DNA of 64,000 nt from Terriglobia bacterium (GTDB lineage Bacteria > Acidobacteriota > Vicinamibacteria > Vicinamibacterales > CAVVIG01): assembly GCA_020073005.1 (NCBI GenBank), contig JAIQFX010000014.1:1-64000 (forward strand). Reading direction: 5' to 3'. The translations under genes were made by a program, and so were the position numbers. Below are positions 1 through 64,000 of the stretch, piece after piece. Within the stretch, counting starts at the first letter, position 1. Each line of letters begins with the position of its first letter. Below the pieces are notes generated by a model that was not told the origin of the DNA, ran no database searches, and saw only the letters and a list, made by a program, of their open reading frames with translations.

Positions 1-521
1 CTCGCCAGAATCGGGAGCGCGCGGCGCAGCTCGGCTTCGTCGACCGCGGGGAACTCGTCGACGCCCGACGGCACCAGAAAGCACTTGAAGCCGCGCACGC
101 CGGCGTCGACGAGGCCGTCGAGCTCGCCGCTGTTGCCCGGCACGATGCCGCCCCAGAACCCGACGTCGACGTGACACTGCGCGCGCGCCGATTCCCGTTT
201 CGCCTGCAGCGCCGCGACGGTCGTCGTCGCGGGGATGCTGTTGAGCGGCATGTCGACGATGGTCGTGACGCCGCCGGCCGCCGCCGCGCGCGTCGCGGTG
301 TCGAACCCTTCCCACTCCGTGCGGCCGGGTTCGTTGACGTGCACGTGCGTGTCGACGATGCCCGGCGACACGATGAGGTCGGGCACGTTGAAGACCTGCG
401 AGCCGGTGGGATCGTCTGCGCCGAACGGCGCGATGCGCTCGATGATGCCCTTGTCGACGTGCAGAGAGGCCGCGCGCTCGCCCTCCGGGAGCACGATACG
501 CCGGCTTCGAATGACCAGCAT
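1..521 (-). CDS. allB: Allantoinase, N-terminal part (cut by window edge)
   Basis: Amidohydrolase-fold enzyme that opens the hydantoin ring of allantoin to allantoate in purine catabolism. About 173 N-terminal residues are present; the C-terminal half lies outside the window. Visible are the metal-binding DTHVHVNEPGR segment (His59, His61), the family-typical GFWGG-IVPGN stretch (about 121-130) and the GFKCF motif whose Lys146 should be the carbamylated metal bridge. The ATG shares one base with the stop of the upstream dihydropyrimidinase (TGATG), so the pair is probably translationally coupled. The frame has no stop before the edge and was read directly from the minus strand. Confidence 0.9.
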   Translation of the reverse strand, partial: MLVIRSRRIVLPEGERAASLHVDKGIIERIAPFGADDPTGSQVFNVPDLIVSPGIVDTHVHVNEPGRTEWEGFDTATRAAAAGGVTTIVDMPLNSIPATTTVAALQAKRESARAQCHVDVGFWGGIVPGNSGELDGLVDAGVRGFKCFLVPSGVDEFPAVDEAELRRALPILA

Positions 522-1894
522 CAGCTGCGCGTCGCGCGCTTGAGGAACGATCCGCCGCCCGCGCGTCCGACGAACCTCCCGTTCTCGATCACCAGGCGGC
601 CGCGCGACAAAACGGTGTCGGTGGCGCCCGTCACCTGACGGCCTTCGTACGGGTTGTAATCGACCTTCATATGCAGCGTCTTCGCGGCGAGCGTGATCGT
701 CCGCCTGGGATCGAAGACGACGATATCGGCGTCGGAGCCGGGCGCAATCGTGCCCTTGCGCGGGAACAGGCCGAAGATCTTCGCGGGCGACGTCGACGTC
801 AGCTCGACGAATCGATTCAGCGAGATGCGGCCGGGGCGGACGCCGCCGTCGTACACGAGGCTCATGCGCGTCTCGATGCCGGGCGCGCCGTTGGGAATCT
901 TCGAGAAGTCGTTCTCGCCGAGCCGCTTCTCCTTCATGCAGAACGGACAGTGATCGGTCGAGACGCACTGCAGATCGTTGAAGGCGAGGCCGCGCCACAA
1001 CTCATCGCGCTTCGCGGCGTCGCGCAGCGGCGGGCTCATGACGTACTTCGAGCCGCCGAAGTCCGGCTCCTCGTAGTTGTCGTACGACAGGAACAGATAC
1101 TGCGGGCACGTCTCCGCGTACGCGTGCAGCCCGCGGTCGCGCGCCTCGGTCACCATCTCGAGCGCCTCGGCCGCCGACAGGTGGACGATGTAGATCGGCA
1201 CGTCCGCGATCTCGGCGAGCGCGATCGCGCGGTGCGTCGCCTCGGCCTCCGCGCGCGCGGGACGCGTCAGCGCGTGGAACTTCGGCGCCGTGTGGCCCTG
1301 CGCGAGCGCGCGCCGGACGAGCACGTCGATCACGTCGCCGTTCTCGGCGTGCATGCAGATCATCCCGCCGTTCTGTCCCGTTCTCAACAGCGCGCGGAAG
1401 ATGCTCCCATCGTCGAGCATGAACACGCCGCGGTAGGCCATGAACAGCTTGAACGACGTCACGCCCTGGCGGACGAGCGCGTCCATCTCCTGCTCCACCT
1501 GATCGTTCATGTCGGTCATGATCATGTGGAAGCCGTAGTCGACGACCGCCTTGCCCTCCGCCTTCTTCATCCACGATTCCCACGCGTGGTGCAGCGTCTG
1601 GCCCTTGTACTGAATCGCGAAGTCGACGATCGACGTCGTCCCGCCGAACGCCGCGGCCGTCGTGCCGGACTCGAAATCATCGGCCGAGGTCGCGCCGCCG
1701 AACGGCATGTCGAGGTGCGTGTGGACGTCGATGCCGCCCGGCAGCACGTACTTGCCGCCCGCGTCGATGATCGTGTCGGCGTGCATGTCCAGCGACGTCC
1801 CGATGACGGCGATCTTCTCGTCCTCGACGAGAACGTCGCCCTTGTACAGATCGGTGGCGGTGACGACGGTGCCGTTCTTGATGAGAGTCTTCAT
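521..1894 (-). CDS. hydA: Dihydropyrimidinase / hydantoinase
   Basis: Cytosolic cyclic amidohydrolase (457 aa, normal length) that hydrolyses dihydrouracil, dihydrothymine or hydantoins, the second step of reductive pyrimidine breakdown. Metal ligands are readable: His58 and His60 in DVHTHLD, carbamylated Lys149 in SFKLFMAYRG, His182 in MHAENGD, His238 in IVHLS and Asp314 in STDHCPF. It lies 18 nt downstream of the mmsA stop and its own stop overlaps the allantoinase start. Allantoinase plus semialdehyde dehydrogenase beside it fit a nucleobase-degradation operon. D-hydantoinase specificity cannot be excluded from sequence alone. Confidence 0.93.
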   Translation of the reverse strand: MKTLIKNGTVVTATDLYKGDVLVEDEKIAVIGTSLDMHADTIIDAGGKYVLPGGIDVHTHLDMPFGGATSADDFESGTTAAAFGGTTSIVDFAIQYKGQTLHHAWESWMKKAEGKAVVDYGFHMIMTDMNDQVEQEMDALVRQGVTSFKLFMAYRGVFMLDDGSIFRALLRTGQNGGMICMHAENGDVIDVLVRRALAQGHTAPKFHALTRPARAEAEATHRAIALAEIADVPIYIVHLSAAEALEMVTEARDRGLHAYAETCPQYLFLSYDNYEEPDFGGSKYVMSPPLRDAAKRDELWRGLAFNDLQCVSTDHCPFCMKEKRLGENDFSKIPNGAPGIETRMSLVYDGGVRPGRISLNRFVELTSTSPAKIFGLFPRKGTIAPGSDADIVVFDPRRTITLAAKTLHMKVDYNPYEGRQVTGATDTVLSRGRLVIENGRFVGRAGGGSFLKRATRS

Positions 1895-1913
1895 GGTGGC
1901 TGGTGGCTGGCCC
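1895..1913. repeat. GGCTGGTGGCTGG-type short tandem repeat
   Basis: The 18-nt spacer between the mmsA stop and the hydA start consists of an imperfect tandem GGTGGCT repeat. The same unit recurs at 17872, 21164 and 55715. Confidence 0.6.
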
Positions 1914-3388
1914 TAGAACCAGCGACTGATTGTCACTTTCTTGTCGGTGTAGAACTCGATTCCGTCGCGTCCGTGCGCCTTCAGGTCGCCGAAGAAGCTG
2001 TCCTTCGCGCCGCCGAACGGAAAGTACGCCATCGGCGCGGCCACGCCGATGTTCACGCCGACCATGGACGCCGTCGCGTGCTTCGAGAACTCGCGCGCGG
2101 CTTTGCCGGACGCCGTAAAGATGGAGGTCGCGTTCGCGTTCGGGTGCGACTTCATCAGCGCGATCGCCTCGTCGAGCGTCTTCACCGGACAGATCGACGC
2201 CACCGGCCCGAAGATCTCGTCGCGGCCGATCGTCATCTTCGTCGACACCTCGTCAAAGACGGTCGGTCCGACGAAAAAGCCGTTCGGCCGATCCGCGACG
2301 CGCGTGTGCCGGCCGTCGACGAGGAGCTTCGCGCCTTCGGAGACACCTTTGTCGATGTAGCCGAGCACGCGCTCGCGATGCTTCGCGCTGATCACCGGTC
2401 CCATCGTGATGCCGGGCTGCGCGCCGTCACCGACCTTCAGCGATTTCGCGGCCGCGACCATCCGATCGCGCGTCTCGCGATGCGCGTCCCCGATCGGCAC
2501 GAGCATGCTGCCGGCCAGACAGCGCTCGCCCGCGCAGCCGTAGAACGACTCCGTGATGATCCCGATCGATCGCTCGAGGTCCGCGTCCGGCATCACGACG
2601 ACGAAGTTCTTCGCGCCGCCGAGCGCCTGCACGCGCTTGCCGGCGTGCGTCGCGCGCTGGTAGACGTGCTTCGCGACTGCGGTCGAGCCGACGAACGACA
2701 CGGCGCGGATGCCCGGATGATCGCAGATCGCGTCCACGACGTCGCGCCCGCCGTTGACGAGGTTCACGACGCCGGGCGGCAGATCGCATTGCTGCAGAAG
2801 ATCCACCATCTTGCGCTGTGACAGCGGAACCTGTTCGGACGGTTTGAGGACGAACGTGTTGCCCGTGACGATGGCGAACGGCAGGAACCACATCGGCACC
2901 ATCGCCGGAAAATTGAACGGCGCGATCGCCGCGCAGACGCCGAGCGGCTGGCGGACGACGTGGCAGTCGATGCCGGCGGAGATGTCCTCGAGGCCGACAC
3001 CCTGCATCAGCGACGGCGCGCCGCACGCGACTTCGGCGCATTCGATGCCGCGGCGCACGCTGCCGCGCGATTCGTCGAGCGTCTTGCCGTGCTCGATCGT
3101 GACGATGCGCGCGATCTCGTCGAAGTGCTCTTCGAGGCGCGCCTTGAATTTGTAGAGCACCTGCGCGCGCGTGTTGACGGGCGTGTCGCGCCAGGCGGGG
3201 AACGCCTGCGTGGCTGCCTGGACGGCGGCGTCGACGTCGGCCGCGGTCGAGAGCGGGGTCCGGCCGATGATTTCACCGACGGCCGGGTTGTGGACGTCAA
3301 AAAAATCGGTGGCCCGGGCTTTGACCCAGCGGCCACCGATGAAGTTGTCGAGCGTCTGGACGTCCGGGCGCGCGGCGACGTCGGGCAT
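1913..3388 (-). CDS. mmsA: CoA-acylating methylmalonate-semialdehyde dehydrogenase
   Basis: Aldehyde dehydrogenase superfamily enzyme (491 aa) converting malonate or methylmalonate semialdehyde to acetyl- or propionyl-CoA with NAD and CoA. Catalytic Cys290 lies in CAGERC; FVGST (about 232-236) is the nucleotide-binding turn. LGGAKN replaces the ELGGK of hydrolysing dehydrogenases: the general-base Glu is absent, as expected for the CoA-dependent subfamily. The start is placed at 3388 because GGAGGAG precedes that ATG by 6 nt; the longer reading from 3415 would translate the ribosome-binding site. Beside hydA it would consume malonate semialdehyde derived from beta-alanine, the end product of uracil breakdown. 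Confidence 0.92.
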   Translation of the reverse strand: MPDVAARPDVQTLDNFIGGRWVKARATDFFDVHNPAVGEIIGRTPLSTAADVDAAVQAATQAFPAWRDTPVNTRAQVLYKFKARLEEHFDEIARIVTIEHGKTLDESRGSVRRGIECAEVACGAPSLMQGVGLEDISAGIDCHVVRQPLGVCAAIAPFNFPAMVPMWFLPFAIVTGNTFVLKPSEQVPLSQRKMVDLLQQCDLPPGVVNLVNGGRDVVDAICDHPGIRAVSFVGSTAVAKHVYQRATHAGKRVQALGGAKNFVVVMPDADLERSIGIITESFYGCAGERCLAGSMLVPIGDAHRETRDRMVAAAKSLKVGDGAQPGITMGPVISAKHRERVLGYIDKGVSEGAKLLVDGRHTRVADRPNGFFVGPTVFDEVSTKMTIGRDEIFGPVASICPVKTLDEAIALMKSHPNANATSIFTASGKAAREFSKHATASMVGVNIGVAAPMAYFPFGGAKDSFFGDLKAHGRDGIEFYTDKKVTISRWF

Positions 3389-3394
3389 GGGGGG

Positions 3395-3418
3395 CTCCTC
3401 CGAAAAAGAGCCCATTAT
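3395..3418 (-). promoter_or_regulatory. -10 box and strong RBS of mmsA
   Basis: On the minus strand TATAAT (3418-3413) is followed by GGAGGAG (3401-3395), then 6 nt, then ATG. The transcript would start around 3406 with a leader of roughly 20 nt, and this fixes the mmsA start at 3388. No clear TTGACA was found upstream. Confidence 0.5.
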
Positions 3419-3433
3419 AGGTCCCCTTGAATC

Positions 3434-4699
3434 TCAGCGCGGCGGCGGCGCCAGCAGCACGGGACGCGCCTCGCTCGCCCATCCTTCTTCCCACGTCGGC
3501 CGCGCGGCGCGGCGCGCGCCTGCCCGCAGGCGGTCCAGCCGCGACGACTCGGTGGGAAACGTCTCGAAGAGATCGAAGATGACCTCGGCGAGCTGCCGCG
3601 CGTTCGAGAACAGCAGGCCGTTGTCGCCGTGGCGGATGCGCTCTGCGAGGCAGGCGCCGTAGTCGAGCGCACAGACCGGCACGCCGGCGCCGAACAGATC
3701 GACCACCTTCATCGGAATGTCGAGCCCGGACGAGGATCGGTGCAAGCACAAGCCGAGATCGGCACTGCCGACGATGCGCGGATAGTCCTCGGGATCGAGC
3801 CAGCGCGTGCGCAGCTGGACGCGCCGGGCCGGCAGGCCGGCGAACCGCCGCTCGAATTCCGCGCGGCGCGCGCCGTCGCCTGTCACGAGGATCACGAGGT
3901 CCGGAAACCGGCGCGACGGGTGGTTCACTTCCCAGCCCCGCACGCGCTCCTCGAGCTCGCGGACGGCGTCGATCACGACGTCGAAATCCTCGTCGGCCGT
4001 CCAGCTCGTCGGGCTGACGATGAAGCCGACGGGACCCGAACCGCGGATTTCCAGTCGCGTGAACAACGCCTGCCGGACCTGCTCGCGCTCGACGCGCTCG
4101 AGCAGCGCGAAAGCGGACGCCGGGCGATCGTACAGCACGTGCACGCCCTGGATCTTGAAGCGATGGTCGAGAAACTTCGCCATGCCGCGAGAGACGCACA
4201 AGTGCGCGCTCGCCGAGCGCGCCGCCACCATTTCGAGCCAGCGCGTCAGGCGCACCAGAGGATGGCGGCGGCCGAGCCGCAGCGCGAGCATCGTGTAGCC
4301 GAGATTGTGCCAGTCGATCACGAGCCGCGCCTTGCGCAGACGGGCCACGACTCGCGCGACGACCAGCGTCGGCAGCGCGGGAGGGTTCTGCACGAGCAGC
4401 AGATCCGGCGCGGGCAGCCGCATCAGCGCCGACCAGAGGCGCGCGCTGAGACGCGCGCCGTCGACGAGCGCGAGGCACGCGAACCCGAGCGTGGATCGGC
4501 CCGCGCGGCGAAACCGCAGTCGCGCCTCTGGCAGCCGATGGACGGTGATTCGCGGATCGTCGGTGACCCGCTTGGGCAGCGGCGCGCCTTCGTACCCGAC
4601 GAAGTCGACGTCCACGCCGCTGGCGGCGAGGGCATGAGCGTGATATTGCATGCGGGGACTCCGGCCGAGATCCCCGACGACCACAACGGCGGCGCGCAT
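3434..4699 (-). CDS. ALG1-like beta-mannosyltransferase-type glycosyltransferase (GT-B)
   Basis: A 421-aa GT-B glycosyltransferase resembling eukaryotic ALG1 (chitobiosyldiphosphodolichol mannosyltransferase). The N-terminus has VVGDLGRSPRMQYHA and the C-terminal donor domain has GLDIPMKVVDLFGAG-PVCA, both ALG1 hallmarks. An intervening LLVQNPPALPTL stretch matches the acceptor-side loop of that family. It is probably cytosolic or peripheral on the membrane, using a nucleotide sugar and a lipid-linked acceptor. The ATG at 4699 is preferred over an upstream GTG (4723) because homology begins at RAAVVVVGDLGRS. It sits between mmsA and the hydroxylase operon with no obvious pathway link; the acceptor is unknown. 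Confidence 0.78.
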   Translation of the reverse strand: MRAAVVVVGDLGRSPRMQYHAHALAASGVDVDFVGYEGAPLPKRVTDDPRITVHRLPEARLRFRRAGRSTLGFACLALVDGARLSARLWSALMRLPAPDLLLVQNPPALPTLVVARVVARLRKARLVIDWHNLGYTMLALRLGRRHPLVRLTRWLEMVAARSASAHLCVSRGMAKFLDHRFKIQGVHVLYDRPASAFALLERVEREQVRQALFTRLEIRGSGPVGFIVSPTSWTADEDFDVVIDAVRELEERVRGWEVNHPSRRFPDLVILVTGDGARRAEFERRFAGLPARRVQLRTRWLDPEDYPRIVGSADLGLCLHRSSSGLDIPMKVVDLFGAGVPVCALDYGACLAERIRHGDNGLLFSNARQLAEVIFDLFETFPTESSRLDRLRAGARRAARPTWEEGWASEARPVLLAPPPR

Positions 4700-4800
4700 T
4701 GGGATTGACTCGGAGGCTAGCACAACTTCACGTCGAGGGCGTCAGGCGCTCGCGTCCGCCGTCAGACGCCGCGTCCCCGACTCTCGCTCGGATGCGGTCA

Positions 4801-5628
4801 TCACGAGGATCGCGGCGCGAGCAGATGCGCGAGCAGACTTGCCGTCACGCGCCGGCGGTACGCGGCCGTGGATCGAATGTCGTCGATCGGCGCGATCTCT
4901 TCGACGAGCAGGCGCTGCGCCTCCGCGATCGACGCGCCGGCGGCGAGCGCCGCTTCAGTGCGCCGCGCGCGGACGACCGTCGGCGCGACGCTGCCGATCG
5001 CGATGCGCGGCGCCTCGCCCGCGACGACCGCCATCACGACTTTCGAGATCGCCTGCGCGGCACGCGTGCCGACCTTGCGGAACGCCTGCCGTCCCCGCAC
5101 CGGCGCGATGTCGAACGACACGATTAATTCGTCCGGTCGCCGGACGGTCTGCCGGTAGCCGGTGTAGAACGCCGTAAACGGCACGCGCCGGGTGCCGCCG
5201 GCGTTGCGCAGGACGACCGTGGCGTCGGCGGCGGCAAGAACCGGCAGGGTGTCGCCGGCCGGTGACGCATTGGCCACGTTGCCACCCAGCGTGCCGCGAT
5301 TCTGAATCTGCACGCCGCCGATCTCGCGCGCCGCGGCCGCCAGCATCGGCAGCCGGCGGCGGACGAGCGACGAGCGGATCAGATCCGTGTGCGTCGCGAG
5401 CGCGCCGATCGACAGCGCGCCGTCGCGCTCCTCGATCGTTTTGAGCGCGTCCAGTTGCCACAGGTCCAGAAAGCGCGTCTCCGCGAGCGTGCCGAAATTG
5501 AGCGCGACGAAGAGATCCGTGCACCCGGCCATCGGCGCCAGCGGTCCCTCGTCGCGCAGCATCGTGAGCGCTTCGTCGAGTGACGACGGCTGGAAGAGCG
5601 TCAACCGTGAAATGGACGACTGCATCAC
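4801..5628 (-). CDS. FAD-binding (medium) subunit of xanthine/CO-dehydrogenase-type hydroxylase
   Basis: CoxM/XdhB-type flavoprotein subunit, 275 aa. It passes electrons from the 2Fe-2S subunit through FAD to an acceptor. The FAD motif is readable as RGTLGGNVANASPAGD (about 115-130), with AGCTDLF earlier for the pyrophosphate loop; the C-terminal CO-dehydrogenase flavoprotein domain follows. It is the last gene of a large, small, medium operon, displaced from the small-subunit gene by the GxxExxY cassette. The substrate may be xanthine, given the allantoinase nearby, but the CoxLMS family is broad. The 100 bp between its stop and the glycosyltransferase start show nothing recognisable. Confidence 0.88.
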   Translation of the reverse strand: MMQSSISRLTLFQPSSLDEALTMLRDEGPLAPMAGCTDLFVALNFGTLAETRFLDLWQLDALKTIEERDGALSIGALATHTDLIRSSLVRRRLPMLAAAAREIGGVQIQNRGTLGGNVANASPAGDTLPVLAAADATVVLRNAGGTRRVPFTAFYTGYRQTVRRPDELIVSFDIAPVRGRQAFRKVGTRAAQAISKVVMAVVAGEAPRIAIGSVAPTVVRARRTEAALAAGASIAEAQRLLVEEIAPIDDIRSTAAYRRRVTASLLAHLLAPRSS

Positions 5629-5634
5629 CGTCTC

Positions 5635-6167
5635 ACGTTTAACCGCGGAGCGCGCAGAAACCGCGGAGTCAGATTAGTCAGGGAAGCCATTCACCTTCCG
5701 CATGATCCCGTGCAGGCTCAGGTTCCGTACATTGAAGTTCAGCATGAGACCAACCCGCATCCCGGAAATCGCCAAGTAGGATATCAACTGCGCTTCATGC
5801 ACCCGTTCGAGCTTCGTGACGGACTTGACCTCGACGATGACCGATTCGTCGACGACAAGGTCGATCCGATAGGCGCAATCGAGCACCACCTCGCCATAGA
5901 CCAGCGGCAGTGGCCGCTGACGGTCCACGACGAGGCCACGAGCCTGCAGCTCAAAACAGAGGCACGCCTCATACGCCGACTCGAGAAGGCCCGGTCCCAG
6001 TTTCCTGTGAGCATCGATGGCCGCCCCGATGATTCGTTCGGTCAGTGCGTTCAGTCGCTCGCCTTCAGGGTTCATCCTGAAGGGCCCATGCAAACGACAG
6101 TGCACCAGGGCACGATCGCATTTTCCTAACAATCTCTGCGTTCTCAGCGCCCTCCGCGGTTAAACGT
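5635..6167. mobile_element. GxxExxY gene cassette bounded by perfect 16-bp inverted repeats
   Basis: ACGTTTAACCGCGGAG at 5635-5650 is the exact inverse complement of CTCCGCGGTTAAACGT at 6152-6167. Between them lies a single GxxExxY gene, with secondary CGCAGA-type repeats just inside each end. The 533-bp unit splits an otherwise compact three-subunit operon: removing it leaves about 54 bp between the 2Fe-2S and FAD subunit genes. A related 80-bp element without a gene lies at 19357-19436. No transposase is present, and no adjacent target duplication was recognised. Confidence 0.6.
5674..6075 (-). CDS. GxxExxY protein
   Basis: Small (133 aa) member of the GxxExxY family, whose name motif is visible as GLLESAY near residue 28. 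The C-terminal half, IDLVVDESVIVEVKSV, resembles the D..ExK core of nuclease-fold proteins. The biological role of the family is not established. The ATG at 6075 (MNPEGERLN) is chosen because conservation starts there; the frame extends to an ATG at 6132, but that stretch looks unrelated. It lies in the same direction as the hydroxylase genes and inside inverted repeats, so it is better viewed as cargo of a mobile cassette than as an operon member. Confidence 0.85.
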   Translation of the reverse strand: MNPEGERLNALTERIIGAAIDAHRKLGPGLLESAYEACLCFELQARGLVVDRQRPLPLVYGEVVLDCAYRIDLVVDESVIVEVKSVTKLERVHEAQLISYLAISGMRVGLMLNFNVRNLSLHGIMRKVNGFPD

Positions 6168-6215
6168 ACGCATCTTCTTCAGCCGGTCGTCCTGCAAGGA
6201 TCGCAATTCTTGCCA

Positions 6216-6638
6216 TCAGGCTTGCCGGATCGATCGATAGATCGCCGAGTACCCCGTACACCGGCACAGATTGCCGGCGAGTCCAACCTTGATCGCGTTC
6301 AGCGAGGGCTTCGGACCGAGCGCGACGGCCGCGAGGATCATGCCCGGCGTGCAGATGCCGCACTGCGCACCGCCGTGCTCGACGAACGCGCGCTGCAGCC
6401 GATGGCGTCCACCCAGGCCTTCAATCGTCATGAGCCGCGCGCCGTCCGCGTGCGCCGCGGGCACGAGGCACGAGTTCACGGGCGCGCCGTCGAGGAGCAC
6501 GGTGCAGGCGCCGCACTCCCCTTCCCCGCATCCTTCTTTAGTACCCGTCAGCGCGCAGTCCTCGCGCAGCACGTCGAGAAGCCGCTTCAACGGGTGAACG
6601 TTCAGTTCCCTGCGCTTGCCGTTCAGTATCAGACGCAT
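6216..6638 (-). CDS. 2Fe-2S (small) subunit of xanthine/CO-dehydrogenase-type hydroxylase
   Basis: CoxS/XdhC-type ferredoxin subunit, 140 aa. It shows both expected clusters: the plant-type ferredoxin site CGEGECGACTV (about 37-47) with a further Cys in NSCLVPA, and the C-terminal four-helix site CGICTPGM plus CRCTGY. It shuttles electrons from the molybdenum site to FAD. The gene starts 1 nt after the large-subunit stop, so the two are cotranscribed and probably coupled. The medium subunit follows after the inserted cassette. No unusual residues were noticed. Confidence 0.92.
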   Translation of the reverse strand: MRLILNGKRRELNVHPLKRLLDVLREDCALTGTKEGCGEGECGACTVLLDGAPVNSCLVPAAHADGARLMTIEGLGGRHRLQRAFVEHGGAQCGICTPGMILAAVALGPKPSLNAIKVGLAGNLCRCTGYSAIYRSIRQA

Positions 6639-6639
6639 G

Positions 6640-8805
6640 TCATGAAGCCACCGCCATGATCTTCTCGGGCGTCGCAGGAATCTCGCGCAGATCGAATCCC
6701 GCGTGACGCAGTGCGTTGATCACCGCCGGCGCGGGACCGTCGATCGGCATTTCGCCGACGCCCTTGGCGCCCGACGGTCCATGCGGATACGGATTCTCGA
6801 GCAGCACGACCTTCATCGGCGGCGTATCGAGCGAGGTCGGAATGATGTAATTCGTCAGCGTCGCGTTCGTCATGCGACCGTCGCGCATCACGACGTCTTC
6901 GAGCAGCGCGTAGCCGAGCCCTTGCGCGCTGCCGCCCTCGATCTGTCCGAGCGCGAGCGTCGGATGAATCGCCTTGCCGATTTCGTGGACGGTCGTGAAC
7001 GCCGTCGCCTTCACCTCGAACGTGTCGCGATCGACCTCCACTTCGACCACATCGCAGCCCCAGCCGTAGCTGCCGTACGCGTCACCTTTATATAAGGTGT
7101 CGTCCCAGACCATCCCGGCGGGCCGCTCGTACTGCTTCGTGATTGTGAGCGGGCCGAACTTCCGAAGGTACTGGCGCGGCGTGAGGCTGCCGAGCCGCCC
7201 GCGCATCTCCTCGGCGCAGCGCTGCAGGATGCGGCCGACGATCATGCACGTGCGCGACGCGACGGTCGGTCCGCTATCCGGCACTTCGCCCGTATCCGCG
7301 GCGTTGACGTCGATGTGTTCGTACGGCACGCCGAGCGCGTCGGCGACGATCTGCGCGAGCATCGTCCGCGTGCCCTGGCCGATTTCCGTGCTCGCGACGT
7401 GGATCCGCGCGCCGCGCCCGGTGAGCGCGAGCGACGCCTTCGATGCGAGCTTCACTTCGCCCGCGCCCGTAAAGCCGGAGCCGTGGAAGAACAGCGACAA
7501 CCCGATGCCCCGTGCAGGTGTGTGGCGTCCGGCTTCAGCCGGACCATTCGACGATGCCAGCGCGCGCCGCCGCTTCTTGAAATCCGTGCGCTTCACGGCC
7601 TCGCGCAGCACCCGCAGCGCGCTCGAGTCCGCGCCGAGCCGCTGGCCGGTTGCCGTCGTATCGCCTGGCCGCAGCGCGTTGATCTCACGCACGCGCACGG
7701 GATCCAGACCCAGCCGCTCGGCGATCCGATCCATGTGCACGTCGGCGGCGAACTGCGTCTGCGGCGCGCCGAAGCCGCGGAACGCCCCGTTGGGCGGCGT
7801 GTTGGTCATCGTCGCGCGCCCGCGGATGCGGACGTGATCGCAGCGGTACGGTCCCGCGGCGTGAATCATGCCGCGCGACAGCACGACCGCGCTCAGCGTG
7901 GCGTACGCGCCGCCATCGAGCACCGCATCAATATCCATCGCCGTCAACCGGCCGTCGCGCGTGACGCCGGTCCGGTGGCGAATGATCGACGGATGGCGCT
8001 TCGTCGTCGCGAGCATGTCCTCGACGCGGTCGTACACGAGCTTCACGGGCCGCCCCGTCTTCAGGGCGGCCAGCGCCGCGTGCCCGGCAATCATCGACGG
8101 ATACTCTTCCTTCCCGCCGAAGCCGCCGCCGGTCTCCGTTTGAATCACGCGCACCTGCTCGGCGGGCAGTCCGAGCAGAATCATCAGCGCGCGATGCACG
8201 TAGTAGGGACACTGCATCGATCCGTACACGGTGATGCCGTCGTCGCCGCCCGCGACACCGTGTCCTGGCACCGCGATGACGCCGTTCGTCTCGATGTAGA
8301 GCTGCTCCTGCAGGCCAGTGCGATATTCGCCGTCCACGATCACGTCGGCCGCGGCGAACCCTTCGTCGACGTTGCCCTTGTCGATCGCGATCGACTTGAA
8401 CGCGATCGCCGACGTCTCCGGATCGTAGTTCGGCGTCGACGGCCGGTAGTCGATCTGGACCTCCGCGGCGCGCAGCTTCTCCCGGTCCTCGTGCACGAGC
8501 AGCAGAATCGGCTCGGCGACGTGGCGAATCGCGCGCTCGGCCAGGCACGGCTGGTCGTCGTCGATCAGCGCAACGATGTTGCGGCCGGGGATGTCGTGGT
8601 GATCGACGAGCGTGAAGCCGGCGCGATCGCCTTTGAAGCGCACCTTGGCGATCTGACCGGCCGGAATCGTGGAGCGAATCGTGCGGGCGTGCAGGAGGCC
8701 GGGGAACGTCAGGTCGTCGATATAGCGCGCGGCGCCGGTGACCTTGGCGTGGCCTTCCTTGCGGAGGACGTTGCGACCCACCGCTTTCGCCGCGCGTGAA
8801 GCCAT
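6640..8805 (-). CDS. Molybdenum-binding (large) subunit of xanthine/CO-dehydrogenase-type hydroxylase
   Basis: Aldehyde oxidase / xanthine dehydrogenase-type catalytic subunit (721 aa) carrying molybdopterin cytosine dinucleotide. Visible motifs are GGGFGGKEE (about 230), the AFRGFGAPQTQ loop containing the substrate-pocket Arg, STEIGQGT, and the C-terminal KGVGEMP whose Glu is the catalytic base. Physiological substrate is uncertain; xanthine or hypoxanthine is plausible beside allantoinase. A palindromic repeat at 7522-7545 adds an in-frame GPAEAGRH insertion near residue 424. The start ATG is only 8 nt from a TATAAT box, so the mRNA is probably leaderless. Confidence 0.9.
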   Translation of the reverse strand: MASRAAKAVGRNVLRKEGHAKVTGAARYIDDLTFPGLLHARTIRSTIPAGQIAKVRFKGDRAGFTLVDHHDIPGRNIVALIDDDQPCLAERAIRHVAEPILLLVHEDREKLRAAEVQIDYRPSTPNYDPETSAIAFKSIAIDKGNVDEGFAAADVIVDGEYRTGLQEQLYIETNGVIAVPGHGVAGGDDGITVYGSMQCPYYVHRALMILLGLPAEQVRVIQTETGGGFGGKEEYPSMIAGHAALAALKTGRPVKLVYDRVEDMLATTKRHPSIIRHRTGVTRDGRLTAMDIDAVLDGGAYATLSAVVLSRGMIHAAGPYRCDHVRIRGRATMTNTPPNGAFRGFGAPQTQFAADVHMDRIAERLGLDPVRVREINALRPGDTTATGQRLGADSSALRVLREAVKRTDFKKRRRALASSNGPAEAGRHTPARGIGLSLFFHGSGFTGAGEVKLASKASLALTGRGARIHVASTEIGQGTRTMLAQIVADALGVPYEHIDVNAADTGEVPDSGPTVASRTCMIVGRILQRCAEEMRGRLGSLTPRQYLRKFGPLTITKQYERPAGMVWDDTLYKGDAYGSYGWGCDVVEVEVDRDTFEVKATAFTTVHEIGKAIHPTLALGQIEGGSAQGLGYALLEDVVMRDGRMTNATLTNYIIPTSLDTPPMKVVLLENPYPHGPSGAKGVGEMPIDGPAPAVINALRHAGFDLREIPATPEKIMAVAS
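7522..7545. repeat. Palindromic repeat, family A, inside hydroxylase large subunit
   Basis: Carries the core TCCGGCTTCAGCCGGA with GTGGCG on one side. It is read in frame on the minus strand as GPAEAGRH, in a segment just before the SLFFHGSG region. Confidence 0.85.
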
Positions 8806-8813
8806 CGGCCCGC

Positions 8814-8821
8814 ATTATATT
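8814..8821. promoter_or_regulatory. Shared divergent -10 element
   Basis: ATTATATT between two divergent start codons only 22 nt apart. Read on the minus strand it gives TATAAT 8 nt before the hydroxylase ATG (8805); on the plus strand it gives TATATT 6 nt before the D-aminoacylase ATG (8828). Both transcripts would be essentially leaderless and would compete for the same box. Confidence 0.55.
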
Positions 8822-8827
8822 CTCGGG

Positions 8828-10450
8828 ATGACTTCCCGCAGCGTGACTCACAGGGCTCGCGGCGCTTGCCTGGCCCTCGCGGCCTCCATCTCGCTCGGCG
8901 CCCCGGCAGCATTGCAGTCATGGCAGACGCCGCAGGCACCGGCTGCGCGGTACGACGTGCTGATCCGCAACGGCCGCGTCCTCGACGGCAGCGGCAATCC
9001 GTGGCTGGCTGCGGACATCGGGATCCGCGGCGGGCGCATCGTGGACATGGGCCGTCTCGGCAACGCGACCGCGACGCGCGCGATCGACGCGCGCGGGCTG
9101 ACGGTGTCGCCCGGCTTCATCGACGTCCACTCGCACGCGTCGACCGGCCTCGCCGGCGATCTGCGCGACGCGCGTCAGTTGCTCGCGCAGGGCCTGACGA
9201 CGGTGATGATCAATCCGGACGGCGGCGGGACGATCGATCTGAAGGCGCAGCGCGGCGCGTTCGAGCAGAAAGGCGTCGGCGTCAACGTCGCGCTCTACGT
9301 GCCGCACGGATCGATCCGGCGCGAGGTGATCGGCATGGCGGATCGCCAGGCCACCCCGGCCGAGCTCGATCGCATGGTCACGCTCGCACAAGCCGGCATG
9401 GAAGCCGGCGGCATCGGACTGTCGTCCGGGCTGTACTACGCGCCCGGCAGTTACGCGAAGACCGAGGAAGTGATCGCGCTCGCGAAAGCCGTCGGCGAGA
9501 TGGGCGGCGTGTACGAGAGTCACATCCGCGACGAAGCCGACTACAGCGTCGGCGTGGTCGCTGCGGTGCAGGAAGTGATTCGCATCGCCGACGAGGGTCA
9601 CCTGCCCGGCATCGTCGCGCACATGAAGGCGCTCGGTCCAGCGAGTTGGGGTCTGTCGATGGCGCTCGTCGAAAAGATCAAACAGGCGCGCGATCGCGGC
9701 GTCGAGGTCTACGCCGATCAGTATCCCTACGACGCGAGCGGCACGGGCATCGTCGGCGCGCTGATTCCGCGCTGGGCCGAAGTCGGCGGACGCGCGGAAC
9801 TGCTGAAACGGATTCAAGGACCCGGGCACGATCGTCTCGCTGCGGACATCCGGCGCAATTTCGAACGCCGCGGCGGACCGGACACGCTCGTCATCTCGCG
9901 CTATGCGCCGAATCCGGCGTACGAAGGCCAGACGCTCGCGCAGGTGTCGTCAGCGATCGGCAAGCCCGCGGACGAAACGGCGATGGACCTCTTGCTGAAG
10001 GGCGACGCGAGCCTCGTGTCGTTCAACATGGCGGAGAGCGACATCGAGCTCATCATGCGCCAGCCGTTCACGATGACGTGCACCGACGGCGACCTCGTGC
10101 CGTTCGGCCAGGGCAAGCCGCATCCGCGCGGCAACGCGGCGTTCGCGCGCAAAATCCATCGCTACGTCAACGAGCGAGGGGCGATCGATCTGCCGTTTGC
10201 CGTGCGATCGATGACGTCGCTGCCCGCGTCAGTGTTCGGACTGAAGGATCGCGGCGTGCTGCGCCCCGGCGCGTGGGCCGACGTGCTCGTCTTCGATCCC
10301 GCGAAGGTCCGCGACGCCGCGACGTATCTCGAGCCGCATCAGTTATCAGAAGGAATGGAGTACGTGCTCGTGAACGGCGTGATCGCGAAGGACGCAAGCA
10401 CATGGACCGGAAAGCTCTCCGGACGCGTGGTCACCCCGGACCGACGCTAG
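8828..10450 (+). CDS. Secreted N-acyl-D-amino-acid deacylase (D-aminoacylase family)
   Basis: Amidohydrolase-3 / D-aminoacylase family, 540 aa, with an N-terminal hydrophobic signal (about 10-30) ending near the Gln-rich start of the mature chain. It should release D-amino acids from N-acyl derivatives, or remove acyl groups from related amides. Metal-site segments are IDVHSHAS, YESHIRDEA, IVAHMKALG and CTDGDLVPFG; the C-terminal SVFGLKDRGVLRPGAWAD is diagnostic of the family. The ATG at 8828 is chosen over 8738 because the latter lies inside the divergent gene. The stop overlaps the convergent kinase stop in CTAG. Confidence 0.88.
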   Translation: MTSRSVTHRARGACLALAASISLGAPAALQSWQTPQAPAARYDVLIRNGRVLDGSGNPWLAADIGIRGGRIVDMGRLGNATATRAIDARGLTVSPGFIDVHSHASTGLAGDLRDARQLLAQGLTTVMINPDGGGTIDLKAQRGAFEQKGVGVNVALYVPHGSIRREVIGMADRQATPAELDRMVTLAQAGMEAGGIGLSSGLYYAPGSYAKTEEVIALAKAVGEMGGVYESHIRDEADYSVGVVAAVQEVIRIADEGHLPGIVAHMKALGPASWGLSMALVEKIKQARDRGVEVYADQYPYDASGTGIVGALIPRWAEVGGRAELLKRIQGPGHDRLAADIRRNFERRGGPDTLVISRYAPNPAYEGQTLAQVSSAIGKPADETAMDLLLKGDASLVSFNMAESDIELIMRQPFTMTCTDGDLVPFGQGKPHPRGNAAFARKIHRYVNERGAIDLPFAVRSMTSLPASVFGLKDRGVLRPGAWADVLVFDPAKVRDAATYLEPHQLSEGMEYVLVNGVIAKDASTWTGKLSGRVVTPDRR

Positions 10451-13215
10451 CGCTTCGGCGGCGCGAGGCGCTTCAACTCGTCGAAGACGTTCAGGACGAA
10501 GACGAACGATGGCCCGGCCGATGGCGTGGCATCAAGCGCTGGGGGCTTGATCATCAAGAACCGCTGGGCGTCCGAAGAGACGTCGTAGGTTCGGCCGCCG
10601 GACGCCGAGCCCGCGAGGTACCGTCCTTGCCACAGCACTTGTGGATTGCCAGCCGAGAACGTGCCGCCGCCCTGGACAGGCACGGCCATCATTCGGTCCT
10701 TCTCCCCCTCGATCAGATAGAACAGCTCGCGTCCGCTGCGCGCCCACACAGGGCGGGTACCACCGCCGGTCGATACCTGCCATCGGCCCCTGTCCACCTC
10801 TGGAAACGGACGTACATAAATCTGGCTCGTGCCCGACTCATTCGACTCGTAGGCGAGCCAGCGGCCGTCCGGTGAGACGTCCGCGTTCTGCTCCGCAAAC
10901 GCGGTGTGCAGCAACGCCGTGGCGCGCCGATCGCCGAGCGACAGCATGTTGATGTCGGACGCGGTCTTTGGATCGTTCTCCCTGAACACGAGCCGCGTTC
11001 CGTCCGGCGAGACGGCCTGAGGGAACTGCGAATTCTTGCTCTCGAGCAGGTGCTCGGCCTGACCTGTGCCGTCGGCCGCCTGCCAGTAGAGATTCGCGTT
11101 TCCATTGGAGCCACCCGATCGCTGTGAGCTGAAGTACACCCGCCGTCCGTCCGGTGCCCACACTGGAAAACCGTCGATGCCCGGCTCGAACGTCAGACGC
11201 GTGAGACTCTCTCGCGCCAGATCCCAGATCCAGATGTCGCTCTCCTGATCGCGAATGTCGAGCGCCACGCGCGTGCCGTCAGGCGAGAGGCGTGGATACA
11301 TGTAATTTCTGGGCGGTGCAGCGATAGGCTCCTCGCGGCCGCTTCGGTCCACCCACGCCAGCGTTCGAGTCGTGCCGCCGGCGACGGTCCCCCCCGGCGC
11401 GTACACGAGAAACCCCGCGCTGGAGACCGCGAAGCCGACCTCGCCCGTCCCCGATCGGCCGCGAACGCCTTCCACGATCGGCACCGGCGGTCCCGTTGTC
11501 TGTCGGCGCGTGAGATCAAATGGGACGGCCATCAGGTTTCCGCCCAGCGCATAAATGATGTGTCCGGATGAAACGTAACGGGCGTGATAACCCTGTTCGA
11601 TCACGGTCTGGTACTTGCCCGTTGCAATCGACAGGATGGCAATGCGCGACTCGTCGAACCCGTTCGCGGCCAGGGAGATCGAGATCAGAATGTCTTTCCC
11701 ACCCGGCAGGATCTCGGGCCACCCGACGCGAAGTTCCTTCTGCGCCGTATCAGGACTCGCAAGCTTCGACGCGGCGCCGCCCGCAGCGGGTATGCGATAC
11801 AGCGACCATGGCTGGCCGTCGGTGCGCGCGAACACGATCGTGTCGTCTGCGAGCCATGCGCCGGTTGGGATGCTGGTATCGGCCAGCGCAAGCGGTGGAC
11901 CTCCTCGGACCGCGATTTTCTTGAGCTTGCCAGTCGGCGAACCGCCGGCGGTGAAGAACCCGATCCACTCTCCATCTGGCGAGAAGAACGGGTTGTACGC
12001 ATCCTCGGTCCCGCGGATCGGCTGCGCCTCGAGTTGATCGAGGGTTCGCATAAAGAGCATCCGTTTACCGGCGTCGAGCGCCGGATACACGAGACGTCTG
12101 CCGTCCGGAGAAATGGCGATCTCGCCTCCGACTTCGCCCACGTACGGCGTAGCGGCCGGCAGGGTTATGGGATAGCGCTGAACCGGAAGAACGTTCGCCG
12201 GCGTGGGCCGCGTCGCCATCCAGACACTCGCGCCCGTGACGACGCTCGCGACGACGACCGCGGCGGCTGGCAAGACGCGGCGCCACCGGGTCGGTGGTCG
12301 CGAGTCGGGAATCGCAAGTCGGGAGTCCGGAGTCGCGAGTCCCGAGTCAAGCTGATCATCGAGCTCGATGCGCGCGTCGGCGATGTCGCGCAAGCGACGC
12401 CTGGGATCCTTCTCGAGGCAGCGGCGCAGCAGTCGCCGGATGTTCGTCGGCGTATCCGCCGGCAGTTTGTCCCACTCGATCTCTTTCGTGATGACGAACG
12501 CGAGCGTGTCCGAGACTTCCTCGCCGGCGAACGCGCGCCGGCCGGTCAGCATTTCGTAGACCACGCAGCCGAATGCCCAGACGTCGGCGCGCTTGTCGAC
12601 GGTCTTGCCTCTCGCCTGCTCGGGCGCCATGTAGGCGGCGGTCCCGAGGATGACGCCCATGTTGGTCGCGGCCGTCAGCGTCGGCGACATCGAGACGCTC
12701 GACGGCCGACCTGTGCCCGGCGACGCATCGAACGCTTTCGCGAGGCCGAAGTCGAGCACTTTCACCGTGCCATCCGGCCGCAGCTTGACATTCGCCGGTT
12801 TCAGATCCCGATGGATGATGCCCTGCTCGTGCGCGGCCCCGAGCGCGTCGGCGATCTGCCGGGCGATCGCGATGGTTTCCTCCAGCCCTAAGCCCCCAGC
12901 CCTCAGCCCTTCGATCCGCTCCGCCAGCGTCGGCCCTTCGACGAGCTCGAGCACGAGTGCGCGCGATCCGCCTGTCTCTTCGAGTCCGTAGATCGCCGCG
13001 ATGTGCGGATGATTCAGCGAGGCCAGCACCTGCGCCTCGCGTTCGAAGCGCGCGACGCGTTCGGCGTCCGCCGCAAACGCGTCCGGCAGGATCTTGATCG
13101 CGACGTCGCGGTTCAGCTTCGTGTCACGCGCGCGGTAGACCTCTCCCATCCCGCCGCGACCGAGCAGCGCCAGGATCTCGTACGCGGCGATGCGGGAACC
13201 GGCGTCAAGAGACAT
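10447..13215 (-). CDS. Membrane Ser/Thr protein kinase with extracytoplasmic TolB-like beta-propeller
   Basis: 922 aa. The N-terminal Hanks-type kinase (about 12-280) has [12 protein letters not shown], the VAIKIL lysine, [11 protein letters not shown] with the catalytic Asp, DFGLAKAF and APEQARG. A transmembrane helix follows (about 312-333), then a periplasmic propeller with repeated SPDGR/SPDGT motifs up to the C-terminus. This architecture is common in Acidobacteriota and suggests an outside sensor coupled to inside phosphorylation; ligand and targets are unknown. Two repeat-derived in-frame inserts are present: at about residues 102-112 in the kinase and at about 289-305 in the juxtamembrane linker. 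A TATAAT box lies 8 nt before the ATG. Confidence 0.9.
12299..12348. repeat. GAGTCGGGA-type tandem repeat in kinase linker
   Basis: Five imperfect GAGTC/AAGTC units with CGGGA or CGCGA spacers, some inverted. Translated in frame on the minus strand as a Pro-Asp-Ser-Arg-rich linker ([15 protein letters not shown]) directly before the transmembrane helix. Confidence 0.75.
12881..12912. repeat. CAGCCCT-type tandem repeat in kinase domain
   Basis: CAGCCCTAAGCCCCCAGCCC followed by TCAGCCC; encodes the glycine-rich [10 protein letters not shown] loop between kinase motifs. The same unit recurs at 13241-13264. Confidence 0.6.
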
Positions 13216-13223
13216 CGGCGGGG

Positions 13224-13229
13224 ATTATA
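13224..13229 (-). promoter_or_regulatory. -10 box of the kinase gene
   Basis: TATAAT on the minus strand, 8 nt before ATG at 13215, with no room for a ribosome-binding site between them. No -35 TTGACA is evident; the upstream DNA is repeat sequence. Confidence 0.5.
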
Positions 13230-13240
13230 CGAGGAACGGC

Positions 13241-13264
13241 CCTCTCCCTCAGCCCTCGGCCCTG
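13241..13264. repeat. CAGCCCT-type repeat at the 3' end of ndh
   Basis: CCCTCAGCCCTCGGCCCTG overlaps the last codons of ndh and lies just upstream of the kinase -10 box. The final residues (GDRAEG) of the NDH-2 protein are therefore repeat-derived. Confidence 0.5.
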
Positions 13265-14538
13265 TCGCCCGTAATCAACCTCACCCGTCGCTGCGCGGTC
13301 ACGTACGCCCACGCCCATTCCGTCATCACGACGAAGCGGTTGCGGAAGCCGATCAGCCAGAAGATGTGCAGGAAGATCCAGAAGAGCCACGCGAAGAAGC
13401 CGGATATTTTCAGACCACAGATCTCGCCGACCGCGGAGCCGCGGCCGATCGTCGCCATGATGCCGTAGTCGCGATAGCGGAACGGTTCGAGCGGTGTGCC
13501 GTCGATCGCGCGCAGGATGTTGCGCGCGGCGTGCGCGCCTTCCTGCATCGCGACCTGCGCGACGCCCGGCAGCCACGCGCCGTCATGCTGGAGCGCACAG
13601 ATGTCGCCGGCGACGAAGATGTCCGGATGCCCCGGCACGGCGAGCGTCGGCTCGGCCGGAACGCGGCCGACGCGATCGAGCGGCACGCCGAGCGACTTCG
13701 CGATCGGCGACGCCGCGACGCCCGCGGCCCAGAGGACCGTCTCCGCCGAGATGCGTTGGGCCCTGTCCGGTCCGGCCGAAGCCGGACGCCGCGCCGGATC
13801 GGCCGGACGCCACAGAACACCGTCGGCATCCACCTGCGTGACAATCGAGTCCGTCCGGACTTCGACGCCGAGCCGCTCGAGCGCGCGGCGCGCCGCCTCG
13901 CGCAGCGGATCGTGAAAGTTCGCGAGCACGTGCGGGCTGCCTTCGAGCAGGACGATGCGCGCCGACTCGGGATGGATGCGGCGGAAATCCTGGCGCAGCG
14001 ACTGCCGCGCGATTTCGGCGAGCGCGCCGGCCAGCTCGACGCCGGTCGGCCCGCCGCCGATGATGACGAACGTCAGCAGCCGCTTCTGCTTCGCCGGATC
14101 GGTTTCGCGCTCCGCCGCTTCGAACGCGATCAGCATCCGCCGCCGCATCACGAGCGCATCGTCGAGCGTCTTGAGTCCCGGCGCGCGCGCGGCCCACTCG
14201 TCGTGACCGAAGTAGGAATGCGCGGCACCCGTCGCGACGATCAGATAGTCGTAGGCGATCGCGTCGTCGCCGTCGATCACCACGCGCTTGTTCGCAGGAT
14301 CGAGAGACCGCACGGTCGCGAGCAGCACCTCGACGTTCCGCTGACGCCGGAGGATCCAGCGAATCGGCGACGCGATGTCGCCCGGCGACAGCGACGCCGT
14401 CGCAACCTGGTACAGCAGCGGCTGGAACACGTGATGGTTGTGACGGTCGAGCAGCGTGACGCGCACCGGCGCGCCGGCGAGCGCCCGCGCCGCGTCGAGC
14501 CCGCCGAATCCTCCGCCGACGATCACGACGTGAGGCAT
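13249..14538 (-). CDS. ndh: Type II NADH:quinone dehydrogenase (NDH-2)
   Basis: Single-subunit, non-proton-pumping FAD enzyme on the inner face of the membrane; 429 aa. The N-terminal FAD loop is VVIVGGGFGGLDAA; the second nucleotide loop is FVIIGGGPTGVELAGALAE; the FAD-closing motif is IFVAGDIC. The C-terminal hydrophobic helices (WLFWIFLHIFWLIGF) provide the membrane anchor. The ATG at 14538 (MPHVVIVGG) is used; a longer frame to 14667 would overlap the divergent gene, and GAGGGG sits just upstream of 14538. A family A palindrome at 13769-13792 adds a RRPASAGPD insert. Confidence 0.9.
   Translation of the reverse strand: MPHVVIVGGGFGGLDAARALAGAPVRVTLLDRHNHHVFQPLLYQVATASLSPGDIASPIRWILRRQRNVEVLLATVRSLDPANKRVVIDGDDAIAYDYLIVATGAAHSYFGHDEWAARAPGLKTLDDALVMRRRMLIAFEAAERETDPAKQKRLLTFVIIGGGPTGVELAGALAEIARQSLRQDFRRIHPESARIVLLEGSPHVLANFHDPLREAARRALERLGVEVRTDSIVTQVDADGVLWRPADPARRPASAGPDRAQRISAETVLWAAGVAASPIAKSLGVPLDRVGRVPAEPTLAVPGHPDIFVAGDICALQHDGAWLPGVAQVAMQEGAHAARNILRAIDGTPLEPFRYRDYGIMATIGRGSAVGEICGLKISGFFAWLFWIFLHIFWLIGFRNRFVVMTEWAWAYVTAQRRVRLITGDRAEG
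13769..13792. repeat. Palindromic repeat, family A, inside ndh
   Basis: Variant core TCCGGCCGAAGCCGGA. Read on the minus strand as RRPASAGPD, in a loop between the two halves of the NADH-binding region. Confidence 0.8.
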
Positions 14539-14605
14539 CGGCCCCTCAACCCATCCATATCCGATTGGACTGCAACATCGCGGACGCCGATGATATCGTC
14601 TTGTC

Positions 14606-16651
14606 ATGGCGAGCCCAGCAAAAAGCCGCGCGCTGACGACCGGAGGCCCGACGACCGTCGTCGACACCGCATGTCCACTCGACTGTCCGGACGCCTGCAG
14701 CCTGTCGGTGACCGTTCAGAACCGCAAGATCGTCAAGATCGACGGCGCGAAGGCCAACCCCGTCACCGACGGCTACATCTGCGCGAAAGTGCGGAAGTTC
14801 GACCAGCGCGTCTACGGCGACGACCGGTTGCTCTACCCGGCGGTGCGCAAGGGCCGCAAGGGCGAAGGCACGTTCAAGCGCGTGGCGTGGGACGAAGCGC
14901 TCGAGCTGATCGCCGAGCGGTTCCGGCGCGCGAAGAAGGAACACGGCGGCGCGTCGATCCTCCCGTACTCGTACGGCGGATCGAACGGGTTCCTGACGCA
15001 GGACAACCTCGACGCGCAGCTCTGGCGCCGCTTCGGCACGTCCCGTCTCGAGCGCACGGTGTGCGCCGCGCCGACGGGCGCCGCGAACATGGCGCTCTAC
15101 GGCAAGATGCCGTCGATCACCTATCAGGATTATCCGGAAGCGAAGCTGATCATCCTGTGGGGCGTGAATCCGTCCGCGTCCGGCATCCACCTGATTCCGT
15201 ACATCCGCGAAGCGCAGAAGCGCGGCGCGAAGCTCGTCGTCGTCGATCCGCGCACGACGCCGTTCGCGCGATCCGCGGACGTGCATCTCGCCGTGCGCGC
15301 CGGCACCGACGTCGCCGTTGCGCTGGCGATCCACCGGTATCTCTTCGTCAACGGTCACGCGGACGAGGCGTTCCTGCGCGAGCACACGCACGGCGCGGAC
15401 ACGCTGCGCGAACGCGCGGACGAGTGGACGATGGCGCGCGCCGCCGACGTCGCGGGCGTTGACGCCGGCGCGCTCGAACAGGCCGCGGAGCTGTACGCGA
15501 AGAGCTCGCCGGCGCTCGTGCGCTGCGGCTGGGGCCACGAGCGCAATCGCAACGGCGGCAACTCGGCGATGGCGATTCTCGCGCTGCCCGCGGTCGGCGG
15601 GAAGTTCGGCGTCCGCGGCGGCGGCTACTCGATGAGCAACTCGACGTCGTGGGGCATCGACAAGACGTGGATCGCCACGGCCGAGCCCGACACGCGCGCC
15701 GTGAACATGAATCACCTCGGCCGCGCGCTGACCGAGTACACCGATCCGCCGGTCGACGTGCTGTTCGTCTACAACGCCAATCCCGTGGCGACGGTTCCTG
15801 ATCAGCGCCGTATTCTGCGCGGACTCGAACGAGAAGATCTCTTCACCATCGTCTTCGATCAGGTCATGACCGACACGGCTCTGTACGCCGACGTCGTCCT
15901 GCCCGCGACGACGTTCCTCGAGGCGTACGATTTCGCGAAAGGCTACGGTCCGATCAGCCTCGAGCTCGCGAAGCCGGTGATCGACGCGATCGGCGAGTCA
16001 CGGCCGAACGCGGACGTGTTCGGCGATCTCTGCACGCGCCTTGGCCTGCTGAAAGACGACGAGCCGACCGGCGAGCTCGACGTCATGCTGAAGATCCTCG
16101 ACGAGATGCCCGGTCACGTCGGCGCCGATCTGCGCGACGGCGTGCGGCCGACGCCGCTGTACGGATCCACGCCGATTCAGTTCGTGGATGTGTTCCCGAA
16201 CACGCCGGATCGCAAGGTGCAGCTGTTCTCGGAAGCGCTCGACGCGAGCGCGCCGATGGGCCTCTACCGGTATCAGCCCGACCCGGCGACGGATCGTCAT
16301 CCGCTCGCGCTGATCTCGCCGTCGAGCGACCGCACGATCAGCTCGACGCTCGGCGAGCTGCCGCGGCCCGACGTGCAGCTGCTGATGCATCCCGACGATG
16401 CGGCGGCGCGCGGACTCGACGATGGGGATCTGGTGCGGATCTTCAACGACCTGGGCGAAGTGCACTGCAAGCTCGACATCACCGCCGAGATCCGGCCCGG
16501 CGTCGTCAGCCTGCCGAAGGGCCTGTGGCGGCGCAGCACGCGCAACAACAGCACGGGCACGGCGCTGGTGCCCGATACGCTCACGGATCTGGGTGGGGGC
16601 GCGTGCTTCAACGACGCGCGCGTGCAGGTCGCGTCGCTGCCGAGCGCGTAA
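14606..16651 (+). CDS. Molybdopterin (bis-MGD) oxidoreductase with N-terminal 4Fe-4S site
   Basis: DMSO-reductase-family catalytic subunit, 681 aa. Cys23, Cys27, Cys31 and Cys59 (CPLDCPDAC...GYICAK) form the N-terminal iron-sulphur site; GVNPSASGIH and VDPRTTPFARSAD belong to the cofactor-binding domains. The C-terminal domain has NNSTGTALVPDTLTD. There is no Tat or Sec signal, so it is probably cytosolic. No partner electron-transfer subunit lies next to it. Substrate is unknown: formate-dehydrogenase-like and biotin-sulphoxide-like members share this outline. Its stop directly abuts the convergent yggX stop. No selenocysteine codon is present in this frame. Confidence 0.85.
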   Translation: MASPAKSRALTTGGPTTVVDTACPLDCPDACSLSVTVQNRKIVKIDGAKANPVTDGYICAKVRKFDQRVYGDDRLLYPAVRKGRKGEGTFKRVAWDEALELIAERFRRAKKEHGGASILPYSYGGSNGFLTQDNLDAQLWRRFGTSRLERTVCAAPTGAANMALYGKMPSITYQDYPEAKLIILWGVNPSASGIHLIPYIREAQKRGAKLVVVDPRTTPFARSADVHLAVRAGTDVAVALAIHRYLFVNGHADEAFLREHTHGADTLRERADEWTMARAADVAGVDAGALEQAAELYAKSSPALVRCGWGHERNRNGGNSAMAILALPAVGGKFGVRGGGYSMSNSTSWGIDKTWIATAEPDTRAVNMNHLGRALTEYTDPPVDVLFVYNANPVATVPDQRRILRGLEREDLFTIVFDQVMTDTALYADVVLPATTFLEAYDFAKGYGPISLELAKPVIDAIGESRPNADVFGDLCTRLGLLKDDEPTGELDVMLKILDEMPGHVGADLRDGVRPTPLYGSTPIQFVDVFPNTPDRKVQLFSEALDASAPMGLYRYQPDPATDRHPLALISPSSDRTISSTLGELPRPDVQLLMHPDDAAARGLDDGDLVRIFNDLGEVHCKLDITAEIRPGVVSLPKGLWRRSTRNNSTGTALVPDTLTDLGGGACFNDARVQVASLPSA

Positions 16652-16981
16652 CTACTTCGTTTGTTGCGGGACGTAACCCGGGGGCAGGGCCGCGCCCTCG
16701 CCGAAGAAGAAATCTTCCATGTGCTTGGCGACGAGGTCCTGCGCTTCCTTCTGCCACGGCATCAGGCGGTACTCGTTGAGGATCATCTTCATGCGATCCT
16801 CCCAGAGCTTCCACGCGTCCTTCGACACGTTCTCGTAGATCCGCTGCCCGAGCTCGCCCGGCCACGGCGGCGAGTCGAGTCCGTACAGTTCCTTCTGAAA
16901 TTTCACGCACATCACCTTGCGCCCGGACGTGTTGGTCGCCGGGCCAGGCGGGGGCGTATCGTGCCCGCAGGAATCAGCCAT
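16652..16981 (-). CDS. yggX: Fe(II)-trafficking / oxidative damage protection protein
   Basis: Small YggX-family protein, 109 aa (family usually about 90). The conserved core includes CVKFQKELYG, the PWPGELGQRIYENVSKDAW block and MPWQKEAQDLV. In enterobacteria it protects iron-sulphur enzymes and helps manage labile iron. The first 23 residues are an extra, Pro/Gly-rich tail; an internal ATG (MCVKFQ) is an alternative start near the family norm. It overlaps the ATP-grasp gene by 8 nt and is the last gene of the radical SAM operon, which carries an oxygen-sensitive cluster protein. Confidence 0.88.
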   Translation of the reverse strand: MADSCGHDTPPPGPATNTSGRKVMCVKFQKELYGLDSPPWPGELGQRIYENVSKDAWKLWEDRMKMILNEYRLMPWQKEAQDLVAKHMEDFFFGEGAALPPGYVPQQTK

Positions 16982-18314
16982 GGTGAAGATTGTAGTCCAC
17001 CTGCGCGGCGGGCAGCACCGGGAATTCCGCGTCGATCGCGAAGCGCAGCCGCGCGTGCGCGTCGCGCAGCGCGCGCTCCACGTCGCGGGGCGACGCGGCC
17101 CGCGCGAAGATGAAGCCGAGATAGCTCGCGCCCTCGGGCAGCGGCGCCAGCCGCTGGTCCATCTTCGCGGTGATGCGCAGGTCGGTGACGTGCTGGACCG
17201 CGCGCGCGGCGTCGACGCCGTCGACGCCGCGAAGAATGCCGCGCCGCGGAATCGGAATCATCATCACGCCTGACGCGGCGGCCTCGCGCACCCACCCGTC
17301 GGGCGACTCGCCGAGCGCGTGACGCAGCAGCAACTCTTCGAGGGGACGGGAGTCGGTGTCGCCTGCATTCCGACTCCCGTCCCCTCTGACAAACGTGAGC
17401 GCGCGAGCGCAGAGACCGCCGATGGGCCGCGCCGCGACCTCGAGAACGAACACCCCTTCGTCATTGACGCGGCACTCGGCATGGACTGGACCGTGGCTGA
17501 GCCCGAGCGCTGTCGCAGCTCGAGCGACGGTACGCGCGATCGCGTCCTGCACGCCGGCCGGCGCTGACGATGGCGTGAGGTAAATCGTTTCTTCGAAGAA
17601 CGGACCGTCGAGCGGATCGGGCTTGTCGAAGATCGCGAGCGTGTGCAGCGCGCCGTGGTGCATCAGGCCTTCAAGCGCGTACTCGCGTCCCGGAATGAAT
17701 CCTTCGATGAGCGCCGTGTCGTGCGCCTCGTTGCGCTCGCCGCGAACATCAGGAGACCCGAGAAGCGCTCGCAGCCGCGCGATCGCCGAAGCGAGCGACG
17801 CCGGATCATCCGCGCGCATGACGCCGCGGCTGCCGGAGAGCGAGACGGGCTTGAGGACGCAGGGGAACGCCGGTGGCTGGAGGCTGGGGGCTGGTGGCTG
17901 GCTGACCGCTGACACATCGGAGCCGACAGCGAAAGTGACGAACCACGGCACCGGAAGTCCGGCATCGCGCAGCCGTTCGCGTGTGAGCTGTTTATGGCGC
18001 GCGACGGCGGCCGCTTCGGCAGAGTGCCAGGGCAATCCGAGCGCCTGCGCGACGCGCGCCGCGATGACCGTCGGCCGGTCTCCGACAACCAGGACACCGT
18101 CAACCGGACGCGTGCGCGCGGCGGCAGCGATGGCGGAGACCGACGCCTCCTCCTTGTGAAATCGAATCGGGATCGCGGCGTCCTGCCATGGATCGTCGAG
18201 ATTGGCGCAGCGATCGGTCGCGAAGACGAGCTCCACCCCGAGCCGCTCGGCCGCCTCGCCGAACGCGCGCGTCTGATATCCGGTCGTCGTCGCCAGAAGC
18301 AGTACTCTAGCCAT
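16974..18314 (-). CDS. ATP-grasp ligase-like protein (carboxylate-amine ligase fold)
   Basis: 446-aa ATP-grasp protein. The N-terminal preATP-grasp domain starts ARVLLLATTTGYQTRA; the central domain has CVLKPVSLSGSRGVMRADD (ATP-binding Lys and loop), a YALEGLMHHG strand and the C-terminal metal-binding EVAARPIGGLC. It should join a carboxylate to an amine or thiol; the substrate is unknown. It sits 52 nt downstream of the radical SAM selenoprotein and overlaps yggX by 8 nt, suggesting a shared pathway. Two repeat-derived in-frame inserts occur at about residues 137-147 and 310-324. The start at 18314 (MARVLLL) avoids nine residues of repeat sequence. Confidence 0.85.
   Translation of the reverse strand: MARVLLLATTTGYQTRAFGEAAERLGVELVFATDRCANLDDPWQDAAIPIRFHKEEASVSAIAAAARTRPVDGVLVVGDRPTVIAARVAQALGLPWHSAEAAAVARHKQLTRERLRDAGLPVPWFVTFAVGSDVSAVSQPPAPSLQPPAFPCVLKPVSLSGSRGVMRADDPASLASAIARLRALLGSPDVRGERNEAHDTALIEGFIPGREYALEGLMHHGALHTLAIFDKPDPLDGPFFEETIYLTPSSAPAGVQDAIARTVARAATALGLSHGPVHAECRVNDEGVFVLEVAARPIGGLCARALTFVRGDGSRNAGDTDSRPLEELLLRHALGESPDGWVREAAASGVMMIPIPRRGILRGVDGVDAARAVQHVTDLRITAKMDQRLAPLPEGASYLGFIFARAASPRDVERALRDAHARLRFAIDAEFPVLPAAQVDYNLHHG
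17341..17385. repeat. Inverted repeat, family C (GGGACGGGAGTCGG), inside ATP-grasp gene
   Basis: AGGGGACGGGAGTCGG (17341-17356) and its perfect inverse complement CCGACTCCCGTCCCCT (17370-17385) around a 13-nt loop. It is read in frame as GDGSRNAGDTDSRP just before the LEELLLRHALG helix. The sister copy lies at 56606-56693. Confidence 0.85.
17872..17903. repeat. GGCTGGAGGCTGG-type tandem repeat inside ATP-grasp gene
   Basis: Tandem GGTGGCT/GGGGGCT units translated on the minus strand as SQPPAPSLQPPA, a Pro-rich insert directly before the ATP-binding FPCVLKP strand. Confidence 0.75.
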
Positions 18315-18366
18315 CAGCTTTCGGCTCTCAGCACCCAGCACCTCGCACCCGGCACTCAGCCTCGTT
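18315..18366. repeat. Repeat-filled spacer between selenoprotein and ATP-grasp genes
   Basis: The whole spacer is composed of CAGCTTTCGGCTCTCAGC followed by ACCCAGCACC / ACCCGGCAC units. It offers no clear ribosome-binding site for the ATP-grasp ATG at 18314. Confidence 0.55.
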
Positions 18367-19803
18367 TCACACCAGAGCCACCTGCTCCGGATTCGGCTCG
18401 GCTCAACAGTACCAGGGCTCGTTCAGGTACGGCACCGTCGCGCGATCGCGCGCCGGGCGCGTCGCATCGGGAGCCGGCGGCAACCCGGCCCGCTCGCGCG
18501 CGAGCGCTCGAATCTCGGCAAACACCGCGCGCCGATCGACGTTCAGCCGCATCCCGACGATCGCGGCGATGTCCCGATGGAGCGCGTCGACGCGCGGATC
18601 CGGATGCGACCAGCGGTACGTCAGCGTTGCCGGATCGAATCCGAGAACGTGCCGCCGCATCTCGTCCAACTCGAGCAGCCGCGACCCTTCGGGCACGAGC
18701 AGCCGGATCGCGAGCTGAATCGGCGCGACGTGATCGACAAGCTCTAGATCAGAAATGGTTTCGAGCAGCTCGGCGTACGACGCGAGCGTCAGCCACGGAT
18801 GGAACGCGACGAAAGTCGCGACGATCGTGACGCCCGCGTCACGGCACAGGGCGACGGCCTCGATGAAGTCCGCGCGCGTATGCCCCTTGTCGAACAGCGC
18901 CAGCGTGCGATCGTCGATCGACTCGACGGCACTGGTCACGAACGCGCAGCCCGTGTCCGCCAGGCGCGGCAGCAGATCGCGATGCCGCAGCAGATGCTCG
19001 ATCTTGATCGTGACGTCGTAACTGACCGATGGATGCGCCGCGTGCAGCGCGTCGACGATGCGCATCGCGTGCGTGGGGCCGTTGAAGAAATCCGGGTCGC
19101 CGAAGGTGATGTGACCGGCGCCAGCCGCGACCTGCGCCGCGACGTCCGCGAGCACGACCTCGGGCTGGACGACGCGGAACTGGCCGTTGTAGATCGGCAC
19201 GACCGGACAATGACGGCACAGATGCCGGCAGCCGCGGCTCGTCTCCGTGTAGCCGACCAGCCGTCGCTCGCCATCGGGCATCTGCAGCGACGCGTACTGC
19301 ACGAGCGGCGGCAGACCCGTCCGATCGGGCACGAGAAACTGAAGACGAGGAAGAGGACGTTTAACCGCGGAGATCGCAGAGCTGGAGTCGCACTCTTCCG
19401 TTCTCTGCGAACTCAGCGTTCTCCGCGGTACGACGTCGACGCTCCGCGCGATCGCGGCGAGATCCGCCTCGAACTCGCCGCCCAGCACATCGTCGACACC
19501 GAGCGAGCGCAGCCATTCGGCGTTCAGCGGCGCGTACAGCCCGAACGCACACACACGCGCGGTCGGGTTCAGCGCTCGCGCCTTGGCGATCACCGGCTCC
19601 GCGAGTCGCGTCGCCGTGTGCATCGGCAAGTGAAATGCGATCAGATCCGCCGACACGAGCATCGCGGCGTCGAGGCGACCTCTGTCCTTCGCGACGTCGA
19701 TCGCCGTGACGGTCGATCCCGCTTCGCGCAGCCAGGCCGCGGCCGACGCGAGCCCGAACGGCTGCCGGCCCATCTCGTACGTGCTGATGAGAACGCTGTG
19801 CAT
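18367..19803 (-). CDS. CUAEP-tail radical SAM selenoprotein (UGA at 18403-18405 read as Sec)
   Basis: Radical SAM enzyme with an N-terminal B12-binding-like domain (about 1-120), cluster cysteines Cys192, Cys196 and Cys199 (GCRHLCRHCP), and a TIM-barrel up to about 440. A conventional reading stops at a UGA after NEPWYC, but translation beyond it gives AEPNPEQVALV and then a real UGA. That reconstructs the C-terminal CUAEP signature of a known radical SAM family in which the second position is Cys or selenocysteine. The full product is 478 aa with Sec467. Residues about 127-150 are an in-frame repeat insert. The substrate is unknown; an ATP-grasp protein and YggX follow in the operon. selA/B/C are not in the window. 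Confidence 0.85.
18370..18405 (-). promoter_or_regulatory. Candidate bacterial SECIS hairpin after the Sec UGA
   Basis: Downstream of the UGA the mRNA can fold as follows: GCC (18402-18400) pairs with GGU (18373-18371) and GAGCC (18399-18395) with GGCUC (18379-18375), with one bulged U. Inside, ACC-like pairing leaves a bulged U and a six-base apical loop beginning GG about 15 nt after the UGA. A bulged U and G in the loop match the bacterial pattern; the fold was drawn by hand. Confidence 0.45.
19357..19436. repeat. 80-bp MITE-like element, family B, inside the radical SAM gene
   Basis: Begins ACGTTTAACCGCGGAG, identical to the end of the GxxExxY cassette, and ends CTCCGCGGTACGACGT, an imperfect inverse copy; the centre has CGCAGA / TCTGCG arms. 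No gene inside. It is open in the coding frame and encodes the linker between the B12-binding-like and radical SAM domains. Confidence 0.75.
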
Positions 19804-19807
19804 CTCT

Positions 19808-19831
19808 TTGTTGTCTCGCGAATCGCAACAA
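19808..19831. promoter_or_regulatory. Inverted repeat in divergent promoter region
   Basis: TTGTTG-N12-CAACAA in the 50-nt gap between the divergent radical SAM and POT genes. It could be an operator for either gene. A TATTCT box (19838-19843) lies 10 nt before the POT start. Only pattern evidence. Confidence 0.25.
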
Positions 19832-19853
19832 CCATTGTATTCTTGCGGCGACC

Positions 19854-21164
19854 ATGGACGACCGCTCCTTCTTCGGCCACCCGCGCGGCCTCTCCACGCT
19901 CTTCTTCACCGAGATGTGGGAGCGGTTCAGCTACTACGGCATGCGCGCGTTTCTCATCCTGTACATGACGGCGCCGGCCGCCGCGGGCGGCCTCGGCTTC
20001 GCGGACACCGACGCCGCGTCGATCTACGGCACCTACACCGGCAGCGTCTGGGGCGCCGCGATCCTCGGCGGGCTGGTTGCCGACCGCTGGCTCGGGCAGT
20101 ACCGCAGCGTCCTTATCGGCGGCAGCGTGATCGCCCTCGGGCACTTTTCGCTGGCGTTCAAAGCGCTGCCCTTCTTCTACCTGGGGCTGTCGCTCATCGT
20201 GGTTGGAACGGGACTGCTCAAGCCGAACGTGAGCATTCTGGTGGGTTCGCTGTACGAGCAGGGCGATGCGCGGCGCGACTCGGGCTTCTCGATGTTCTAC
20301 ATGGGCATCAACCTCGGCGCGTTCCTTGGACCGCTCGTCGCCGGATATCTCGCGCAGCGCGTCGACTGGCACGCCGGCTTCGCCTGCGCGGGCGTCGGCA
20401 TGACGCTGGGCCTGATTCAGTACGTGATCGGCCGGCGCCGTCTGCAACCCGGGATCGAACGGCTCGCCGAGCGACCGCAAGCCACGTCCGCGGCGGGCGC
20501 GACCTCCGCGGGATTCACGACGGCCGAATGGAAGCAACTCGGCGCGATTGTGATCTTCTTCCTCGTGGCCACGTTGTTCTGGGGCGCGTACGAGCAGGCC
20601 GGGTCCACGCTGACGCTGTTCGCAGATCGCTACACGCGGCTGGAACTGTTCGGGTTCTCGTTCCCGTCGTCGTGGTTCCAGACCGTGCAGCCGACGCTCG
20701 TCATCCTGCTCGCGCCGGTCTTCGCCTGGCTCTGGCTGCGACTCGGATCGCGCGAGCCGTCGGTGCCGGCGAAGTTCGCGATCGGCGTCCTGTTCATGGG
20801 ACTGGCGTTTCTCGTGCTCGTGCCGGCCGGCACGATGGCGCAGGGCGCGGCGGGCGTCCGCGTGAGCCCGTGGTGGCTCATCGTCTCGTATTCGATTTCC
20901 GAGCTGGGCGAGCTCTGCCTGAGCCCGGTCGGCCTCAGCGTCGTCACGAAGCTCGCGCCGGTGCGCATCGTCGGCCTGATGATGGGCGTCTGGTTCCTGT
21001 CGAACTCGTTCGGCAACAAGCTCGCCGGATCGGCGGCCGGATTCTTCAGCTCGATGCCGCTGCGAAGCCTGTTCGGCGATGTGGCGGCGATCCTGCTCGT
21101 CGCGTCGGTCGTCGTCTTCCTGCTCGTGAAGCCCGTCCGGCGACTAATGGGCGAAGTGAATTAG
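19854..21164 (+). CDS. Proton-dependent oligopeptide transporter (POT/PTR family)
   Basis: Inner-membrane MFS transporter, 436 aa, importing di- and tripeptides with protons. The diagnostic first-helix motif is present as EMWERFSYYGMRAFL (about residues 20-34), followed by GGLVADRWLGQYRSVLIGG and GTGLLKPNVSILVG. Later helices contain ISELGELCLSPVGLS, another POT signature. The length is slightly below the usual 450-500, mostly from short loops; about 12 hydrophobic segments can be drawn. It is transcribed away from the radical SAM gene, and no partner genes adjoin it. Which peptides it prefers cannot be told. Confidence 0.9.
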   Translation: MDDRSFFGHPRGLSTLFFTEMWERFSYYGMRAFLILYMTAPAAAGGLGFADTDAASIYGTYTGSVWGAAILGGLVADRWLGQYRSVLIGGSVIALGHFSLAFKALPFFYLGLSLIVVGTGLLKPNVSILVGSLYEQGDARRDSGFSMFYMGINLGAFLGPLVAGYLAQRVDWHAGFACAGVGMTLGLIQYVIGRRRLQPGIERLAERPQATSAAGATSAGFTTAEWKQLGAIVIFFLVATLFWGAYEQAGSTLTLFADRYTRLELFGFSFPSSWFQTVQPTLVILLAPVFAWLWLRLGSREPSVPAKFAIGVLFMGLAFLVLVPAGTMAQGAAGVRVSPWWLIVSYSISELGELCLSPVGLSVVTKLAPVRIVGLMMGVWFLSNSFGNKLAGSAAGFFSSMPLRSLFGDVAAILLVASVVVFLLVKPVRRLMGEVN

Positions 21165-21183
21165 CCACCAGCCACCAGCCGCC
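21164..21183. repeat. GCCACCAGCCACCAGCC repeat after the POT gene
   Basis: Same unit as at 1895, in the opposite orientation; fills the gap between the POT stop and the convergent MBL gene. Confidence 0.5.
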
Positions 21184-21193
21184 GACAACAGGT

Positions 21194-22108
21194 TCAGCGC
21201 GCTTCAGCGAAGGCTGCGCGGGCTGCCGGACTTATGCGCGTCGGCGCGGTCCAGTCGAATCTCGCCTGAATTTCCTTCGTCACGATCTCCGCGGTCTCGT
21301 CGGCGGACTTCCCCTGCGCTTTCAACTCGACGACGCGCGTCTGCACGGCTTTCAGGTAGTCCCGGTCCTTCCCGATGAGCGTGCTGTCGCTAATGCCGCC
21401 GTGGCTCGGCACGACGACCGCCGGATGCAGCGCCTCGAGCTCGTCGAGCGTCGCCAGCCACGTCTTGATGCTGGACGTCGGGCTCGCCGCGAGAAACGCG
21501 CGGTTCATCACGACATCGCCGGAGAACAGCACGCGATCTTCCTCGACGACGATCATCGTGTCGCCGCGCGTGTGCATCGGCCCGCGCGTGAACAGCCGCA
21601 CGTGCACGCCGCCCAGATCGATCCGGTGCTCGCGATCGAACAGGATGTCGGCGCGCGGATACTCGACGTCCTGCAGCAACTCCTTGTGGACCGGCGAGAA
21701 GCCCGCGAACGTGTTCTGAATCCCCTTGCCGAGCTCGAGCATCTCGTCCTGCTGCACGCGCGGCCGCACGAACTTCGCCGTCGCCGGAAACGCCGCGCCG
21801 CCCAGCGAGTGTTCCGGATGATAGTGCGTCGTCGCGACGTACAGCTCGGCGTGCGCGCTCACCTTCGCGACCTCGCGCAGCACCGCCCGCCCGTTGCGCG
21901 GTCCGAGGCCCGTGTCGACGACCATCGTCGCGCGCGCGCCGACGATGATGCCGACGTTCGGGACCAGACCGACGTTGCCGTCTGGAATCGCGTAGACGTG
22001 ACTCGACACCTTCACGGTCACGCCTTCCTTTATTAACGGAGGCGCCGGCTGCGCGAAGGCGGGCGACGTCAGAAGCAACATGAGCAGCGTGAGCCGGAGC
22101 ATCGACAT
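21194..22108 (-). CDS. Secreted MBL-fold metallohydrolase (HxHxEH variant)
   Basis: 304 aa with a clear signal peptide (cleavage near residue 20, AFAQ). The metallo-beta-lactamase fold is recognisable from MVVDTGLG, the metal motif THYHPEHSLGG (His95, His97, His100) and FSGDVV later. The usual Asp before the last His is Glu99 (HxHxEH), seen in some MBL subfamilies rather than in true B1 beta-lactamases. It probably acts in the periplasm; substrate unknown. Convergent with the POT gene and divergent from the LigD-type gene. A CATAAT box 6 nt before the ATG suggests a leaderless mRNA. Confidence 0.85.
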   Translation of the reverse strand: MSMLRLTLLMLLLTSPAFAQPAPPLIKEGVTVKVSSHVYAIPDGNVGLVPNVGIIVGARATMVVDTGLGPRNGRAVLREVAKVSAHAELYVATTHYHPEHSLGGAAFPATAKFVRPRVQQDEMLELGKGIQNTFAGFSPVHKELLQDVEYPRADILFDREHRIDLGGVHVRLFTRGPMHTRGDTMIVVEEDRVLFSGDVVMNRAFLAASPTSSIKTWLATLDELEALHPAVVVPSHGGISDSTLIGKDRDYLKAVQTRVVELKAQGKSADETAEIVTKEIQARFDWTAPTRISPAARAAFAEAR

Positions 22109-22134
22109 GGCGATATTATGAGCCTCACCACCTC

Positions 22135-22866
22135 ATGGCACTCGAAGAATATCGTCGCAAGCGCGACTTCAAGAAGACGCCCGAGCCCACGGGCGACGCC
22201 GGCAAGGTCACGCGCGCGAAGCCGCGCGCGCGTTTCTTCTGCGTGCAGAAGCATCTCGCCAGCCATCTCCACTACGACCTCCGCCTCGAACACAACGGCG
22301 TCCTCATGTCGTGGGCCGTGCCCAAGGGGCCGTCGCTCGATCCGAGGACGAAGCGGCTCGCGATGCACGTCGAGGATCATCCGGTCGAATACGGCGAGTT
22401 CGAAGGCGTGATCCCCGAAGGCTACGGCGCGGGCATCGTCCTGCTGTGGGACCGCGGCACGTGGACGCCCGAGGTCGACGACGTGGACGCGGCGCTGAAG
22501 AAGGGCGACCTGAAGTTCACGCTGGACGGCTACAAGCTGAAGGGATCGTGGGTGCTCGTGAAGACCAGCGGCCGGTACGCCGGCGCGCGCGGCGGCGAAG
22601 GCAGGACGTGGTTGCTCATCAAGCATCGCGACGACTGGTCCGGCGAGCTCGACATCACCGAGTTCGCGCCGAAGAGCGTCACGAGCGACAGCGACTTCGA
22701 CGAGATTCTCGCCGAGGACACGCCCGCGATCTGGCAGACGAACCGCCCGGCGAAGACCGGCGAGACTGGCGCGATGCTCGAGGAGATCATCGAACGCGCC
22801 GCGAAACTGAAGGCTGAACGACGTACAACGCAGAAACCGCAGAAATCGCGGAGAAAGAAGAAGTAG
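22135..22866 (+). CDS. LigD-type 3'-phosphoesterase (stand-alone DNA-end-processing protein)
   Basis: 243-aa protein equivalent to the phosphoesterase module of LigD, which trims 3'-phosphates and ribonucleotides from DNA ends during non-homologous end joining. Active-site segments are SHLHYDLRLE (His44, His46, Asp48), SWAVPKGPS and EDHPVEYGEFEG (His82), followed by the IVLLWDRGTW strand. Neither ligase nor polymerase domain is present, and no ku gene lies nearby. The Lys-rich tail overlaps a family B repeat, so the last 20 or so residues (QKPQKSRRKKK) are probably repeat-derived. Confidence 0.87.
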   Translation: MALEEYRRKRDFKKTPEPTGDAGKVTRAKPRARFFCVQKHLASHLHYDLRLEHNGVLMSWAVPKGPSLDPRTKRLAMHVEDHPVEYGEFEGVIPEGYGAGIVLLWDRGTWTPEVDDVDAALKKGDLKFTLDGYKLKGSWVLVKTSGRYAGARGGEGRTWLLIKHRDDWSGELDITEFAPKSVTSDSDFDEILAEDTPAIWQTNRPAKTGETGAMLEEIIERAAKLKAERRTTQKPQKSRRKKK

Positions 22867-22897
22867 CGCTGCGTGTTCCGCGGGTTCCGCGTTGATC
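22829..22897. repeat. Family B-related CGCAGAAACCGC repeat
   Basis: CGCAGAAACCGCAGAAATCG followed by CTGCGTGTTCCGCGGGTTCC in inverse sense. It overlaps the 3' end of the LigD-type gene and the first codons of the amidohydrolase gene. Confidence 0.55.
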
Positions 22898-25863
22898 GTC
22901 GTCTGCTCGCGACCGTCGCCGCACTCGCGGTCGTGACCACAACGCGCGCCCAGGAACCGCTGACGACGCGCGAAGTCGACGTCACGCTGACCGAAGGCAC
23001 GTCGATGGCGGCCGCCGCGTCGCCGGACCGCCGCTGGATCGCGATCGATCTGCTGGGCGCCCTCTGGGTACTGCCCTTCCGCGGCGGCGAAGCGCGAAAG
23101 ATTACGCCGGACCTCCTCGAAGCGCGACAACCCAGCTGGTCGCCGGACAGCGACTCGATCGCCTTCCAGGGCTACGGCGACGATGGCGCGTGGCACATCT
23201 ACGTGATCTCGCGCGACGGCGGCGACGCGCGCGCGCTGACGAGCGGCGAGTTCGACGATCGTGAGCCGGCGTGGTCGCGCGACGGCAACCGCATCGCGTT
23301 CTCGTCCGATCGCTTCGGCGGCATCACGACGATCTGGACGGTCGGCGCTCAGGCGCACGACGTCGCGCAGTTCAGCGAGCGCGACTGCTGGATGCCGAGC
23401 TGGGCGCCGGGCGATCAGGAGATTAACTGCGTGTCGGCCGACATCCGGCAGCCGATGAACAACCGGCATGCCGGACTGTGGGCGATCGGCGGCGGGCGTG
23501 AACGGCTGATCCTCGACGCAACGGCGGCGAAAGTGGAGATGCCGGCGGCCGCGTCGTGGAATCCGGACGGTGCAATCCTCGCCTACACGACAAACGGACG
23601 GCTGTTCGTCGACGGCCGGCCGGTCAGCGGCGCGGACGAAGACGTCTTCCCGTTCCGGCCGCAGTGGATATCCGAGGGCGAGTTCCTCTACACCGCAGAC
23701 GGCCACATCGAGCGCAGGTCGGTCGCCGGCGCGACCTCCGTGATCAACTTCACCGCCACGGTGCCGTTGAAGCGCGACACCTACACGATCGCGCATCGTC
23801 AGACGCTCGAGCCCACTGAACCGCAGCCGCTGACTGGCATCGTCAACCCGGTGGTCTCGCCGGACGGGCGCGCGATCGCGTTCACGGCGCTCGGCGATCT
23901 GTGGGTCTATCCGATTGGCGGCACGCCGGTGCGCCTGACGAATGACTCCGCCGTCGAGCTCGATCCGGCGTGGTCACCGGACGGATCGCGGCTCGCATAC
24001 TCAAGCGATCGCAGCGGTCACATGAACCTCTGGGTCAGGGATTTCCGGACCAATCAGGAGACGCCACTCGTCGAGGAACGCGGCGCCGCCTCGGGTGCGG
24101 TGTGGTCGCCCGACGGCAATCACATCGCGTACCTGGTCGATCGCCGAACACCGATGGTTCTGACCGTGCAACGGGACTCCCATCGGGGCGTCGTGCCAAC
24201 GGTCCCGACCGCCAGCGGCGAGCTCGGACGCCCGACATGGAATGCGGACAACAAGGCGATCATCCTCGGCAGTCTGTTTCCGTACTCGAATCGCTATCGA
24301 GAGGGACTGAACCAGACGCTGCTGCTGACACTCGATCCGAGCGCGGCGTTCTCGTCGATCCTGTTTCCCGGCCACTCCGCCGGCAACCGTCAGGATACGG
24401 GGCCGGTGTGGTCGCCCGACGGATTCCACATGGCCTTCACGACGGAAGGCGCACTGTGGAACGTGCCCGTCGACTTCAAGGGCACGCCGACCGGTCCGCC
24501 GCAGCAGATCGCGGACGGCAATCCCGAGTCGCCGAGCTGGGAAGGCGACTCGCGCCACATCGTTTACCAGACGCCGCGCGGTCTCTTTCGCGTGCCAGCC
24601 GACGGCGGGCAGCCGGAACGGATTCCACTCGACCTGCAGTGGCAGCCGAGCGTGCCGCCCGAGCGCGTGATCGTCCACGCCGGACACGTGTTCGACGGCA
24701 CGACCGACGGCCTCCGCGCGGAGACGGACATCGTCATCGAGCACGGTGTGATCAGAGAGCTCACCGATCACAATCCCGATCTGCACGTCGGCGCGGTGGT
24801 CGACGCGTCGAGCGAGACGGTGATCCCGGGACTGATCGAAATGCACGCGCACCTCGATCGCGACTACGGCGAGAACTTCGGCCGCGCGTGGCTCGCGTAC
24901 GGCATCACGAGCGTGCGGATCCCCGCGATCAATCCGTTCGAAGCGCTCGAACTGCGCGAAGCGATCGCGAACGGCCGGCGCGCCGGGCCGCGCACGTTCA
25001 CCGCCGGAGATCCATTCGACGGCGCGCGCGCGTACTACCCCGGCGGCACGACGCTGTCGTCCGAAGGACAGATCGAATCGGAAATCGATCGCGCGTCCAC
25101 GCTCGGCATGGATTTTCTGAAGACGTACGTGCGCCTGCCCGACCGGCTGCAGAAAAGCGTCGTCGAGCACGCGCACGCGCGCGGCCTGCCCGTGACGTCG
25201 CACGAGCTGTATCCGGCGGTCGCGTTCGGCATCGACGGCGTCGAGCACCTGCGCGGCACGAGCCGCCGCGGCTACTCGCCGAAGCTGAGCGCGACCAATC
25301 GCGCGTACCGCGACGTCGTCGATCTCATCGCGAAGTCCGGCATCACGCTGACGCCGACCATCGGCATTCAAGGCGGCTTCGAAGCGCGCGCGTCTGGCGA
25401 CAAGACGCTGCTCTTCGATCCGCGACTGTCGCTGTACCCGCTTCCCCTCGTCAGCACGCTCACCGACTACGCGACGAGAACGCCGACCATGCAGCGCGAC
25501 GCCGAGCGCGACGCCGCGCTGAAGCCGTACGAAGCGACGATCAAGGCGGTCGCCGCCGCCGGCGGGAAGATCATCGCCGGCACCGACTCGCCCATCATTC
25601 CGTACGGGCTCGGACTGCAGCTGGAGATCGAGTCGTACGTGCACGCGGGCCTGACGCCGTTCCAGGCGCTGCAGACCGCGACGATCAATGCGGCGAGAGC
25701 GTTGGGACGCGACGACGAGATCGGGACGGTCGAGCGCGGGAAGGTGGCGGACCTGACGTTCCTCGGCGGCGATCCGCTTTCGGACATCAAGAACCTGCGC
25801 GACGTCAGGCGCGTGATGCGCGGCGGCCGCATCTACATGGTCAGCGATCTGATTCGGCGTTAG
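22873..25863 (+). CDS. Secreted amidohydrolase with N-terminal TolB/PD40 beta-propeller
   Basis: 996 aa with a signal peptide (about 1-27). Residues about 35-590 form a TolB-like propeller with repeated SPDGR, SPDSDSI and SPDGSRLAY blades. An amidohydrolase domain follows (about 600-990) with VIPGLIEMHAHLDRDYG, VTSHELYPA, GVEHLRG and AGTDSPIIPYG as metal-site segments. Such fusions are frequent in Acidobacteriota and related soil bacteria; substrate unknown, possibly a cyclic dipeptide or an imidazolone-like amide. The start is GTG, 6 nt after the upstream stop and within repeat sequence. The stop overlaps the yvcK stop in TTAG. Confidence 0.87.
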   Translation: MFRGFRVDRRLLATVAALAVVTTTRAQEPLTTREVDVTLTEGTSMAAAASPDRRWIAIDLLGALWVLPFRGGEARKITPDLLEARQPSWSPDSDSIAFQGYGDDGAWHIYVISRDGGDARALTSGEFDDREPAWSRDGNRIAFSSDRFGGITTIWTVGAQAHDVAQFSERDCWMPSWAPGDQEINCVSADIRQPMNNRHAGLWAIGGGRERLILDATAAKVEMPAAASWNPDGAILAYTTNGRLFVDGRPVSGADEDVFPFRPQWISEGEFLYTADGHIERRSVAGATSVINFTATVPLKRDTYTIAHRQTLEPTEPQPLTGIVNPVVSPDGRAIAFTALGDLWVYPIGGTPVRLTNDSAVELDPAWSPDGSRLAYSSDRSGHMNLWVRDFRTNQETPLVEERGAASGAVWSPDGNHIAYLVDRRTPMVLTVQRDSHRGVVPTVPTASGELGRPTWNADNKAIILGSLFPYSNRYREGLNQTLLLTLDPSAAFSSILFPGHSAGNRQDTGPVWSPDGFHMAFTTEGALWNVPVDFKGTPTGPPQQIADGNPESPSWEGDSRHIVYQTPRGLFRVPADGGQPERIPLDLQWQPSVPPERVIVHAGHVFDGTTDGLRAETDIVIEHGVIRELTDHNPDLHVGAVVDASSETVIPGLIEMHAHLDRDYGENFGRAWLAYGITSVRIPAINPFEALELREAIANGRRAGPRTFTAGDPFDGARAYYPGGTTLSSEGQIESEIDRASTLGMDFLKTYVRLPDRLQKSVVEHAHARGLPVTSHELYPAVAFGIDGVEHLRGTSRRGYSPKLSATNRAYRDVVDLIAKSGITLTPTIGIQGGFEARASGDKTLLFDPRLSLYPLPLVSTLTDYATRTPTMQRDAERDAALKPYEATIKAVAAAGGKIIAGTDSPIIPYGLGLQLEIESYVHAGLTPFQALQTATINAARALGRDDEIGTVERGKVADLTFLGGDPLSDIKNLRDVRRVMRGGRIYMVSDLIRR

Positions 25864-26831
25864 GAATCGCCGAGCAATCGCCGCGAGAGCACGCTCCAGA
25901 TCGCGTACGCGAGGCGCGGGCGGTTGTGCCGCGCGATCTCGCCCGTCCAGAATTCGCCGCCGACCACTTCGCAGTGCGCGGGCAGCGTGCCGGTGACGAG
26001 CGGCTCCTTGTGCTCGACCGCGTAGCGCGCGAGCGCCTCCTTCGACGGCCCCTTCACGTTGGTGATGACGACGTCGACGTTGCGGCGGATCGCGTCCTCG
26101 ATCCGCGCGACCGCGTCCGCCGCGGTGAACCCGGCCATGCCGCGCCCCTCGGTGAGCAGATTCGCGATCAGGATGACCGGCCCCTTCATGCGCGAGAGCG
26201 CGTCGGCCACGCCATCGACGAGAAAGATGGGCATCAGGCTCGTGTAGAAGCTGCCGGGGCCGATGATCGCGGCGTCGAACTCGGTGATCGCCTGCGCGAC
26301 GACCGGGTGAATCGACACGGGCGGCGCGAGCCAGACTTTCTGCACGAGCCGGCCCGACGTCTGCCCCGCGTCCACCTCGACTTCCCCGCGCGTCGCCGAC
26401 CCGTCGCTGTACTGCGCGCAGATCGACGCGTGCTGGACCGTGATCGGCCACACGCGGCCGCGGCAGCCGAGCAGCGCGCGCAGGCCGTCGATCGCGTCGA
26501 GAAAGTCACCGCTGTAGCTCTGCATCATCGACAGCAGCAGGTTGCCGCCGGTGTGTCCGCCGAGACGCGCGTGCTCGAGCGTCGGCAGGCGCGCGAGCAG
26601 CACGCGGCGCGCTTCCCGCGGCTTGCGCGAGAGCGCGAGCGCGCACTTGAGAATATCGCCCGGCGGCAGCACGCCGAGCTCGTCGCGCAACTGGCCGGAG
26701 CTGCCGCCGCTGTCGAACATCGTGACGACCGCGTTCAGCTGCAGCCAGGGATTGTTCTTCAGTCCGCCGAGGAGACTCGGGAGCCCGGTGCCGCCGCCGA
26801 AACAGCCGACGTTCACGTGACGTACACGCAT
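25860..26831 (-). CDS. YvcK/CofD-like protein (gluconeogenesis factor, UPF0052)
   Basis: About 323 aa. The N-terminal CFGGGTGLPSLLGGLK loop, MFDSGGSSGQLRDELGVLPPGD and GGNLLLSMM are hallmarks of the YvcK/CofD family. In Firmicutes, YvcK is a UDP-sugar-binding factor that supports growth on gluconeogenic carbon and cell-wall synthesis; it is not the F420 enzyme CofD itself. No F420 genes lie nearby. The ATG at 26831 (MRVRHVNVG) is preferred over 26840 because a TACAAT box sits 7 nt before it and overlaps the earlier ATG. Confidence 0.85.
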   Translation of the reverse strand: MRVRHVNVGCFGGGTGLPSLLGGLKNNPWLQLNAVVTMFDSGGSSGQLRDELGVLPPGDILKCALALSRKPREARRVLLARLPTLEHARLGGHTGGNLLLSMMQSYSGDFLDAIDGLRALLGCRGRVWPITVQHASICAQYSDGSATRGEVEVDAGQTSGRLVQKVWLAPPVSIHPVVAQAITEFDAAIIGPGSFYTSLMPIFLVDGVADALSRMKGPVILIANLLTEGRGMAGFTAADAVARIEDAIRRNVDVVITNVKGPSKEALARYAVEHKEPLVTGTLPAHCEVVGGEFWTGEIARHNRPRLAYAIWSVLSRRLLGDS

Positions 26832-26838
26832 CGAGGGC

Positions 26839-26844
26839 ATTGTA
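26839..26844 (-). promoter_or_regulatory. -10 box of the yvcK-like gene
   Basis: TACAAT on the minus strand, 7 nt before ATG 26831. It overlaps the alternative ATG at 26840, which argues for the shorter protein and a leaderless transcript. Confidence 0.4.
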
Positions 26845-26848
26845 CAAG

Positions 26849-26910
26849 CTGTCCGCTGTCAGCCCTCGGCTGTCAGCGGCCGAAAGCTGACAGCTGAGAG
26901 CCGAAAGCTA
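26849..26910. repeat. AGCTGACAGCTGAGAGC-type repeat in divergent intergenic region
   Basis: TCAGCCCTCGGCTGTCAGCG and its inverse AAGCTGACAGCTGAGAGC make an imperfect hairpin that fills most of the gap between yvcK and the gene at 26925. Related copies lie at 18315 and 28553. Confidence 0.65.
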
Positions 26911-26912
26911 CA

Positions 26913-26918
26913 TAGAAT
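26913..26918 (+). promoter_or_regulatory. -10-like box before the gene at 26925
   Basis: TAGAAT 6 nt before the ATG. AAGG in the same interval could also serve as a weak ribosome-binding site. Confidence 0.3.
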
Positions 26919-26924
26919 AAGGTC

Positions 26925-27698
26925 ATGTCCATTCCCGACGCGGTGCAGACACTGCACCGCGACCTCTCCACCATCTTCGGCGCGCGGCTGCAGTCGCTGG
27001 TCATCTACGGTCCGCGCGCGCGCGAGTCGCGCGAGGGCGCGCACGCGCACGAGCATCACGCCCATCACGACCATCCGCATGGGCACACGCACGATCGTCA
27101 CCAGGCGCCGATCCAGACGATGGCCGTCGTGGGCGCGCTGAGCGGCGACGATCTGCGCGCGTGCGCCGCGCGCGTCGGCGGCTGGCACGACGAGGGCCTC
27201 GCGACGCCGCTGCTGGTCGTCGCGGCGGAGCTCGATCGCTCGCTCGACTCGTTCCCGCTCGAGTTCGGCGCGATTCAGGCCGATCACGTCGTCGTCACCG
27301 GCACGAGTCCCTTCGCGTCGATCGCGGTCGATCCCGCGGATGTGCGGCGCGCGTGCGAGCACCAGGCGCGCAGCCACCTGCTGCACCTGCGCGAAGGCTT
27401 TCTCGAAACGCGCGGCCGCGCGGACGCGCTCGCCGTGTTGATCGTCTCGTCGGCGGCGCCGTTCGCGGCGCTCATCACGAGCATCGCCCGCCTCGAGGGC
27501 CGCGACGCCGCGGACGCCGCCGGCGCGGGCCGCCACGCGGAGCGCACGCTCGGACTGACCGGCGGCGCGATCACCGACGTCGTGCAGCTCATGGGCGTGC
27601 AGGAGATCCCGTCGGCGGACGCGCTGCGCGTTTTCCCGCCGTATCTCGACGCCGTCGAGAAACTCGTGAAGTACGTGGACGGGTGGAACGCCAAGTGA
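26925..27698 (+). CDS. Unknown cytosolic protein with His-rich loop
   Basis: 257 aa, not recognised as a named family. Residues about 24-33 (RLQSLVIYGPRAR) resemble the first strand and loop of minimal nucleotidyltransferases (LYGSRARG), but the Ser is missing, so it may be a degenerate relative. Residues about 38-58 are strikingly His-rich (HAHEHHAHHDHPHGHTH), likely to bind metal such as Zn, Ni or Cu. The rest is helical, with no signal peptide or membrane segment. It leads a plus-strand run with a TPM protein and LemA and is coupled to the TPM gene by TGATG. Confidence 0.6.
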   Translation: MSIPDAVQTLHRDLSTIFGARLQSLVIYGPRARESREGAHAHEHHAHHDHPHGHTHDRHQAPIQTMAVVGALSGDDLRACAARVGGWHDEGLATPLLVVAAELDRSLDSFPLEFGAIQADHVVVTGTSPFASIAVDPADVRRACEHQARSHLLHLREGFLETRGRADALAVLIVSSAAPFAALITSIARLEGRDAADAAGAGRHAERTLGLTGGAITDVVQLMGVQEIPSADALRVFPPYLDAVEKLVKYVDGWNAK

Positions 27699-28549
27699 TG
27701 GTCGTTGGTCGTTGGCCATCAGTCGTTGGCCGTTGGGCGCGTGTCGCTGTGACCGTGGCAATCGTGGCGTCCGGCTTCAGCCGGACCGTCGCCGCGCAAT
27801 CGCCAGCCCTTCCCGAATTGACCCAACCCGTCAACGACTTCGCGCACGTCGTCGACGCCGCGAGCGCGGCCGAGATCGATCGCATGAGCCGCGCGCTGCA
27901 GAGCGTGAGCGGCGACGTCGTCGTGGTCGCGACCGTGCCGACCGTCGAGCCGTTCGCCGACATCAACGAGTACGCCGTGAAGCTCTTCGAGAATCACGGC
28001 CGCGGCGTCGGCGTGAAGGGCAAGGACAACGGCGTCCTGATCCTGCTCGCGATGAAGGAACGGCGCGTGCGGATCGAAGTCGGCTACGGCCTCGAGCCGT
28101 GGATCACCGACGGCTACGCGGGATCGACGAGCCGCGAGGTGATGACGCCGGAGTTCCGCAACGGCCGGTACGGCGAGGGCCTCCGCGCCGGCGCCGAGCA
28201 GATCGTCGCGCGCATCGCGCAGGCGCGCAACATCTCGATTGAGGGCGTCCGGGCGCCCCGCGTGACGGTCCATCCGACGCGCACGCCGATCCCGGTCTCC
28301 GTACCCTTCATCGTCTTCATCGTGCTCCTGATCATCAGCCGCCTCGGCGGCGGGCCCGGAAGCCGTCCGCGCTTCTGGGGCGGCGGCGGATGGAGCGGAT
28401 GGTCGAGCGGCGTCGGCCCCTTCGGCGGCGGGTTCGGCGGCGGCCGCGGCGGCGGATTTGGCGGCGGCTTCGGCGGGTTTGGCGGCGGCGGATTCGGCGG
28501 CTTCGGCGGCGGCGGAAGCGGCGGCGGCGGCGGCGGAAGCAGCTGGTAA
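27698..28549 (+). CDS. TPM-domain membrane protein (YgcG family) with Gly-rich tail
   Basis: 283 aa. After a signal peptide (about 1-33) comes a TPM domain (about 45-170) with PVNDFAHVVDAAS, DNGVLILLAMKERRVRIEVGYGLE and the ITDGYAG turn. A transmembrane helix (PFIVFIVLLIIS, about 206-217) and a long Gly/Phe-rich C-terminal tail follow. Such proteins are often found beside LemA, as here, and act in envelope maintenance or photosystem-like assembly. The ATG overlaps the upstream stop (TGATG). The signal peptide is built from repeats: a GTCGTTGG tandem repeat encodes the n-region, and a family A palindrome encodes ASGFSRT before the cleavage site. Confidence 0.83.
   Translation: MVVGRWPSVVGRWARVAVTVAIVASGFSRTVAAQSPALPELTQPVNDFAHVVDAASAAEIDRMSRALQSVSGDVVVVATVPTVEPFADINEYAVKLFENHGRGVGVKGKDNGVLILLAMKERRVRIEVGYGLEPWITDGYAGSTSREVMTPEFRNGRYGEGLRAGAEQIVARIAQARNISIEGVRAPRVTVHPTRTPIPVSVPFIVFIVLLIISRLGGGPGSRPRFWGGGGWSGWSSGVGPFGGGFGGGRGGGFGGGFGGFGGGGFGGFGGGGSGGGGGGSSW
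27701..27787. repeat. GTCGTTGG tandem repeat plus family A palindrome encoding a signal peptide
   Basis: 27701-27737 holds GTCGTTGG/GCCGTTGG units. 27764-27787 is a family A copy (TCCGGCTTCAGCCGGA), read here as VASGFSRT. Together they make up most of the TPM protein's signal peptide. Confidence 0.8.
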
Positions 28550-28552
28550 AGT

Positions 28553-28628
28553 TGAAAGTGAAAACTGAAAACTGAGAGCTGACAACTGAGAACTGAGAGC
28601 TGAGAGCTGAAAGCTGAAAGCTGAAGAG
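28553..28628. repeat. AACTGAGAGCTGA-type tandem repeat between TPM and lemA
   Basis: About ten units of GAAAACTGA / GAGAGCTGA / GAAAGCTGA in a row, the longest run of this family in the window. It ends at the lemA start, where AAGAG could act as a poor ribosome-binding site. Confidence 0.8.
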
Positions 28629-29225
28629 ATGAGGCCACCTATGCACATCACACGAAGACACGCCATGCGATTCGCGATCGTCGCGGGCATTGCCATCGCG
28701 GCGCTGCCGTTGGCGGGCTGCTCGTACAACACGTTCGTCAACCAGGAAGAACAGATCAAATCGCAGTGGGCGCAGGTCGAGAACCAGCTCCAGCGGCGCA
28801 ACGATCTGATTCCGAATCTGGTCGAGACGGCCAAGGGTTTCGCGCAGCACGAAGAAGCCGTGTACAAGGACATCGCCGACGCGCGTTCGCAGTTGATGAA
28901 CGCGAAGACGCCGCAGGAGTCGATCGACGCCGCAAACCGCCAGTCGTCCGCCCTCGGCCGGCTGATGGTCATCGTCGAGAACTACCCGCAGCTCAAAGCC
29001 AACGAGCAGTTCAACCGGCTGATGGACGAGCTCGCCGGCACCGAGAACCGCCTCGCGGTCGAGCGCATGCGGTACAACGAGAAGGTGCAGCAGTACGACA
29101 CGTCGCGCCGGCAGTTCCCCGCCAACCTGACGGCGAAGTTGTTCGGCTTCAAGGAGTATCCGTACTTCCAGGCGCCGGCCGACGCGAAGCAGGCTCCGAA
29201 GGTCAACTTCTCGAAACCGTCGTAA
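28629..29225 (+). CDS. lemA: LemA family lipoprotein
   Basis: 198 aa. The signal ends in a lipobox (LPLAGC), so the protein is probably lipid-anchored in the envelope. The LemA core is clear: WAQVENQLQRRNDLIPNLVETAKGFA and then ENYPQLKANEQFNRLMDELAGTENR-type coiled helices. LemA and TPM proteins are regularly encoded together, as here, though their exact function is unsettled. An ATG at 28641 is an alternative start. The spacer to the TPM gene is entirely repeat DNA. The gene at 29236 follows after 10 nt, so an operon of four is likely. Confidence 0.9.
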   Translation: MRPPMHITRRHAMRFAIVAGIAIAALPLAGCSYNTFVNQEEQIKSQWAQVENQLQRRNDLIPNLVETAKGFAQHEEAVYKDIADARSQLMNAKTPQESIDAANRQSSALGRLMVIVENYPQLKANEQFNRLMDELAGTENRLAVERMRYNEKVQQYDTSRRQFPANLTAKLFGFKEYPYFQAPADAKQAPKVNFSKPS

Positions 29226-29235
29226 CCTACGTTTC

Positions 29236-30162
29236 GTGGACATCCCGCTGCCATGGGAACGGCTGCTCTGGAGCAGCCGTCCATGGCATCTCCGGCGGCG
29301 CCTGGGCGGCGAGCGCTACCTGCTCACCGACGTGCGCCTGGTGCGCATCATCCGGCGCGGACTCGACAGCTTCGACGAGCTCACCTTCGACGATATCGGC
29401 GAAATTCAGCGCACCGAGTCGGGACTCGATCGGCTGCTCGGCACCTCGACGCTCGTCGTGCACGCGCGGCGCGATTTCCCGCCGATGGTTCTGGCGCGCG
29501 TCCGCCGCGGCGCGCAACTCGCCGCCTTTCTCGAACTGATCGCGAGCGACCCGCACGCCCCGCTCGATCCTGAACGTGTTCGGCACGCGCTCGCGTGGGA
29601 GCCGCGCGCGCCCGGCCTCGCGCGCGAAGCGCTTGGCGGCTTCGTCGCCGTGCTCCTCGCGATCGCCGGCGTCGCGATCGGCCTGCACGGTCGCGCGATC
29701 GCCGTCAGCTACGCGCCCGACGATGCGATCGCGCCAGGCGGGCAGAAGAAGTCGCAGGCCGAGATCCGGCGGTTCATGGAAACCGACGTGATGCCGTGGG
29801 CGCGCGAGGCGCTCGGGCGCATCAAGGGCGGACCGGATCGCATCACGTGCGAGACGTGTCATGGCGCGAGCGCCAACGCGCGCGGCTGGCAGATGCCGGC
29901 CGTGTCGGCGCTGCCGTTGCCGGACGTGAGGGATCGCGGCTGGGAGATCTACTCGTCCGCCATGGACGCGCAGATGCGCAACGCCATCTACGGCTACGTC
30001 GCCGAATTCGACAACCAGGCCAAGGCCGGCTACATGCGCGAGATCATCGTGCCCGGCATGGCGCGGCTGCTTCGCCGGCCGGCCTACGATTTCACGCGGT
30101 CCTACCAATACAACCGCGCGAGGAACGCACTCGGCTGCTACCACTGCCATCGCGTGAAGTGA
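29236..30162 (+). CDS. PH-like membrane protein fused to a dihaem c-type domain
   Basis: 308 aa, GTG start. The N-terminal 110 residues look like a bacterial PH-like (DUF304) domain: YLLTDVRLVRIIRRG and FDDIGEIQRTESG. A single helix near 137-156 (GGFVAVLLAIAGVAIGLHG) follows. The C-terminal part has two haem-binding motifs, CETCHG (about 210) and CYHCHR (about 303), separated by a helical, Met-rich segment. That places the PH-like part in the cytosol and the haem part in the periplasm. The combination was not recognised as a named family; an electron-transfer or sensor role is a guess. Confidence 0.72.
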   Translation: MDIPLPWERLLWSSRPWHLRRRLGGERYLLTDVRLVRIIRRGLDSFDELTFDDIGEIQRTESGLDRLLGTSTLVVHARRDFPPMVLARVRRGAQLAAFLELIASDPHAPLDPERVRHALAWEPRAPGLAREALGGFVAVLLAIAGVAIGLHGRAIAVSYAPDDAIAPGGQKKSQAEIRRFMETDVMPWAREALGRIKGGPDRITCETCHGASANARGWQMPAVSALPLPDVRDRGWEIYSSAMDAQMRNAIYGYVAEFDNQAKAGYMREIIVPGMARLLRRPAYDFTRSYQYNRARNALGCYHCHRVK

Positions 30163-30407
30163 GTGAGCTGCAAGAGCTCGCGATCCAAGCAGAGAGACCG
30201 ACGCTCATTCCTCGCGATTCGTTAATCAGATCTTCATCGGAAATTCATTCGCGAAGCGCATTGTCATTGATGCGTTTCTTACGGTGTGCTCGCGAAATGT
30301 TTATGCCGACTTTGCGGCGACGAGACGAAACGAGGTTGTGCTCAGCTGCGTCGCGGGCCGCGGGAGCGGTCGCTCCCTGCGGCAAGGATTTCCTCAGGAG
30401 GCATTCA
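30163..30407. other. Intergenic region upstream of the TonB receptor
   Basis: 245 bp without a gene, A+T-richer than its surroundings (for example GTTAATCAGATCTTCATCGG) and so probably the promoter region of the receptor operon. It ends in AGGAGG (30396-30401), 6 nt before the receptor ATG. No convincing -10/-35 pair was found. Confidence 0.4.
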
Positions 30408-33400
30408 ATGCTCGTTACCTCGAGGTCTGGCGTGATGTTCGCTGTGTGCCTGGCGCTGATCGCGGCTCCGGCGACAGCACAGCAGCGGGGCTCGATCAGC
30501 GGAAAGGTCATCGACGCGGGAGGCCTGACGCTCCCCGGGGCCACCGTGACAGTGGTGGAACTGCAGACGGGCTTGACCCGCACGGCGGTGACGGCGGAAA
30601 CCGGCGCCTACCAGATCGTGCAGCTCGACCCGGGCACGTACTCGGTGAACATCGAGATGTCGGGCTTCAATCCGTACACGGTCGCCTCTGTCGTGCTGAC
30701 GGCCGGCATGGAGTACGTCCTGAACGCCAAGCTGGCGCTGGCGGGCGTCCACGAAGAGCTGACGGTGACGGCCGCGGTGCCGCTGGTCGAGCGAACCAGC
30801 AACAAGATTGGCGGCACGCTGTCGGGCAAGGAGATCGATGAGATCCCGGCGAACTTCCGCAACTTCACCGCGCTGACACAGCTCATCCCGGGCATGACGC
30901 CCAACCCGGCGCAGTCCTCGTTCGAGGGCGGCCAGGTCGTGGCCAACGGCTCGCCGGCGATTTCGAATCTGTACCTGCTGGACGGCCAGTACAACAACGA
31001 CGATCGGCTCGGCGGCAGCCAGGGCTCGCAGGTGCGCGTGGTGCTCGACAACATCTCGGAATACCAGGTGCTGTCGAACCAGTACAGCTCCGAGTACGGC
31101 GGCGGCGCGGGCGCCATCATCAATATGGTGACGGTGAGCGGGACGAATAAAGTCTCGGGCCGGGCCTACACCTACTACCGGGACGACCAGTTCAACGCGA
31201 CCAATTACTTCGTCGAGAAGAACAACGCCGCCAAGCCCAAGGAGCACACCTCGCAGACCGGCTTCGCGATCGGAGGCCCGATTGTCAAAGACAAGGTCCA
31301 CTTCTACGGGACCATCGAGCGCGACAAGGAACTCAACGCGGGTCTGAAGATCTTCCCGCCCGCGGCCGCCCCGCTGGCCGTCACCCAGGAGGGCGCCTTC
31401 GAGGTGTTGGTGCACAACTATTTCGGCCGGAGCGATGTGCAGGTCAACGACAAGAATTTTCTCAGCTTCCGCTGGATTCTCGAGGTCGCGCCGACCAAGG
31501 GCGAGAATTTCAACACCAATACCGCGGCGCCAGACGCCCGGTCCTGGGAGAGCGACTGGGACCAGCTCTTCGGCGCGACGTTCACCTCGGTGATGACGGA
31601 TCGCGCATCGAACGTCGTGCGTGTGTCGCGCGTGTCCGAGCAGCTCGGCACGGGCGTGCAGTCGAACTTCAGCGTGGTGGACAGTGAGCCGTGGCTGCTC
31701 GGCCAGGCTGGCGTGAAGTGGACCGGATTCAACGGCCGCGATCCGTTCACCATCGGGCCGCAGAACGTGCATCCGGATTACATCACCGGGCTGGGCGGGA
31801 CGGGCCTCAATACGCCGATGCGCACGTACATTCTCGACGATACGTTCAACTACTTCGTCCCGAAGCTCTGGGGCGGAGAACACACGTTCAAGTTCGGAGG
31901 CGGCTACAGCAAGAACGGGTCGCCCACGCGGTATCAGACCGATACCGGGACGTTCACCTTCAGGAAGAACGCCGCCGGCACGAACGCCAATGGCGACCTG
32001 CCGTTCGACCCGGCCAATCCGTTGAGCTATCCGGTTCAGTTCGACATCGCCGTCGGACCGAGCGACCCCACCGGCTGGGTGCTCGCATCGAGGGATGACC
32101 GGGTCTACACGTTCTTCGAGGACAAGTGGCGGGTCGGCGGCAAGCTGACCTACAACCTCGGGATCCGGTACGACCACCAGACCCAGACGCCTGCCGACAA
32201 GAGCAACTTCGCGCCGCGCGTCGGGTTCGTCTGGGACATCACCGGCGAGGGGCTGACGGTCGTGCGTGGCGGGTGGGGCCGCTTCTATTCCTACACGCCC
32301 ATTTCGGTCGACCTGGCGCTTCAGGGGGGCGCGATTCGAACGCCGTTCCCGACGATCAGCGTGACGGCCTCGAACGACCCGGGCTGCCTGATCCTCTGTC
32401 CGTCCGTGACGACGGACACCGCGGGTAACAAGGGCGTGGCGATCCTGAGTCCGGCCGGCATCGCCGAGCTCCAGCGGCGGCGGGCTTCGCTGCTGTCAGG
32501 GGCGACCTTCTCCACGGAGCCTCGCCTCGACGACCCGAATCGCAAGATGATGTACCAGGATTCGTGGAGCCTCGGCCTGAGTCGAGAGCTCGGCGGCAAC
32601 GCGGCCATGACGCTCGACTACGTCGGGAACATCTCGAGGAATCAGTTCGGCCTGATCGACATCAACGAGCCCAACGGCGCCGGCGTGCGTCCGGGCGTGG
32701 CGGTGTTCGATCCGACCGCCGCGTTGATCCCGGCGGATGCGCGGAGCACCAATTTCGCGCGCGTGCTCCAGTACCAGACCAACCCGGCGTTCGACGGGGA
32801 CTACCAGTCGCTCCAGTTCGGCGTCATCAGGCGGATGGCGAACCGGTGGAGCGGGCGCCTGGCCTACACGCTCCAGCGGAGCCACTACACCGGCCTCGGG
32901 GCGCCGGATGCCCGCCGCGTGTGGCTCGACAACACTCCGGGAGTGGATTACGGGCTTTTCCAGAGCAACCGGACGCACGTGCTGGCGCTGAGCGGCAGCG
33001 TGAATCCGTACAAGGCGCTGACCATCGCCACGGTCGTGAGCGCCATCTCGGGCCTGCCGATCAACGAGACCACCGGTCAGGACGGCAACAAGGACAAAGA
33101 CACCAACGATCGGCCGATCAAGGGCATCGACGATCTCACGCTGCCAATCCTCTCGGCACTTGATTCGCAGGGACGCGCGGTGATCAACGGCATGCAAGGC
33201 CCGAAATCGGTCGGGATTGACGTGTCGTTCCGGTATCAGATTCCGGTCCCGATGGGGCTCAAGAGCCTCGACCTCTTCTACGACGTGTTCAACATCACGA
33301 ACAACGTGAACTACACGCCGCCGACGGGCAACCGGGGCTCGGCGCTCTACAACGTGTTCACGGCGGCGGGCTTCCCGCGGCAGATGCAGTTTGGCGCGCG

Positions 33401-33413
33401 CGTGCGGTTCTGA
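30408..33413 (+). CDS. TonB-dependent receptor with N-terminal carboxypeptidase-regulatory-like domain
   Basis: Outer-membrane transporter of the large oligopeptide/glycan-uptake type of Acidobacteriota, 1001 aa. A signal peptide (about 1-24, ATAQ) precedes a carboxypeptidase-regulatory-like beta-sandwich (about 28-110, GSISGKVIDAGG through LTAGMEYVLNAKL). The plug follows, with IDEIPANFRNFTALTQLIPG, NLYLLDGQYNND and GAIINMVTVSGTN; then the barrel, ending in GARVRF with the terminal aromatic needed for insertion. An AGGAGG site fixes the start. The TPR gene 28 nt downstream is probably cotranscribed. The substrate is unknown. Confidence 0.93.
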   Translation: MLVTSRSGVMFAVCLALIAAPATAQQRGSISGKVIDAGGLTLPGATVTVVELQTGLTRTAVTAETGAYQIVQLDPGTYSVNIEMSGFNPYTVASVVLTAGMEYVLNAKLALAGVHEELTVTAAVPLVERTSNKIGGTLSGKEIDEIPANFRNFTALTQLIPGMTPNPAQSSFEGGQVVANGSPAISNLYLLDGQYNNDDRLGGSQGSQVRVVLDNISEYQVLSNQYSSEYGGGAGAIINMVTVSGTNKVSGRAYTYYRDDQFNATNYFVEKNNAAKPKEHTSQTGFAIGGPIVKDKVHFYGTIERDKELNAGLKIFPPAAAPLAVTQEGAFEVLVHNYFGRSDVQVNDKNFLSFRWILEVAPTKGENFNTNTAAPDARSWESDWDQLFGATFTSVMTDRASNVVRVSRVSEQLGTGVQSNFSVVDSEPWLLGQAGVKWTGFNGRDPFTIGPQNVHPDYITGLGGTGLNTPMRTYILDDTFNYFVPKLWGGEHTFKFGGGYSKNGSPTRYQTDTGTFTFRKNAAGTNANGDLPFDPANPLSYPVQFDIAVGPSDPTGWVLASRDDRVYTFFEDKWRVGGKLTYNLGIRYDHQTQTPADKSNFAPRVGFVWDITGEGLTVVRGGWGRFYSYTPISVDLALQGGAIRTPFPTISVTASNDPGCLILCPSVTTDTAGNKGVAILSPAGIAELQRRRASLLSGATFSTEPRLDDPNRKMMYQDSWSLGLSRELGGNAAMTLDYVGNISRNQFGLIDINEPNGAGVRPGVAVFDPTAALIPADARSTNFARVLQYQTNPAFDGDYQSLQFGVIRRMANRWSGRLAYTLQRSHYTGLGAPDARRVWLDNTPGVDYGLFQSNRTHVLALSGSVNPYKALTIATVVSAISGLPINETTGQDGNKDKDTNDRPIKGIDDLTLPILSALDSQGRAVINGMQGPKSVGIDVSFRYQIPVPMGLKSLDLFYDVFNITNNVNYTPPTGNRGSALYNVFTAAGFPRQMQFGARVRF

Positions 33414-33441
33414 CGAACGCGACGCACGAGGACAGAGGCAT

Positions 33442-34389
33442 ATGGCCGGACTGAGGATGAGTCGTTCGATTCAGCGCGGTGTTGTCGTGGCCGCGGCGGC
33501 GCTCTTGTTGAGCGCCGCCGTGGCCGCCGGCCAGATGGAACTGGCCGTCATCACGGGCATCGTCACCGACGAGGCGGGAGCGCCGCTCGAGGGCGTGACG
33601 TTCCGGCTTCAGGACACGAACCAGGGCCGCGAGATCGTGTTCAAGAGCGATAAGGACGGACGCTTCTATCGCCGAGGGTTGAAGGCGCTGGACTACCAGT
33701 TCGTCGTCGAAAAGGATGGCTATCAGCCCATCCAGAACCACTTGAAGCTGAACGCGGGGATGGACAAACGCTTCAATTTCAAGCTGGTGAAGGCGGCGCC
33801 GGTCGGCTCGGAAGAATTCGTCAAGGGCGTCGCCGCGTTCAACGCGGGCGACAACCAGGGCGCGGTCACGGCCTTCGAAGCGGCGGCCAGGAAAGCGCCC
33901 GACTCGCCGGAGATCAAGGTCAACCTCGCGCTGGCGTACCTGCGCGCGGGGCGATCGAGCGACGCGGTCTCCGAACTCGAGAAAGCGGCGGCCATGGCGC
34001 CCGGCAAGCCTCAGGTCCTGTTTCAGCTTGGCGGCGCGTACGTCGACGCCAAGATGAACGACAAGGCGATCGCCGCCTTCGAGGCGGGGCTGGCCAAGCA
34101 GCCGGATCTCGCCAACCCGCTGTCCTACGAGGCGACGATCACGCTGGGGGCGGTGTACTTCGCCGCCGGCCGGATTGACCCGGCGATCACGCGCTTCACG
34201 GCGGCGCTCGCGGCCAAGCCCGATGCGCCCGCGCCGAAACTGGGCCTCGCCAAGTGCCTGTTCAACAAGGGCGACACCGATCGGGCCCTTCAGCTCATGG
34301 AGCAGGTGGTGGCCTCGTCGCCCGGGACGCCCGAGGCAGCCGAAGCGGAGCAATTCCTCACCGCCATCAAGAAGACACCACGCCTGTGA
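33442..34389 (+). CDS. Secreted TPR protein with carboxypeptidase-regulatory-like domain
   Basis: 315 aa with a signal peptide (about 1-30). Residues about 35-115 form a carboxypeptidase-regulatory-like fold (AVITGIVTDEAGAPLEGVTF), and 120-310 are about five tetratricopeptide repeats such as AVTAFEAAARKAPDSPEIKVN and AISRF-like units. It is likely periplasmic and may assist the receptor encoded 28 nt upstream. The ATG at 33442 follows GAGG by a few bases; the longer frame would overlap the receptor. A strong hairpin lies just after the stop, marking the probable operon end. Confidence 0.85.
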   Translation: MAGLRMSRSIQRGVVVAAAALLLSAAVAAGQMELAVITGIVTDEAGAPLEGVTFRLQDTNQGREIVFKSDKDGRFYRRGLKALDYQFVVEKDGYQPIQNHLKLNAGMDKRFNFKLVKAAPVGSEEFVKGVAAFNAGDNQGAVTAFEAAARKAPDSPEIKVNLALAYLRAGRSSDAVSELEKAAAMAPGKPQVLFQLGGAYVDAKMNDKAIAAFEAGLAKQPDLANPLSYEATITLGAVYFAAGRIDPAITRFTAALAAKPDAPAPKLGLAKCLFNKGDTDRALQLMEQVVASSPGTPEAAEAEQFLTAIKKTPRL

Positions 34390-34407
34390 TCTGAGTCCTG
34401 CTCGGAC

Positions 34408-34437
34408 GGAGCGGCCGGCCCGCATGCCGGCCGCTCC
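34408..34437 (+). terminator. Hairpin terminator after the TonB/TPR operon
   Basis: A perfect 12-bp stem: GGAGCGGCCGGC (34408-34419) and GCCGGCCGCTCC (34426-34437) with a 6-nt loop. It is followed by CCTTCGC rather than a T-run, so termination may be inefficient or factor-assisted. Confidence 0.55.
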
Positions 34438-34519
34438 CCTTCGCGATCCTTCCCCGGTGGACTTTCGAAATCTCGGCTGCTAAGGTGTGGCGACTCTGCG
34501 CGCGCGGAGGGAGGATTCC

Positions 34520-36574
34520 ATGCTGTCCACCGTGTCGAAGATCGCCCGCGTCGTGGTCCTGCTCTGCCTTGCGGCGTCACCACTGTCGGCGGAAGTCGTG
34601 CGGATCGACGTCCAGTCGCGCGGCGACGTGCTGAACGGCCAGCCGTTCGGCGCCGCCGGGCCGTACGAGAAGATCGCCGGCAAGATCTATTTCGCGGTCG
34701 ATCCGTCGCTGCCCGCGAACCGGATCGTGGCCGACATCGACAAGGCCCCGCGCAACGCGAGCGGCAAGGTCGAGTTCTCGTCCGACTTCTTCCTCATCAA
34801 GCCAAAACGAATCGAGCGCGGCAACGGCGCCGTCCTCTACGAAGTGTCGAACCGCGGCGGCAAAGGGATGCTCGGCTTCTTCAATCACGCGGCGGGCAGC
34901 TCCGATCCGGCGACGGCGGCGCAGATGGGCGACGGCTTCCTGATGAACCAGGGCTTCACGCTGCTGTGGGTCGGCTGGCAGTTCGACGTGCCGCAGCGCG
35001 CCGGTCTCGTGCGCGTCTATCCGCCGACGGCGACCGACAACGGCAGGCCGATTCAGGGATTGGTGCGCAGCGACTTCGTCGTCACCGAGAAGGAAACCGA
35101 TCACTCGCTCGCGGATCGCGATCACGCAGCGTACGCCGTCGTGAATCCGAACGCGCCTGAGAACGTCCTGACGGTGCGGGACACGGTCGAGGGGCCGCGC
35201 CGGATCGTGCCGCGCGATCAATGGAGCTTCGGCCGCGTTGAGAACGGCAGGGACGTCGCCGACCTGACGCGCGTGCACCTGGCGACGAAGTTCGAGCCGG
35301 GCAAGATCTACGAGGTCGTCTACACGGCGCAGAACCCGCCGCTCGTCGGACTCGGACCGGCGGCGATCCGCGACGTCATCTCGATGCTGAAGTACAAGTC
35401 CGCCGAGCCGCTCGGCATTCCGTCCGCCGCGATCACCCGCGCGCTGGGATTCGGCATCTCGCAGAGCGGACGCTTCCTGCGCACGTACCTCTATTACGGA
35501 TTCAATCGGGATGAAGGCAACCGCAAGGTGTTCGACGGCGTGATCGCGCACGTCGCGGGCGCCGGCCGCGGCAGCTTCAATCACCGCTTCGCGCAGCCAT
35601 CGCGCGACGGCCACCCGTACCTCAACTTCTTCTACCCGACCGACATCTTCCCGTTCACCGATGCGCCGGAGAAGGATCCCGAGACCGGCGTGACCGATGG
35701 ACTGCTGACGCACGCCGGATCGCCGGACCTGCAGCCGAAGGTCTTCTACACGAACTCGGAGTACGAGTACTGGGGCCGCGCGGCGTCGCTCATCCACACG
35801 ACGATCGACGGCGCGAGCGACGCGCCGCTGATGGACAACGTGCGGATCTATCTGCTGACGGCGGGCCAGCACGGGCCGGCCGGATTCCCGCCGACGCAGA
35901 CGATCGGCCAGCAGCGCAACAACCCGCTCGACTACCGTTGGGCGATGAAAGCGCTTCTGCTAGCGATGGACCGGTGGACCGCGGACGGCACGCTGCCGCC
36001 GCCGAGCAAGTATCCGAAGATCGCCGACGGCACGCTCGTGGCGCCCGACAGGCTGAAGTTCCCGAAGGTGCCCGGCATCACGACGTCGACCGCCGTGCAT
36101 CGCGCGTATCACGCCGACTACGGTCCGCGCTTCGCCACCGAGGGCGTCGTGACGATCGAGCCGCCGAAGATCGGGACGGCGTTTCCGATCCTCGTCCCGC
36201 AGGTGGACGCGGACGGCAACGGCACGGCCGGCATCCGGATGCCGGAGCTGTCCGTGCCGCTCGCGACCTACACCGGATGGAATCTGTTCAACGATCGATC
36301 CGGTCCGACCGACGTGCTCTCGAGCATGCAGGGCTCCTTCATTCCGCTCGCGCGCAGCGGCGCCGACCGCAAGCGGAGCAACGACCCGCGCGCGTCGATC
36401 GAAGAACGCTACCGCGACAAGGATCAATACGTCGGGCTCGTCACCAAGGCGGCACTCGAGTTGATCGATCAGCGGTACCTGCTCGCCGAGGATCTCGCTG
36501 CCGTCGTGCGCGACGCGGGCCGCCACTGGGACTACGCGGCGACAGCCGCGACGCCGTCCACGGCTGGACGCTAG
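34520..36574 (+). CDS. Secreted alpha/beta-hydrolase-domain protein (Abhydrolase_10 type)
   Basis: 684 aa with a signal peptide (about 1-24). It belongs to the large 'alpha/beta hydrolase domain' proteins common in soil bacteria: GAAGPYEKIAGKIYFAVDP near the N-terminus, EVSNRGGKGMLGFFNHA and GFGISQSGRFLRTYLY, where Ser in SQSGR would be the nucleophile. The C-terminal region VPLATYTGWNLF is also typical. Substrate unknown; probably an ester or amide. The start follows GGAGGGAGGA (34506-34515) by 4 nt. It is separated from the receptor operon by a terminator, so it is probably transcribed independently. Confidence 0.82.
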   Translation: MLSTVSKIARVVVLLCLAASPLSAEVVRIDVQSRGDVLNGQPFGAAGPYEKIAGKIYFAVDPSLPANRIVADIDKAPRNASGKVEFSSDFFLIKPKRIERGNGAVLYEVSNRGGKGMLGFFNHAAGSSDPATAAQMGDGFLMNQGFTLLWVGWQFDVPQRAGLVRVYPPTATDNGRPIQGLVRSDFVVTEKETDHSLADRDHAAYAVVNPNAPENVLTVRDTVEGPRRIVPRDQWSFGRVENGRDVADLTRVHLATKFEPGKIYEVVYTAQNPPLVGLGPAAIRDVISMLKYKSAEPLGIPSAAITRALGFGISQSGRFLRTYLYYGFNRDEGNRKVFDGVIAHVAGAGRGSFNHRFAQPSRDGHPYLNFFYPTDIFPFTDAPEKDPETGVTDGLLTHAGSPDLQPKVFYTNSEYEYWGRAASLIHTTIDGASDAPLMDNVRIYLLTAGQHGPAGFPPTQTIGQQRNNPLDYRWAMKALLLAMDRWTADGTLPPPSKYPKIADGTLVAPDRLKFPKVPGITTSTAVHRAYHADYGPRFATEGVVTIEPPKIGTAFPILVPQVDADGNGTAGIRMPELSVPLATYTGWNLFNDRSGPTDVLSSMQGSFIPLARSGADRKRSNDPRASIEERYRDKDQYVGLVTKAALELIDQRYLLAEDLAAVVRDAGRHWDYAATAATPSTAGR

Positions 36575-36578
36575 ATAC

Positions 36579-36602
36579 GTGGCGTCCGGCTTCGGCCGGA
36601 CC
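36579..36602. repeat. Palindromic repeat, family A, intergenic
   Basis: GTGGCGTCCGGCTTCGGCCG variant starting 5 nt after the hydrolase stop and ending 11 nt before the decayed MBL gene. Confidence 0.75.
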
Positions 36603-36613
36603 AGGAGATCTTC

Positions 36614-36900
36614 ATGCGTGCTTGTCTGCGGCACTATGCGTGGTGATCTTCGCCGGCGTGATGTGGATGGACGGCCGCGCGCAGACCGCCCGGTCCCATC
36701 GCCAGCGGCGCGCACCGGTTCGAGAAGGTCGCCGACGGCATCTACTACGCGACCGCGTCGGGGACGACGAACGTCGGCGCCAACTCGTCCATCCTTGTTG
36801 ATGATGACGAGGCGCTCGTCATCGACTCCGAGATCACGCCGGCCGCGGCGCGCGCGCTCGTCGCGGATCTGATCGCGACGTCCGCGAACTACGTAACGTG
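36614..36900 (+). pseudogene. Decayed, truncated MBL-fold metallohydrolase gene
   Basis: Fragments in three frames. ATG CGT GCT TGT begins one; a signal-peptide-like stretch (SAALCVVIFAGVMWMDGRA) lies in a second from 36616; from about 36700 a third frame reads ASGAHRFEKVADGIYYAT through ILVDDDEALVIDSE, the first strands of an MBL hydrolase. The stop comes at 36900 before the HxHxDH site. Two frameshifts and loss of about three quarters of the protein make it non-functional. Upstream is a family A repeat and downstream a perfect inverted repeat, possible relics of the event. Confidence 0.65.
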
Positions 36901-36912
36901 ACAGCAACGCTC

Positions 36913-36948
36913 GGCCAACCCGTTGTCCCGCCAGGCGGCGGGTTGGCC
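36913..36948. repeat. Perfect 10-bp inverted repeat (hairpin)
   Basis: GGCCAACCCG (36913-36922) and CGGGTTGGCC (36939-36948) around a 16-nt loop that itself contains CCGCCAGGCGG. It could act as a terminator after the pseudogene or be a remnant of another repeat family. The rest of the stretch to 37052 shows nothing recognisable. Confidence 0.55.
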
Positions 36949-37052
36949 CTTTGCACACTTTCCGCCTTTCCTGCTTGCGTTCGGTCGGCGCGGCTGCCGA
37001 TACTGTTCCCTCCCCCACGGTTCAACCAGAGACAGCCACCGATCAACAGCGC

Positions 37053-37652
37053 ATGCTGCTCCAACTCTTCGTCATGGCGTACGCGGCGGTGTTCGCCGCC
37101 GAGGTTCTCGGGGACAAGCTGCTCTACACGACCGGCGTGCTGGCCACACGGTATCGCACGCTCCCGATGATGAGCGGCATCGCGCTCGCCTTCATGGCGA
37201 AGATGGCGGTCGCCGTCGCGGTCGGACAGGCCGTGACCGCGCTGCCGCCCGCCGCGATCGCCGTGATGACCGCGGCCAGCTTCTGCTGGATCGCGTCGCG
37301 CTTCTGGAGCGGCGACGACGAGGCCGGGCGCGACGAGCCGGCGCGCGTCGTGAGCTCGGGATCGGAGGCGGCGATGGTTTCGTTCGCGTCCGTCTTCTTC
37401 ACGGAGTGGGGCGACGTCGGTCAACTGACGGCGGCCACGCTCGCGCTGCAGCTGCACGCGCCCACGATCGTCTGGATCGCCGCGGTGGCCGCGATGCTCA
37501 CGAAGGCCACGCTCGCAGCGGCGCTCGGCGTGAGGCTCCGGTTGTGGGTCGGACGGTCGCTCTCGCGGCGCACCGTGCGCGTCGGCGGCCTGACGCTCGT
37601 GATCGCCCTCGCGGTGTTGTCGGTGGTGGAAGCGCTCGGCACGCCGCGGTAG
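37053..37652 (+). CDS. TMEM165/GDT1 family cation exporter (UPF0016)
   Basis: 199-aa inner-membrane protein with about six helices in two homologous halves. The family signature E-x-G-D-K/x appears twice: AAEVLGDKLLYTTG near residue 17 and FFTEWGDVGQLTAA near residue 113. Relatives export Mn2+ or exchange Ca2+/Mn2+ for protons. Two oddities: the first motif has one extra residue between Glu and Gly, and the second has Val in place of Lys after Asp. The ATG at 37053 is chosen because the longer frame starts in non-hydrophobic, repeat-like sequence. Metal preference is not predictable. Confidence 0.78.
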   Translation: MLLQLFVMAYAAVFAAEVLGDKLLYTTGVLATRYRTLPMMSGIALAFMAKMAVAVAVGQAVTALPPAAIAVMTAASFCWIASRFWSGDDEAGRDEPARVVSSGSEAAMVSFASVFFTEWGDVGQLTAATLALQLHAPTIVWIAAVAAMLTKATLAAALGVRLRLWVGRSLSRRTVRVGGLTLVIALAVLSVVEALGTPR

Positions 37653-37691
37653 CGGCGTGAACGAACGCGGCTCACGCTCGGAGGTGGAGTG

Positions 37692-37874
37692 ATGCGACGT
37701 CCAGGCGACAAGACCGCGGGGCCTCCCGGCGGGCGGGCGGCCGCGCGGTTGCGGATGTTCGAACAGGCGCGCCGGCCGGCGGCGGGTCCGGCGGCGGCGA
37801 AGTCCGGCGGCACGACGCGACGATCCGCGGCGCGCCGCGCGAAGAAAGACTCGGGACGAGGAGGACAGAAATGA
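37692..37874 (+). CDS. Small basic protein coupled to the Asp-box propeller gene
   Basis: 60 aa, very rich in Arg, Lys, Ala, Gly and Pro (PGGRAAARLRMFEQARRPA); no known family. Evidence that it is real: GGAGGTGGAG lies 3-12 nt upstream of the ATG, and its TGA overlaps the next gene's ATG in ATGA, a typical coupling arrangement. The next protein also begins with a basic, Lys/Arg-rich region, so the two may bind something together; alternatively this is a leader ORF controlling translation. Confidence 0.55.
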   Translation: MRRPGDKTAGPPGGRAAARLRMFEQARRPAAGPAAAKSGGTTRRSAARRAKKDSGRGGQK

Positions 37875-40123
37875 AAACCAGACAAGAAGCGCGCGCCAGA
37901 AAGCCGAAGCGGCCTGGCGGCAAGGTGCTGCAGCGTCTGTTCGCGTTCCTCGGCAGGCGCAATCCCGCGCTCAACGATCCGATCGTCGCCACGGTCGCCG
38001 TGCCGCGCGCCGTGCGGCAGAAGACGAGCCTGACGAAGAAGGCGATGCGCGCGAAACAGGTGACGGCCGCGAGCGCCAGTCGCACGCGTCGGCCTCACGG
38101 CCCGACGCATGCGTTCGCCGCCGCGATGATCAAGGCCGCGAAGAAACTCGGCGCGTCGAAACCGCGCCGCGCCCAGCGGCGGGGGAAGGCCAAGGTGCTC
38201 CCGGCTGGCGTGCTGGCGCCGTGGCAGTCGATCGGGCCGACCGGCATTCCGAACGGACAGACCTACGGCACCAATCGCGTCACGGTCGCCGGCCGCGTCT
38301 CCAGCGTCGCGGTCGATCCGGGCAATCCCAAACATCTGCTCGTCGGCGGCGCCGGCGGCGGCATCTGGGAAAGCGCCGACACCGGAGGCACGTGGACGCC
38401 GCGGACGGATCTGATGCCGTCGCTCGCCATCGGCGCCATCACGTTCGATCCGTCGGCGCCGAGCCGCGTGTACGCCGGCAGCGGTGAAGGGAACTTCTAT
38501 TCCCAACTCGGCGCCGGCGTGTTCAAGTCCACCAACGGCGGCACGACGTGGACCGTGGCTGCGTCCGCACCGTTTGTCGGCGTCGGCTTCTACGATCTCG
38601 TCGTCGATCCGAAGACGCCAGCGGTACTCTACGCGGCGACGACCGCGGGATTCTTCAAGTCCACCAACAGCGGCGCGTCGTGGACCGTGAAGCGCGCCGT
38701 CGGCTGCTGGGACATCAGCGTGCACCCGAACGGCGGCGCGGTCGAGATTCTCGCCACGTTCGCCGACGGCCTGTTCGTGTCGACCAACGGCGGCACCTCG
38801 TTCACCGCCGTCGCACTGCCCTCCAAGCCGGCGGGCGCCTGGGTGCGGCTCGTCGTCGATCGCGTCGCCGCGTCGCCGGACGTCGCGTACGTGTTCGGCG
38901 CCATCGGCACAGTCGCGTACCTCTGGCGTCGATCCGGGACGACGTGGAGGAAGATCACGACGCCGCCGAAGCTCGACACGAGCCAGGCGTGGTACGACTG
39001 GTACGTCGCGGCCACGCCCAACAGCGTGAATCAGGTGTTCCTCGGCGCGATCGAAGGCTGGCGCGGCGACCAGAGCGGCACGACGTGGAAGTGGACGAAC
39101 ATCATCACCCAGGGCAGCAACAGCATCCATCCCGATCAGCACTGCCTCGCGTTCTCGCCCGGCAACCCGAAGATCATCTACGCCGGCAACGACGGCGGCC
39201 TGTTCCGGTCGGGGACCAGCGGCGCAGGATGGACCTCGTTGAACAAGGGGCTCGGCATCACGGAGATGGAGTACCTCGCGTCGGATCCGACGACGTCGAA
39301 GTGGCTGATGGCGGGCCTGCAGGACAACGGGACCATCCGCTATACGGGCGGGCCGACGTGGGATCACATCGCCGACGGCGACGGCGGCGACTGCGGCGTC
39401 AATCAGTTCAATCCGAATATCGTGTATCACTCTTACTACGACGTGTCGCTGGAACGCTCGACGAACAAGGGCGACACATGGACGGACATGGCGCCGCCGA
39501 ATCTGCCGTCGCTCTTCTATCCGCCGGTCGAAGTGTTCGGACCGACGGTGGCGATCGGCGCGACGTCGCTGGCGGTCACCCGGACCGGCGTGCCGCCGTG
39601 GAAGACCGTCGCGCTCGGGCTGGCCGCACAGGAATTTCCGTCGGCGATGCGGGCGATCGACGCATCGACGATCATCATCGGCACGACCAGGGGGCGCATG
39701 CTGAAGATGGTCTGGAGCGGGTCCGCGTGGAGCAAGACGCAGTTGACGTCGCCCGCGCCTCGCTACATCAGCTGCATTGCCGTCGATCCGAGCAACCCGC
39801 AGCGGTACTGGATCACGATGTCGCAGCTGGGCGGCGCGCTCGTCTATCGCTCGGATAACGCCGGCGTCTCGTGGGTGAACTGCACCGCGAATCTGCCCGG
39901 CATCCCGATGAACGCGGTCGTCGTGGATCCGGCCAGCTTCAAACGCGTGTGGGTGGCGGCCGATCTGGGCGTGTATCAGACGGTCGATCTGGGCGCGAGC
40001 TGGGGGGCCTTCACGGACGGCCTGCCCAATGCGCTCGCGGCCGATCTGATCTTCCACAAACAGGATCGCGTGCTCGTGTGCGCGACGCGGAATCGCGGCG
40101 CGTGGATTCGATCCGTGCCGTAG
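37871..40123 (+). CDS. Asp-box (sortilin/BNR-like) beta-propeller protein
   Basis: 750 aa. After an unusual basic, disordered-looking N-terminus (about 1-110, no signal peptide), the rest is a series of blades with Asp-box motifs such as SADTGGTWTPR, STNGGTTWTV, STNSGASWTV and RSDNAGVSWVN, plus VDPGNPKHLLVGGAGGGIW-type strands. This is the VPS10/sialidase-like ten-bladed propeller often secreted by soil bacteria; enzymatic activity is not implied. The lack of a signal, despite a fold normally found outside the cytosol, is odd. Coupled to the upstream 60-aa gene through ATGA. Confidence 0.82.
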   Translation: MKTRQEARARKPKRPGGKVLQRLFAFLGRRNPALNDPIVATVAVPRAVRQKTSLTKKAMRAKQVTAASASRTRRPHGPTHAFAAAMIKAAKKLGASKPRRAQRRGKAKVLPAGVLAPWQSIGPTGIPNGQTYGTNRVTVAGRVSSVAVDPGNPKHLLVGGAGGGIWESADTGGTWTPRTDLMPSLAIGAITFDPSAPSRVYAGSGEGNFYSQLGAGVFKSTNGGTTWTVAASAPFVGVGFYDLVVDPKTPAVLYAATTAGFFKSTNSGASWTVKRAVGCWDISVHPNGGAVEILATFADGLFVSTNGGTSFTAVALPSKPAGAWVRLVVDRVAASPDVAYVFGAIGTVAYLWRRSGTTWRKITTPPKLDTSQAWYDWYVAATPNSVNQVFLGAIEGWRGDQSGTTWKWTNIITQGSNSIHPDQHCLAFSPGNPKIIYAGNDGGLFRSGTSGAGWTSLNKGLGITEMEYLASDPTTSKWLMAGLQDNGTIRYTGGPTWDHIADGDGGDCGVNQFNPNIVYHSYYDVSLERSTNKGDTWTDMAPPNLPSLFYPPVEVFGPTVAIGATSLAVTRTGVPPWKTVALGLAAQEFPSAMRAIDASTIIIGTTRGRMLKMVWSGSAWSKTQLTSPAPRYISCIAVDPSNPQRYWITMSQLGGALVYRSDNAGVSWVNCTANLPGIPMNAVVVDPASFKRVWVAADLGVYQTVDLGASWGAFTDGLPNALAADLIFHKQDRVLVCATRNRGAWIRSVP

Positions 40124-40146
40124 GCGCGACTCCGGTGCCCCTCGGG

Positions 40147-40152
40147 TATAAT
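40147..40152 (+). promoter_or_regulatory. -10 box before the gene at 40161
   Basis: TATAAT exactly 8 nt before ATG 40161, the same spacing as at the hydroxylase and kinase genes. CCGCGGCC in between offers no ribosome-binding site. Confidence 0.5.
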
Positions 40153-40160
40153 CCGCGGCC

Positions 40161-40526
40161 ATGGCACCGACGCTTGACGAACTCGACGCACGGCTTCGAG
40201 AGCTCGAAGCCGTGCAGCAGTTGATCCTGCGCATCCTCTCCACGACCAAGCCGCTCGACAACGTGCTCGAACAGTACGGCGCGACCGACACGCAGGAGCG
40301 CGCGTTCTACGCGCTGCTGGACGACATGGCCGCCCGCGCGCACGGGAAGGAGCAGGACCGGCCGACGTTCGCGTACTTCGTGATGAGGGTACAGGAGATC
40401 TTCCCCGAGCTGCGCCACGACCGCGACTTCATCAATCTGCTGGTCGACACGATGCGCATGGAGCGCCCCGCCTACCGCCAATTGTCCGCGTACGTAAAGG
40501 CCCACGGCTGGCCGTCGTGGAGCTGA
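40161..40526 (+). CDS. Unknown helical protein, 121 aa
   Basis: No family recognised. The protein is predicted to be almost all helix: LDELDARLRELEAVQQLILRIL could form a short coiled coil, followed by Glu/Arg-rich amphipathic helices and a YVKAHGWPSWS end. No signal, membrane segment or Cys. Translation probably starts on a leaderless mRNA (TATAAT 8 nt upstream). It is an acidic, soluble protein with codon use like its neighbours, which supports a real gene. Confidence 0.6.
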   Translation: MAPTLDELDARLRELEAVQQLILRILSTTKPLDNVLEQYGATDTQERAFYALLDDMAARAHGKEQDRPTFAYFVMRVQEIFPELRHDRDFINLLVDTMRMERPAYRQLSAYVKAHGWPSWS

Positions 40527-40587
40527 TCGGCATTCATCTTGCTAACTGCCCTGACGGGAGTCACAATGTGACGAGAGCCCGGCAGTC

Positions 40588-40974
40588 ATGAATACGTCCG
40601 AGATTCGGCCTGCGTCGGTTCCCGCGTCCGCGCTGCTCAGCACGTGGACTGAGCACGACTGGCGCGACGGCCTCAAGCTGGACGAACTGTCCGCCCTCGA
40701 TCGCGTCATCGCCCACACCTGCTACAGCACCTACGAAATCATCGTCGTGTCGCCTTCGACCGGGGAAATCCTCGTGCGGGGCGGGCAGTTCTTCCCGGAG
40801 TTCGCGCCAGCGCGGCTCGCCGGCGCGTCGCTCGGCGGCAGCCTGCTGAAGATGCGCAGCATGTACGTCGGCTTCCGCATCGAGCTGGCCCTCGACGGCC
40901 GCGTCATCATCACCAGCCCGGTCCGCACGCTCGCCGTCGAGCCCGCGTCGGTCCGCGCCGGTGAGCTCATGTAA
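40588..40974 (+). CDS. Unknown protein, 128 aa
   Basis: No family recognised. The sequence predicts a mixed beta-rich fold: STYEIIVVSPSTGEILVRGG and VGFRIELALDGRVIITSPV form alternating strands. No signal peptide or membrane segment. It lies 61 nt after the previous unknown gene in the same direction; the two may form a unit. The composition, with regular G/C at third positions, supports coding in this frame. Confidence 0.6.
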   Translation: MNTSEIRPASVPASALLSTWTEHDWRDGLKLDELSALDRVIAHTCYSTYEIIVVSPSTGEILVRGGQFFPEFAPARLAGASLGGSLLKMRSMYVGFRIELALDGRVIITSPVRTLAVEPASVRAGELM

Positions 40975-40997
40975 ACGCTCCCTCCTCCGGTTCCACG

Positions 40998-42206
40998 TTG
41001 AACCGTCGCACTTTTCTCTGCAGCGTCACCCTCGCGTTGTCGGTCGCGGTGTCGTGCGCCAGGCCGGCGCCCGCGCCGATCCTGATCCTGGTGTCGTTCG
41101 ACGGGTTCCGCGCGGTTGATATCGACCGGCTGCCCGTGCCGAATCTGCGCGCGCTCGCCGCGCGCGGCGTCCGCGCCAAGGCGCTGATCCCCTCGTTTCC
41201 GCTGCTGACGTTTCCGAATCACTACACGCTCGTCACCGGCCTCTACCCCGAGCATCACGGCATCGTCGGCAACGTGATCGTGGACCCGTCGTTTCCAGAG
41301 CGGTTCTCGATGTCGGCGAAGACCGCGAAGGATCCGCGCTGGTGGGGCGGCGAACCGATCTGGGTGACGGCGATTCGACAGGGCCGCCGCGCGGCGACGA
41401 TGTTCTGGCCGGGATCGGAGGTGGCGATCGGCGGCGTGCGCCCGACGTTCACGGTGCCCTACGACAAGAAGATGCCCAGCGCGGATCGCGTGACGCAGGT
41501 GCTGACGTGGCTCGCCCTGCCGGAGGATCAGCGGCCGTCGTTCGTCAGCCTGTACTTCGAGGAGATCGATTCCGCGTCGCACGATCACGGACTCGAGACG
41601 CCGGAGATGACGGCCGCCGCGACGCATCTCGACGCGGCGCTCGGCCAGCTCGAAGCCGGCGTGACGCGTCTCGGACTGGACGATCGCACGACGATCGTCG
41701 TCGCGTCGGATCACGGGATGGCGCCGCTCTCGAAGGACCGCGTGATCTTCCTGGACGACGACATCGACGTCAGCACGGTGGACATCGTCGAATCGACGGC
41801 GCTGCTCGAGCTCTGGCCGAAGGACGGCGACGTCGATCGCCTGTATCGCGAGCTGCACGGCCGGCATCCCCAACTCGCGATCTACAGGCGCGAGGAGACG
41901 CCGGACTGGCTGCACTATCGTGACAACCCGCGGATCCCGTCCATCGTCGGCATCCCTGATGAAGGCTGGGCCGTGATGACGCACGCGCGCTTCGAGCGGA
42001 AATTCGATCCGGCGACGCACGGCTGGGATTCCAGCCATCCGGCGCTGCACGCGCTGTTCGTGGCCGCGGGACCGGCGGTCCGCCGCGGCGTCGTCGTCGA
42101 GCCGTTCGCGAACGTCCACGTCTACGATTTCCTCTGCGCCGTGCTGAAGCTGACGCCGGCGCCCAACGACGGAAATCCCGCCGTCACGCGCGCCTTCCTG
42201 CGGTAG
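40998..42206 (+). CDS. Ectonucleotide pyrophosphatase/phosphodiesterase (alkaline phosphatase superfamily)
   Basis: 402 aa, TTG start; no other start fits before the signal sequence (RRTFLCSVTLALSVAVSC), which may end in a lipobox. Metal and nucleophile residues follow the NPP pattern: SFDGFR (Asp), FPLLTFPNHYTLVTGLYPEHHG with the nucleophilic Thr, EEIDSASHDHG, ASDHGM and the late SSHPALHALF His. It should hydrolyse nucleotide or phospholipid phosphodiesters in the periplasm. The TTG start and the lack of a clear ribosome-binding site are weak points for the exact N-terminus. Confidence 0.85.
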   Translation: MNRRTFLCSVTLALSVAVSCARPAPAPILILVSFDGFRAVDIDRLPVPNLRALAARGVRAKALIPSFPLLTFPNHYTLVTGLYPEHHGIVGNVIVDPSFPERFSMSAKTAKDPRWWGGEPIWVTAIRQGRRAATMFWPGSEVAIGGVRPTFTVPYDKKMPSADRVTQVLTWLALPEDQRPSFVSLYFEEIDSASHDHGLETPEMTAAATHLDAALGQLEAGVTRLGLDDRTTIVVASDHGMAPLSKDRVIFLDDDIDVSTVDIVESTALLELWPKDGDVDRLYRELHGRHPQLAIYRREETPDWLHYRDNPRIPSIVGIPDEGWAVMTHARFERKFDPATHGWDSSHPALHALFVAAGPAVRRGVVVEPFANVHVYDFLCAVLKLTPAPNDGNPAVTRAFLR

Positions 42207-42229
42207 ACTCTCGCCAACGAAACACCGAA

Positions 42230-42260
42230 TTGGGTAATCGGGTGACCGGGTAATCGTGTA
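42230..42260. repeat. GGGTAATCGGGTGACCGGGTAATCG-type tandem repeat
   Basis: GGGTAATCGGGTGACCGGGT plus AATCG: three GGGTRAYCG units just before the ribosome-binding site of the next gene. Confidence 0.6.
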
Positions 42261-42277
42261 GCTGAGTGGAGGACGAG

Positions 42278-42697
42278 ATGGGCAAGGTGAATCTTGGTCG
42301 CGTCATCCTTGGGGGGTTGCTCGCGGGACTGATCATCAACGCCAGCGAGTTCGTCCTGAACACGTACGTGGTCGGCGCCGACATGGACGCGGCGATGAAG
42401 GCGATGAACAAGCAGATGGACAACTCGATGATCGGCTGGTTCGTGATCGCGGGCTTCGCGCTCGGCATCCTCGCCGTGTGGTTGTACGCGGCGATCCGCC
42501 CGCGCTTCGGCCCCGGCGTCAAGACCGCCGTCATGGCCGCGCTCGCGGTGTACTTCCTCTCGTACGTCTATCCGAGTGTATTCGTCGGCGCGATGCAGCT
42601 CTTCCCCGGGCGCGTGCTGATCATCAGCTTGTGCTGGGGCATTGTGGAGATCATCGTCGCGTCGATCGCGGGCGCCTGGCTGTATACAGAGCGCTGA
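42278..42697 (+). CDS. Small four-helix membrane protein
   Basis: 139 aa with about four hydrophobic segments (VILGGLLAGLIINASEFVL, GWFVIAGFALGILAVWLY, TAVMAALAVYFLSYVYP, LIISLCWGIVEIIVASIAG) and short loops. No family named; similar small proteins are common in this phylum. GTGGAGGA lies just before ATG 42278, which rules out the slightly longer start at 42266. A pair of inverted family A repeats follows directly and may terminate this and the convergent gene. Confidence 0.7.
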   Translation: MGKVNLGRVILGGLLAGLIINASEFVLNTYVVGADMDAAMKAMNKQMDNSMIGWFVIAGFALGILAVWLYAAIRPRFGPGVKTAVMAALAVYFLSYVYPSVFVGAMQLFPGRVLIISLCWGIVEIIVASIAGAWLYTER

Positions 42698-42699
42698 CA

Positions 42700-42754
42700 G
42701 GTCCGGCTGAAGCCGGACACCACGACGCTCGTGGCGTCCGCCTTTAGGCGGACC
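42700..42754. repeat. Two inverted family A copies between convergent genes
   Basis: GGTCCGGCTGAAGCCGGACA (from 42700) is followed 7 nt later by the variant GTGGCGTCCGCCTTTAGGCG (from 42731). The 55-nt block fills the whole gap between two convergent stops and could fold into tandem hairpins acting as a two-way terminator. Confidence 0.75.
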
Positions 42755-44322
42755 TATCGCCGCCGTAGCGCCAGGATTAGCGTCGCCTCGGCCGCGGACT
42801 CCACCGCGCGTTCGCTGAACGGCAGCGGGATGGACCTCCCCGTTGCCCACTCGGCTGCGAGATCCTTGAAGTGCGCGCTGTCGGGCGACTCCGACTGCCC
42901 CGGCGCGTTCATCCCCGTCCAGTGATCCCATTCCGTCGAGCCCGCGCCGACGCGGAGTGTCGGAGCCGGCGGCACCGGCATCGTCAGCGGCCCGATGTTG
43001 AAGCGGGCGCGCGTCCCGGCGCTGATGGCCAGCGGATGCGCGAACACGACCGCCGATGTGTCAGTGGTCCGGCTGAAGCCGGACCCCGCAGATCCTGAAG
43101 GCACGCCGCGCAGCGGCGGCAATGAGGATCGATCCGCGTTCAGCGCCCGCAGCGCGGAGACCGCGCCTCGCTCGACTCCGCGCCAGCGCATCACATACGC
43201 GACGTGCCGTTCGCGCTCGGTCGCGATGATGACGCCGCGCGCCGTGTAGTCGGACTCGAACACGAACGGATCCGTGCGGCCCTTCACGACCACGGCGTCC
43301 TTGACGACAACCGTGTCGATCCACCGCCCGCCCTCGTCTATCTGATGCGCGGTGTCCGGATTGACCTTCACGACGTCCACCGCCGGCGCGGCGACGCGCG
43401 CCGACGTCGCATCCCAGGCGACATGCTCGTCGTGCCCCATCGCTACGCCGGGCATCCACGGCGCCGTCGCCCCGATCAGGTTCCAGCCGGGCGCGTGCAG
43501 ATGGATCAAATAATGTCGCGACGGATGATCAAGACGAGTCTGGTCGGGCTGAAGACGGACGCCACGTACTGCGTCACGCGAGTCCGCGCCATTCGTGGTG
43601 TCCGGCTTCAGCCGGACCGTCTTGACGTCTGCCGCCAGGCTGACGAAGAACGGCGGCGCGCCCACGCGGCGCAGCGCGTCCGCCAAGACGTCGATTGCCT
43701 CTGGTCCGGCTGAAGCCGGACGCCACGTGCTGAAGTCGATTGCGCCGCGGCTCTCGACGAACAGATCCGTGCGATTGAGGAGATCGGCCGGCATCCACAA
43801 TTCCGGCTTCCAGCCGGCGAGCGCGAACGCTTCAGGCGGACGCTCGCGCGCGAGGGCGACCCACGCGTTGACGCCGCGCACGAACGCCGTCGCGACAGCC
43901 TTCGCGTCGGGCCCGTAGCTCGCCCACTCGGCGTCGAGATCGCCGCGGTACTGCACGCGCCGCGTCATCGCGTCGCGCTCGATGAAGTTCGCGCCGAGCA
44001 CCTGCGACAGCCGCCCCTGTACCGACCGCCGCCACAGATCCATCTGGAACAGGCGGTCCTGCGCCTGCACGAAGCCCTGCGCGAAGAACAGATCGTCGCG
44101 CGACTCCGCGTGGATGTGCGGCACGCCCCAGCGATCGCGGACGATGCGGACGGGAGACGAAAGACCTTCGAGGGACAGCGTGCCGGACACCTGCGCGACA
44201 AGCGGTGGAGGGCTGGGCGCGTTGCTGCAGGCCGGGAGAACACCGAGGGTGATGAGCACACAAAGAAAGAAGGGCCACCGAGACTCGGAGACACAGAGAG
44301 TACTTGAGTACACTGCCCTCAT
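42754..44322 (-). CDS. Penicillin acylase family protein, internally deleted and repeat-riddled
   Basis: 522 aa, whereas N-terminal-nucleophile acylases of this family are usually 700-800. The N-terminal domain (VPHIHAESRDDLFFAQGFVQAQDRL) and the beta-chain segments HLHAPGWNLIGAT and MGHDEHVAWDATS are clear, but the GSNNW-type catalytic Ser segment expected before them is missing. In its place are two repeat peptides (VRLKPDTT, GVRLQPD). Another repeat peptide (GSGFSRTT) stands where a large middle section is absent, before a normal C-terminus (NAPGQSESPDSAHFKDL). The frame is still open, but activity is very unlikely. The N-terminal lipoprotein signal is itself repeat-encoded. Confidence 0.75.
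   Translation of the reverse strand: MRAVYSSTLCVSESRWPFFLCVLITLGVLPACSNAPSPPPLVAQVSGTLSLEGLSSPVRIVRDRWGVPHIHAESRDDLFFAQGFVQAQDRLFQMDLWRRSVQGRLSQVLGANFIERDAMTRRVQYRGDLDAEWASYGPDAKAVATAFVRGVNAWVALARERPPEAFALAGWKPELWMPADLLNRTDLFVESRGAIDFSTWRPASAGPEAIDVLADALRRVGAPPFFVSLAADVKTVRLKPDTTNGADSRDAVRGVRLQPDQTRLDHPSRHYLIHLHAPGWNLIGATAPWMPGVAMGHDEHVAWDATSARVAAPAVDVVKVNPDTAHQIDEGGRWIDTVVVKDAVVVKGRTDPFVFESDYTARGVIIATERERHVAYVMRWRGVERGAVSALRALNADRSSLPPLRGVPSGSAGSGFSRTTDTSAVVFAHPLAISAGTRARFNIGPLTMPVPPAPTLRVGAGSTEWDHWTGMNAPGQSESPDSAHFKDLAAEWATGRSIPLPFSERAVESAAEATLILALRRR
43066..43086. repeat. Palindromic repeat, family A (copy 1 in acylase)
   Basis: Encodes GSGFSRTT on the minus strand, at the apparent junction of a large internal deletion. 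Confidence 0.8.
43542..43565. repeat. Palindromic repeat, family A (copy 2 in acylase)
   Basis: Slightly diverged (GGTCGGGCTGAAGACGGACG). Encodes GVRLQPDQT just before the surviving beta-chain sequence. Confidence 0.75.
43595..43618. repeat. Palindromic repeat, family A (copy 3 in acylase)
   Basis: Encodes VRLKPDTT, 29 nt from copy 2 and in the opposite orientation. With copy 2 it occupies the place of the catalytic Ser segment. Confidence 0.8.
43703..43726. repeat. Palindromic repeat, family A (copy 4 in acylase)
   Basis: Encodes TWRPASAGP after the FVESRGAIDFS segment. Confidence 0.8.
44241..44300. repeat. CACCGAGACTCGGAGACACAGAG-type repeat encoding a lipoprotein signal
   Basis: A block with GGCCACCGAGACTCGGAGAC and ACACAAAGAAAGAAGGG parts. 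Read on the minus strand it supplies the hydrophobic signal (PFFLCVLITLGVLPAC) of the acylase, including the lipobox region. Confidence 0.6.
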
Positions 44323-44812
44323 GGCGCTAAAGGAATCGCTGCTGGCTGATTTCGATCATGAAATGGCAACGACACGGCGGCTGCTCGAACGCGTGCCGGA
44401 CGACCGGCTGTCCTGGAAGCCGCACGCGAAATCGATGACGCTCGGCGCCCTCGCGATGCACCTGTGCAGTATTCCCCAATGGGGCGGCACGATTCTCAAC
44501 GATTCGTTCTTCGATCTGCTCGCCTCGCCGCCGAACCGTGAGGATGCGACGTCACGCGCCGCCATCCTCGCGGCGTTCGATGACACGGTGAAAAAGACGC
44601 GCGCGGCGATGGACAAGACCGACGCGGAGCTGCAAGCGCTCTGGACGCTCAAGCGCGGGGACCAGGAAGTGTTCACGCTGCCGCGCATCGCCGCCGTCCG
44701 CAGCTTCATCCTCCACCACATCATCCATCATCGCGGCCAACTCAGCGTCTATTTGCGGCTGAACGACATCCCCGTTCCCTCGATCTACGGACCATCGGCA
44801 GACGAGGGATGA
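44321..44812 (+). CDS. DinB-family protein
   Basis: 163 aa, four-helix-bundle DinB/YfiT-like protein. Metal-binding histidines are present: His in AMHLCSIPQWGG and HHIIHHRGQLSVYLRLNDIPVPSIYGP, the family-typical C-terminal helix. Members of this fold include thiol transferases and proteins of unknown function; DNA-damage induction is known for only a few. The ATG (44321) overlaps the divergent acylase ATG within the palindrome CATG. A TACACT box lies 6 nt upstream, again suggesting a leaderless transcript. Confidence 0.87.
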   Translation: MALKESLLADFDHEMATTRRLLERVPDDRLSWKPHAKSMTLGALAMHLCSIPQWGGTILNDSFFDLLASPPNREDATSRAAILAAFDDTVKKTRAAMDKTDAELQALWTLKRGDQEVFTLPRIAAVRSFILHHIIHHRGQLSVYLRLNDIPVPSIYGPSADEG

Positions 44813-44839
44813 CTTTCTCATGATCGCCGTACAGACAAA

Positions 44840-44863
44840 GGGCGGGTCCCTTCGGACCCGCCC
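44840..44863. terminator. Bidirectional hairpin terminator between DinB and cytochrome genes
   Basis: Stem GGGCGGGTCC / GGACCCGCCC with a CTTC tetraloop: a perfect 10-bp helix between convergent genes. The T-rich tail is short (TGATTGT on the plus side; CTTTGT on the minus side). Confidence 0.7.
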
Positions 44864-44901
44864 TGATTGTGCCGTGTGCTTCTCGTCCAGAACGACCCGG
44901 C

Positions 44902-46137
44902 CTACTTCTCCTGCTGCTGAGACGACGTCGCCGGGATCTCGACGACCGTGCTCCAGAAGCCGATCATCATCTCTTCCCACGTCTGATCGCCCCAGTGCAC
45001 GTCCTTGGCCGGATCCGGATTGAACTTGTTGCCGGTCGAGTTGTCGAAGTGCGCGATGACCTCGACCTTCGTGCCCTTCGGCAGCGTCTTCGCCTCCGCG
45101 AGCTGATACGTAATCTGCCAGTTGAAGTCGTACTTCGGCACCGACAGCAGAACCTCGTCCTTGCCGTCCGGATAGTGCGCGATGTAGGTCATGTCCTTGC
45201 CGCGCACGTGCATGTGCGGCGTCAGCGACGTCAGCACCGTGTCGCGCTGCAGGATCTGCGTCGCGCGAACTTCGTGGTTGCCGTCGCCGGCCGGAATGAC
45301 GAAGCGCGGGTTGAGCGCGAGCCCGCCCGCGGCCTGCTTCTTCGGCGGCTGCTTCGCGTAGATGATGCCGACCTTCGTGCGATCGGTCGCCGCCGTTCCG
45401 TTGGTCGTGTAATGCATCTGCAGGATCAGATCCGACTTGCCGGTCAGATGCCGCGCGACGCCCTCGGGGAAGACCAGGCCCGGCTTGTTCGGCGTGACGC
45501 CGCCGATGTTGGTCGGCCCGAGCACCGCGCCTTCTTTGATCGGCTCGCCTGACGGCTGCGTGAACGCGATGACGTGGTGCACGTGCCCGCGCGCCTCGGG
45601 GACGATCTCAATCGCCTGAATCCACTTGTCCTCGGGCAGATTCATCGGCACGCGCATGTACTTGTAGTCAATCGTGCCGGTCGCCGGAATCTCGAACGCC
45701 GTTTCCATCTGGAAGACCGCGTCCGGCTTGCCGATCGTCCAGCCGTCCACGAACTTCGGCGCCACGGGCAGATCCTTGTCGTCGCCCTTCGGCGCGCCCG
45801 CGTCGACCCACGCGACGATCGTCGCGATGTCTTTCTCCGCGAGACTGGGATCGTTCCTGAACACGCCGTGCGCCGGGTCGGCGCCCCACGGCGGCATCGC
45901 GCGCGAGACGACGCGCTGCTTGATCGATTTCGCCCAGGGCCGTGCGTCTTCGTACGACATCAGCGACATCGGCGCGAACATCGTCGGCCGGTGGCACTCG
46001 ACGCAGCTCTTGTAGAAAATGGGCGCCACGTCCTTCGTGAACGTGACCGCGGTTCCAGCGGGCGCGCCAGCCGCGAGCGCCGCGGACGGCAGTCCGGCCA
46101 GCACCGCGAAGACGGCCAACATACGGTTTCGTCGCAT
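44902..46137 (-). CDS. Cytochrome c / Cu monooxygenase-like (PHM-type) secreted protein
   Basis: 411 aa with a signal peptide (about 1-22, AALAAG). A single haem motif, CVECH (Cys45-His49), comes first with KDVAPIFYKSC context, followed by MPPWGADP as the likely distal Met region. The C-terminal two thirds resemble the copper type-II ascorbate-dependent monooxygenase fold: HVHHVIAF near residue 180 and TPHMHVRGKDM near 300 supply copper-type His pairs. The start is set by AGGAGGG (46142-46148) before ATG 46137. Such haem-plus-PHM proteins are common in Acidobacteriota; substrate unknown. Confidence 0.82.
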   Translation of the reverse strand: MRRNRMLAVFAVLAGLPSAALAAGAPAGTAVTFTKDVAPIFYKSCVECHRPTMFAPMSLMSYEDARPWAKSIKQRVVSRAMPPWGADPAHGVFRNDPSLAEKDIATIVAWVDAGAPKGDDKDLPVAPKFVDGWTIGKPDAVFQMETAFEIPATGTIDYKYMRVPMNLPEDKWIQAIEIVPEARGHVHHVIAFTQPSGEPIKEGAVLGPTNIGGVTPNKPGLVFPEGVARHLTGKSDLILQMHYTTNGTAATDRTKVGIIYAKQPPKKQAAGGLALNPRFVIPAGDGNHEVRATQILQRDTVLTSLTPHMHVRGKDMTYIAHYPDGKDEVLLSVPKYDFNWQITYQLAEAKTLPKGTKVEVIAHFDNSTGNKFNPDPAKDVHWGDQTWEEMMIGFWSTVVEIPATSSQQQEK

Positions 46138-46242
46138 TGCCCCCTCCTGAGTCCTGTAATTATGGTACGAATCTTCCTGTAATGGGCCCCAGACGTCCCG
46201 ATCTGCCGATTTTCCGGCAGAAGGGCGTCCGCGGAGGGCCCC

Positions 46243-47085
46243 GTGCCACGAATTCTGGCGAAAGAGACGCTTGCGCCCGACGTCGTGCGATTCTGGATTG
46301 AAGCCCCGGCCATCGCCAAAAAGCGCCGGCCCGGGCAGTTCGTCATCATCCGCACGGACGAGACCGGCGAGCGGATTCCACTCACCATCGCCGACGCCGA
46401 CACGGCGCGCGGCGCCATTGCCCTGATCGTTCAGGGCGTCGGCAAGAGCACCCACAAGCTGAACCGCCTCGAGCCCGGCGACACGATATTGGACGTCGCC
46501 GGTCCGCTTGGTCAGCCGACGCACATCGAGCCGGGCATGCGCGTGTGCTGCGTCGGCGGCGGGATCGGCACCGCGGTCGTCTACCCGATCGCGGCGGGCG
46601 TGAGAGCCGCGGCCGGCCGTGTCGCCGCGATCGTCGGCGCGCGGACCAAAGACCTGATCATCCTCGAGCGCGAGATGGCGGCGGTCGCCGAGCCCTGCAT
46701 CATCACGACCGACGATGGGAGCCATGGACGCAAGGGACTGGTGACCGAAGCGCTGCGCATGCTGTTCGCGGAAGGCTATGAATTCGACGAGGTCGTGGCG
46801 GTCGGCCCGCTGCCGATGATGCAGGCGGTGTGCGCGGTCACCAGGCCGCTCGGCGTGAAGACGATCGTCAGCCTCAATCCCATCATGGTCGACGGCACCG
46901 GCATGTGCGGCGGGTGCCGCGTGACGATCGGCGGCGAGCAGAAGTTCGTCTGCGTCGACGGACCAGAATTCGACGGCCATCAGGTGGACTTCGCTGAGGT
47001 CGCCGCGCGGCTGCGCGCGTATCGCGAGGACGAAGCCACGGCAATGGATCGCTATCGCGCGGAGCTGGCCGCGCCACAGAGGTAG
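46243..47085 (+). CDS. FAD/NAD-binding subunit, SudB/NfnA (PyrK-like)
   Basis: 280 aa, GTG start after GGAGGG. Ferredoxin-NADP reductase-like fold: FAD-binding RIPLTIADAD, NAD loop CCVGGGIGTAVVYPIA, and a C-terminal 2Fe-2S site in GTGMCGGCRV...FVCVDGPEFDG. It pairs with the glutamate-synthase-like gene 30 nt downstream, the usual SudBA/NfnAB arrangement. Such pairs move electrons between NADPH, NADH and ferredoxin (transhydrogenase) or act in sulphide metabolism; the actual reaction here is not decided by sequence. A small hairpin (CTGCCG/CGGCAG, 46203-46220) lies upstream. Confidence 0.88.
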   Translation: MPRILAKETLAPDVVRFWIEAPAIAKKRRPGQFVIIRTDETGERIPLTIADADTARGAIALIVQGVGKSTHKLNRLEPGDTILDVAGPLGQPTHIEPGMRVCCVGGGIGTAVVYPIAAGVRAAAGRVAAIVGARTKDLIILEREMAAVAEPCIITTDDGSHGRKGLVTEALRMLFAEGYEFDEVVAVGPLPMMQAVCAVTRPLGVKTIVSLNPIMVDGTGMCGGCRVTIGGEQKFVCVDGPEFDGHQVDFAEVAARLRAYREDEATAMDRYRAELAAPQR

Positions 47086-47115
47086 CGCAGGCCGTCAAGC
47101 CTGCCTGGAGCGGAG

Positions 47116-48561
47116 ATGGCGAAAAAAATCGGACAGAAGACGAAGACGCCGATGCCGCATGTCGATCCCGGAGTGCGGCGGCATTCGTTCGGCGAGGTGG
47201 CGACCGGCTACTCCGTCGAGCTCGCGCGCCAGGAAGCCGCGCGCTGCATCGAGTGCAAGAACATGCCGTGCGTCGCGGGCTGTCCCGTCGAGATCGACAT
47301 CCCGGCCTTCGTCAGGCAAGTGGCGGCCGGCGACTTCGACGGCGCGTTCCAGACGCTCAGCGCGAAGAACCTGCTGCCGGCCGTCTGCGGCCGTGTCTGC
47401 CCGCAGGAAGATCAGTGCGAGAAGGTCTGCACGCTCGGCGTGCGCTTCGAGCCGGTCGCGATCGGACGCCTCGAGCGGTTCGTCGCCGATTACGCCGCGC
47501 TGATGCACCTCAGCGACACCGCCGCGCCGGCCGCGCCGAGCGGGCGCAAGGTCGCGATCGTCGGGTCGGGACCCGCGGGGCTGACGGCGGCGGCCGATCT
47601 CGCCAAGCTCGGTCACAGCGTGACGATCTTCGAAGCGCTGCACAAGGCGGGCGGCGTTCTCATGTACGGCATTCCGGAGTTTCGTCTCCCGAAGACGATC
47701 GTCCAGGGCGAAATCGAAAAGCTGACCGGACTCGGCGTCGACATCAAGACGAATCACGTCATCGGCCGGACGTTCACGATCGACGAGCTGTTCAGCGAGC
47801 TCGGCTTCGACGCGCTGTTCATCGGCACGGGCGCCGGTCTTCCCCACTTCCCGTCGATCCCGGGCGTCAACCTCATCGGCGTGTTTTCGGCGAACGAGTA
47901 CCTCACGCGATCGAACCTGATGAAGGCGTATCGCTTCCCGGAACACGACACGCCGATCGTCCGCGGAAAGAACGTGGCCGTGATCGGCGGCGGCAACACC
48001 GCGATGGATTCGGTGCGGACAGCGCTGCGCCTCGGCGCGGAGCACGCGTACCTGATCTACCGGCGGTCGCGCGATGAGATGCCGGCGCGCGCGGAAGAAG
48101 TCGAGCACGCCGAGGAAGAAGGCGTGGAGATCGTGCTGCTGGCCGCGCCGACGGAATTGCTCGGCAACGAGAAGTCGCGCGTGCGCGCGATGCGCTGCGT
48201 GAGGATGGCGCTTGGCGAGCCGGATCAATCAGGACGCCGGAGCCCGGTGCCGATCGCCGGATCGGAATTCGAGATCGCGGTGGACACGGTCGTCTTCGCC
48301 GTCGGTCAGGGCGCCAATCCGTTGATTCGCTCGACGACGCCGGATCTGCCCGTGACGAAGTGGGGCTACATCGTGGCCGATCCGGAAACCGGCGCGACGC
48401 AGAAGCCCGGCGTCTTCGCGGGCGGCGACATCGTCACCGGCGGCGCGACCGTCATTTCCGCCATGGGCGCCGGACGCCGCGCGGCGCGCGCCATCGACGC
48501 GTATCTTCATCGTCTGCCGGCCGGCGGTCACGCGGCGGCGGATGCCTTCATCTCGACGTGA
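47116..48561 (+). CDS. gltA: NADPH-dependent glutamate synthase small-chain-like subunit, SudA/NfnB
   Basis: 481 aa. The N-terminal iron-sulphur region has CIECKNMPCVAGCPVEIDIP and CPQEDQCEKVC (two 4Fe-4S sites); the FAD loop is AIVGSGPAGLTAAADLAK; the NADPH loop is VAVIGGGNTAMDSVRTALRLGA; FAD closure is VFAGGDIVTGGATV. It forms a complex with the SudB/NfnA-like protein encoded just upstream. The large glutamate synthase subunit is not in the window, so a stand-alone transhydrogenase or homotetrameric role is more likely than ammonia assimilation. The cytochrome c gene follows after 24 nt. Confidence 0.9.
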   Translation: MAKKIGQKTKTPMPHVDPGVRRHSFGEVATGYSVELARQEAARCIECKNMPCVAGCPVEIDIPAFVRQVAAGDFDGAFQTLSAKNLLPAVCGRVCPQEDQCEKVCTLGVRFEPVAIGRLERFVADYAALMHLSDTAAPAAPSGRKVAIVGSGPAGLTAAADLAKLGHSVTIFEALHKAGGVLMYGIPEFRLPKTIVQGEIEKLTGLGVDIKTNHVIGRTFTIDELFSELGFDALFIGTGAGLPHFPSIPGVNLIGVFSANEYLTRSNLMKAYRFPEHDTPIVRGKNVAVIGGGNTAMDSVRTALRLGAEHAYLIYRRSRDEMPARAEEVEHAEEEGVEIVLLAAPTELLGNEKSRVRAMRCVRMALGEPDQSGRRSPVPIAGSEFEIAVDTVVFAVGQGANPLIRSTTPDLPVTKWGYIVADPETGATQKPGVFAGGDIVTGGATVISAMGAGRRAARAIDAYLHRLPAGGHAAADAFIST

Positions 48562-48585
48562 CCGCGGGGGAATTGGAGCTCAGCT

Positions 48586-48915
48586 ATGCGGAAGATGATC
48601 GCGCTCGGTATCGTCCTGGGGTTGGGCCTCGCGGCGACCGCGGCGGCGCAGGATGCGAAGGCGAAGGGTGAAAAACTCTACGCCGATCAGAAGTGCGCCA
48701 TGTGCCACTCGATCGGCGACAAGGGCAACAAGAAGGGACCGCTCGACGGCGTCGCCGGCAAGCTCTCGGCGGATGAACTGCGCCAGTGGATCGTGGACGC
48801 GAAAGGGATGACCGCGAAAACGAAATCGACGCGCAAGCCCGACATGAAGAACTACGCGCTGCCGAAGGAAGACGTCGACGCGCTCGTGGCCTACATGCAG
48901 ACGTTGAAGAAATAG
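48586..48915 (+). CDS. Small monohaem cytochrome c
   Basis: 109 aa with a signal peptide (cleavage near Ala21). One haem motif CAMCH (Cys37, Cys40, His41) and a likely distal Met in PDMKNY give a class I cytochrome c. The C-terminal helix ALVAYMQTLKK is typical. It is in the same direction as the SudBA pair and only 24 nt after it, so it may take part in periplasmic electron transfer with another partner; a direct link to the cytosolic pair is unlikely. Convergent with the amidohydrolase at 48925. Confidence 0.88.
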   Translation: MRKMIALGIVLGLGLAATAAAQDAKAKGEKLYADQKCAMCHSIGDKGNKKGPLDGVAGKLSADELRQWIVDAKGMTAKTKSTRKPDMKNYALPKEDVDALVAYMQTLKK

Positions 48916-48924
48916 GGCGATGCC

Positions 48925-50559
48925 CTACTGCCGTGCGCTCGGCGAAGTGGCGCGCACGGTCGGATACTTGATCCCGAGCTGTTCCAGATAATTCTTGTAC
49001 TTCGTCGGATCGTAGTAGTACTTCTTCATCTCCGGCCGGTACTTGGCCATGATCTGCGCGTTCAGCCAGATCGCCGGCGTGTCCTCGGGACGCATCAGCG
49101 GGATGTACTTCACGTTCTTCGTCTGGACGTTTCTGAAGTAATCCCACGCCTGCGTCACGAGCTCGGGCTTCATCAGAAAATCGATCACCGTCAGCGCGAC
49201 GACTTTCGCGCCGGCCTGAATGCCCTTGTGCGCGATCGGCGTCGCCATCGAGATCGCGTTCGCCCAGTTGTGGCCCGGACCGGCGGCCATGTTCGACGGA
49301 TAACGCAGTGTCACCGTCGGCACGTTCCACGAAATGTCGCCGATGTCATCGGAGCCGCCGCCGCGTTTCTCCTCGTCTGGAATGGACTCGCGGCCGCGCA
49401 GCGGCTGCAGCTTCGTCGCGAGCCCGACCTCCGGCACCTTCAGCTCGTGCTGCAGCGCCGTGGCCAGCGTCTGATCGGCTTCGCTCCATTGCGGCAGGCC
49501 GACCTTTTCGATGTTGGCGTGCATCACTTCCGCGATCGTCTTGTTGAAGTGGCCGGGCCACGCTGAACCGAGAATCCGCATCGAGACCTCGGTGTCGGTC
49601 ATCAACGCGGCCGCCCTGGCCATGCGATCGCCGATCTCGTTCATCTCCTTGATGTGCGGATAGTCGGTCTCCCGGAAGTAGTACCAGACCGACGCGTTCG
49701 GCGGGACGACGTTGGGCTGATCGCCGCCGTTGGTGATGACGTAGTGCGAGCGCTGCTGCAGGCGCAGGTGCTCGCGGCGGAAGTTCCAGCCGACGTCCAT
49801 CAGCTCGACCGCGTCCAGCGCGGAGCGGCCGCGCCACGGCGCGCTCGCGGCGTGCGCGCTCTCGCCCTTGAAGCTGTACTCGACCGACACGAGGCCGTTC
49901 TGATTGCCGTCGCCCCAGGTGACGCCGAGGTTCTCGCCGACGTGCGTGAAGATCGAGATGTCCACGTCCTTGAACATCCCGGCGCGCACGTAGTACGCCT
50001 TCGTGCCGACGAGCTCCTCGGCGACGCCAGGCCAGAGCATCAGCGTGCCCTGCAGGTGCTGCTGCTCCATCACCTTCTTCACCGCCAGCGCGGCCGCAAT
50101 CTGGAGCGGCATGCCGGAGTTGTGGCCCTCGCCGTGGCCGGGCGCGCCTTCGATGATCGGATCGTGATACGCGACGCCCGGCTTCTGTGACGCCTGCGGG
50201 ATGTCGTCGATGTCCGAGCCGAGCGCGATCACCGGCTTGCCGTTGCCCCAGCGCGCGGTCCACGCGGTCGGAATTCCCGCGACGCCTTCCTGAATCGTGA
50301 AGCCGTTCTGCCGCAGGATGTTCGTCAGGAACTTCGACGTCTCGAACTCCTGGAAGCCGAGCTCGGCGAAGCTGAACACCGAGTCGTTCCACTTCTGGAT
50401 GTTCTCCTGCATCCCGTCGACCTCGAGGCCGACGTTCTGCTTGAACTGATCCAGTTGCGGCGTCGAGGAAGAGGCCGCGGCCGGCGCCGGACGGGGCGCC
50501 TGTGCGTCGAGTGACACGACCGCGACGACCGCGGCAACAAGAAATGACCAACGGATCAT
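48925..50559 (-). CDS. Secreted M20-type amidohydrolase (AbgB-like), paralogue 1
   Basis: 544 aa with a signal peptide (about 1-20). Metallo-aminoacylase / p-aminobenzoyl-glutamate hydrolase-like: GSDIDDIPQASQ, GHGEGHNSGMPLQ and WPGVAEELVGTKAYYV contain the di-metal Asp, His and Glu ligands. It is about 75% similar to the gene at 50604 and clearly a tandem duplicate. GGAGAAAAGG upstream of ATG 50559 supports the start. The two genes are 45 nt apart with repeats between. It probably removes acyl or peptide caps from secreted amides; substrate unknown. Confidence 0.85.
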   Translation of the reverse strand: MIRWSFLVAAVVAVVSLDAQAPRPAPAAASSSTPQLDQFKQNVGLEVDGMQENIQKWNDSVFSFAELGFQEFETSKFLTNILRQNGFTIQEGVAGIPTAWTARWGNGKPVIALGSDIDDIPQASQKPGVAYHDPIIEGAPGHGEGHNSGMPLQIAAALAVKKVMEQQHLQGTLMLWPGVAEELVGTKAYYVRAGMFKDVDISIFTHVGENLGVTWGDGNQNGLVSVEYSFKGESAHAASAPWRGRSALDAVELMDVGWNFRREHLRLQQRSHYVITNGGDQPNVVPPNASVWYYFRETDYPHIKEMNEIGDRMARAAALMTDTEVSMRILGSAWPGHFNKTIAEVMHANIEKVGLPQWSEADQTLATALQHELKVPEVGLATKLQPLRGRESIPDEEKRGGGSDDIGDISWNVPTVTLRYPSNMAAGPGHNWANAISMATPIAHKGIQAGAKVVALTVIDFLMKPELVTQAWDYFRNVQTKNVKYIPLMRPEDTPAIWLNAQIMAKYRPEMKKYYYDPTKYKNYLEQLGIKYPTVRATSPSARQ

Positions 50560-50572
50560 TTGTCCTTTTCTC

Positions 50573-50604
50573 CTTCAGCCATCGGCCTTCAGCCATCAGC
50601 CATC
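50573..50604. repeat. TTCAGCCATCGGCC-type repeat between the two amidohydrolases
   Basis: TTCAGCCATCGGCCTTCAGC followed by CATCAGCC. Same family as 52278-52358. Confidence 0.6.
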
Positions 50605-52265
50605 TATTTCTTCGGCTTCTCCGTCGTCGGGTACTTGATCCCGAGCTGATCCAGGTACGTCTTGTACTTGCTCGGGTCGTAGTAGTACTTCTTCATCTCC
50701 GGACGGTATTTCTCCATCCGTTCCTTGTTCAACCAGATCGCGGGCGTGTCCTCGGGCCGCAACAGCGGGATGTACTTCTTGTCTTTCGTCTGCACGTTCC
50801 TGAAGTAATCCCACGCCTGCGTCACGAGCTCGGGGCGCGTCAGGAGATCGATCACCGTCAGCGCGACGACCTTCGCGCCGTACTGAATGCCCTTGTGCGC
50901 GATCGGCGTCGCCATCGAGATCGCGTTCGCCCAGTTGTGTCCCGGTCCGGCCTGGATGTTCGACGGGTAGTTGAGCGTCACCGTCGGCACGTTCCAGGAA
51001 ATGTCGCCGATGTCGTCGGAGCCGCCGCCGCGCTTTTCTTCGTCCGGAATCACTTCGCGGCCGCGCAGCGGCTGGATCTTGGTCGAGAGGCCCGTCTCGG
51101 GCACCTTCATCTCGCGCTGCACGGCCTTGGCGAGCGCAATGTCCGCGTCGCTCCACACCGGCAGCCCGACCTTTTCGATGTTCGCGTGCATGACTTCGGC
51201 GACGGTCTTGTTGAAATGGCCGGGCCACGCCGAGCCGAGCACGCGCATCGAGACCTCGGTGTCGGTCATCATCGTGGCGCCCTTGGCCATGTTGTTGCCG
51301 ATCTCCCACAGTTTCTTGATTTCCTCGTAGCTCGTTTCGCGGAAGTAGTACCAGACCGACGCGTTCGGCGGGACGACGTTCGGCTGATCGCCGCCGTTGG
51401 GGATCACGTAGTGCGAGCGCTGCTGCAGGCGCAGGTGCTCGCGGCGGAAGTTCCAGCCGACGTCCATCAGCTCGACGGCGTCGAGCGCCGAGCGTCCGCG
51501 CCACGGCGCGCCGGCGGCGTGCGCGCTCTCGCCCTTGAAGTCGTACTCGACCGACACCATGCCGTTGCCGCCGCTGTCGCCCCAGCTCACCTGCATGCCG
51601 GCGCCGACGTGCGCGAAGATGCAGATGTCCACGTCCTTGAAGGCGCCGGCGCGCACGTAATACGCCTTGGTCCCGAGCAGCTCCTCCGCGACGCCCGGCC
51701 AGATCTTCAGCGTGCCCTGCAGGTGCTGCTGCTCCATGATCTTCTTGACCGAGAGCGCCGCCGCGATCTGCATCGGCATGCCGGAGTTGTGGCCCTCGCC
51801 GTGGCCCGGCGCGCCTTCGATGATCGGCTCGTGCCACGCGACGCCGGGTTTCTGCGACGCCTGCGGGATGTCGTCGATGTCGGAGCCGAGCGCGATGACG
51901 GGCTTGCCGCTGCCCCAGGTCGCCATCCACGCCGTCGGCACGCCGGCGAGGTTCTCCTGAATCGAGAAGCCGTTCTGCCGGAGGATGCCGGTCAGGAACT
52001 TCGACGTCTCGAATTCCTGGAATCCGGGTTCAGCGAAGCTGAACACCATGTCGTTCCACTGCTGCAGGTTTTCTTTCATCCCGTCGACTTCGAGGCCGAC
52101 GTCGTTCTTGTACTTGTCGAACGTCGGATTCGGCGGCAGCGAGAACGGCGGCCCCGCGGGCGCGGGCTCCTGGCCTCTCCCGCGTTGCGCCAACGGTGAC
52201 GGCGCGGTGATGGACACGGTGACGAGCGTCGCGAGCGCGATGATCGAGAGACGTCGGACGGACAT
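50604..52265 (-). CDS. Secreted M20-type amidohydrolase (AbgB-like), paralogue 2
   Basis: 553 aa with a signal peptide. Same architecture and metal motifs as paralogue 1 (GSDIDDIPQASQ, GHGEGHNSGMPMQ, WPGVAEELLGTK), with a Gly/Pro-rich linker after the signal (GRGQEPAPAGPP). The ATG at 52265 is set by GGAGGT 6-11 nt upstream; a longer start at 52280 would translate the ribosome-binding site. The near-identical stretches in both genes, for example GWNFRREHLRLQQRSHYVI, suggest recent duplication or gene conversion. Confidence 0.85.
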   Translation of the reverse strand: MSVRRLSIIALATLVTVSITAPSPLAQRGRGQEPAPAGPPFSLPPNPTFDKYKNDVGLEVDGMKENLQQWNDMVFSFAEPGFQEFETSKFLTGILRQNGFSIQENLAGVPTAWMATWGSGKPVIALGSDIDDIPQASQKPGVAWHEPIIEGAPGHGEGHNSGMPMQIAAALSVKKIMEQQHLQGTLKIWPGVAEELLGTKAYYVRAGAFKDVDICIFAHVGAGMQVSWGDSGGNGMVSVEYDFKGESAHAAGAPWRGRSALDAVELMDVGWNFRREHLRLQQRSHYVIPNGGDQPNVVPPNASVWYYFRETSYEEIKKLWEIGNNMAKGATMMTDTEVSMRVLGSAWPGHFNKTVAEVMHANIEKVGLPVWSDADIALAKAVQREMKVPETGLSTKIQPLRGREVIPDEEKRGGGSDDIGDISWNVPTVTLNYPSNIQAGPGHNWANAISMATPIAHKGIQYGAKVVALTVIDLLTRPELVTQAWDYFRNVQTKDKKYIPLLRPEDTPAIWLNKERMEKYRPEMKKYYYDPSKYKTYLDQLGIKYPTTEKPKK

Positions 52266-52277
52266 GAACAACCTCCG

Positions 52278-52358
52278 CATGGCTTATGGCTGAGGGCTAA
52301 TGGCTATGGCGAATGGGATTCTAACCTGAGAGTCCATACCATCAGCCATCAGCCATGA
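52278..52358. repeat. ATGGCTTATGGCTGAGGGC-type repeats, two inverted blocks
   Basis: 52278-52317 has ATGGCTTATGGCTGAGGGCT and more; 52340-52358 has the inverse ATCAGCCATCAGCCATG. They form an imperfect hairpin filling the divergent region upstream of both neighbouring genes. Confidence 0.65.
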
Positions 52359-52362
52359 CGGT

Positions 52363-52368
52363 TATGAT
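52363..52368 (+). promoter_or_regulatory. -10-like box before the gene at 52375
   Basis: TATGAT 6 nt before the GTG start at 52375. It favours the GTG as the first codon of a leaderless mRNA, as no ribosome-binding site is available. Confidence 0.4.
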
Positions 52369-52374
52369 CAAGCG

Positions 52375-53367
52375 GTGACTCACTTCGTCCCGCGAGCGTC
52401 CCTCACCAACGGCCACTGGATGACGCTCTACGCGTGGGGCAACCCGCGGTACTTTCCGCGGCTGCCGCCGCCGACGCGGCGTGTGTTCGAAGTCGCGCCG
52501 GCGACGCGCGTTGTCGCCGATTGTCACTGGCACGCGCGCGCGTGGGAGCGTCCGACACTTTTGGCGCTTCACGGGCTGAACGGATCGAGCGACGCGCACT
52601 ACATGAAGGGGCTCGCCGCGAAAGCCTTCGGGCGCGGCATGAACGTCGTCCGGCTCAACCAGCGCAACTGCGGCGACACCGAGCACCTGTCCGAAGGGCT
52701 GTTTCATTCCGGGCTGACGGCGGATGCCGCGCACGTCGTGCATGAGCTGACCACGATCGACGGTCTGCCGGCGATCGCGGTGGCCGGCTACTCGCTCGGC
52801 GGCAATCTCGCGCTGAAGCTCGCGGGCGAGTACGGCGCGTTCGCGCCGAAGGCGCTCGTCGGCGTCGCGGCCGTGTCGCCGATCATCGAGATCAGCGAGT
52901 GCACGCGCGCACTGGAGCGGAAGGAAAACGTCCTCTATCAGTGGAACTTCGTGCGCGACCTCAAGCGCCGCATGCGGCGCAAGGACCGCTTTCAGCCGGG
53001 ACGCTTCGATCTCTCGAGGCTCGACAGAATCAAGACCGTGCGCGAGTTCGACGAGGTCTACACGGCGCCGTACTTCGGCTTTCGCGGCGCCGAGGATTAC
53101 TACCACCGCGCGAGCGCGATGCGCCTCATCGATCGCGTCCGCGTGCCCGCGCTCATCATCACCGCGGAAGACGATCCGTTCGTGCCGCCGGAACCGTTCC
53201 GCGATCCGAAGGTCGCGCGGCACCCGCACGTCGATCTGCGTCTGTCACGCCACGGCGGCCACTGCGGCTTCGTCGGTCCGACGTCAGGCGAGGACGACGG
53301 CTACTGGGCCGAGACTCAGATCGTGAAGTTTGTCGCCGAATGCGCAAGGCAGAAGGCAGAAGGCTGA
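52375..53367 (+). CDS. YheT-type alpha/beta hydrolase (UPF0017)
   Basis: 330 aa. Cytosolic alpha/beta-hydrolase of the YheT family: LLALHGLNGSSDAHYMKGLA, RLNQRNCGDTEHLSEGLFHSG, the nucleophile elbow AGYSLGGNLALK, a late Asp in AEDDPFVPPE and catalytic His in GGHCGFVG. It acts on unknown esters or lipids; E. coli YheT itself is uncharacterised. GTG start as argued for the -10 box. The last codons (AEG) run into a repeat, and 266 bp of repeat-containing DNA follow before the next gene. Confidence 0.88.
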   Translation: MTHFVPRASLTNGHWMTLYAWGNPRYFPRLPPPTRRVFEVAPATRVVADCHWHARAWERPTLLALHGLNGSSDAHYMKGLAAKAFGRGMNVVRLNQRNCGDTEHLSEGLFHSGLTADAAHVVHELTTIDGLPAIAVAGYSLGGNLALKLAGEYGAFAPKALVGVAAVSPIIEISECTRALERKENVLYQWNFVRDLKRRMRRKDRFQPGRFDLSRLDRIKTVREFDEVYTAPYFGFRGAEDYYHRASAMRLIDRVRVPALIITAEDDPFVPPEPFRDPKVARHPHVDLRLSRHGGHCGFVGPTSGEDDGYWAETQIVKFVAECARQKAEG

Positions 53368-53372
53368 AGTCT

Positions 53373-53622
53373 GTGGCGCGAGCCTTTCAGCGTGCTGAAC
53401 ACTCTGCCTAGTCGCTTCACAGGCCGAATCGCTTGATCGATTCCGAGCGCCACAAGTCTTCCTCTGATTTCTCGCAGGGTCCCTGCGGGTCTAGGCTGAA
53501 GGGGTGTCGCCGTGCCGACTCGGTTTGTCGACGCCACGCCCGCCACCGCGGCCACGCAGTCGCTCGGCCAAAAGCCTCGCGCTACATGACCATGTCTCGC
53601 TCGCCTGAAAGGCTCGCGCTAC
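53373..53622. repeat. Inverted repeat pair (AGGCTCGCGC) around a gene-free stretch
   Basis: GTGGCGCGAGCCTTTCAG (53373-53390) and CCTGAAAGGCTCGCGCTAC (53604-53622) are imperfect inverse copies; a third partial copy (AAGCCTCGCGCTAC) ends near 53586. The roughly 230 bp between show no gene. The arrangement looks like a small mobile element or a remnant of one. Confidence 0.6.
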
Positions 53623-53633
53623 AGCCGCGTGGA

Positions 53634-55016
53634 CTATCGCCGGCTGTTGATCCTTATCGACGCCGCCAGCGCCACGTGCCGCGTGCGCTCGAGGTTCGCG
53701 CTCGTGCCGAACGCGGCGAGGTCGAGGCCCACCCGCGGCCAGAAATTGATCCCGATGCCGCCCGATGGATTCCAGATCTCGCTCGAGTACCGCATGCCGC
53801 CGCGCAACTCGATGAGCCTGAGCCGCTCTTCGAACCCCGCGTGGAACGTCGTGCCCTGAAAGCCGTGGCCCACGTCCGCGAGCGCCGTCCACATCGACGT
53901 GTGATACGCGACGTTGCCGCTGTAGTCGACGGGCAACTCGACGCGCGCGTCCGCGATCGGAACCGGGCCCACGCCCGCCCAATTCGCGTTGCCGTTGAAC
54001 AGCAGATTCAAGAGCAGCGGCTTCGTGGGATCGCCGAGCGCGTAGGTCGTCTGCTGGACGCCGGTCCAGTTCATGCGGTTCGCGATGCCTTTCGCGCCCG
54101 CGCCGACCTCCCAGTGATCGACGACGACGCCCACGCCGGCGTCGACGGCGAACCCGTTGCCGCTCGTCGCGTACTGCCGCGTCACGACGACCGGCGACGG
54201 CAGGAGCGGATTGACCCACAGCTGCCCGAAGGGATCGGTATCGAAGCGGACGCCCATGTGCTCGTTCTCGTACCGGAATCCGCGCAGGTAGTTGTAGTTG
54301 ACCGCGACGTAGACGCCGTCGCGCTCCGAGCCGCCGAGGCCGCCGACCGCGTACCGTCCGCGGTAGCCGCCGGTCACGGCCAGCGCCGCCTGCCCGAGCG
54401 TGTCGTCGGTGATTTGCGGAAACGACACGAGTCTCGGCACCTGGACGGCGGTCGGGCTCGCCCAGATGTCGGTGAGCGCCTTGGGAAAGACGGCCGTCGT
54501 GTGCATCGACAGGTACGGCCCCGCGCCGATGTAGAGGCCTTGAAACGCGCCGCCCGCGCCGCGGTGCAGCTTGATCGTCCCGCCCCAGTTCGGCGCGGCC
54601 AGCCCTTCGGCGAGGATCGTGTTGGGCGGCGTGAAGCCGCGGTAGGCGTTGAGATCGCGGTTCAGCGTCGCGTTTCGAATGTCGGTGACGAACCGGAATT
54701 CGGCATCGTCCTCCGCTCTGCCGATGACGTAATGCACCGGACTCGCGACGTACTCGACCGCGCGAATGGGATTGAACTTGTTCGACGTCGGATCGAAGAC
54801 GCTCGAGTCGGTCACGATCTGGAACAGCCCGAACGGAATCACGATCGATCGGTACGGCCGCTCGGCGTCGATCATCTCGGTGCCAGGATTGTCGGACGTC
54901 GCCACGCCGCCGAGCGCGATCCGGCGCGCGTCCGCGCTCCAGTTCTGCGCGAACACGCGTGTCGAGCACAGGAGCAGCAACGACAACATCGACGCGCGGA
55001 AAAGACGTCTAGCCAA
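53634..55016 (-). CDS. Outer-membrane beta-barrel protein (TraF-like/OmpP1-like outline)
   Basis: 460 aa with a signal peptide (about 1-23, RVFAQ). The rest alternates strands typical of a membrane barrel, with many aromatic residues in GGYRGRYAVGGLGG and GAGVGVVVDHWEVGAGAKG-type repeats and a C-terminal strand ALAASIRI. Proteins of this outline in the phylum are often labelled TraF-like, but no conjugation genes lie near it, so that name should not be trusted. It overlaps the DUF72 gene by 8 nt and is probably cotranscribed with it. Confidence 0.65.
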   Translation of the reverse strand: MARRLFRASMLSLLLLCSTRVFAQNWSADARRIALGGVATSDNPGTEMIDAERPYRSIVIPFGLFQIVTDSSVFDPTSNKFNPIRAVEYVASPVHYVIGRAEDDAEFRFVTDIRNATLNRDLNAYRGFTPPNTILAEGLAAPNWGGTIKLHRGAGGAFQGLYIGAGPYLSMHTTAVFPKALTDIWASPTAVQVPRLVSFPQITDDTLGQAALAVTGGYRGRYAVGGLGGSERDGVYVAVNYNYLRGFRYENEHMGVRFDTDPFGQLWVNPLLPSPVVVTRQYATSGNGFAVDAGVGVVVDHWEVGAGAKGIANRMNWTGVQQTTYALGDPTKPLLLNLLFNGNANWAGVGPVPIADARVELPVDYSGNVAYHTSMWTALADVGHGFQGTTFHAGFEERLRLIELRGGMRYSSEIWNPSGGIGINFWPRVGLDLAAFGTSANLERTRHVALAASIRINSRR

Positions 55017-55713
55017 CGCCCAACCTCCCCATCAGCAGCTTCGCGAATTCGGGGCCCTTCCCCGATTCCTCGTGCTTGAAATAGACGAACACGTCACGGC
55101 ACGACGCCGTCGCTCGCGCGATCGTCTCGCCCCAGCGCGCGATGTCGTCCGGCGTGTAGCCTTCGTCGCGCAGCCGGAAGTACGCGTAGTCGGCCGTCAC
55201 GCGCACCGGCGCCGACAGCTTCTCGCTGTCCGAGACGCACAGCGCGAGGTTGCGCGCCGAGAGCCGCGCGAAGATCTCATCGTCGAACCACGACGCGTGA
55301 CGGAACTCGAACGCCGCGCAGACCTTCGGCGGCAGCTCCGCGAGAAACGCGTCGAACAGCGCCGTGTCCTTCGTGAAGTTCGGCGGCAGCTGAAACAGCA
55401 GCGCGCCGAGCTTGTCGCCGAGCGTGCCGGCCACCTGGCAGAAGCCGCTCGCGAGCGGACCGCAGTTCTTCAGCCGGCTGTCGTGCGTGATGCGGCGCGG
55501 CGCCTTGAGCGTCAGCTTGTAGGGCGACGGCGTCTGCGCGGCCCACCCGGCGACGAGCTTCTCGTTCGGCATCCTGTAGAACGTGTAGTTGATCTCGACG
55601 GTCGGAAACCGCGCGGCATAGTACGGCAGCATCTTCGCCGCCGCGAGGTCGGCGGGATAGAACGTGCCCTTCCACTCGGGATAGTTGTAGCCGGACGTGC
55701 CAATCCAAATCAT
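55009..55713 (-). CDS. DUF72 (YecE-like) protein
   Basis: 234 aa. TIM-barrel-like DUF72 family: IWIGTSGYNYPEWKGTFYP at the start, NYTFYRMP, LFQLPPNF, AFEFRHASWF and VYFKHEESGKGP toward the end, all typical. Function is unknown; YecE has been linked to nucleic-acid or damage-related processes only by context. The ATG at 55713 (MIWIGTSG) is used because the family starts there; the longer frame adds 15 residues encoded by a tandem repeat. Overlaps the barrel gene by 8 nt. Confidence 0.9.
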   Translation of the reverse strand: MIWIGTSGYNYPEWKGTFYPADLAAAKMLPYYAARFPTVEINYTFYRMPNEKLVAGWAAQTPSPYKLTLKAPRRITHDSRLKNCGPLASGFCQVAGTLGDKLGALLFQLPPNFTKDTALFDAFLAELPPKVCAAFEFRHASWFDDEIFARLSARNLALCVSDSEKLSAPVRVTADYAYFRLRDEGYTPDDIARWGETIARATASCRDVFVYFKHEESGKGPEFAKLLMGRLGVG

Positions 55714-55714
55714 A

Positions 55715-55733
55715 GGTGGCTGGTGGGGGGCTG
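55715..55733. repeat. GGTGGCTGGTGGGGGGCTG repeat upstream of the DUF72 gene
   Basis: Same family as at 1895. Lies between the divergent DUF72 and SCO starts. Confidence 0.5.
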
Positions 55734-55744
55734 ACTCTCGACTG

Positions 55745-55750
55745 TAGACT
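55745..55750 (+). promoter_or_regulatory. -10-like box before the SCO gene
   Basis: TAGACT directly abutting the ATG at 55751 and 6 nt before a second in-frame ATG at 55757. The 6-nt spacing favours 55757 as the true start on a leaderless mRNA. Confidence 0.3.
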
Positions 55751-56650
55751 ATGTTCATGCGGGTTCAAGTAGTTTTCACGGCCCTCCTCGCGCTCAGCGC
55801 AATCGCGTGCAATCGTGCCTCCGATCGCCGCGAGTTCACGCTCCAGGGGCAGGTCCTCTCGATCGACCCGGCGAAGAAGTACGTCACGGTCAAGCACGAA
55901 GAGATCACAGGCTTCATGCCCGCCATGACGATGGCGTACGAGGTGAAGGACGAGAAGGTCCTCGAGGGACTCAAGCCCGGGGATCTCGTGAAGGCGACGC
56001 TCGTCGTCATCTCGAACGGCGCGTACCTCTCGTTGATCCTGAAAGTCGGCGAAGCGCCGCTCGAGAAACCTCCGGCGGAGGCCGCGATGCCGTCCGCTTC
56101 GTCCGGCTTCGAGCTGCTCAAGCCCGGCGAAGCCGTGCCCGACGCCAGGTTCGTCGATCAGGACGGGAAGACGCGGCACTTCGGCGAGTTCAAGGGCTCG
56201 CGCGTGGCGCTGACCTTCATCTACACGAAATGCCCGCTGCCGACGTTCTGTCCGCTGATGGATCGGCACTTCGCCGCGATTCAGAAGACGATCAAAGCCG
56301 ATCCGTCGCTGAGCGCCGTGCACCTGGTCACGGTCAGTTTCGACCCGGCGACGGACACGCCGCCCGTGCTGAAGCGTCACGCGAAGACGCTGGACGCCGA
56401 CCTGACGCGCTGGACGTTTTTGACTGGCGACCGCGACGAGATCGATCAGTTCGGCGCGCGCTTCGGCGTCTCGGTCTCGCGCGCGCTCAACGACGCGCGC
56501 GACATCACGCACAACCTGCGCACGGCGATCATCAACGCCGACGGCACGCTCGCGAAGGTCTACATCGGCAACGACTGGACGCCCGATCAAGTCGTCGCCG
56601 ATCTGAAGGGGACGGGAGTCGGAACAGGAGGGACGGGAGTCGGTCGATAA
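55751..56650 (+). CDS. SCO-family copper chaperone with N-terminal CusF-like domain
   Basis: 299 aa (or 297 from ATG 55757). A lipoprotein signal (LSAIAC) precedes a CusF-like copper domain (about 30-100: GQVLSIDPAKKYVTVKHEEI, GFMPAMTMAYEV), then a thioredoxin-fold SCO domain with the copper motif TKCPLPTFCP and a late His in ARDITHNLRT. SCO proteins deliver copper to cytochrome oxidase or act as thiol reductants. The C-terminus (GTGVGTGGTGVGR) is encoded by a family C palindrome, so the ancestral stop was probably earlier. The stop lies within the palindrome. Confidence 0.87.
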   Translation: MFMRVQVVFTALLALSAIACNRASDRREFTLQGQVLSIDPAKKYVTVKHEEITGFMPAMTMAYEVKDEKVLEGLKPGDLVKATLVVISNGAYLSLILKVGEAPLEKPPAEAAMPSASSGFELLKPGEAVPDARFVDQDGKTRHFGEFKGSRVALTFIYTKCPLPTFCPLMDRHFAAIQKTIKADPSLSAVHLVTVSFDPATDTPPVLKRHAKTLDADLTRWTFLTGDRDEIDQFGARFGVSVSRALNDARDITHNLRTAIINADGTLAKVYIGNDWTPDQVVADLKGTGVGTGGTGVGR

Positions 56651-56693
56651 GCATGCCGACTCCCGTCCCTCCGGCCCCGACTCCCGTCCCCTT
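56606..56693. repeat. Nested inverted repeats, family C, joining two genes
   Basis: AAGGGGACGGGAGTCGG (56606-56622) pairs with CCGACTCCCGTCCCCTT (56677-56693); inside, GGGACGGGAGTCGG (56630-56643) pairs with CCGACTCCCGTCCC (56656-56669). The SCO stop (56648) and the next gene's ATG (56653) both lie in the central loop, so the repeat sets the end of one protein and the start of the next. Confidence 0.85.
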
Positions 56694-57336
56694 TCTCGCG
56701 CGGGAGCGACGGCTCATCGCGCGGCTGCGCACGCCGCTCGCCGTCCAGCGCTATCTCAACGCGCTGCCCTACAACCAGGAGCCGCCGCCCGGCCGCGCCA
56801 CGCTTCGCAGCTTCCGCGGCGTCGTCCGCACGGGCTGCGCGCATTGTCTCGAGGCCGCGCTCTTCGCCGCCGTCGTGCTCGAACAGCACGGCTATCCGCC
56901 GCTCGTGCTCAGCTTCGAGTCGACTGACGAGCTCGACCACGTGATCTTCGTCTACAAGCGCCGGGGCCGCTGGGGCTCGGTGGCGCGCTCTCGCGATCCC
57001 GGCCTGCACGGGCGCAAGCCGGTCTTCGCCACGCCGCGCGCGCTGGCGCTCAGCTACTTCGATCCGTACGTCGATTGCACGGGACGCGTGACCGGCTACG
57101 CGGTCGTCGATCTGCGCACGCTCGGCGACTACGACTGGCGGGTGGCGGATAGGAACATCTGGAAGGTCGAGCGGATGCTGCTGGACCATCCGCACCGGCG
57201 GATCGACTCATCCGATCGGCGCGTCGACGCGCTGCGGGCCCGCTACCGGGCGTTCCGCGCGCGCTTCCCCGGCCGGAAACCGGTCTTCTATCGCGGCCGC
57301 GACCGGTGGACGCCGCTGCCGGACGAGTTCCGGTGA
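56653..57336 (+). CDS. Transglutaminase-like putative cysteine protease-fold protein
   Basis: 227 aa. No named family; a Cys (RTGCAHCLEAALFAA, about residue 58), a later His (ELDHVIFVYKRRGRW, about 98) and Asp (ARSRDPGLHG, about 117) occur in the order and spacing of the transglutaminase-like catalytic triad. The N-terminus (MPTPVPPAPTPVPF) is encoded by the family C palindrome, so the original start was probably downstream or upstream of it. No signal peptide; cytosolic. It lies 2 nt after the SCO stop; the link is probably only positional. Confidence 0.55.
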   Translation: MPTPVPPAPTPVPFLARERRLIARLRTPLAVQRYLNALPYNQEPPPGRATLRSFRGVVRTGCAHCLEAALFAAVVLEQHGYPPLVLSFESTDELDHVIFVYKRRGRWGSVARSRDPGLHGRKPVFATPRALALSYFDPYVDCTGRVTGYAVVDLRTLGDYDWRVADRNIWKVERMLLDHPHRRIDSSDRRVDALRARYRAFRARFPGRKPVFYRGRDRWTPLPDEFR

Positions 57337-57400
57337 CACGCCGCAGCGGCTGGTGAACGTCGGTTGATAGTACTACCCGCGTCCGCTAAGCTTCTGCTGC

Positions 57401-57523
57401 GTGGTCGCCGCCGTCTTCATCATCATTCTCGTGATCGCCGTTTTCGCCATCGACATCGGCGGTCGCTGGTGGCGGGAGAATGAGTGGAAGCGCCGCTGGA
57501 AGCGGAAGGACGACGACGACTGA
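57401..57523 (+). CDS. Small single-helix membrane protein, 40 aa
   Basis: GTG start. VAAVFIIILVIAVFAIDI is a clean transmembrane helix followed by a charged tail (RWWRENEWKRRWKRKDDDD). Its length and layout resemble many bacterial small membrane proteins. No upstream AGGAG, and start and function are uncertain; it is listed because the codon composition and helix are unlikely by chance and the 200-bp gap otherwise holds nothing. Confidence 0.4.
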   Translation: MVAAVFIIILVIAVFAIDIGGRWWRENEWKRRWKRKDDDD

Positions 57524-57546
57524 GGCGCGGATCGACGACTGAGGTC

Positions 57547-57849
57547 TCAGTCGAGATCGAAATCCCGCATCGGCTTGCTGACCGGTTCCTGCTTCGCCTG
57601 CTTGAGGGCCTCGTCGAATCGCTTCGACAGCGCGTCGCCCCTCGTCTTCTCCGTTTCCACCGACTGCTGAAACATCGCCTCGCGCCGCTCCGCTTCCCTG
57701 GCGAGAATGCGCTGCGCGTCGCTCAGCTCCGGCTTGTTGCCGCGATCGGGCTCCGCGTGCGACACGACGCGGCCGAGGTTCGTGTCGACGACGAGCGTCG
57801 TCTGGCAGCAGGGGCAGGTCACTTCGATTTCCGATTTCAGCCGCGCCAT
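57547..57849 (-). CDS. Small zinc-ribbon-like protein, 100 aa
   Basis: The N-terminal CPCCQTTLVVDTNLGRVV resembles half of a zinc-ribbon or rubredoxin-like knuckle (only one CxxC pair visible, so zinc may need a partner). The remainder is a charged helix (ELSDAQRILAREAERREAMF) and a KQAKQEP tail. No family named. The ATG at 57849 overlaps the upstream stop in TGATG, which fixes the start and suggests coupling to the lipoprotein gene. Confidence 0.65.
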   Translation of the reverse strand: MARLKSEIEVTCPCCQTTLVVDTNLGRVVSHAEPDRGNKPELSDAQRILAREAERREAMFQQSVETEKTRGDALSKRFDEALKQAKQEPVSKPMRDFDLD

Positions 57850-58271
57850 CAGCGTGTGCCTCCAAAGGGTTTCAGCGCGCCGGCGAGCCCGTTTTCCTCG
57901 AACTGCTTCTTCAACTCGAATGGTTTCCCGTTGGGCAGCGTCGCGGTCAGGCGCAGATCCTTGATCTGCGTGCGGTGGTGGTCGAAGCGCTGGCCGAAGC
58001 CGGCGACGAACTGATCGAGCGGCGCCTGCATCCGGCTGTGCGGCGGAATGGATCGCGCGGTCGCGCGGTAGTACCAGTTGAGCCAGATCTCGACGTCTTT
58101 CCACTCATCCGACGTCCGGTTGTCGACGGTCAGCAGCCCGCCGTCGAGCTGCATCGGATCCGGGGGCAAGCGCGCGCAGCCACCCGCGAGCGACATCAGG
58201 GCCGCGACGGCCCCGACCCGCACTGTGGAAACAACGCGCGACGCCATGACCCTGCGCGTCATGGCGTTCAT
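57849..58271 (-). CDS. Small lipoprotein of unknown function
   Basis: 140 aa. A signal with lipobox LAGGC (about residue 30) indicates a lipid-anchored envelope protein. The mature part has VDNRTSDEWKDVEIWLNWYY and LRLTATLPNGKPFELKKQF; a single Ig-like or beta-sandwich domain is plausible. No family named. Two further in-frame ATGs (58262, 58247) are alternative starts. The stop is coupled to the next gene through TGATG. Confidence 0.6.
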   Translation of the reverse strand: MNAMTRRVMASRVVSTVRVGAVAALMSLAGGCARLPPDPMQLDGGLLTVDNRTSDEWKDVEIWLNWYYRATARSIPPHSRMQAPLDQFVAGFGQRFDHHRTQIKDLRLTATLPNGKPFELKKQFEENGLAGALKPFGGTR

Positions 58272-58279
58272 GATAGTCC

Positions 58280-59185
58280 TTAGACCGGTTCGGCGTCTTC
58301 GGAGAGATCGAGCGCGATCGGCGCCGAGTCGAGGATGCTCGGAATCGACCGCGCCGCGCGCTTCGCCTTGACCGCGCGGGCTTCCTCGTAGATCCGCTTC
58401 GGCACCGATTGCACGTCCCACGCCAGGCCGAGCGCGGCCATCGCGCGAATCACGTACCAGGTGACGTCGAATTCCCACCAGTAGAAGCCGTTGCGGGCCG
58501 CGCGCTGATAGCGGTGGTGGTTGTTGTGCCAGCCTTCGCCGACGGCGAAAAACGCCGTGACCGGATTGTTGCGCGACTCGTCGACGGTCTCGAACCGCCG
58601 CGACCCGAACATGTGGTTGACGGTATTGATCGCGAATGTCGCGTGCGCCAGCGTCATCGTCGGGAGGCAGAAGCCCCACACGAGCCAGGACCAGCCGCCC
58701 GCGAAGTACAGCGCGACCGCGAGCATGGCCGGCGGCAGGTAGAAATACTTCTCGAGCCACGCGATTTCCGGGACGGGCGAAAAATCGCGGATGACCGGAT
58801 TGGTCGCCTCGACCTTGTCGTACCTCGTGTCGTTGAGGAACCAGCCGATGTGCGCGTAGTAGACGCCGCTGACCATCGGGCTGTGCGGATCGCCCTCGCG
58901 GTCCGCGAACCTGTGATGGTTCACGTGATGGCCGGCCCACCACAGCGGCCCCTTCTGCATCGCGGCGGTGCCGATGAAGGCCCACACGAAACGCGCGACG
59001 CGGTTCATCTTGAACGAGCGGTGCGCGAAATAGCGATGGAACGCGAGGGTGAGCCCGACGGCGCGCAGGAAGTGCGACGCGGCCCAGAGGCCGACGTACG
59101 CCCAGCGGAACGGCACGGCGAACACGAGCAACGCGCTGACTTGCACGGTCCAGAAAATCGCGATCTGCAGGAAGTTTGGTAGCAC
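58280..59185 (-). CDS. Delta-9-type fatty acid desaturase
   Basis: 301-aa integral-membrane, di-iron acyl-CoA or acyl-lipid desaturase. The three His boxes are complete: HRYFAH (about 49-54), HHVNHH (about 86-91) and HNNHH (about 218-222), set among four hydrophobic helices. It introduces a double bond, usually at delta-9, and thereby adjusts membrane fluidity. The start is GTG at 59185, overlapping the end region of an ABC permease remnant. The lipoprotein gene follows 8 nt downstream. Regulation, for example by temperature, is not visible. Confidence 0.92.
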   Translation of the reverse strand: MLPNFLQIAIFWTVQVSALLVFAVPFRWAYVGLWAASHFLRAVGLTLAFHRYFAHRSFKMNRVARFVWAFIGTAAMQKGPLWWAGHHVNHHRFADREGDPHSPMVSGVYYAHIGWFLNDTRYDKVEATNPVIRDFSPVPEIAWLEKYFYLPPAMLAVALYFAGGWSWLVWGFCLPTMTLAHATFAINTVNHMFGSRRFETVDESRNNPVTAFFAVGEGWHNNHHRYQRAARNGFYWWEFDVTWYVIRAMAALGLAWDVQSVPKRIYEEARAVKAKRAARSIPSILDSAPIALDLSEDAEPV

Positions 59186-59187
59186 GA

Positions 59188-59346
59188 TTAGATTTCTCTC
59201 AACGCTCGGGCGACGGGAATCCGGGCTGCGCGAATTGCGGGGAGCAGGCCGCCGACGGCTCCCATCAGCGCGGAGAAGAGAAGACCGCCGAGCAACAGAC
59301 CCGGCGTGATGCAGAATTTGAATGCGAGCTCGCCGAAGCCGGCCAT
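59188..59346 (-). pseudogene. C-terminal remnant of a MacB/FtsX-type ABC transporter permease
   Basis: 52 codons and a stop: ELAFKFCITPGLLLGGLLFS then ALMGAVGGLLPAIRAARIPV and RALREI. This matches the very C-terminal helix and basic end of FtsX/MacB-family permeases, but the remaining 350-750 residues are absent. It lies between the small gene at 59372 and the desaturase, in the same direction. An ATG exists at 59346, but a functional 52-aa product is unlikely. It records a large deletion or rearrangement at this point. Confidence 0.65.
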
Positions 59347-59371
59347 GTCCTCATCGCGCGACGAACGGTGG

Positions 59372-59596
59372 CTAGCCTTCCTCTTCGAACTCTTCTTCCC
59401 CGGGCGGGCCTACGCGCGTCGAGGGGCGCAGGGCTTCGCGGTAATCGAACAGCGGCAGGTTGCGGACGTGGAGCGGCATGGTGCACGCCGGCGACTTCTC
59501 GTCGACGACGACCGTGACGGGACTGCCCTCGACCCCTTCGCGGAAGGTGATGCGGCAGCCGCAGGCCAGACGCGCGTGCGTGAACCCTTTCGACAT
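59372..59596 (-). CDS. Small conserved-looking protein, 74 aa
   Basis: A short beta-rich protein: FTHARLACGCRITFREG with a CxC pair, then VTVVVDEKSPACTMPLHV and an acidic tail (GEEEFEEEG). No family named; the two or three Cys may bind a metal. The ATG at 59596 is preferred to 59608 because a TATGAT box ends 7 nt before it and overlaps the other ATG. It is probably leaderless and independent of the neighbours. Confidence 0.6.
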   Translation of the reverse strand: MSKGFTHARLACGCRITFREGVEGSPVTVVVDEKSPACTMPLHVRNLPLFDYREALRPSTRVGPPGEEEFEEEG

Positions 59597-59603
59597 CGGC
59601 CCG

Positions 59604-59609
59604 ATCATA
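59604..59609 (-). promoter_or_regulatory. -10-like box before the 74-aa gene
   Basis: TATGAT on the minus strand, 7 nt before ATG 59596. It overlaps the alternative ATG at 59608. Confidence 0.4.
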
Positions 59610-59618
59610 TCACCTTAA

Positions 59619-60158
59619 TTACAGAAGAGCCTTGATTTCGCTCTCGAACGCGTCTTTCGACGTCAGGCCGACGTGCTTCGCGCAGATCTTGCCTTCGCGC
59701 GAGATCACCGCCGTCACCGGGATGCCCATCAGGGGACCAAACGCATCCTGCATGTCGTCGTGATCGAGTCCCTGCAACACGAGGTAGTTCATCTTCATCT
59801 GCGCGACGTACGGCTTCAGCTTGGCCAGCGGATCGTCGACCGACACGCCGACGACCTGCAGTCCGCCCGGGCCGTACTTCTTCTGGAACTCGATGAACCA
59901 CGGAATCTCGATCTTGCACGGACCGCACCACGTGGCCCAGAAATCGAGCAGCACGACCTTGCCCTTGAGCGACGTCAGCGCGACGGGCTTGTTGTCGACG
60001 TCCTTCAGCGTGAAATTGAAGTTCGCCTTCTTCGCGTCGGCGGGACACGCGGCCGTCCCCGGCGCCGCGGCGGTGGCGTGGGTGAACAGATCCGGATCCG
60101 CATTCAGCGTCAGCAGCGCGAGCGCCAGGCACCCGCCCGCCGCGATCACCCATCGCAT
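59619..60158 (-). CDS. TlpA/ResA-like periplasmic thioredoxin
   Basis: 179 aa. A signal peptide or membrane anchor (about 1-20) precedes a thioredoxin-like domain with FWATWCGPCKIEIPW (redox CxxC), GVSVDDPLAKLKPYV and MGIPVTAVISREGKI (cis-Pro). Such proteins keep cytochrome c haem-binding cysteines or other exported thiols reduced. The start at 60158 is chosen because GAGG lies 8 nt upstream; ATG 60164 overlaps the anti-sigma stop (TGATG) and is also possible. It is the third gene of the sigma, anti-sigma, thioredoxin operon, suggesting a response to thiol or envelope stress. Confidence 0.87.
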   Translation of the reverse strand: MRWVIAAGGCLALALLTLNADPDLFTHATAAAPGTAACPADAKKANFNFTLKDVDNKPVALTSLKGKVVLLDFWATWCGPCKIEIPWFIEFQKKYGPGGLQVVGVSVDDPLAKLKPYVAQMKMNYLVLQGLDHDDMQDAFGPLMGIPVTAVISREGKICAKHVGLTSKDAFESEIKALL

Positions 60159-60163
60159 GCGCA

Positions 60164-61057
60164 TCACCTCAACGACGCCTGAACGAACGACGCCATGCGC
60201 TCGACTTCGCGGCGCGGCTCGCTCGACACGAGGACGAACGTCCGGTTCCCCGCGCACCAGATCGCGGCCTCGTGGCCGAGCACTTCGACCAGCTCGTCGG
60301 TCCGCGCCGTGCGCGGCAGCATGAAGAGCGACACCGGTTGTCCCTGATGGCGATACATGATGTGCGCGATCTTGCCTTCGCCGTAGAGACACGGACGCGA
60401 GCCGACCAGCTCGAGGCCCGCGCGCTGCGGCTCCTCGGGCAGGTGCATGTTCCAGCCGAAGCCCGAGAGCATCGAGGCCTCGACGGTCGTCGCCGTGTGG
60501 TGCGTGCCGAGCGCGGCGTTCAGCCCGAAGCACTTCACGTGATCGGCGGTCAGCTCGGCGGCCAGGACGCGCGACGAGGCTTCGGTCGCCTGATACAGGA
60601 ACGCGCCGCCCACAACCAGGACGAGAGACGCCGCGAGCGCCAGGGGCGTCGCGCGGGAGATCCAGGTTCTTCGGGGTGCTGAAGTGCCGGGTGCTGAGGT
60701 GCTGGGTGCGGTGCTGCGTGCCGTGAAGGGTGCCGGAGTGCGGGGTGCGAAGGTCGTGCCGGGTGCCGTGTCAGGTGCGAGGTGCTGCGGTGCGGTGCCG
60801 GGTGCGGCGTGCTGCGGCGCGGCGGCTTCTCGCGCGCTCTCGCAACAGCGCGTGCGCAGCGCGCCGGGCGCGCTGGCGGCGCACAAATCGGCGCGGCGCT
60901 CGCGCAGCAGGTCGTGCACGGCCCGCTCGGCCGCGACCCGCGAATCACACGGGGCGCACACGCGCAGGTGATCGTCAACGGCCCGGCGGTCGGCGTCGGG
61001 CAACTCGCCGTCGATGAACGGCGTGACGAGCGGATCGAGATCGCGGCAGCTATGCAT
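60164..61057 (-). CDS. Anti-sigma factor with ZAS zinc site and repeat-derived linker
   Basis: 297 aa. The N-terminal ZAS domain has the His-x3-Cys-x2-Cys site HLRVCAPC (His30, Cys34, Cys37) and an upstream Cys4; it should bind the ECF sigma factor encoded just upstream. A transmembrane helix (about 135-155, [17 protein letters not shown]) places the C-terminal domain outside. The cytosolic linker (about 76-130) is Ala/Pro/Thr-rich ([17 protein letters not shown]) and encoded by a tandem repeat. Overlaps the sigma gene by 8 nt and is linked to the thioredoxin gene by TGATG. Confidence 0.87.
60674..60830. repeat. GGTGCTGGGTGC-type tandem repeat in anti-sigma linker
   Basis: About 15 imperfect units such as GGGTGCTGAAGTGCCGGGTG and GTGCCGGGTGC. 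All in frame, coding for the Ala/Pro/Thr linker. It is the longest coding repeat in the window and probably varies in length between strains. Confidence 0.85.
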
Positions 61058-61628
61058 TGACTGATCGCATGTGGTTGAGGCGTTCGAAGAGCATCTGGCG
61101 GCCGCGCGAGATGCGCGACATCACCGTGCCCGGAGGAATCGACAGCATCGCGGCGATTTCGGCGTAAGAAAACCCTTCCACGTCACGTAACCAGACCGCC
61201 TCGCGGAACGCATCGGGCATCGCGTCGACCGCAGCCTGAAGCTCCGGCGCCAGCGTGTCCCGCAGCAGCAACGATTCGGGAGTATCCATGGTCTCGAGGG
61301 CCCCGCCGACGGCCCGTCCCGGCGATCCAAGGTCAGCGGCGCGATCCACGGCGTCGCTGTCGATCTCCACTGTATCGCGGGCGCGGTCCCGGGCCCGGTT
61401 CCGGGCCGTGTTGTGGAGAATCGTAAACAACCAGGCCCGCAAATTCGTTCCCGGCTCGAAACGATCCGCGGCCCGGAACGCCTTCAGATAGGTCTCCTGG
61501 ACCAGATCCTCGGCGTCAGCGGGCGTTCTGGTCAGCCGACGCGCGGCACGATACAGGCTGTCGAGAGACGCGAGCGCTTCCGCCTCGAACGAGGCCGACA
61601 CCTCACGTAAACCCTGATGCGTCTCCAT
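61050..61628 (-). CDS. ECF-type RNA polymerase sigma factor
   Basis: 192 aa. Region 2 (about 20-90): [29 protein letters not shown] and [16 protein letters not shown], which contact core and the -10. Region 4 (about 125-185): [36 protein letters not shown], a helix-turn-helix for the -35. The anti-sigma gene follows with an 8-nt overlap, so activity is likely controlled by that membrane protein. The target promoters are unknown. Upstream lies a 210-bp gap with a TAAGAT box on the other strand. Confidence 0.93.
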
Positions 61629-61839
61629 TTATTCCAGCCTTCGCACGCCTGCCGGCGCGTTTCGGCTGGCAGGCCCCGTCAGTATACCGTCTCCGAAATG
61701 AGGCAGCACGCGCACCGCCGGGAGGACAAGACGCGGAGAAAAAGGGCGTAGAGGCGAGCATGGCGTTTGCAGGCGTCCCGGCGTCCAGATAAGATCGCGG
61801 CTGGTTTCGGACGCAACCCGCCCATTCGAGGTATCGCTT

Positions 61840-64000
61840 ATGCGCACCCGCGTGCCCCTGTCCCCGATCGCCACGGTTGCCTGCGCCTTGCTCGTCGCCG
61901 GCTTCGCCCGCGTCGCGACCGCTCAGACCTCGATGGTGCCGTATTTCGGCAAGAACAACATCCACTACGACAAGTTCGAGTGGCACATCTATACGACCGA
62001 CCACTTCGAAATCTATTACTACCCGGAGATCAAGCCGCACCTCGAGCGCGTCGCCGGCTACGCCGAGAGCGCCTATCAGCAGGTCAGCGCGGATCTAAAG
62101 CACGACCTGTCGTTCAAGGTGCAGCTCATCCTGTTCAAGACGCACAGCGAGTTCGAGCAGCAGAACGTCGCGCCCGGCGCGGCTGATGAAGGCGTCGGCG
62201 CGTTCGCCGAGCCGATCCGGCAGCGCATGGTCATGCCGCTCGACGATCCGCCGGACCTGCTCTACGGCCTCATCGTCCACGAGCTCACGCACCAGTTCGA
62301 GTTCGACATCATTCCGCAGGGCCTCGTGCGCCGCAGCGCGCCGCTGTGGGTGAACGAGGGTCTCTCGGATTACGAGCGCGGCCTGTGGAGCCCGATCGAC
62401 CTGATGACCGTCCGAGACGCCGCGGTCGCCGACATCGTGCCGAAGATGAGCGAGCTCGAGGGCTACGCCGGCAACAACCCGCGGCTCATCTACAACCTGG
62501 GCCACGCGGTCTTCGAGTTCATCGAGGCGAAGTTCGGCAAGGAAGGCATCCGGCAGTTCCTCTTCTCGCTGCGCAAGAGCGTCATCGGCGGCGGCGAGGA
62601 CGCGTACGAAGAAGCGCTGAAGATGAAGAAGGACGAGTTCGATCAGGCCTTCGAGCGCTACCTGAAGGATCGCTTCAAGCCGTTCCGCGACAAGGAGCGG
62701 CCGGCCGACTACGGACGCGACCTCTCGCCGAACAAGGAGAAGACCAACTACGCCGAGGCGCTGTCGATTGCGCCGTCGCCCTCCGGCGATCTGATCGCCG
62801 CCGTCACGGTGAACCGCAAGGACCGCGAGATCGACATCATCCTCCTCTCGTCGAAGGACGGCTCCGTCGTCCGCAACCTCACGGGCGGCTTCGACAAGGA
62901 CATGGGCTTCGACCACATCGTCCAGTACGGCGAGCGGTTCGAGTTTCCGTGGATGTCGTGGGCGCCCAAGGGCGACCGTCTTGCGTACTTCGTCCGCACG
63001 GAGAAGGAACGCACGCTCATCATCCAGAACGTGCTGACGCGCAAGATCGAAGAGCGCATCCCGTTGAAGGACGTCGACGAGCCCGAGTCGCCCAACTTCT
63101 CGCCCGACGGCCGCACGATCGCGTTCGCGGCGCTCAAGGGCGGCGTCGGCGACATCTACACCGTCGACCTCGGCACCAAGGCCCTCACCAATCTGACCAG
63201 TGACGCGTTCGCCGACGCCGGGCCCGTGTACTCGCCGGACGGCAAGTACCTCCTCTACAACGCGCGCGTGAGCGGCAACCAGAAGCTTTTCCGGCTGGAC
63301 CTCGACACGAAGAAGAAGACGCAGATCACGTTCGGCACGCAGGACGAGACGGCGGCGCAGTTCGTCGACGATCACACGATCGTGTTCTCGTCGACCGCCA
63401 CCGATCCCGCCGTCCCGCTCGAGCCGGAGGTCGCCAAGAACGGCAACATTTACAACATCTGGACGCTGGACCTGAAGACGGGCGAGCTGCGGGAATACAG
63501 CGACGCGCTCGGCGGCAACTGGTCCACCGTCGTGCTGAACGAGGGCAAGACCAGCCGCATCGCGTTCGTGAGCTACTACAAGGGCGAGTACGGCATCCAC
63601 ACGCTCGAGCGCAAGGAGCCGCTGCACACGGCGGCGACGTCCGACTTCGGCGCGCCCGGCCCGATCATCGATTTCCAGGCGCCGCTGCAGCACACGCTCG
63701 TCCAGGCGAACGATCGCAAGAAGGGCACCTTCGAGAAGATGTTCCTCGAGGGCCGGCCGCCCGTGAACGTCGGCGTCACGAGCAACGGCGACATCTTCGG
63801 CGGGACGCAGGTCAGCTTCGGCGACGTGCTCGGCGACAAGCAGTTCAACTTCTACGCGGCGTCCATCTCGCAGTACCGGACGATGGCGCTCTCCTACGTC
63901 GACCTGTCGCGCCGGTTCCAGTACGCGGTGCAGGGCTACTCGCAGACGCAGTTCTTCTACGGGTCGCTCGGCGGCGTCTTCTACGATCCGTCGTACTCGC
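61840..64000 (+). CDS. Secreted MA-type metallopeptidase with TolB-like propeller (cut by window edge)
   Basis: 720 codons present; the C-terminus is outside the window. A signal peptide (about 1-29, ATAQ) precedes a gluzincin-like peptidase domain with HELTHQFEFD (about 147-156) and a downstream Glu in NEGLSDYERG. A TolB-like propeller follows (about 280-600, with SPSGDLIAA, SPDGRTIAFA, SPDGKYLLYNA). After about 620 the sequence turns beta-rich with QFNFYAASIS and YVDLSRRFQYAVQGY, like the start of an outer-membrane barrel. GAGGT precedes ATG 61840. Processing of envelope proteins is a guess. Confidence 0.85.
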   Translation, partial: MRTRVPLSPIATVACALLVAGFARVATAQTSMVPYFGKNNIHYDKFEWHIYTTDHFEIYYYPEIKPHLERVAGYAESAYQQVSADLKHDLSFKVQLILFKTHSEFEQQNVAPGAADEGVGAFAEPIRQRMVMPLDDPPDLLYGLIVHELTHQFEFDIIPQGLVRRSAPLWVNEGLSDYERGLWSPIDLMTVRDAAVADIVPKMSELEGYAGNNPRLIYNLGHAVFEFIEAKFGKEGIRQFLFSLRKSVIGGGEDAYEEALKMKKDEFDQAFERYLKDRFKPFRDKERPADYGRDLSPNKEKTNYAEALSIAPSPSGDLIAAVTVNRKDREIDIILLSSKDGSVVRNLTGGFDKDMGFDHIVQYGERFEFPWMSWAPKGDRLAYFVRTEKERTLIIQNVLTRKIEERIPLKDVDEPESPNFSPDGRTIAFAALKGGVGDIYTVDLGTKALTNLTSDAFADAGPVYSPDGKYLLYNARVSGNQKLFRLDLDTKKKTQITFGTQDETAAQFVDDHTIVFSSTATDPAVPLEPEVAKNGNIYNIWTLDLKTGELREYSDALGGNWSTVVLNEGKTSRIAFVSYYKGEYGIHTLERKEPLHTAATSDFGAPGPIIDFQAPLQHTLVQANDRKKGTFEKMFLEGRPPVNVGVTSNGDIFGGTQVSFGDVLGDKQFNFYAASISQYRTMALSYVDLSRRFQYAVQGYSQTQFFYGSLGGVFYDPSYS

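Follow-up and report, generated by a model that had tools for sequence, protein, structure and literature searches.

This locus raises the question of why a single small gene of the GxxExxY family stands between exact inverted repeats within an operon for a three-subunit hydroxylase. GxxExxY genes are common and unexplained, and one is present in 108 of 297 sampled genomes of the phylum. The cassette occupies 533 bp of the 64,000-nucleotide stretch of DNA that we analysed (the window). In our reading, to which we give a probability of roughly 0.6, the unit is a minimal mobile element, a small PD-(D/E)XK nuclease gene within inverted arms, acting by the mechanism proposed below. The features concerned are as follows.

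5635 to 6167, no strand: GxxExxY cassette (inverted arms plus one gene), with an orthologous cassette at the same site in G002
5635 to 5668, plus strand: left arm, ACGTTTAACCGCGGAG followed by two more units of about 9 bp, CGCGCAGAA and ACCGCGGAG; 32 of 34 bp identical in G002
6134 to 6167, minus strand: right arm, inverted; ACGTTTAACCGCGGAG, GGCGCTGAG and AACGCAGAG when read on the minus strand
5674 to 6075, minus strand: gene for the GxxExxY protein with a PD-(D/E)XK nuclease fold, as judged from profiles and an AF2 model; dN/dS about 0.10 against G002
4801 to 5628, minus strand: FAD subunit of a molybdenum hydroxylase, downstream neighbour of the cassette
6216 to 6638, minus strand: 2Fe-2S subunit of the molybdenum hydroxylase, upstream neighbour of the cassette
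6640 to 8805, minus strand: molybdopterin-binding (Mo-cofactor) subunit of the molybdenum hydroxylase
19357 to 19436, no strand: gene-free hairpin with arm tips as in the cassette, inside an open reading frame at 18403 to 19803 (minus strand)

The cassette lies between the FeS and FAD genes of the molybdenum hydroxylase operon on the minus strand. The original prediction held that it interrupts this operon, which is correct in that the two genes are separated, but neither of them is broken. The exact 16-bp ends around one GxxExxY gene are present as claimed, with ACGTTTAACCGCGGAG at 5635–5650 (plus) and its exact inverted copy at 6152–6167 (minus), and the cassette thereby has the terminal inverted repeats of a transposable element. 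These ends are merely the tips of arms of about 34 bp, which continue inward as units of about 9 bp (CRCNGAG), CGCGCAGAA ACCGCGGAG on the left and GGCGCTGAG AACGCAGAG on the right when read inward. The gene runs from an ATG at 6075 to a stop near 5674 and encodes 133 aa; a longer frame starts with TTG at 6132. At up to three mismatches ACGTTTAACCGCGGAG has four matches in the window, compared with 0.66 expected in shuffles, only one of 100 of which reached four. The gene-free miniature copy that had been reported elsewhere in the window was recovered at 19357–19436, its left end exact and its right end with three mismatches. This hairpin would add about 25 residues near ...VVPRRTLSSQRTEECDSSSAISAVKRP... 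to an open frame of 466 aa, and is possibly an in-frame palindromic insertion. Four GxxExxY genes were counted in the source genome (5.86 Mb in 179 contigs), all with inverted arms, which are weakest at L002 and differ in type among the four. Genome-wide, the ACGTTTAACCGCGGAG 16-mer occurs 55 times at up to three mismatches against 17 times for the reversed control pattern, and many of the near copies form gene-free inverted pairs about 40–80 bp apart.

The protein of the window scores 140 bits against TIGR04256 (curated cut-off 35 bits), which places it in that family, and 134 bits against PF13366 (PDDEXK_3), its sole Pfam match. H23, G29, E32, Y35, D72, E82, K84 and Q96 are invariant and Y100 is nearly invariant among 69 GxxExxY sequences. 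Profile, fold and residues agree with the PD-(D/E)XK superfamily, whose E / D / ExK / QxxxY residue set, which we take to be RecB/Cas4-like, is present. The AF2 model (pLDDT 92.9, pTM 0.87) was matched best by VIA-align, among solved structures, to SSO0001, presumably a Cas4 (Z 9.2, rmsd 3.4 over 98 residues); other matches were archaeal Hjc (Z 6.5) and further Cas4-like and exonuclease entries at about 6 to 7. Foldseek returned no match to the model at E <= 0.001, and since its E-values are weak, structural kinship stands on the Z of 9.2 and the motifs. No deposited structure for the GxxExxY family was found, only RelE chains at E ~0.1, which we judged to be chance matches. The PF13366 match, the confident Cas4/RecB-like fold and the retained active-site residues bear out the earlier description of the protein as nuclease-like. 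From sequence and model we consider it a minimal nuclease whose active site seems to be intact, its enzymatic activity being inferred. It is plausible, again by inference, that a Holliday-junction-resolvase- or Cas4-like enzyme of this family works on hairpin or cruciform arms.

Arms around GxxExxY genes in general, which the original prediction had proposed to look for, are present at most loci. They were scored as the best inverted match between the flanks of a gene, with offset positions at the same loci as controls. In the genus and phylum sample of 38 loci, 31 exceeded every one of the 74 offset controls and two (L079, L092) had no convincing arms. In a wider sample an inverted-repeat (IR) score of at least 15 was reached by 63 of 79 loci and by 1 of 398 offset controls. 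The wider sample consists of the best-scoring 80 of 538 relatives in a species-level genome collection and is not random; 79 had usable flanks, and they span 17 named phyla, including Methanobacteriota archaea, Planctomycetota, Chloroflexota, Bacteroidota and Acidobacteriota. The common arm word starts at its outer end with a tip like TTCACC or TTAACC, followed in most cases by three CRCNGAG units at 9-bp spacing; 175 of 289 successive-unit spacings within 14 bp are 9 bp and 271 of 289 are 8 to 10 bp. The C, C, G, A and G positions of the unit carry 1.8–2.0 bits and the spacers 0.2–0.45, values to be read with the knowledge that unit positions 1, 3 and 6 were fixed beforehand by the search expression. 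The strict two-unit motif, inverted on both sides, was found at 55 of 79 loci and at none of 396 controls (opposite orientation, 4 of 79). By eye, most of the 24 loci that miss it turn out to have, on one or both sides, an arm that is degenerate or made of four units, and L157 is armless. Paralogues in G132, a genome of another genus of the same phylum, differ in arm type (CACGGAG, CACCAAG, CGCAAAG) while both arms of one cassette agree, and some of its paralogues are without clear arms. Eight plasmid records contain GxxExxY relatives (E 1e-5, one query protein); of six that were read, four have arms, and those of Treponema and Prevotella have none.

Two cassettes of G007 (L302 and L303, the latter running to the contig end) share 86% identity over 451 bp and otherwise differ in their flanks. 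GTAACTACTCAGGT stands outside the left arm in both, and an inverted partner stands outside the right arm of L302, where the pair could form a second, outer inverted repeat.

No gene other than GxxExxY was found inside the cassettes looked at. This bears on whether the gene is a defence or toxin module in a hairpin-bounded cassette, like small toxin–antitoxin cassettes. Rpn proteins (recombination-promoting nucleases) have been reported to be toxin–antitoxin systems against phage (PMC10327210). However, the cassette has no partner gene, and none of 50,697 phage records held a relative of the one query protein (E 1e-5), although the latter result says little about defence. We regard such a module as scarcely credible here.

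Orthologous sites with and without the cassette were compared around G132, which has a cassette between rpoB and rpoC (both named from sequence, without a family search). Among 47 genomes of its genus that were searched, the site was found in most, and 30 loci were fetched. Only G132 and G322 are occupied. The other 28 loci are empty, with a short gap (24–52 bp by alignment ends), no arms and flank identity of about 90–98%. Cassettes of about 83% DNA identity sit elsewhere in G210, G180, G313 and G303, and the rpoB–rpoC site is unoccupied in the first three of these. The 79 kb around rpoB–rpoC in G132 contains 11 arm clusters, and the 80-kb counterparts in four relatives contain one to three isolated single arms each. 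At six gene-free G132 sites with matchable flanks (a seventh could not be compared) the G132 element type is absent from every relative whose flanks matched, which were two to four of the four at each site. In one of these places G226 and G140 instead have about 2.4 kb of other sequence with hairpins of a different, CACCGAT-like arm type. The insertions in G132 mostly come after a stop codon. Arms and gene are jointly present or absent at orthologous sites, which indicates that the element inserts as a unit. The empty sites on which the original prediction had staked its small mobile unit thus exist, in 28 of 30 rpoB–rpoC loci and in 4 of 13 loci at the site of the window, and this contrast of occupied and empty sites supports the claim. 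No target duplication could be shown at rpoB–rpoC or at the six gene-free G132 sites: none was visible, and the intergenic flanks beside the elements, among them the left one at rpoB–rpoC, are too diverged for certainty. In the window the ACGT tips are self-reverse-complementary, so that a duplication and an inverted repeat cannot be distinguished there. No exact junction rule for insertion was found.

The site of the window was surveyed in 27 genomes of the family, and the operon junction was found in 13. A cassette with gene is present in G000, G002, G326 and G327, a single arm in G001, an internally deleted copy with a gene-end remnant between both arms in G337 (the remnant match is weak, E 0.085) and a gene-free hairpin in G339. 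G219, G329, G342 and G325 have no element (gap 2–32 bp), and G338 and G334 have other sequence. A clean empty site was not found inside the genus of the window, where G001 has one arm and G002 the whole cassette, but only at the family level. The orthologous junction of G338 (L228) contains a long array of GGGAACGGAGAGACGA-like tandem repeats. The proteins of G326 and G327 are 67% and 64% identical to that of the window (local matches) and the paralogues in the source genome 46–61%. Since the former are closer than its own paralogues, the cassette at this site is most simply one old insertion, which some lineages have retained while in others it is decayed or missing. The genes of the window and G002 differ by 26 synonymous and 9 non-synonymous changes, and the dN/dS of about 0.10 indicates purifying selection. 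As far as these alignments can tell, the copy in the window is old and inherited, with no sign of recent movement and with its gene still under purifying selection.

A second deletion series was obtained from a cassette site in genus g58, for which 41 genomes were searched and 30 loci fetched. The gene is present at 7 loci (at one over just part of its length), and at 2 loci (L245, L246) remnants of the gene start and/or end lie between the arms. Three loci have gene-free hairpins, three have one arm or a short remnant and three a short gap without arms; 11 contain other sequence and 1 is not comparable. Comparison of loci at the two independent sites thus reveals series in which internal deletion of cassettes leaves gene-free hairpins. 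The direction of this change matters for the possibility that intergenic hairpins came first and were invaded by GxxExxY as a homing endonuclease, with the gene copied into the loop. Homing enzymes of the PD-(D/E)XK fold exist, and gene-free hairpins are more numerous than genes. However, unoccupied rpoB–rpoC loci hold no hairpin (28 of 30), which means that arms and gene arrive together, and gene remnants between arms in L227, L245 and L246 point in the opposite direction, from gene to hairpin. We rejected homing on account of the vacant rpoB–rpoC alleles without arms and the gene remnants in deletion copies, and consider it improbable.

The abundance of hairpins follows the presence of the gene. 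Matches to the hairpin pattern CCRCRGAGN{1,2}CRCRGAG were counted per genome, with the reversed pattern as control. Genomes with the gene (n=108) have a median of 16.5 and a mean of 34.1 matches, and those without it (n=189) a median of 1 and a mean of 1.7; the reversed pattern gave means of 1.5 and 0.9, respectively. At least six matches occur in 73 of 108 gene-bearing and 10 of 189 gene-free genomes (Fisher 2.8e-31, kinship ignored). Because kin genomes are not independent, gene presence was permuted within the 17 families that include genomes of either kind (90 of their 157 genomes carry the gene), after subtraction of two matches per gene copy, and none of 20,000 permutations was as extreme as the observation. 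The exceptions are the 10 gene-free genomes with at least six matches and 30 of the 108 gene-bearing genomes with three or fewer, some of which have other arm types. G218, G110, G264, G266 and G031 have 10–37 CRCNGAG pattern matches and no detected GxxExxY gene; it may have been lost or have escaped detection where an assembly is incomplete, or a relative of the family may stand in for it. Cassette arm type and hairpin type inside a genome, compared by eye, agreed in 14 of 15 genomes for CAC and 2 of 6 for CGC. This comparison, on which we do not rely, used 21 of 33 counted genomes and excluded the three genomes of the window's own genus as well as any genome that lacked arms, had arms of another or of mixed type, or gave too few matches.

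Elements are often found after stop codons and fold into long stems, and in one case a G132 element occupies the position of a GC-rich hairpin in the relatives. These observations would fit arms that are ordinary structural or regulatory hairpins of local origin, such as terminators or RNA-stabilising stems, beside a gene with an unrelated role, for example in repair. Local origin would not, however, give the same CRCNGAG units in different phyla and in both bacteria and archaea, and within taxonomic families abundance goes with the presence of a single gene family (0 of 20,000 permutations). The word common to phyla and domains and the within-family tie to the gene led us to reject this origin, which is highly improbable.

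TIGR02436 genes (S23/IVP-like), presumably encoding a four-helix bundle and not a nuclease, were used as a control of specificity at 30 loci of the same phylum (L272–L301). In 28 of 30 loci these genes, too, have inverted arms of short tandem units on their two sides (IR score at least 15), against 1 of 113 offset controls. Their unit words (GGCAGNN, GTGACNA, CAGGANC, AGTCTNGGA and more) vary by locus, unlike those of GxxExxY, and the strict CRCNGAG motif was found at none of the 30 TIGR02436 loci and at 20 of 30 GxxExxY loci of the phylum. Genomes with TIGR02436 have a median of 26.5 CRCNGAG matches when GxxExxY is present (n=42) and of 1 when it is absent (n=35), and in genomes without GxxExxY the presence of TIGR02436 has no effect on these matches (p 0.32). 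The TIGR02436-free group consists of genomes with handles up to G149, 148 of which are in the pattern table and 149 in the search. The CRCNGAG word therefore belongs to GxxExxY, which favours a protein-specific element. On the other hand, because TIGR02436 cassettes share the arm layout, a nuclease is not required for the architecture and shared host machinery is possible, so that catalysis by GxxExxY is unproven.

A tree of 79 GxxExxY proteins was poorly resolved (45 of 75 inner branches open), and phyla are mixed on it, with 36 changes against a minimum of 16 and 51 in shuffles. On this tree the CAC/CGC arm type needs 13 changes. Shuffling gave 25, with none of 500 shuffles reaching so low a count, and shuffling confined to single phyla gave 22, again with none of 300 reaching it. 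Another arm class, with a TTAC-CRC start, needs 4 changes against 6.8 (0 of 500) and occurs mainly in the clade of Bacteroidota and Anaerolineae. By this comparison, arm type changes together with the GxxExxY protein.

It is possible, though in our view unlikely, that the arms owe their mobility to a shared machinery, of the host or acting in trans (such as hairpin replication or repair, an unrelated transposase or a reverse transcriptase). GxxExxY would then be a passenger or a regulator that selection maintains and that merely recognises or protects the element. Such a role would agree with the like layout of TIGR02436 cassettes around a non-nuclease protein, with the genomes that have hairpins but no GxxExxY gene, and with purifying selection on the gene at the site of the window over family-wide time. 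It is harder to reconcile with the restriction of the strict motif to GxxExxY loci (20 of 30 against 0 of 30) and the missing effect of TIGR02436 (p 0.32), or with an arm type that tracks the GxxExxY tree and cassettes that, where looked at, hold no other gene.

We therefore return to a minimal element that carries its own nuclease gene. A mobile unit is supported; self-movement by the GxxExxY nuclease is likely, but inferred. In the proposed mechanism, the GxxExxY protein would bind the tandem units in the two arms. It would probably do so as an oligomer, and perhaps with the arms folded into a hairpin or cruciform; both points are inferred, without binding data. Its E/D/ExK/QxxxY active site would then cut at the outer ends, for which there are no activity data, and the freed or copied DNA would be joined elsewhere, usually between genes. 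Gene-free hairpins might be moved in trans, as is thought for REPs by RAYT proteins. These last steps are likewise inferences. The link to a particular flanking DNA word, to empty sites and to abundant intergenic hairpins makes a 'hypothetical protein' a testable mobile-element system. If the mechanism holds, it would account for a large class of the repeats seen between genes in environmental genomes. It would also add a PD-(D/E)XK enzyme to the short list of those suspected of moving miniature elements, and would provide a nuclease of very small size whose binding site is long and defined, as yet without binding data.

In open-licence PubMed Central we found no paper with the arm sequences and no literature linking GxxExxY, TIGR04256 or PF13366 to repeats, which does not prove that none exists. 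The closest known system is RAYT/TnpA-REP with its REPs, BIMEs and REPINs, which likewise combines a single gene, inverted palindromic repeats and many gene-free intergenic repeats. In that system the gene is flanked by inverted REPs, repeat abundance is tied to the gene, and repeat and protein co-evolve (PMC2817692, PMC3733652). GxxExxY cassettes also have inverted flanking repeats, though their arms are unlike REPs, and repeat abundance correlates with gene presence as in RAYT/REP. The enzyme differs, being a PD-(D/E)XK protein (PF13366) in GxxExxY and an IS200/IS605-type HUH tyrosine transposase in RAYT; as PF13366 is the only Pfam match, GxxExxY is not a RAYT. The arms are arrays of CRCNGAG units of about 9 bp, whereas a REP is one palindrome of 20–40 bp, and a further difference is that GxxExxY has relatives in archaea and in 17 named phyla. 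At L066, L093, L116, L140, L145, L153 and L267 a complete hairpin, not one arm, stands on either side of the GxxExxY gene, and these loci resemble REP-RAYT-REP units.

MITEs are short elements without a gene that retain the terminal inverted repeats of a gene-bearing parent, from which they arose by internal deletion. GxxExxY cassettes are like the MITE systems of classical insertion sequences in having gene-free deletion derivatives with terminal inverted repeats, and differ from them in the absence of a DDE transposase, in terminal repeats made of iterated units and in that no target duplication has been demonstrated. Rpn / transposase_31 (YhgA-like) proteins, which we take to be PD-(D/E)XK enzymes, resemble GxxExxY in this respect but belong to PF04754 and not PF13366, and we know of no Rpn cassette of inverted arms. 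They have been reported to be linked to DNA mobilisation (PMC5350276). A 23S rRNA intervening sequence with an S23 / four-helix-bundle ORF has been termed a selfish genetic element (PMC4990558). These intervening sequences are tiny single-ORF insertions like the GxxExxY cassette, with an unrelated protein and different arm units. TIGR02436 genes of this phylum also have inverted tandem-unit arms, and this four-helix-bundle parallel suggests a general, overlooked type of minimal cassette. We tentatively propose, at slightly less than even odds, that GxxExxY cassettes are a new superfamily of transposable elements in bacteria and archaea, moved by a single Cas4-like nuclease of about 130 aa that reads CRCNGAG units and seeding MITE-like hairpins. 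They would be one branch of a wider class of single-gene elements with inverted tandem arms, of which TIGR02436 would be a second, each protein family having unit words of its own.

What the first reader, a model, noticed from the sequence alone, without database searches (positions are those of the whole stretch)
18367..19803. In-frame UGA in a radical SAM gene is a selenocysteine codon (CUAEP tail)
The frame stops at UGA (18403-18405) after NEPWYC, but the next codons read AEPNPEQVALV then a true stop, giving WYC-U-AEP. This is the C-terminal signature of a named radical SAM family in which the second tail position is Cys or Sec. A chance stop followed by an exact family signature is very unlikely. 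A standard gene call would lose the last 12 residues, including the catalytically suggestive tail, and the organism must encode Sec machinery.
Basis: partly seen in the sequence, partly recalled or inferred. Interest (0 to 1): 0.95.

Follow-up and report, generated by a model that had tools for sequence, protein, structure and literature searches.

The report
Selenocysteine-tailed radical SAM enzyme gene
An apparent stop codon near the end of this soil bacterium's enzyme gene is really read as the rare amino acid selenocysteine; the enzyme belongs to a named but biochemically unstudied family that nearly always occurs with an amino-acid-joining enzyme, which hints at an unknown selenium-dependent small-molecule pathway.

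Summary
The minus-strand radical SAM frame meets UGA at 18403-18405, reads AEPNPEQVALV and stops at 18367-18369. Read through, it scores 627 bits (cut-off 500) against NCBIfam NF040546, 'CUAEP/CCAEP-tail radical SAM (seleno)protein', so the reading is already built into a public model. I confirmed it independently. The genome has tRNA-Sec, selA, selB, and a selD with its own in-frame UGA. Of 129 distinct family members, 102 have C-UGA-AEP/SEP, 25 have Cys-Cys, and 2 have the order reversed (UGA-Cys, 'UCAEP'), a form I found in no source. A SECIS hairpin 19 nt after the UGA is kept by compensatory changes in Sec genes and is gone in Cys genes. All 37 UGA-bearing Acidobacteriota genomes have selA; 3 of 8 genomes with a complete Cys form lack it. 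New functional lead: an L-amino-acid-ligase-type ATP-grasp enzyme, next door here, occurs in 48/48 and 33/35 genomes with this enzyme, against 6/249 and 8/263 without. The nearest named relative is ArsL, which makes the arsenic amino acid of arsinothricin. I infer an ArsL-like step that builds an unusual amino acid, assisted by the vicinal Cys-Sec tail, then ligation. The substrate is unknown, probably not arsenic.

The parts
18367..19803 (-). CUAEP-tail radical SAM selenoprotein gene, 478 residues with Sec467; radical SAM motif C192-x3-C196-x2-C199; N-terminal B12-binding-like Rossmann domain
   Evidence: Translation with TGA=Sec; NCBIfam NF040546 627.1 bits against cut-off 500; Pfam Radical_SAM 57.4 bits, B12-binding 29.0 bits (below its cut-off of 32.1)
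18403..18405 (-). In-frame UGA read as selenocysteine (Sec467)
   Evidence: Aligned with Cys in 25 relatives and with TGA in 102
18372..18390 (-). Bacterial SECIS hairpin: 7 bp CCGGAGC/GCUCUGG with apical loop AGGUG; loop starts 19 nt after the UGA; -10.4 kcal/mol
   Evidence: Fold; compensatory changes across 76 Sec loci and loss in 25 Cys loci; fits the published bSECIS model quoted from PMC13188914
18367..18369 (-). True stop codon, also UGA, 12 codons after the Sec UGA
   Evidence: Sequence
16974..18314 (-). ATP-grasp ligase of L-amino acid ligase type, directly downstream; partner gene
   Evidence: Pfam ATP-grasp_4, LAL_C2, ATPgrasp_N; PDB 3vot L-amino acid ligase BL00235, E 4.9e-36; co-occurrence 48/48 in the phylum sample and 33/35 in a second class
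16652..16981 (-). YggX-type Fe(2+) trafficking / oxidative damage protection protein; frequent neighbour, possibly incidental
   Evidence: Pfam Iron_traffic 112.8 bits; found within about 7 kb of the rSAM gene in 40 of 107 loci
19854..21164 (+). Divergent POT-family oligopeptide:H+ symporter; neighbour in 27 of 107 loci, link uncertain
   Evidence: TIGR00924 399 bits; neighbourhood count

Best explanation
SHOWN by sequence: the gene encodes a radical SAM enzyme whose second tail position is selenocysteine, inserted at UGA through a SECIS hairpin just 3' of the codon by a complete Sec system (SelA, SelB, SelC, SelD) in the same genome. SHOWN statistically: it works with a particular L-amino-acid-ligase-type ATP-grasp enzyme, because the two co-occur almost perfectly in two phyla even where the genes are not adjacent. 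INFERRED: the enzyme is an ArsL-like radical SAM enzyme that builds an unusual amino acid, possibly by moving the 3-amino-3-carboxypropyl group of SAM onto an acceptor, and the ligase then joins that amino acid to another to give a dipeptide-like product. INFERRED: the vicinal Cys-Sec pair at the flexible C-terminus reaches the active site and acts as a chalcogenol pair, either as a redox couple (like the Cys-Sec tail of thioredoxin reductase) or as a soft ligand that holds the acceptor. The confidence below is for the whole chain as the leading explanation; the Sec reading alone I put at 0.98.
For: Sec reading: family score 627 bits; selC, selB, selA, selD present; 102 CU, 25 CC and 2 UC members. 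SECIS: 469 of 532 hairpin pairs form in 76 Sec loci against 383 +/- 7 when arms are shuffled among loci (maximum 414 of 10,000), loop AG(G/T) in 75 of 76; Cys loci form 3.0 of 7 pairs on average. selA present in 37/37 UGA genomes against 5/8 Cys genomes (Fisher p 0.004). Partner: ligase in 48/48 CUAEP genomes against 6/249 others, and 33/35 against 8/263 in a second class; ligase identity. ArsL kinship: 272 bits to NF040542, 32-33% identity over most of the chain, and ArsL-type proteins also end in a Cys-Cys tail, RCCLKC. ArsL-type genes also sit near ATP-grasp genes in Alicyclobacillus, Priestia and Pantoea. ArsL chemistry: PMC8552651. C466, position 467, A468, E469 and P470 invariant (Sec read as Cys) in 31 aligned proteins.
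Against: No mass spectrometry or activity data. The enzyme is below the ArsL equivalog cut-off (272 against 450 bits), and no arsenic genes lie near CUAEP loci, so the acceptor cannot be inferred from ArsL. The ATP-grasp proteins of the ArsL clusters are only distant relatives of this ligase (27% over 283 residues). The fold also matches radical SAM enzymes with other chemistries, such as AprD4, OxsB and TsrM. Co-occurrence counts are not corrected for shared ancestry.
Confidence: 0.55

Rival explanations
1. Ordinary stop codon: the protein ends at Cys466 and the AEP reading after it is untranslated or coincidental.
For: A mechanical ORF call stops there. A RefSeq record of Thermomicrobium roseum also ends the homologous CDS at the same UGA.
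Against: Conserved AEP and a covarying hairpin downstream in over 100 relatives, Cys replacing the UGA in others, and a full Sec system.
Confidence: 0.01
2. The Cys-Sec pair is a metalloid or metal ligand: the enzyme attaches a SAM-derived group to a thiophilic atom such as arsenic, selenium or tellurium, as ArsL does with As(III).
For: ArsL is the nearest named family and carries its own CC tail. Vicinal CU motifs are listed for organometal and metal-handling selenoproteins such as SaoL, HgcA and MbdU in PMC13188914.
Against: None of the ars proteins of three ArsL clusters has a homologue near any CUAEP locus examined. The tail spacing differs from ArsL by about 50 residues.
Confidence: 0.2
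3. The tail only protects or repairs: Cys-Sec is a redox couple that keeps the iron-sulfur cluster or a substrate disulfide reduced in aerobic soil bacteria, with unrelated core chemistry.
For: Fe-S upkeep genes are frequent neighbours: YggX in 40 of 107 loci, NifU-domain proteins in 15 loci, mostly of the deep branch. CU, UC and CC all occur, as expected of a redox pair.
Against: Tail residues E462, W464 and A468-P470 are also invariant in the alignment, suggesting a defined docking site rather than a generic reductant. YggX adjacency may be inherited gene order.
Confidence: 0.2

Closest known systems
NCBIfam NF040546, CUAEP/CCAEP-tail radical SAM (seleno)protein
   Same: Full-length match, 627 bits against cut-off 500, with the CUAEP tail
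   Different: Nothing in the window gene. Two Anaerolineae-class relatives depart from the family name with UCAEP
ArsL, arsinothricin biosynthesis radical SAM protein (NF040542; RCCLKC tail)
   Same: Homologous along most of the chain, same CX3CX2C core, C-terminal Cys-Cys pair, an ATP-grasp gene near several members
   Different: About 32% identity, 272 bits against cut-off 450, no Sec in the members seen, a linker about 50 residues shorter before the tail, and arsenic genes around it
L-amino acid ligase BL00235 (PDB 3vot) for the partner gene
   Same: Whole-length ATP-grasp similarity, E 4.9e-36, with LAL C-terminal domain
   Different: Substrates of the window ligase are unknown; no activity data
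AprD4, radical SAM diol dehydratase (PDB 6fd2)
   Same: Best structural match of the predicted model, Z 26.7 over 405 residues
   Different: 20% identity; no shared tail; the fold is common to many radical SAM enzymes with a B12-type N-terminal domain
Radical SAM selenoproteins listed in PMC13188914 (TIGR04167; TrsS NF045646)
   Same: Radical SAM selenoproteins
   Different: Different families. NF040546 is not among the 119 families/subfamilies of that 2026 inventory

Membership tests
CUAEP/CCAEP-tail radical SAM (seleno)protein, NF040546 | Whole-protein score above the curated cut-off | tested here: met
   627.1 bits against 500
CUAEP/CCAEP-tail radical SAM (seleno)protein, NF040546 | C-terminal (Y/F)-C-(U/C)-A-E-P tail | tested here: met
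   WYC-TGA-AEP at 18394-18414
[quoted passage not shown]
   5-nt loop AGGUG, 7 bp, 19 nt, -10.4 kcal/mol
Bacterial selenoprotein gene | Organism encodes SelA, SelB, SelC and SelD | tested here: met
Bacterial selenoprotein gene | Cys in place of Sec in some homologues | tested here: met
   25 Cys-Cys members of 129
Bacterial selenoprotein gene | Selenium or Sec detected in the protein | not testable with these tools
   Needs mass spectrometry or 75Se labelling
ArsL (NF040542) | Score above the curated cut-off of 450 bits | tested here: not met
   272.3 bits
ArsL (NF040542) | RCCLKC tail | tested here: not met
   Tail is WYCUAEP
ArsL (NF040542) | Arsenic gene neighbourhood (arsM, arsQ, arsR, arsB, arsC, arsN1) | tested here: not met
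   No homologue of the ars proteins taken from the ArsL clusters near any CUAEP locus examined
L-amino acid ligase (partner gene) | ATP-grasp core plus LAL C-terminal domain | tested here: met
   PF13535 104.7 bits, PF18603 58.5 bits, both above cut-off
L-amino acid ligase (partner gene) | Peptide bond formation between free amino acids | not testable with these tools
   Needs enzyme assay

The most novel reading that the evidence does not exclude
The CUAEP radical SAM selenoprotein and its L-amino-acid-ligase partner are the two-enzyme core of an undescribed, selenium-assisted pathway in Acidobacteriota and Chloroflexi-type bacteria. It would make a dipeptide-like metabolite around a SAM-derived amino acid, with a vicinal chalcogenol tail that tolerates C-U, U-C and C-C orders.
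Probability: 0.4. Interest if true: 0.75.

Novelty: new member of a known kind. Interest (0 to 1): 0.5.

Why it matters
The window gene is a clean selenoprotein that standard gene calling truncates, as in the T. roseum RefSeq record. The family model exists, but the family is missing from the 2026 inventory of 119 prokaryotic selenoprotein families/subfamilies, and I found no paper on it. The Sec and Cys forms are a natural experiment: the RNA hairpin is kept where Sec is used and lost where it is not. The near-obligate amino acid ligase partner and the kinship to ArsL give a concrete, testable route to an unknown metabolite and to what a vicinal Cys-Sec pair does in a radical SAM enzyme.

Tried and rejected
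Rfam on the window gave no match at gathering thresholds, which is uninformative here because the hairpin was found by folding and comparison. A single-sequence fold z-score of the hairpin region was unremarkable (-0.87), so single-sequence energy is weak evidence and covariation was used instead. Automatic clustering of neighbouring ORFs merged overlapping frames in GC-rich DNA and was not used for counts, except for the NifU-domain cluster; targeted BLAST was used instead. An energy-only SECIS rule passes 88 of 102 CU genes, but also 9 of 25 Cys genes with unrelated loops and spacings, and misses both UC genes; the fixed-register covariation is the stronger test. Arsenic as substrate was considered and is disfavoured by the lack of ars genes. 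The two Haft papers cited as references 63 and 64 in PMC13188914 are not held, so whether they mention this family could not be checked.

Full report
Observation. The sequence at 18367-19803 (minus) is as described: CX3CX2C radical SAM protein...NEPWYC, TGA at 18403-18405, AEPNPEQVALV, TGA at 18367-18369. The read-through product is a full-length member of NF040546 (627.1 bits, cut-off 500).

Sec machinery. The genome (5.86 Mb, 179 contigs) has tRNA-Sec (Rfam 60.4 bits, cut-off 47; ARAGORN tRNA-SeC, anticodon tca), SelB (347.6 bits, cut-off 242), SelA (541 bits, cut-off 268) and SelD (349 bits, cut-off 125) whose own frame contains one TGA. None of these lies in the window.

Relatives. Genome searches gave 48 Acidobacteriota-sample genomes over the cut-off, 80 named loci, mostly Acidobacteria but also Chloroflexi, Planctomycetes, Calditrichia, Proteobacteria and others by record title, and 35 genomes in the class of an Anaerolineae bacterium. 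Of 129 distinct members with a readable tail, 102 are C-TGA, 25 Cys-Cys, and 2 TGA-Cys. On a FastTree phylogeny the Sec/Cys label changes at least 11 times and Sec is the majority state, consistent with repeated replacement of Sec by Cys, though direction was not formally tested. The nearest relative is 81% identical and also has TGA.

Reversed tail. L096/L149 (G297) and L162 (G582) read EEWY-TGA-(TGC/TGT)-AEP. The proteins are 86% identical, form one branch, differ in the second codon, keep the hairpin with an AGTTG/AGTTT loop, and both genomes have tRNA-Sec over the cut-off. In one genome SelA was checked and is present. The hairpin is weaker there (-5.5 and -6.0 kcal/mol), so this variant is well supported but not proven. 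It shows that either member of the pair can be Sec.

SECIS. In the window the hairpin is CCGGAGC-AGGUG-GCUCUGG at 18390-18372, 19 nt after the UGA, -10.4 kcal/mol, within the published bSECIS limits (PMC13188914). In 76 distinct Sec loci the same register forms 469 of 532 pairs, against a mean of 383 (sd 7, maximum 414 of 10,000) when 3' arms are shuffled among loci; loops begin AGT or AGG in 75 of 76. In 25 Cys loci the same positions form 3.0 of 7 pairs and loops vary. Because the arm overlaps coding sequence for EQ-x-A-L, part of the conservation is protein-level, but the arm-shuffling control and the Cys set argue for RNA.

Sec system and tail. In the Acidobacteriota sample selA is present in 37 of 37 genomes with the UGA form; among 8 genomes with a complete Cys form, 3 lack selA and selB (Fisher p 0.004). 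selB was over cut-off in 35 of the 37; the exceptions are G110 and G287. Several Cys-form loci close to the window gene (L057, L062, L063, L064, L066, L074) come from genomes without selA, while others keep selA.

Partner. The gene directly downstream (16974-18314) is an ATP-grasp enzyme with an L-amino acid ligase C-terminal domain, closest solved relative BL00235. An orthologue at E below 1e-40 is in all 48 CUAEP genomes and 6 of 249 others in the phylum sample (two of those six, G080 and G213, carry split CUAEP genes), and in 33 of 35 against 8 of 263 in the second class. In many genomes the two genes are on different contigs (for example G297: C10 and C6), so linkage does not explain the pattern. 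Relatedness of the genomes is not corrected for.

Chemistry. The nearest named family is ArsL, which moves the 3-amino-3-carboxypropyl group of SAM to As(III) (PMC8552651). ArsL-type proteins are about a third identical and end in RCCLKC, and several lie near an ATP-grasp gene, an MFS exporter and ArsM. CUAEP loci show no ars genes. The predicted fold (pLDDT 88) resembles AprD4 and cobalamin-type radical SAM enzymes, which does not fix the chemistry. I therefore infer amino-acid-building chemistry followed by ligation, with the Cys-Sec pair as a redox couple or soft ligand; the choice between these is open. The comparison with the thioredoxin reductase Cys-Sec tail rests on general knowledge.

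Known or new. The family and its Sec status are already encoded in an NCBI model name, so the window gene is a new member of a known kind. NF040546 is absent from the 119-family/subfamily inventory in PMC13188914, and full-text searches for CUAEP and CCAEP found no paper; the library lacks most subscription journals. The near-obligate ligase, the UCAEP order, and the Sec/Cys hairpin contrast are, as far as these tools show, not described.

Noticed in passing
L096 9350-9355; L149 and L162: Reversed tail UCAEP: the UGA is in the first of the two Cys/Sec positions in two genomes of one Chloroflexi-type class, with the hairpin kept.
   Followed up: partly
L132 8363-8368 (Thermomicrobium roseum NC_011961.1): The RefSeq CDS WP_012643191.1 ends at the Sec UGA; the sequence continues AEPLEDPSGPVASQ..., with a hairpin downstream, so the deposited protein appears truncated.
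   Followed up: partly
window 18367-18369 and 18403-18405: UGA is used twice in one gene, once as Sec and once as the terminal stop 12 codons later. About half (35 of 77) of the Sec loci with a readable tail end on UGA.
   Followed up: partly
G000:C133:33644-34573: selD of the same genome contains an in-frame TGA, so SelD is probably a selenoprotein too.
   Followed up: no
L134, L167, L168: RCCLKC-tail ArsL-type genes on Alicyclobacillus, Priestia and Pantoea plasmids sit near ATP-grasp genes (with MFS and ArsM genes in two of them), suggesting that arsinothricin-like amino acids may be built into peptides.
   Followed up: partly
L072, L075, L076, L078: An arginase/agmatinase-family gene lies directly downstream of the CUAEP gene in several Chloroflexi-type loci.
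   Followed up: no
L022-L041, L091, L126: A NifU-domain (Nfu-type) protein gene is near the CUAEP gene in many members of the deep branch and a few others.
   Followed up: partly
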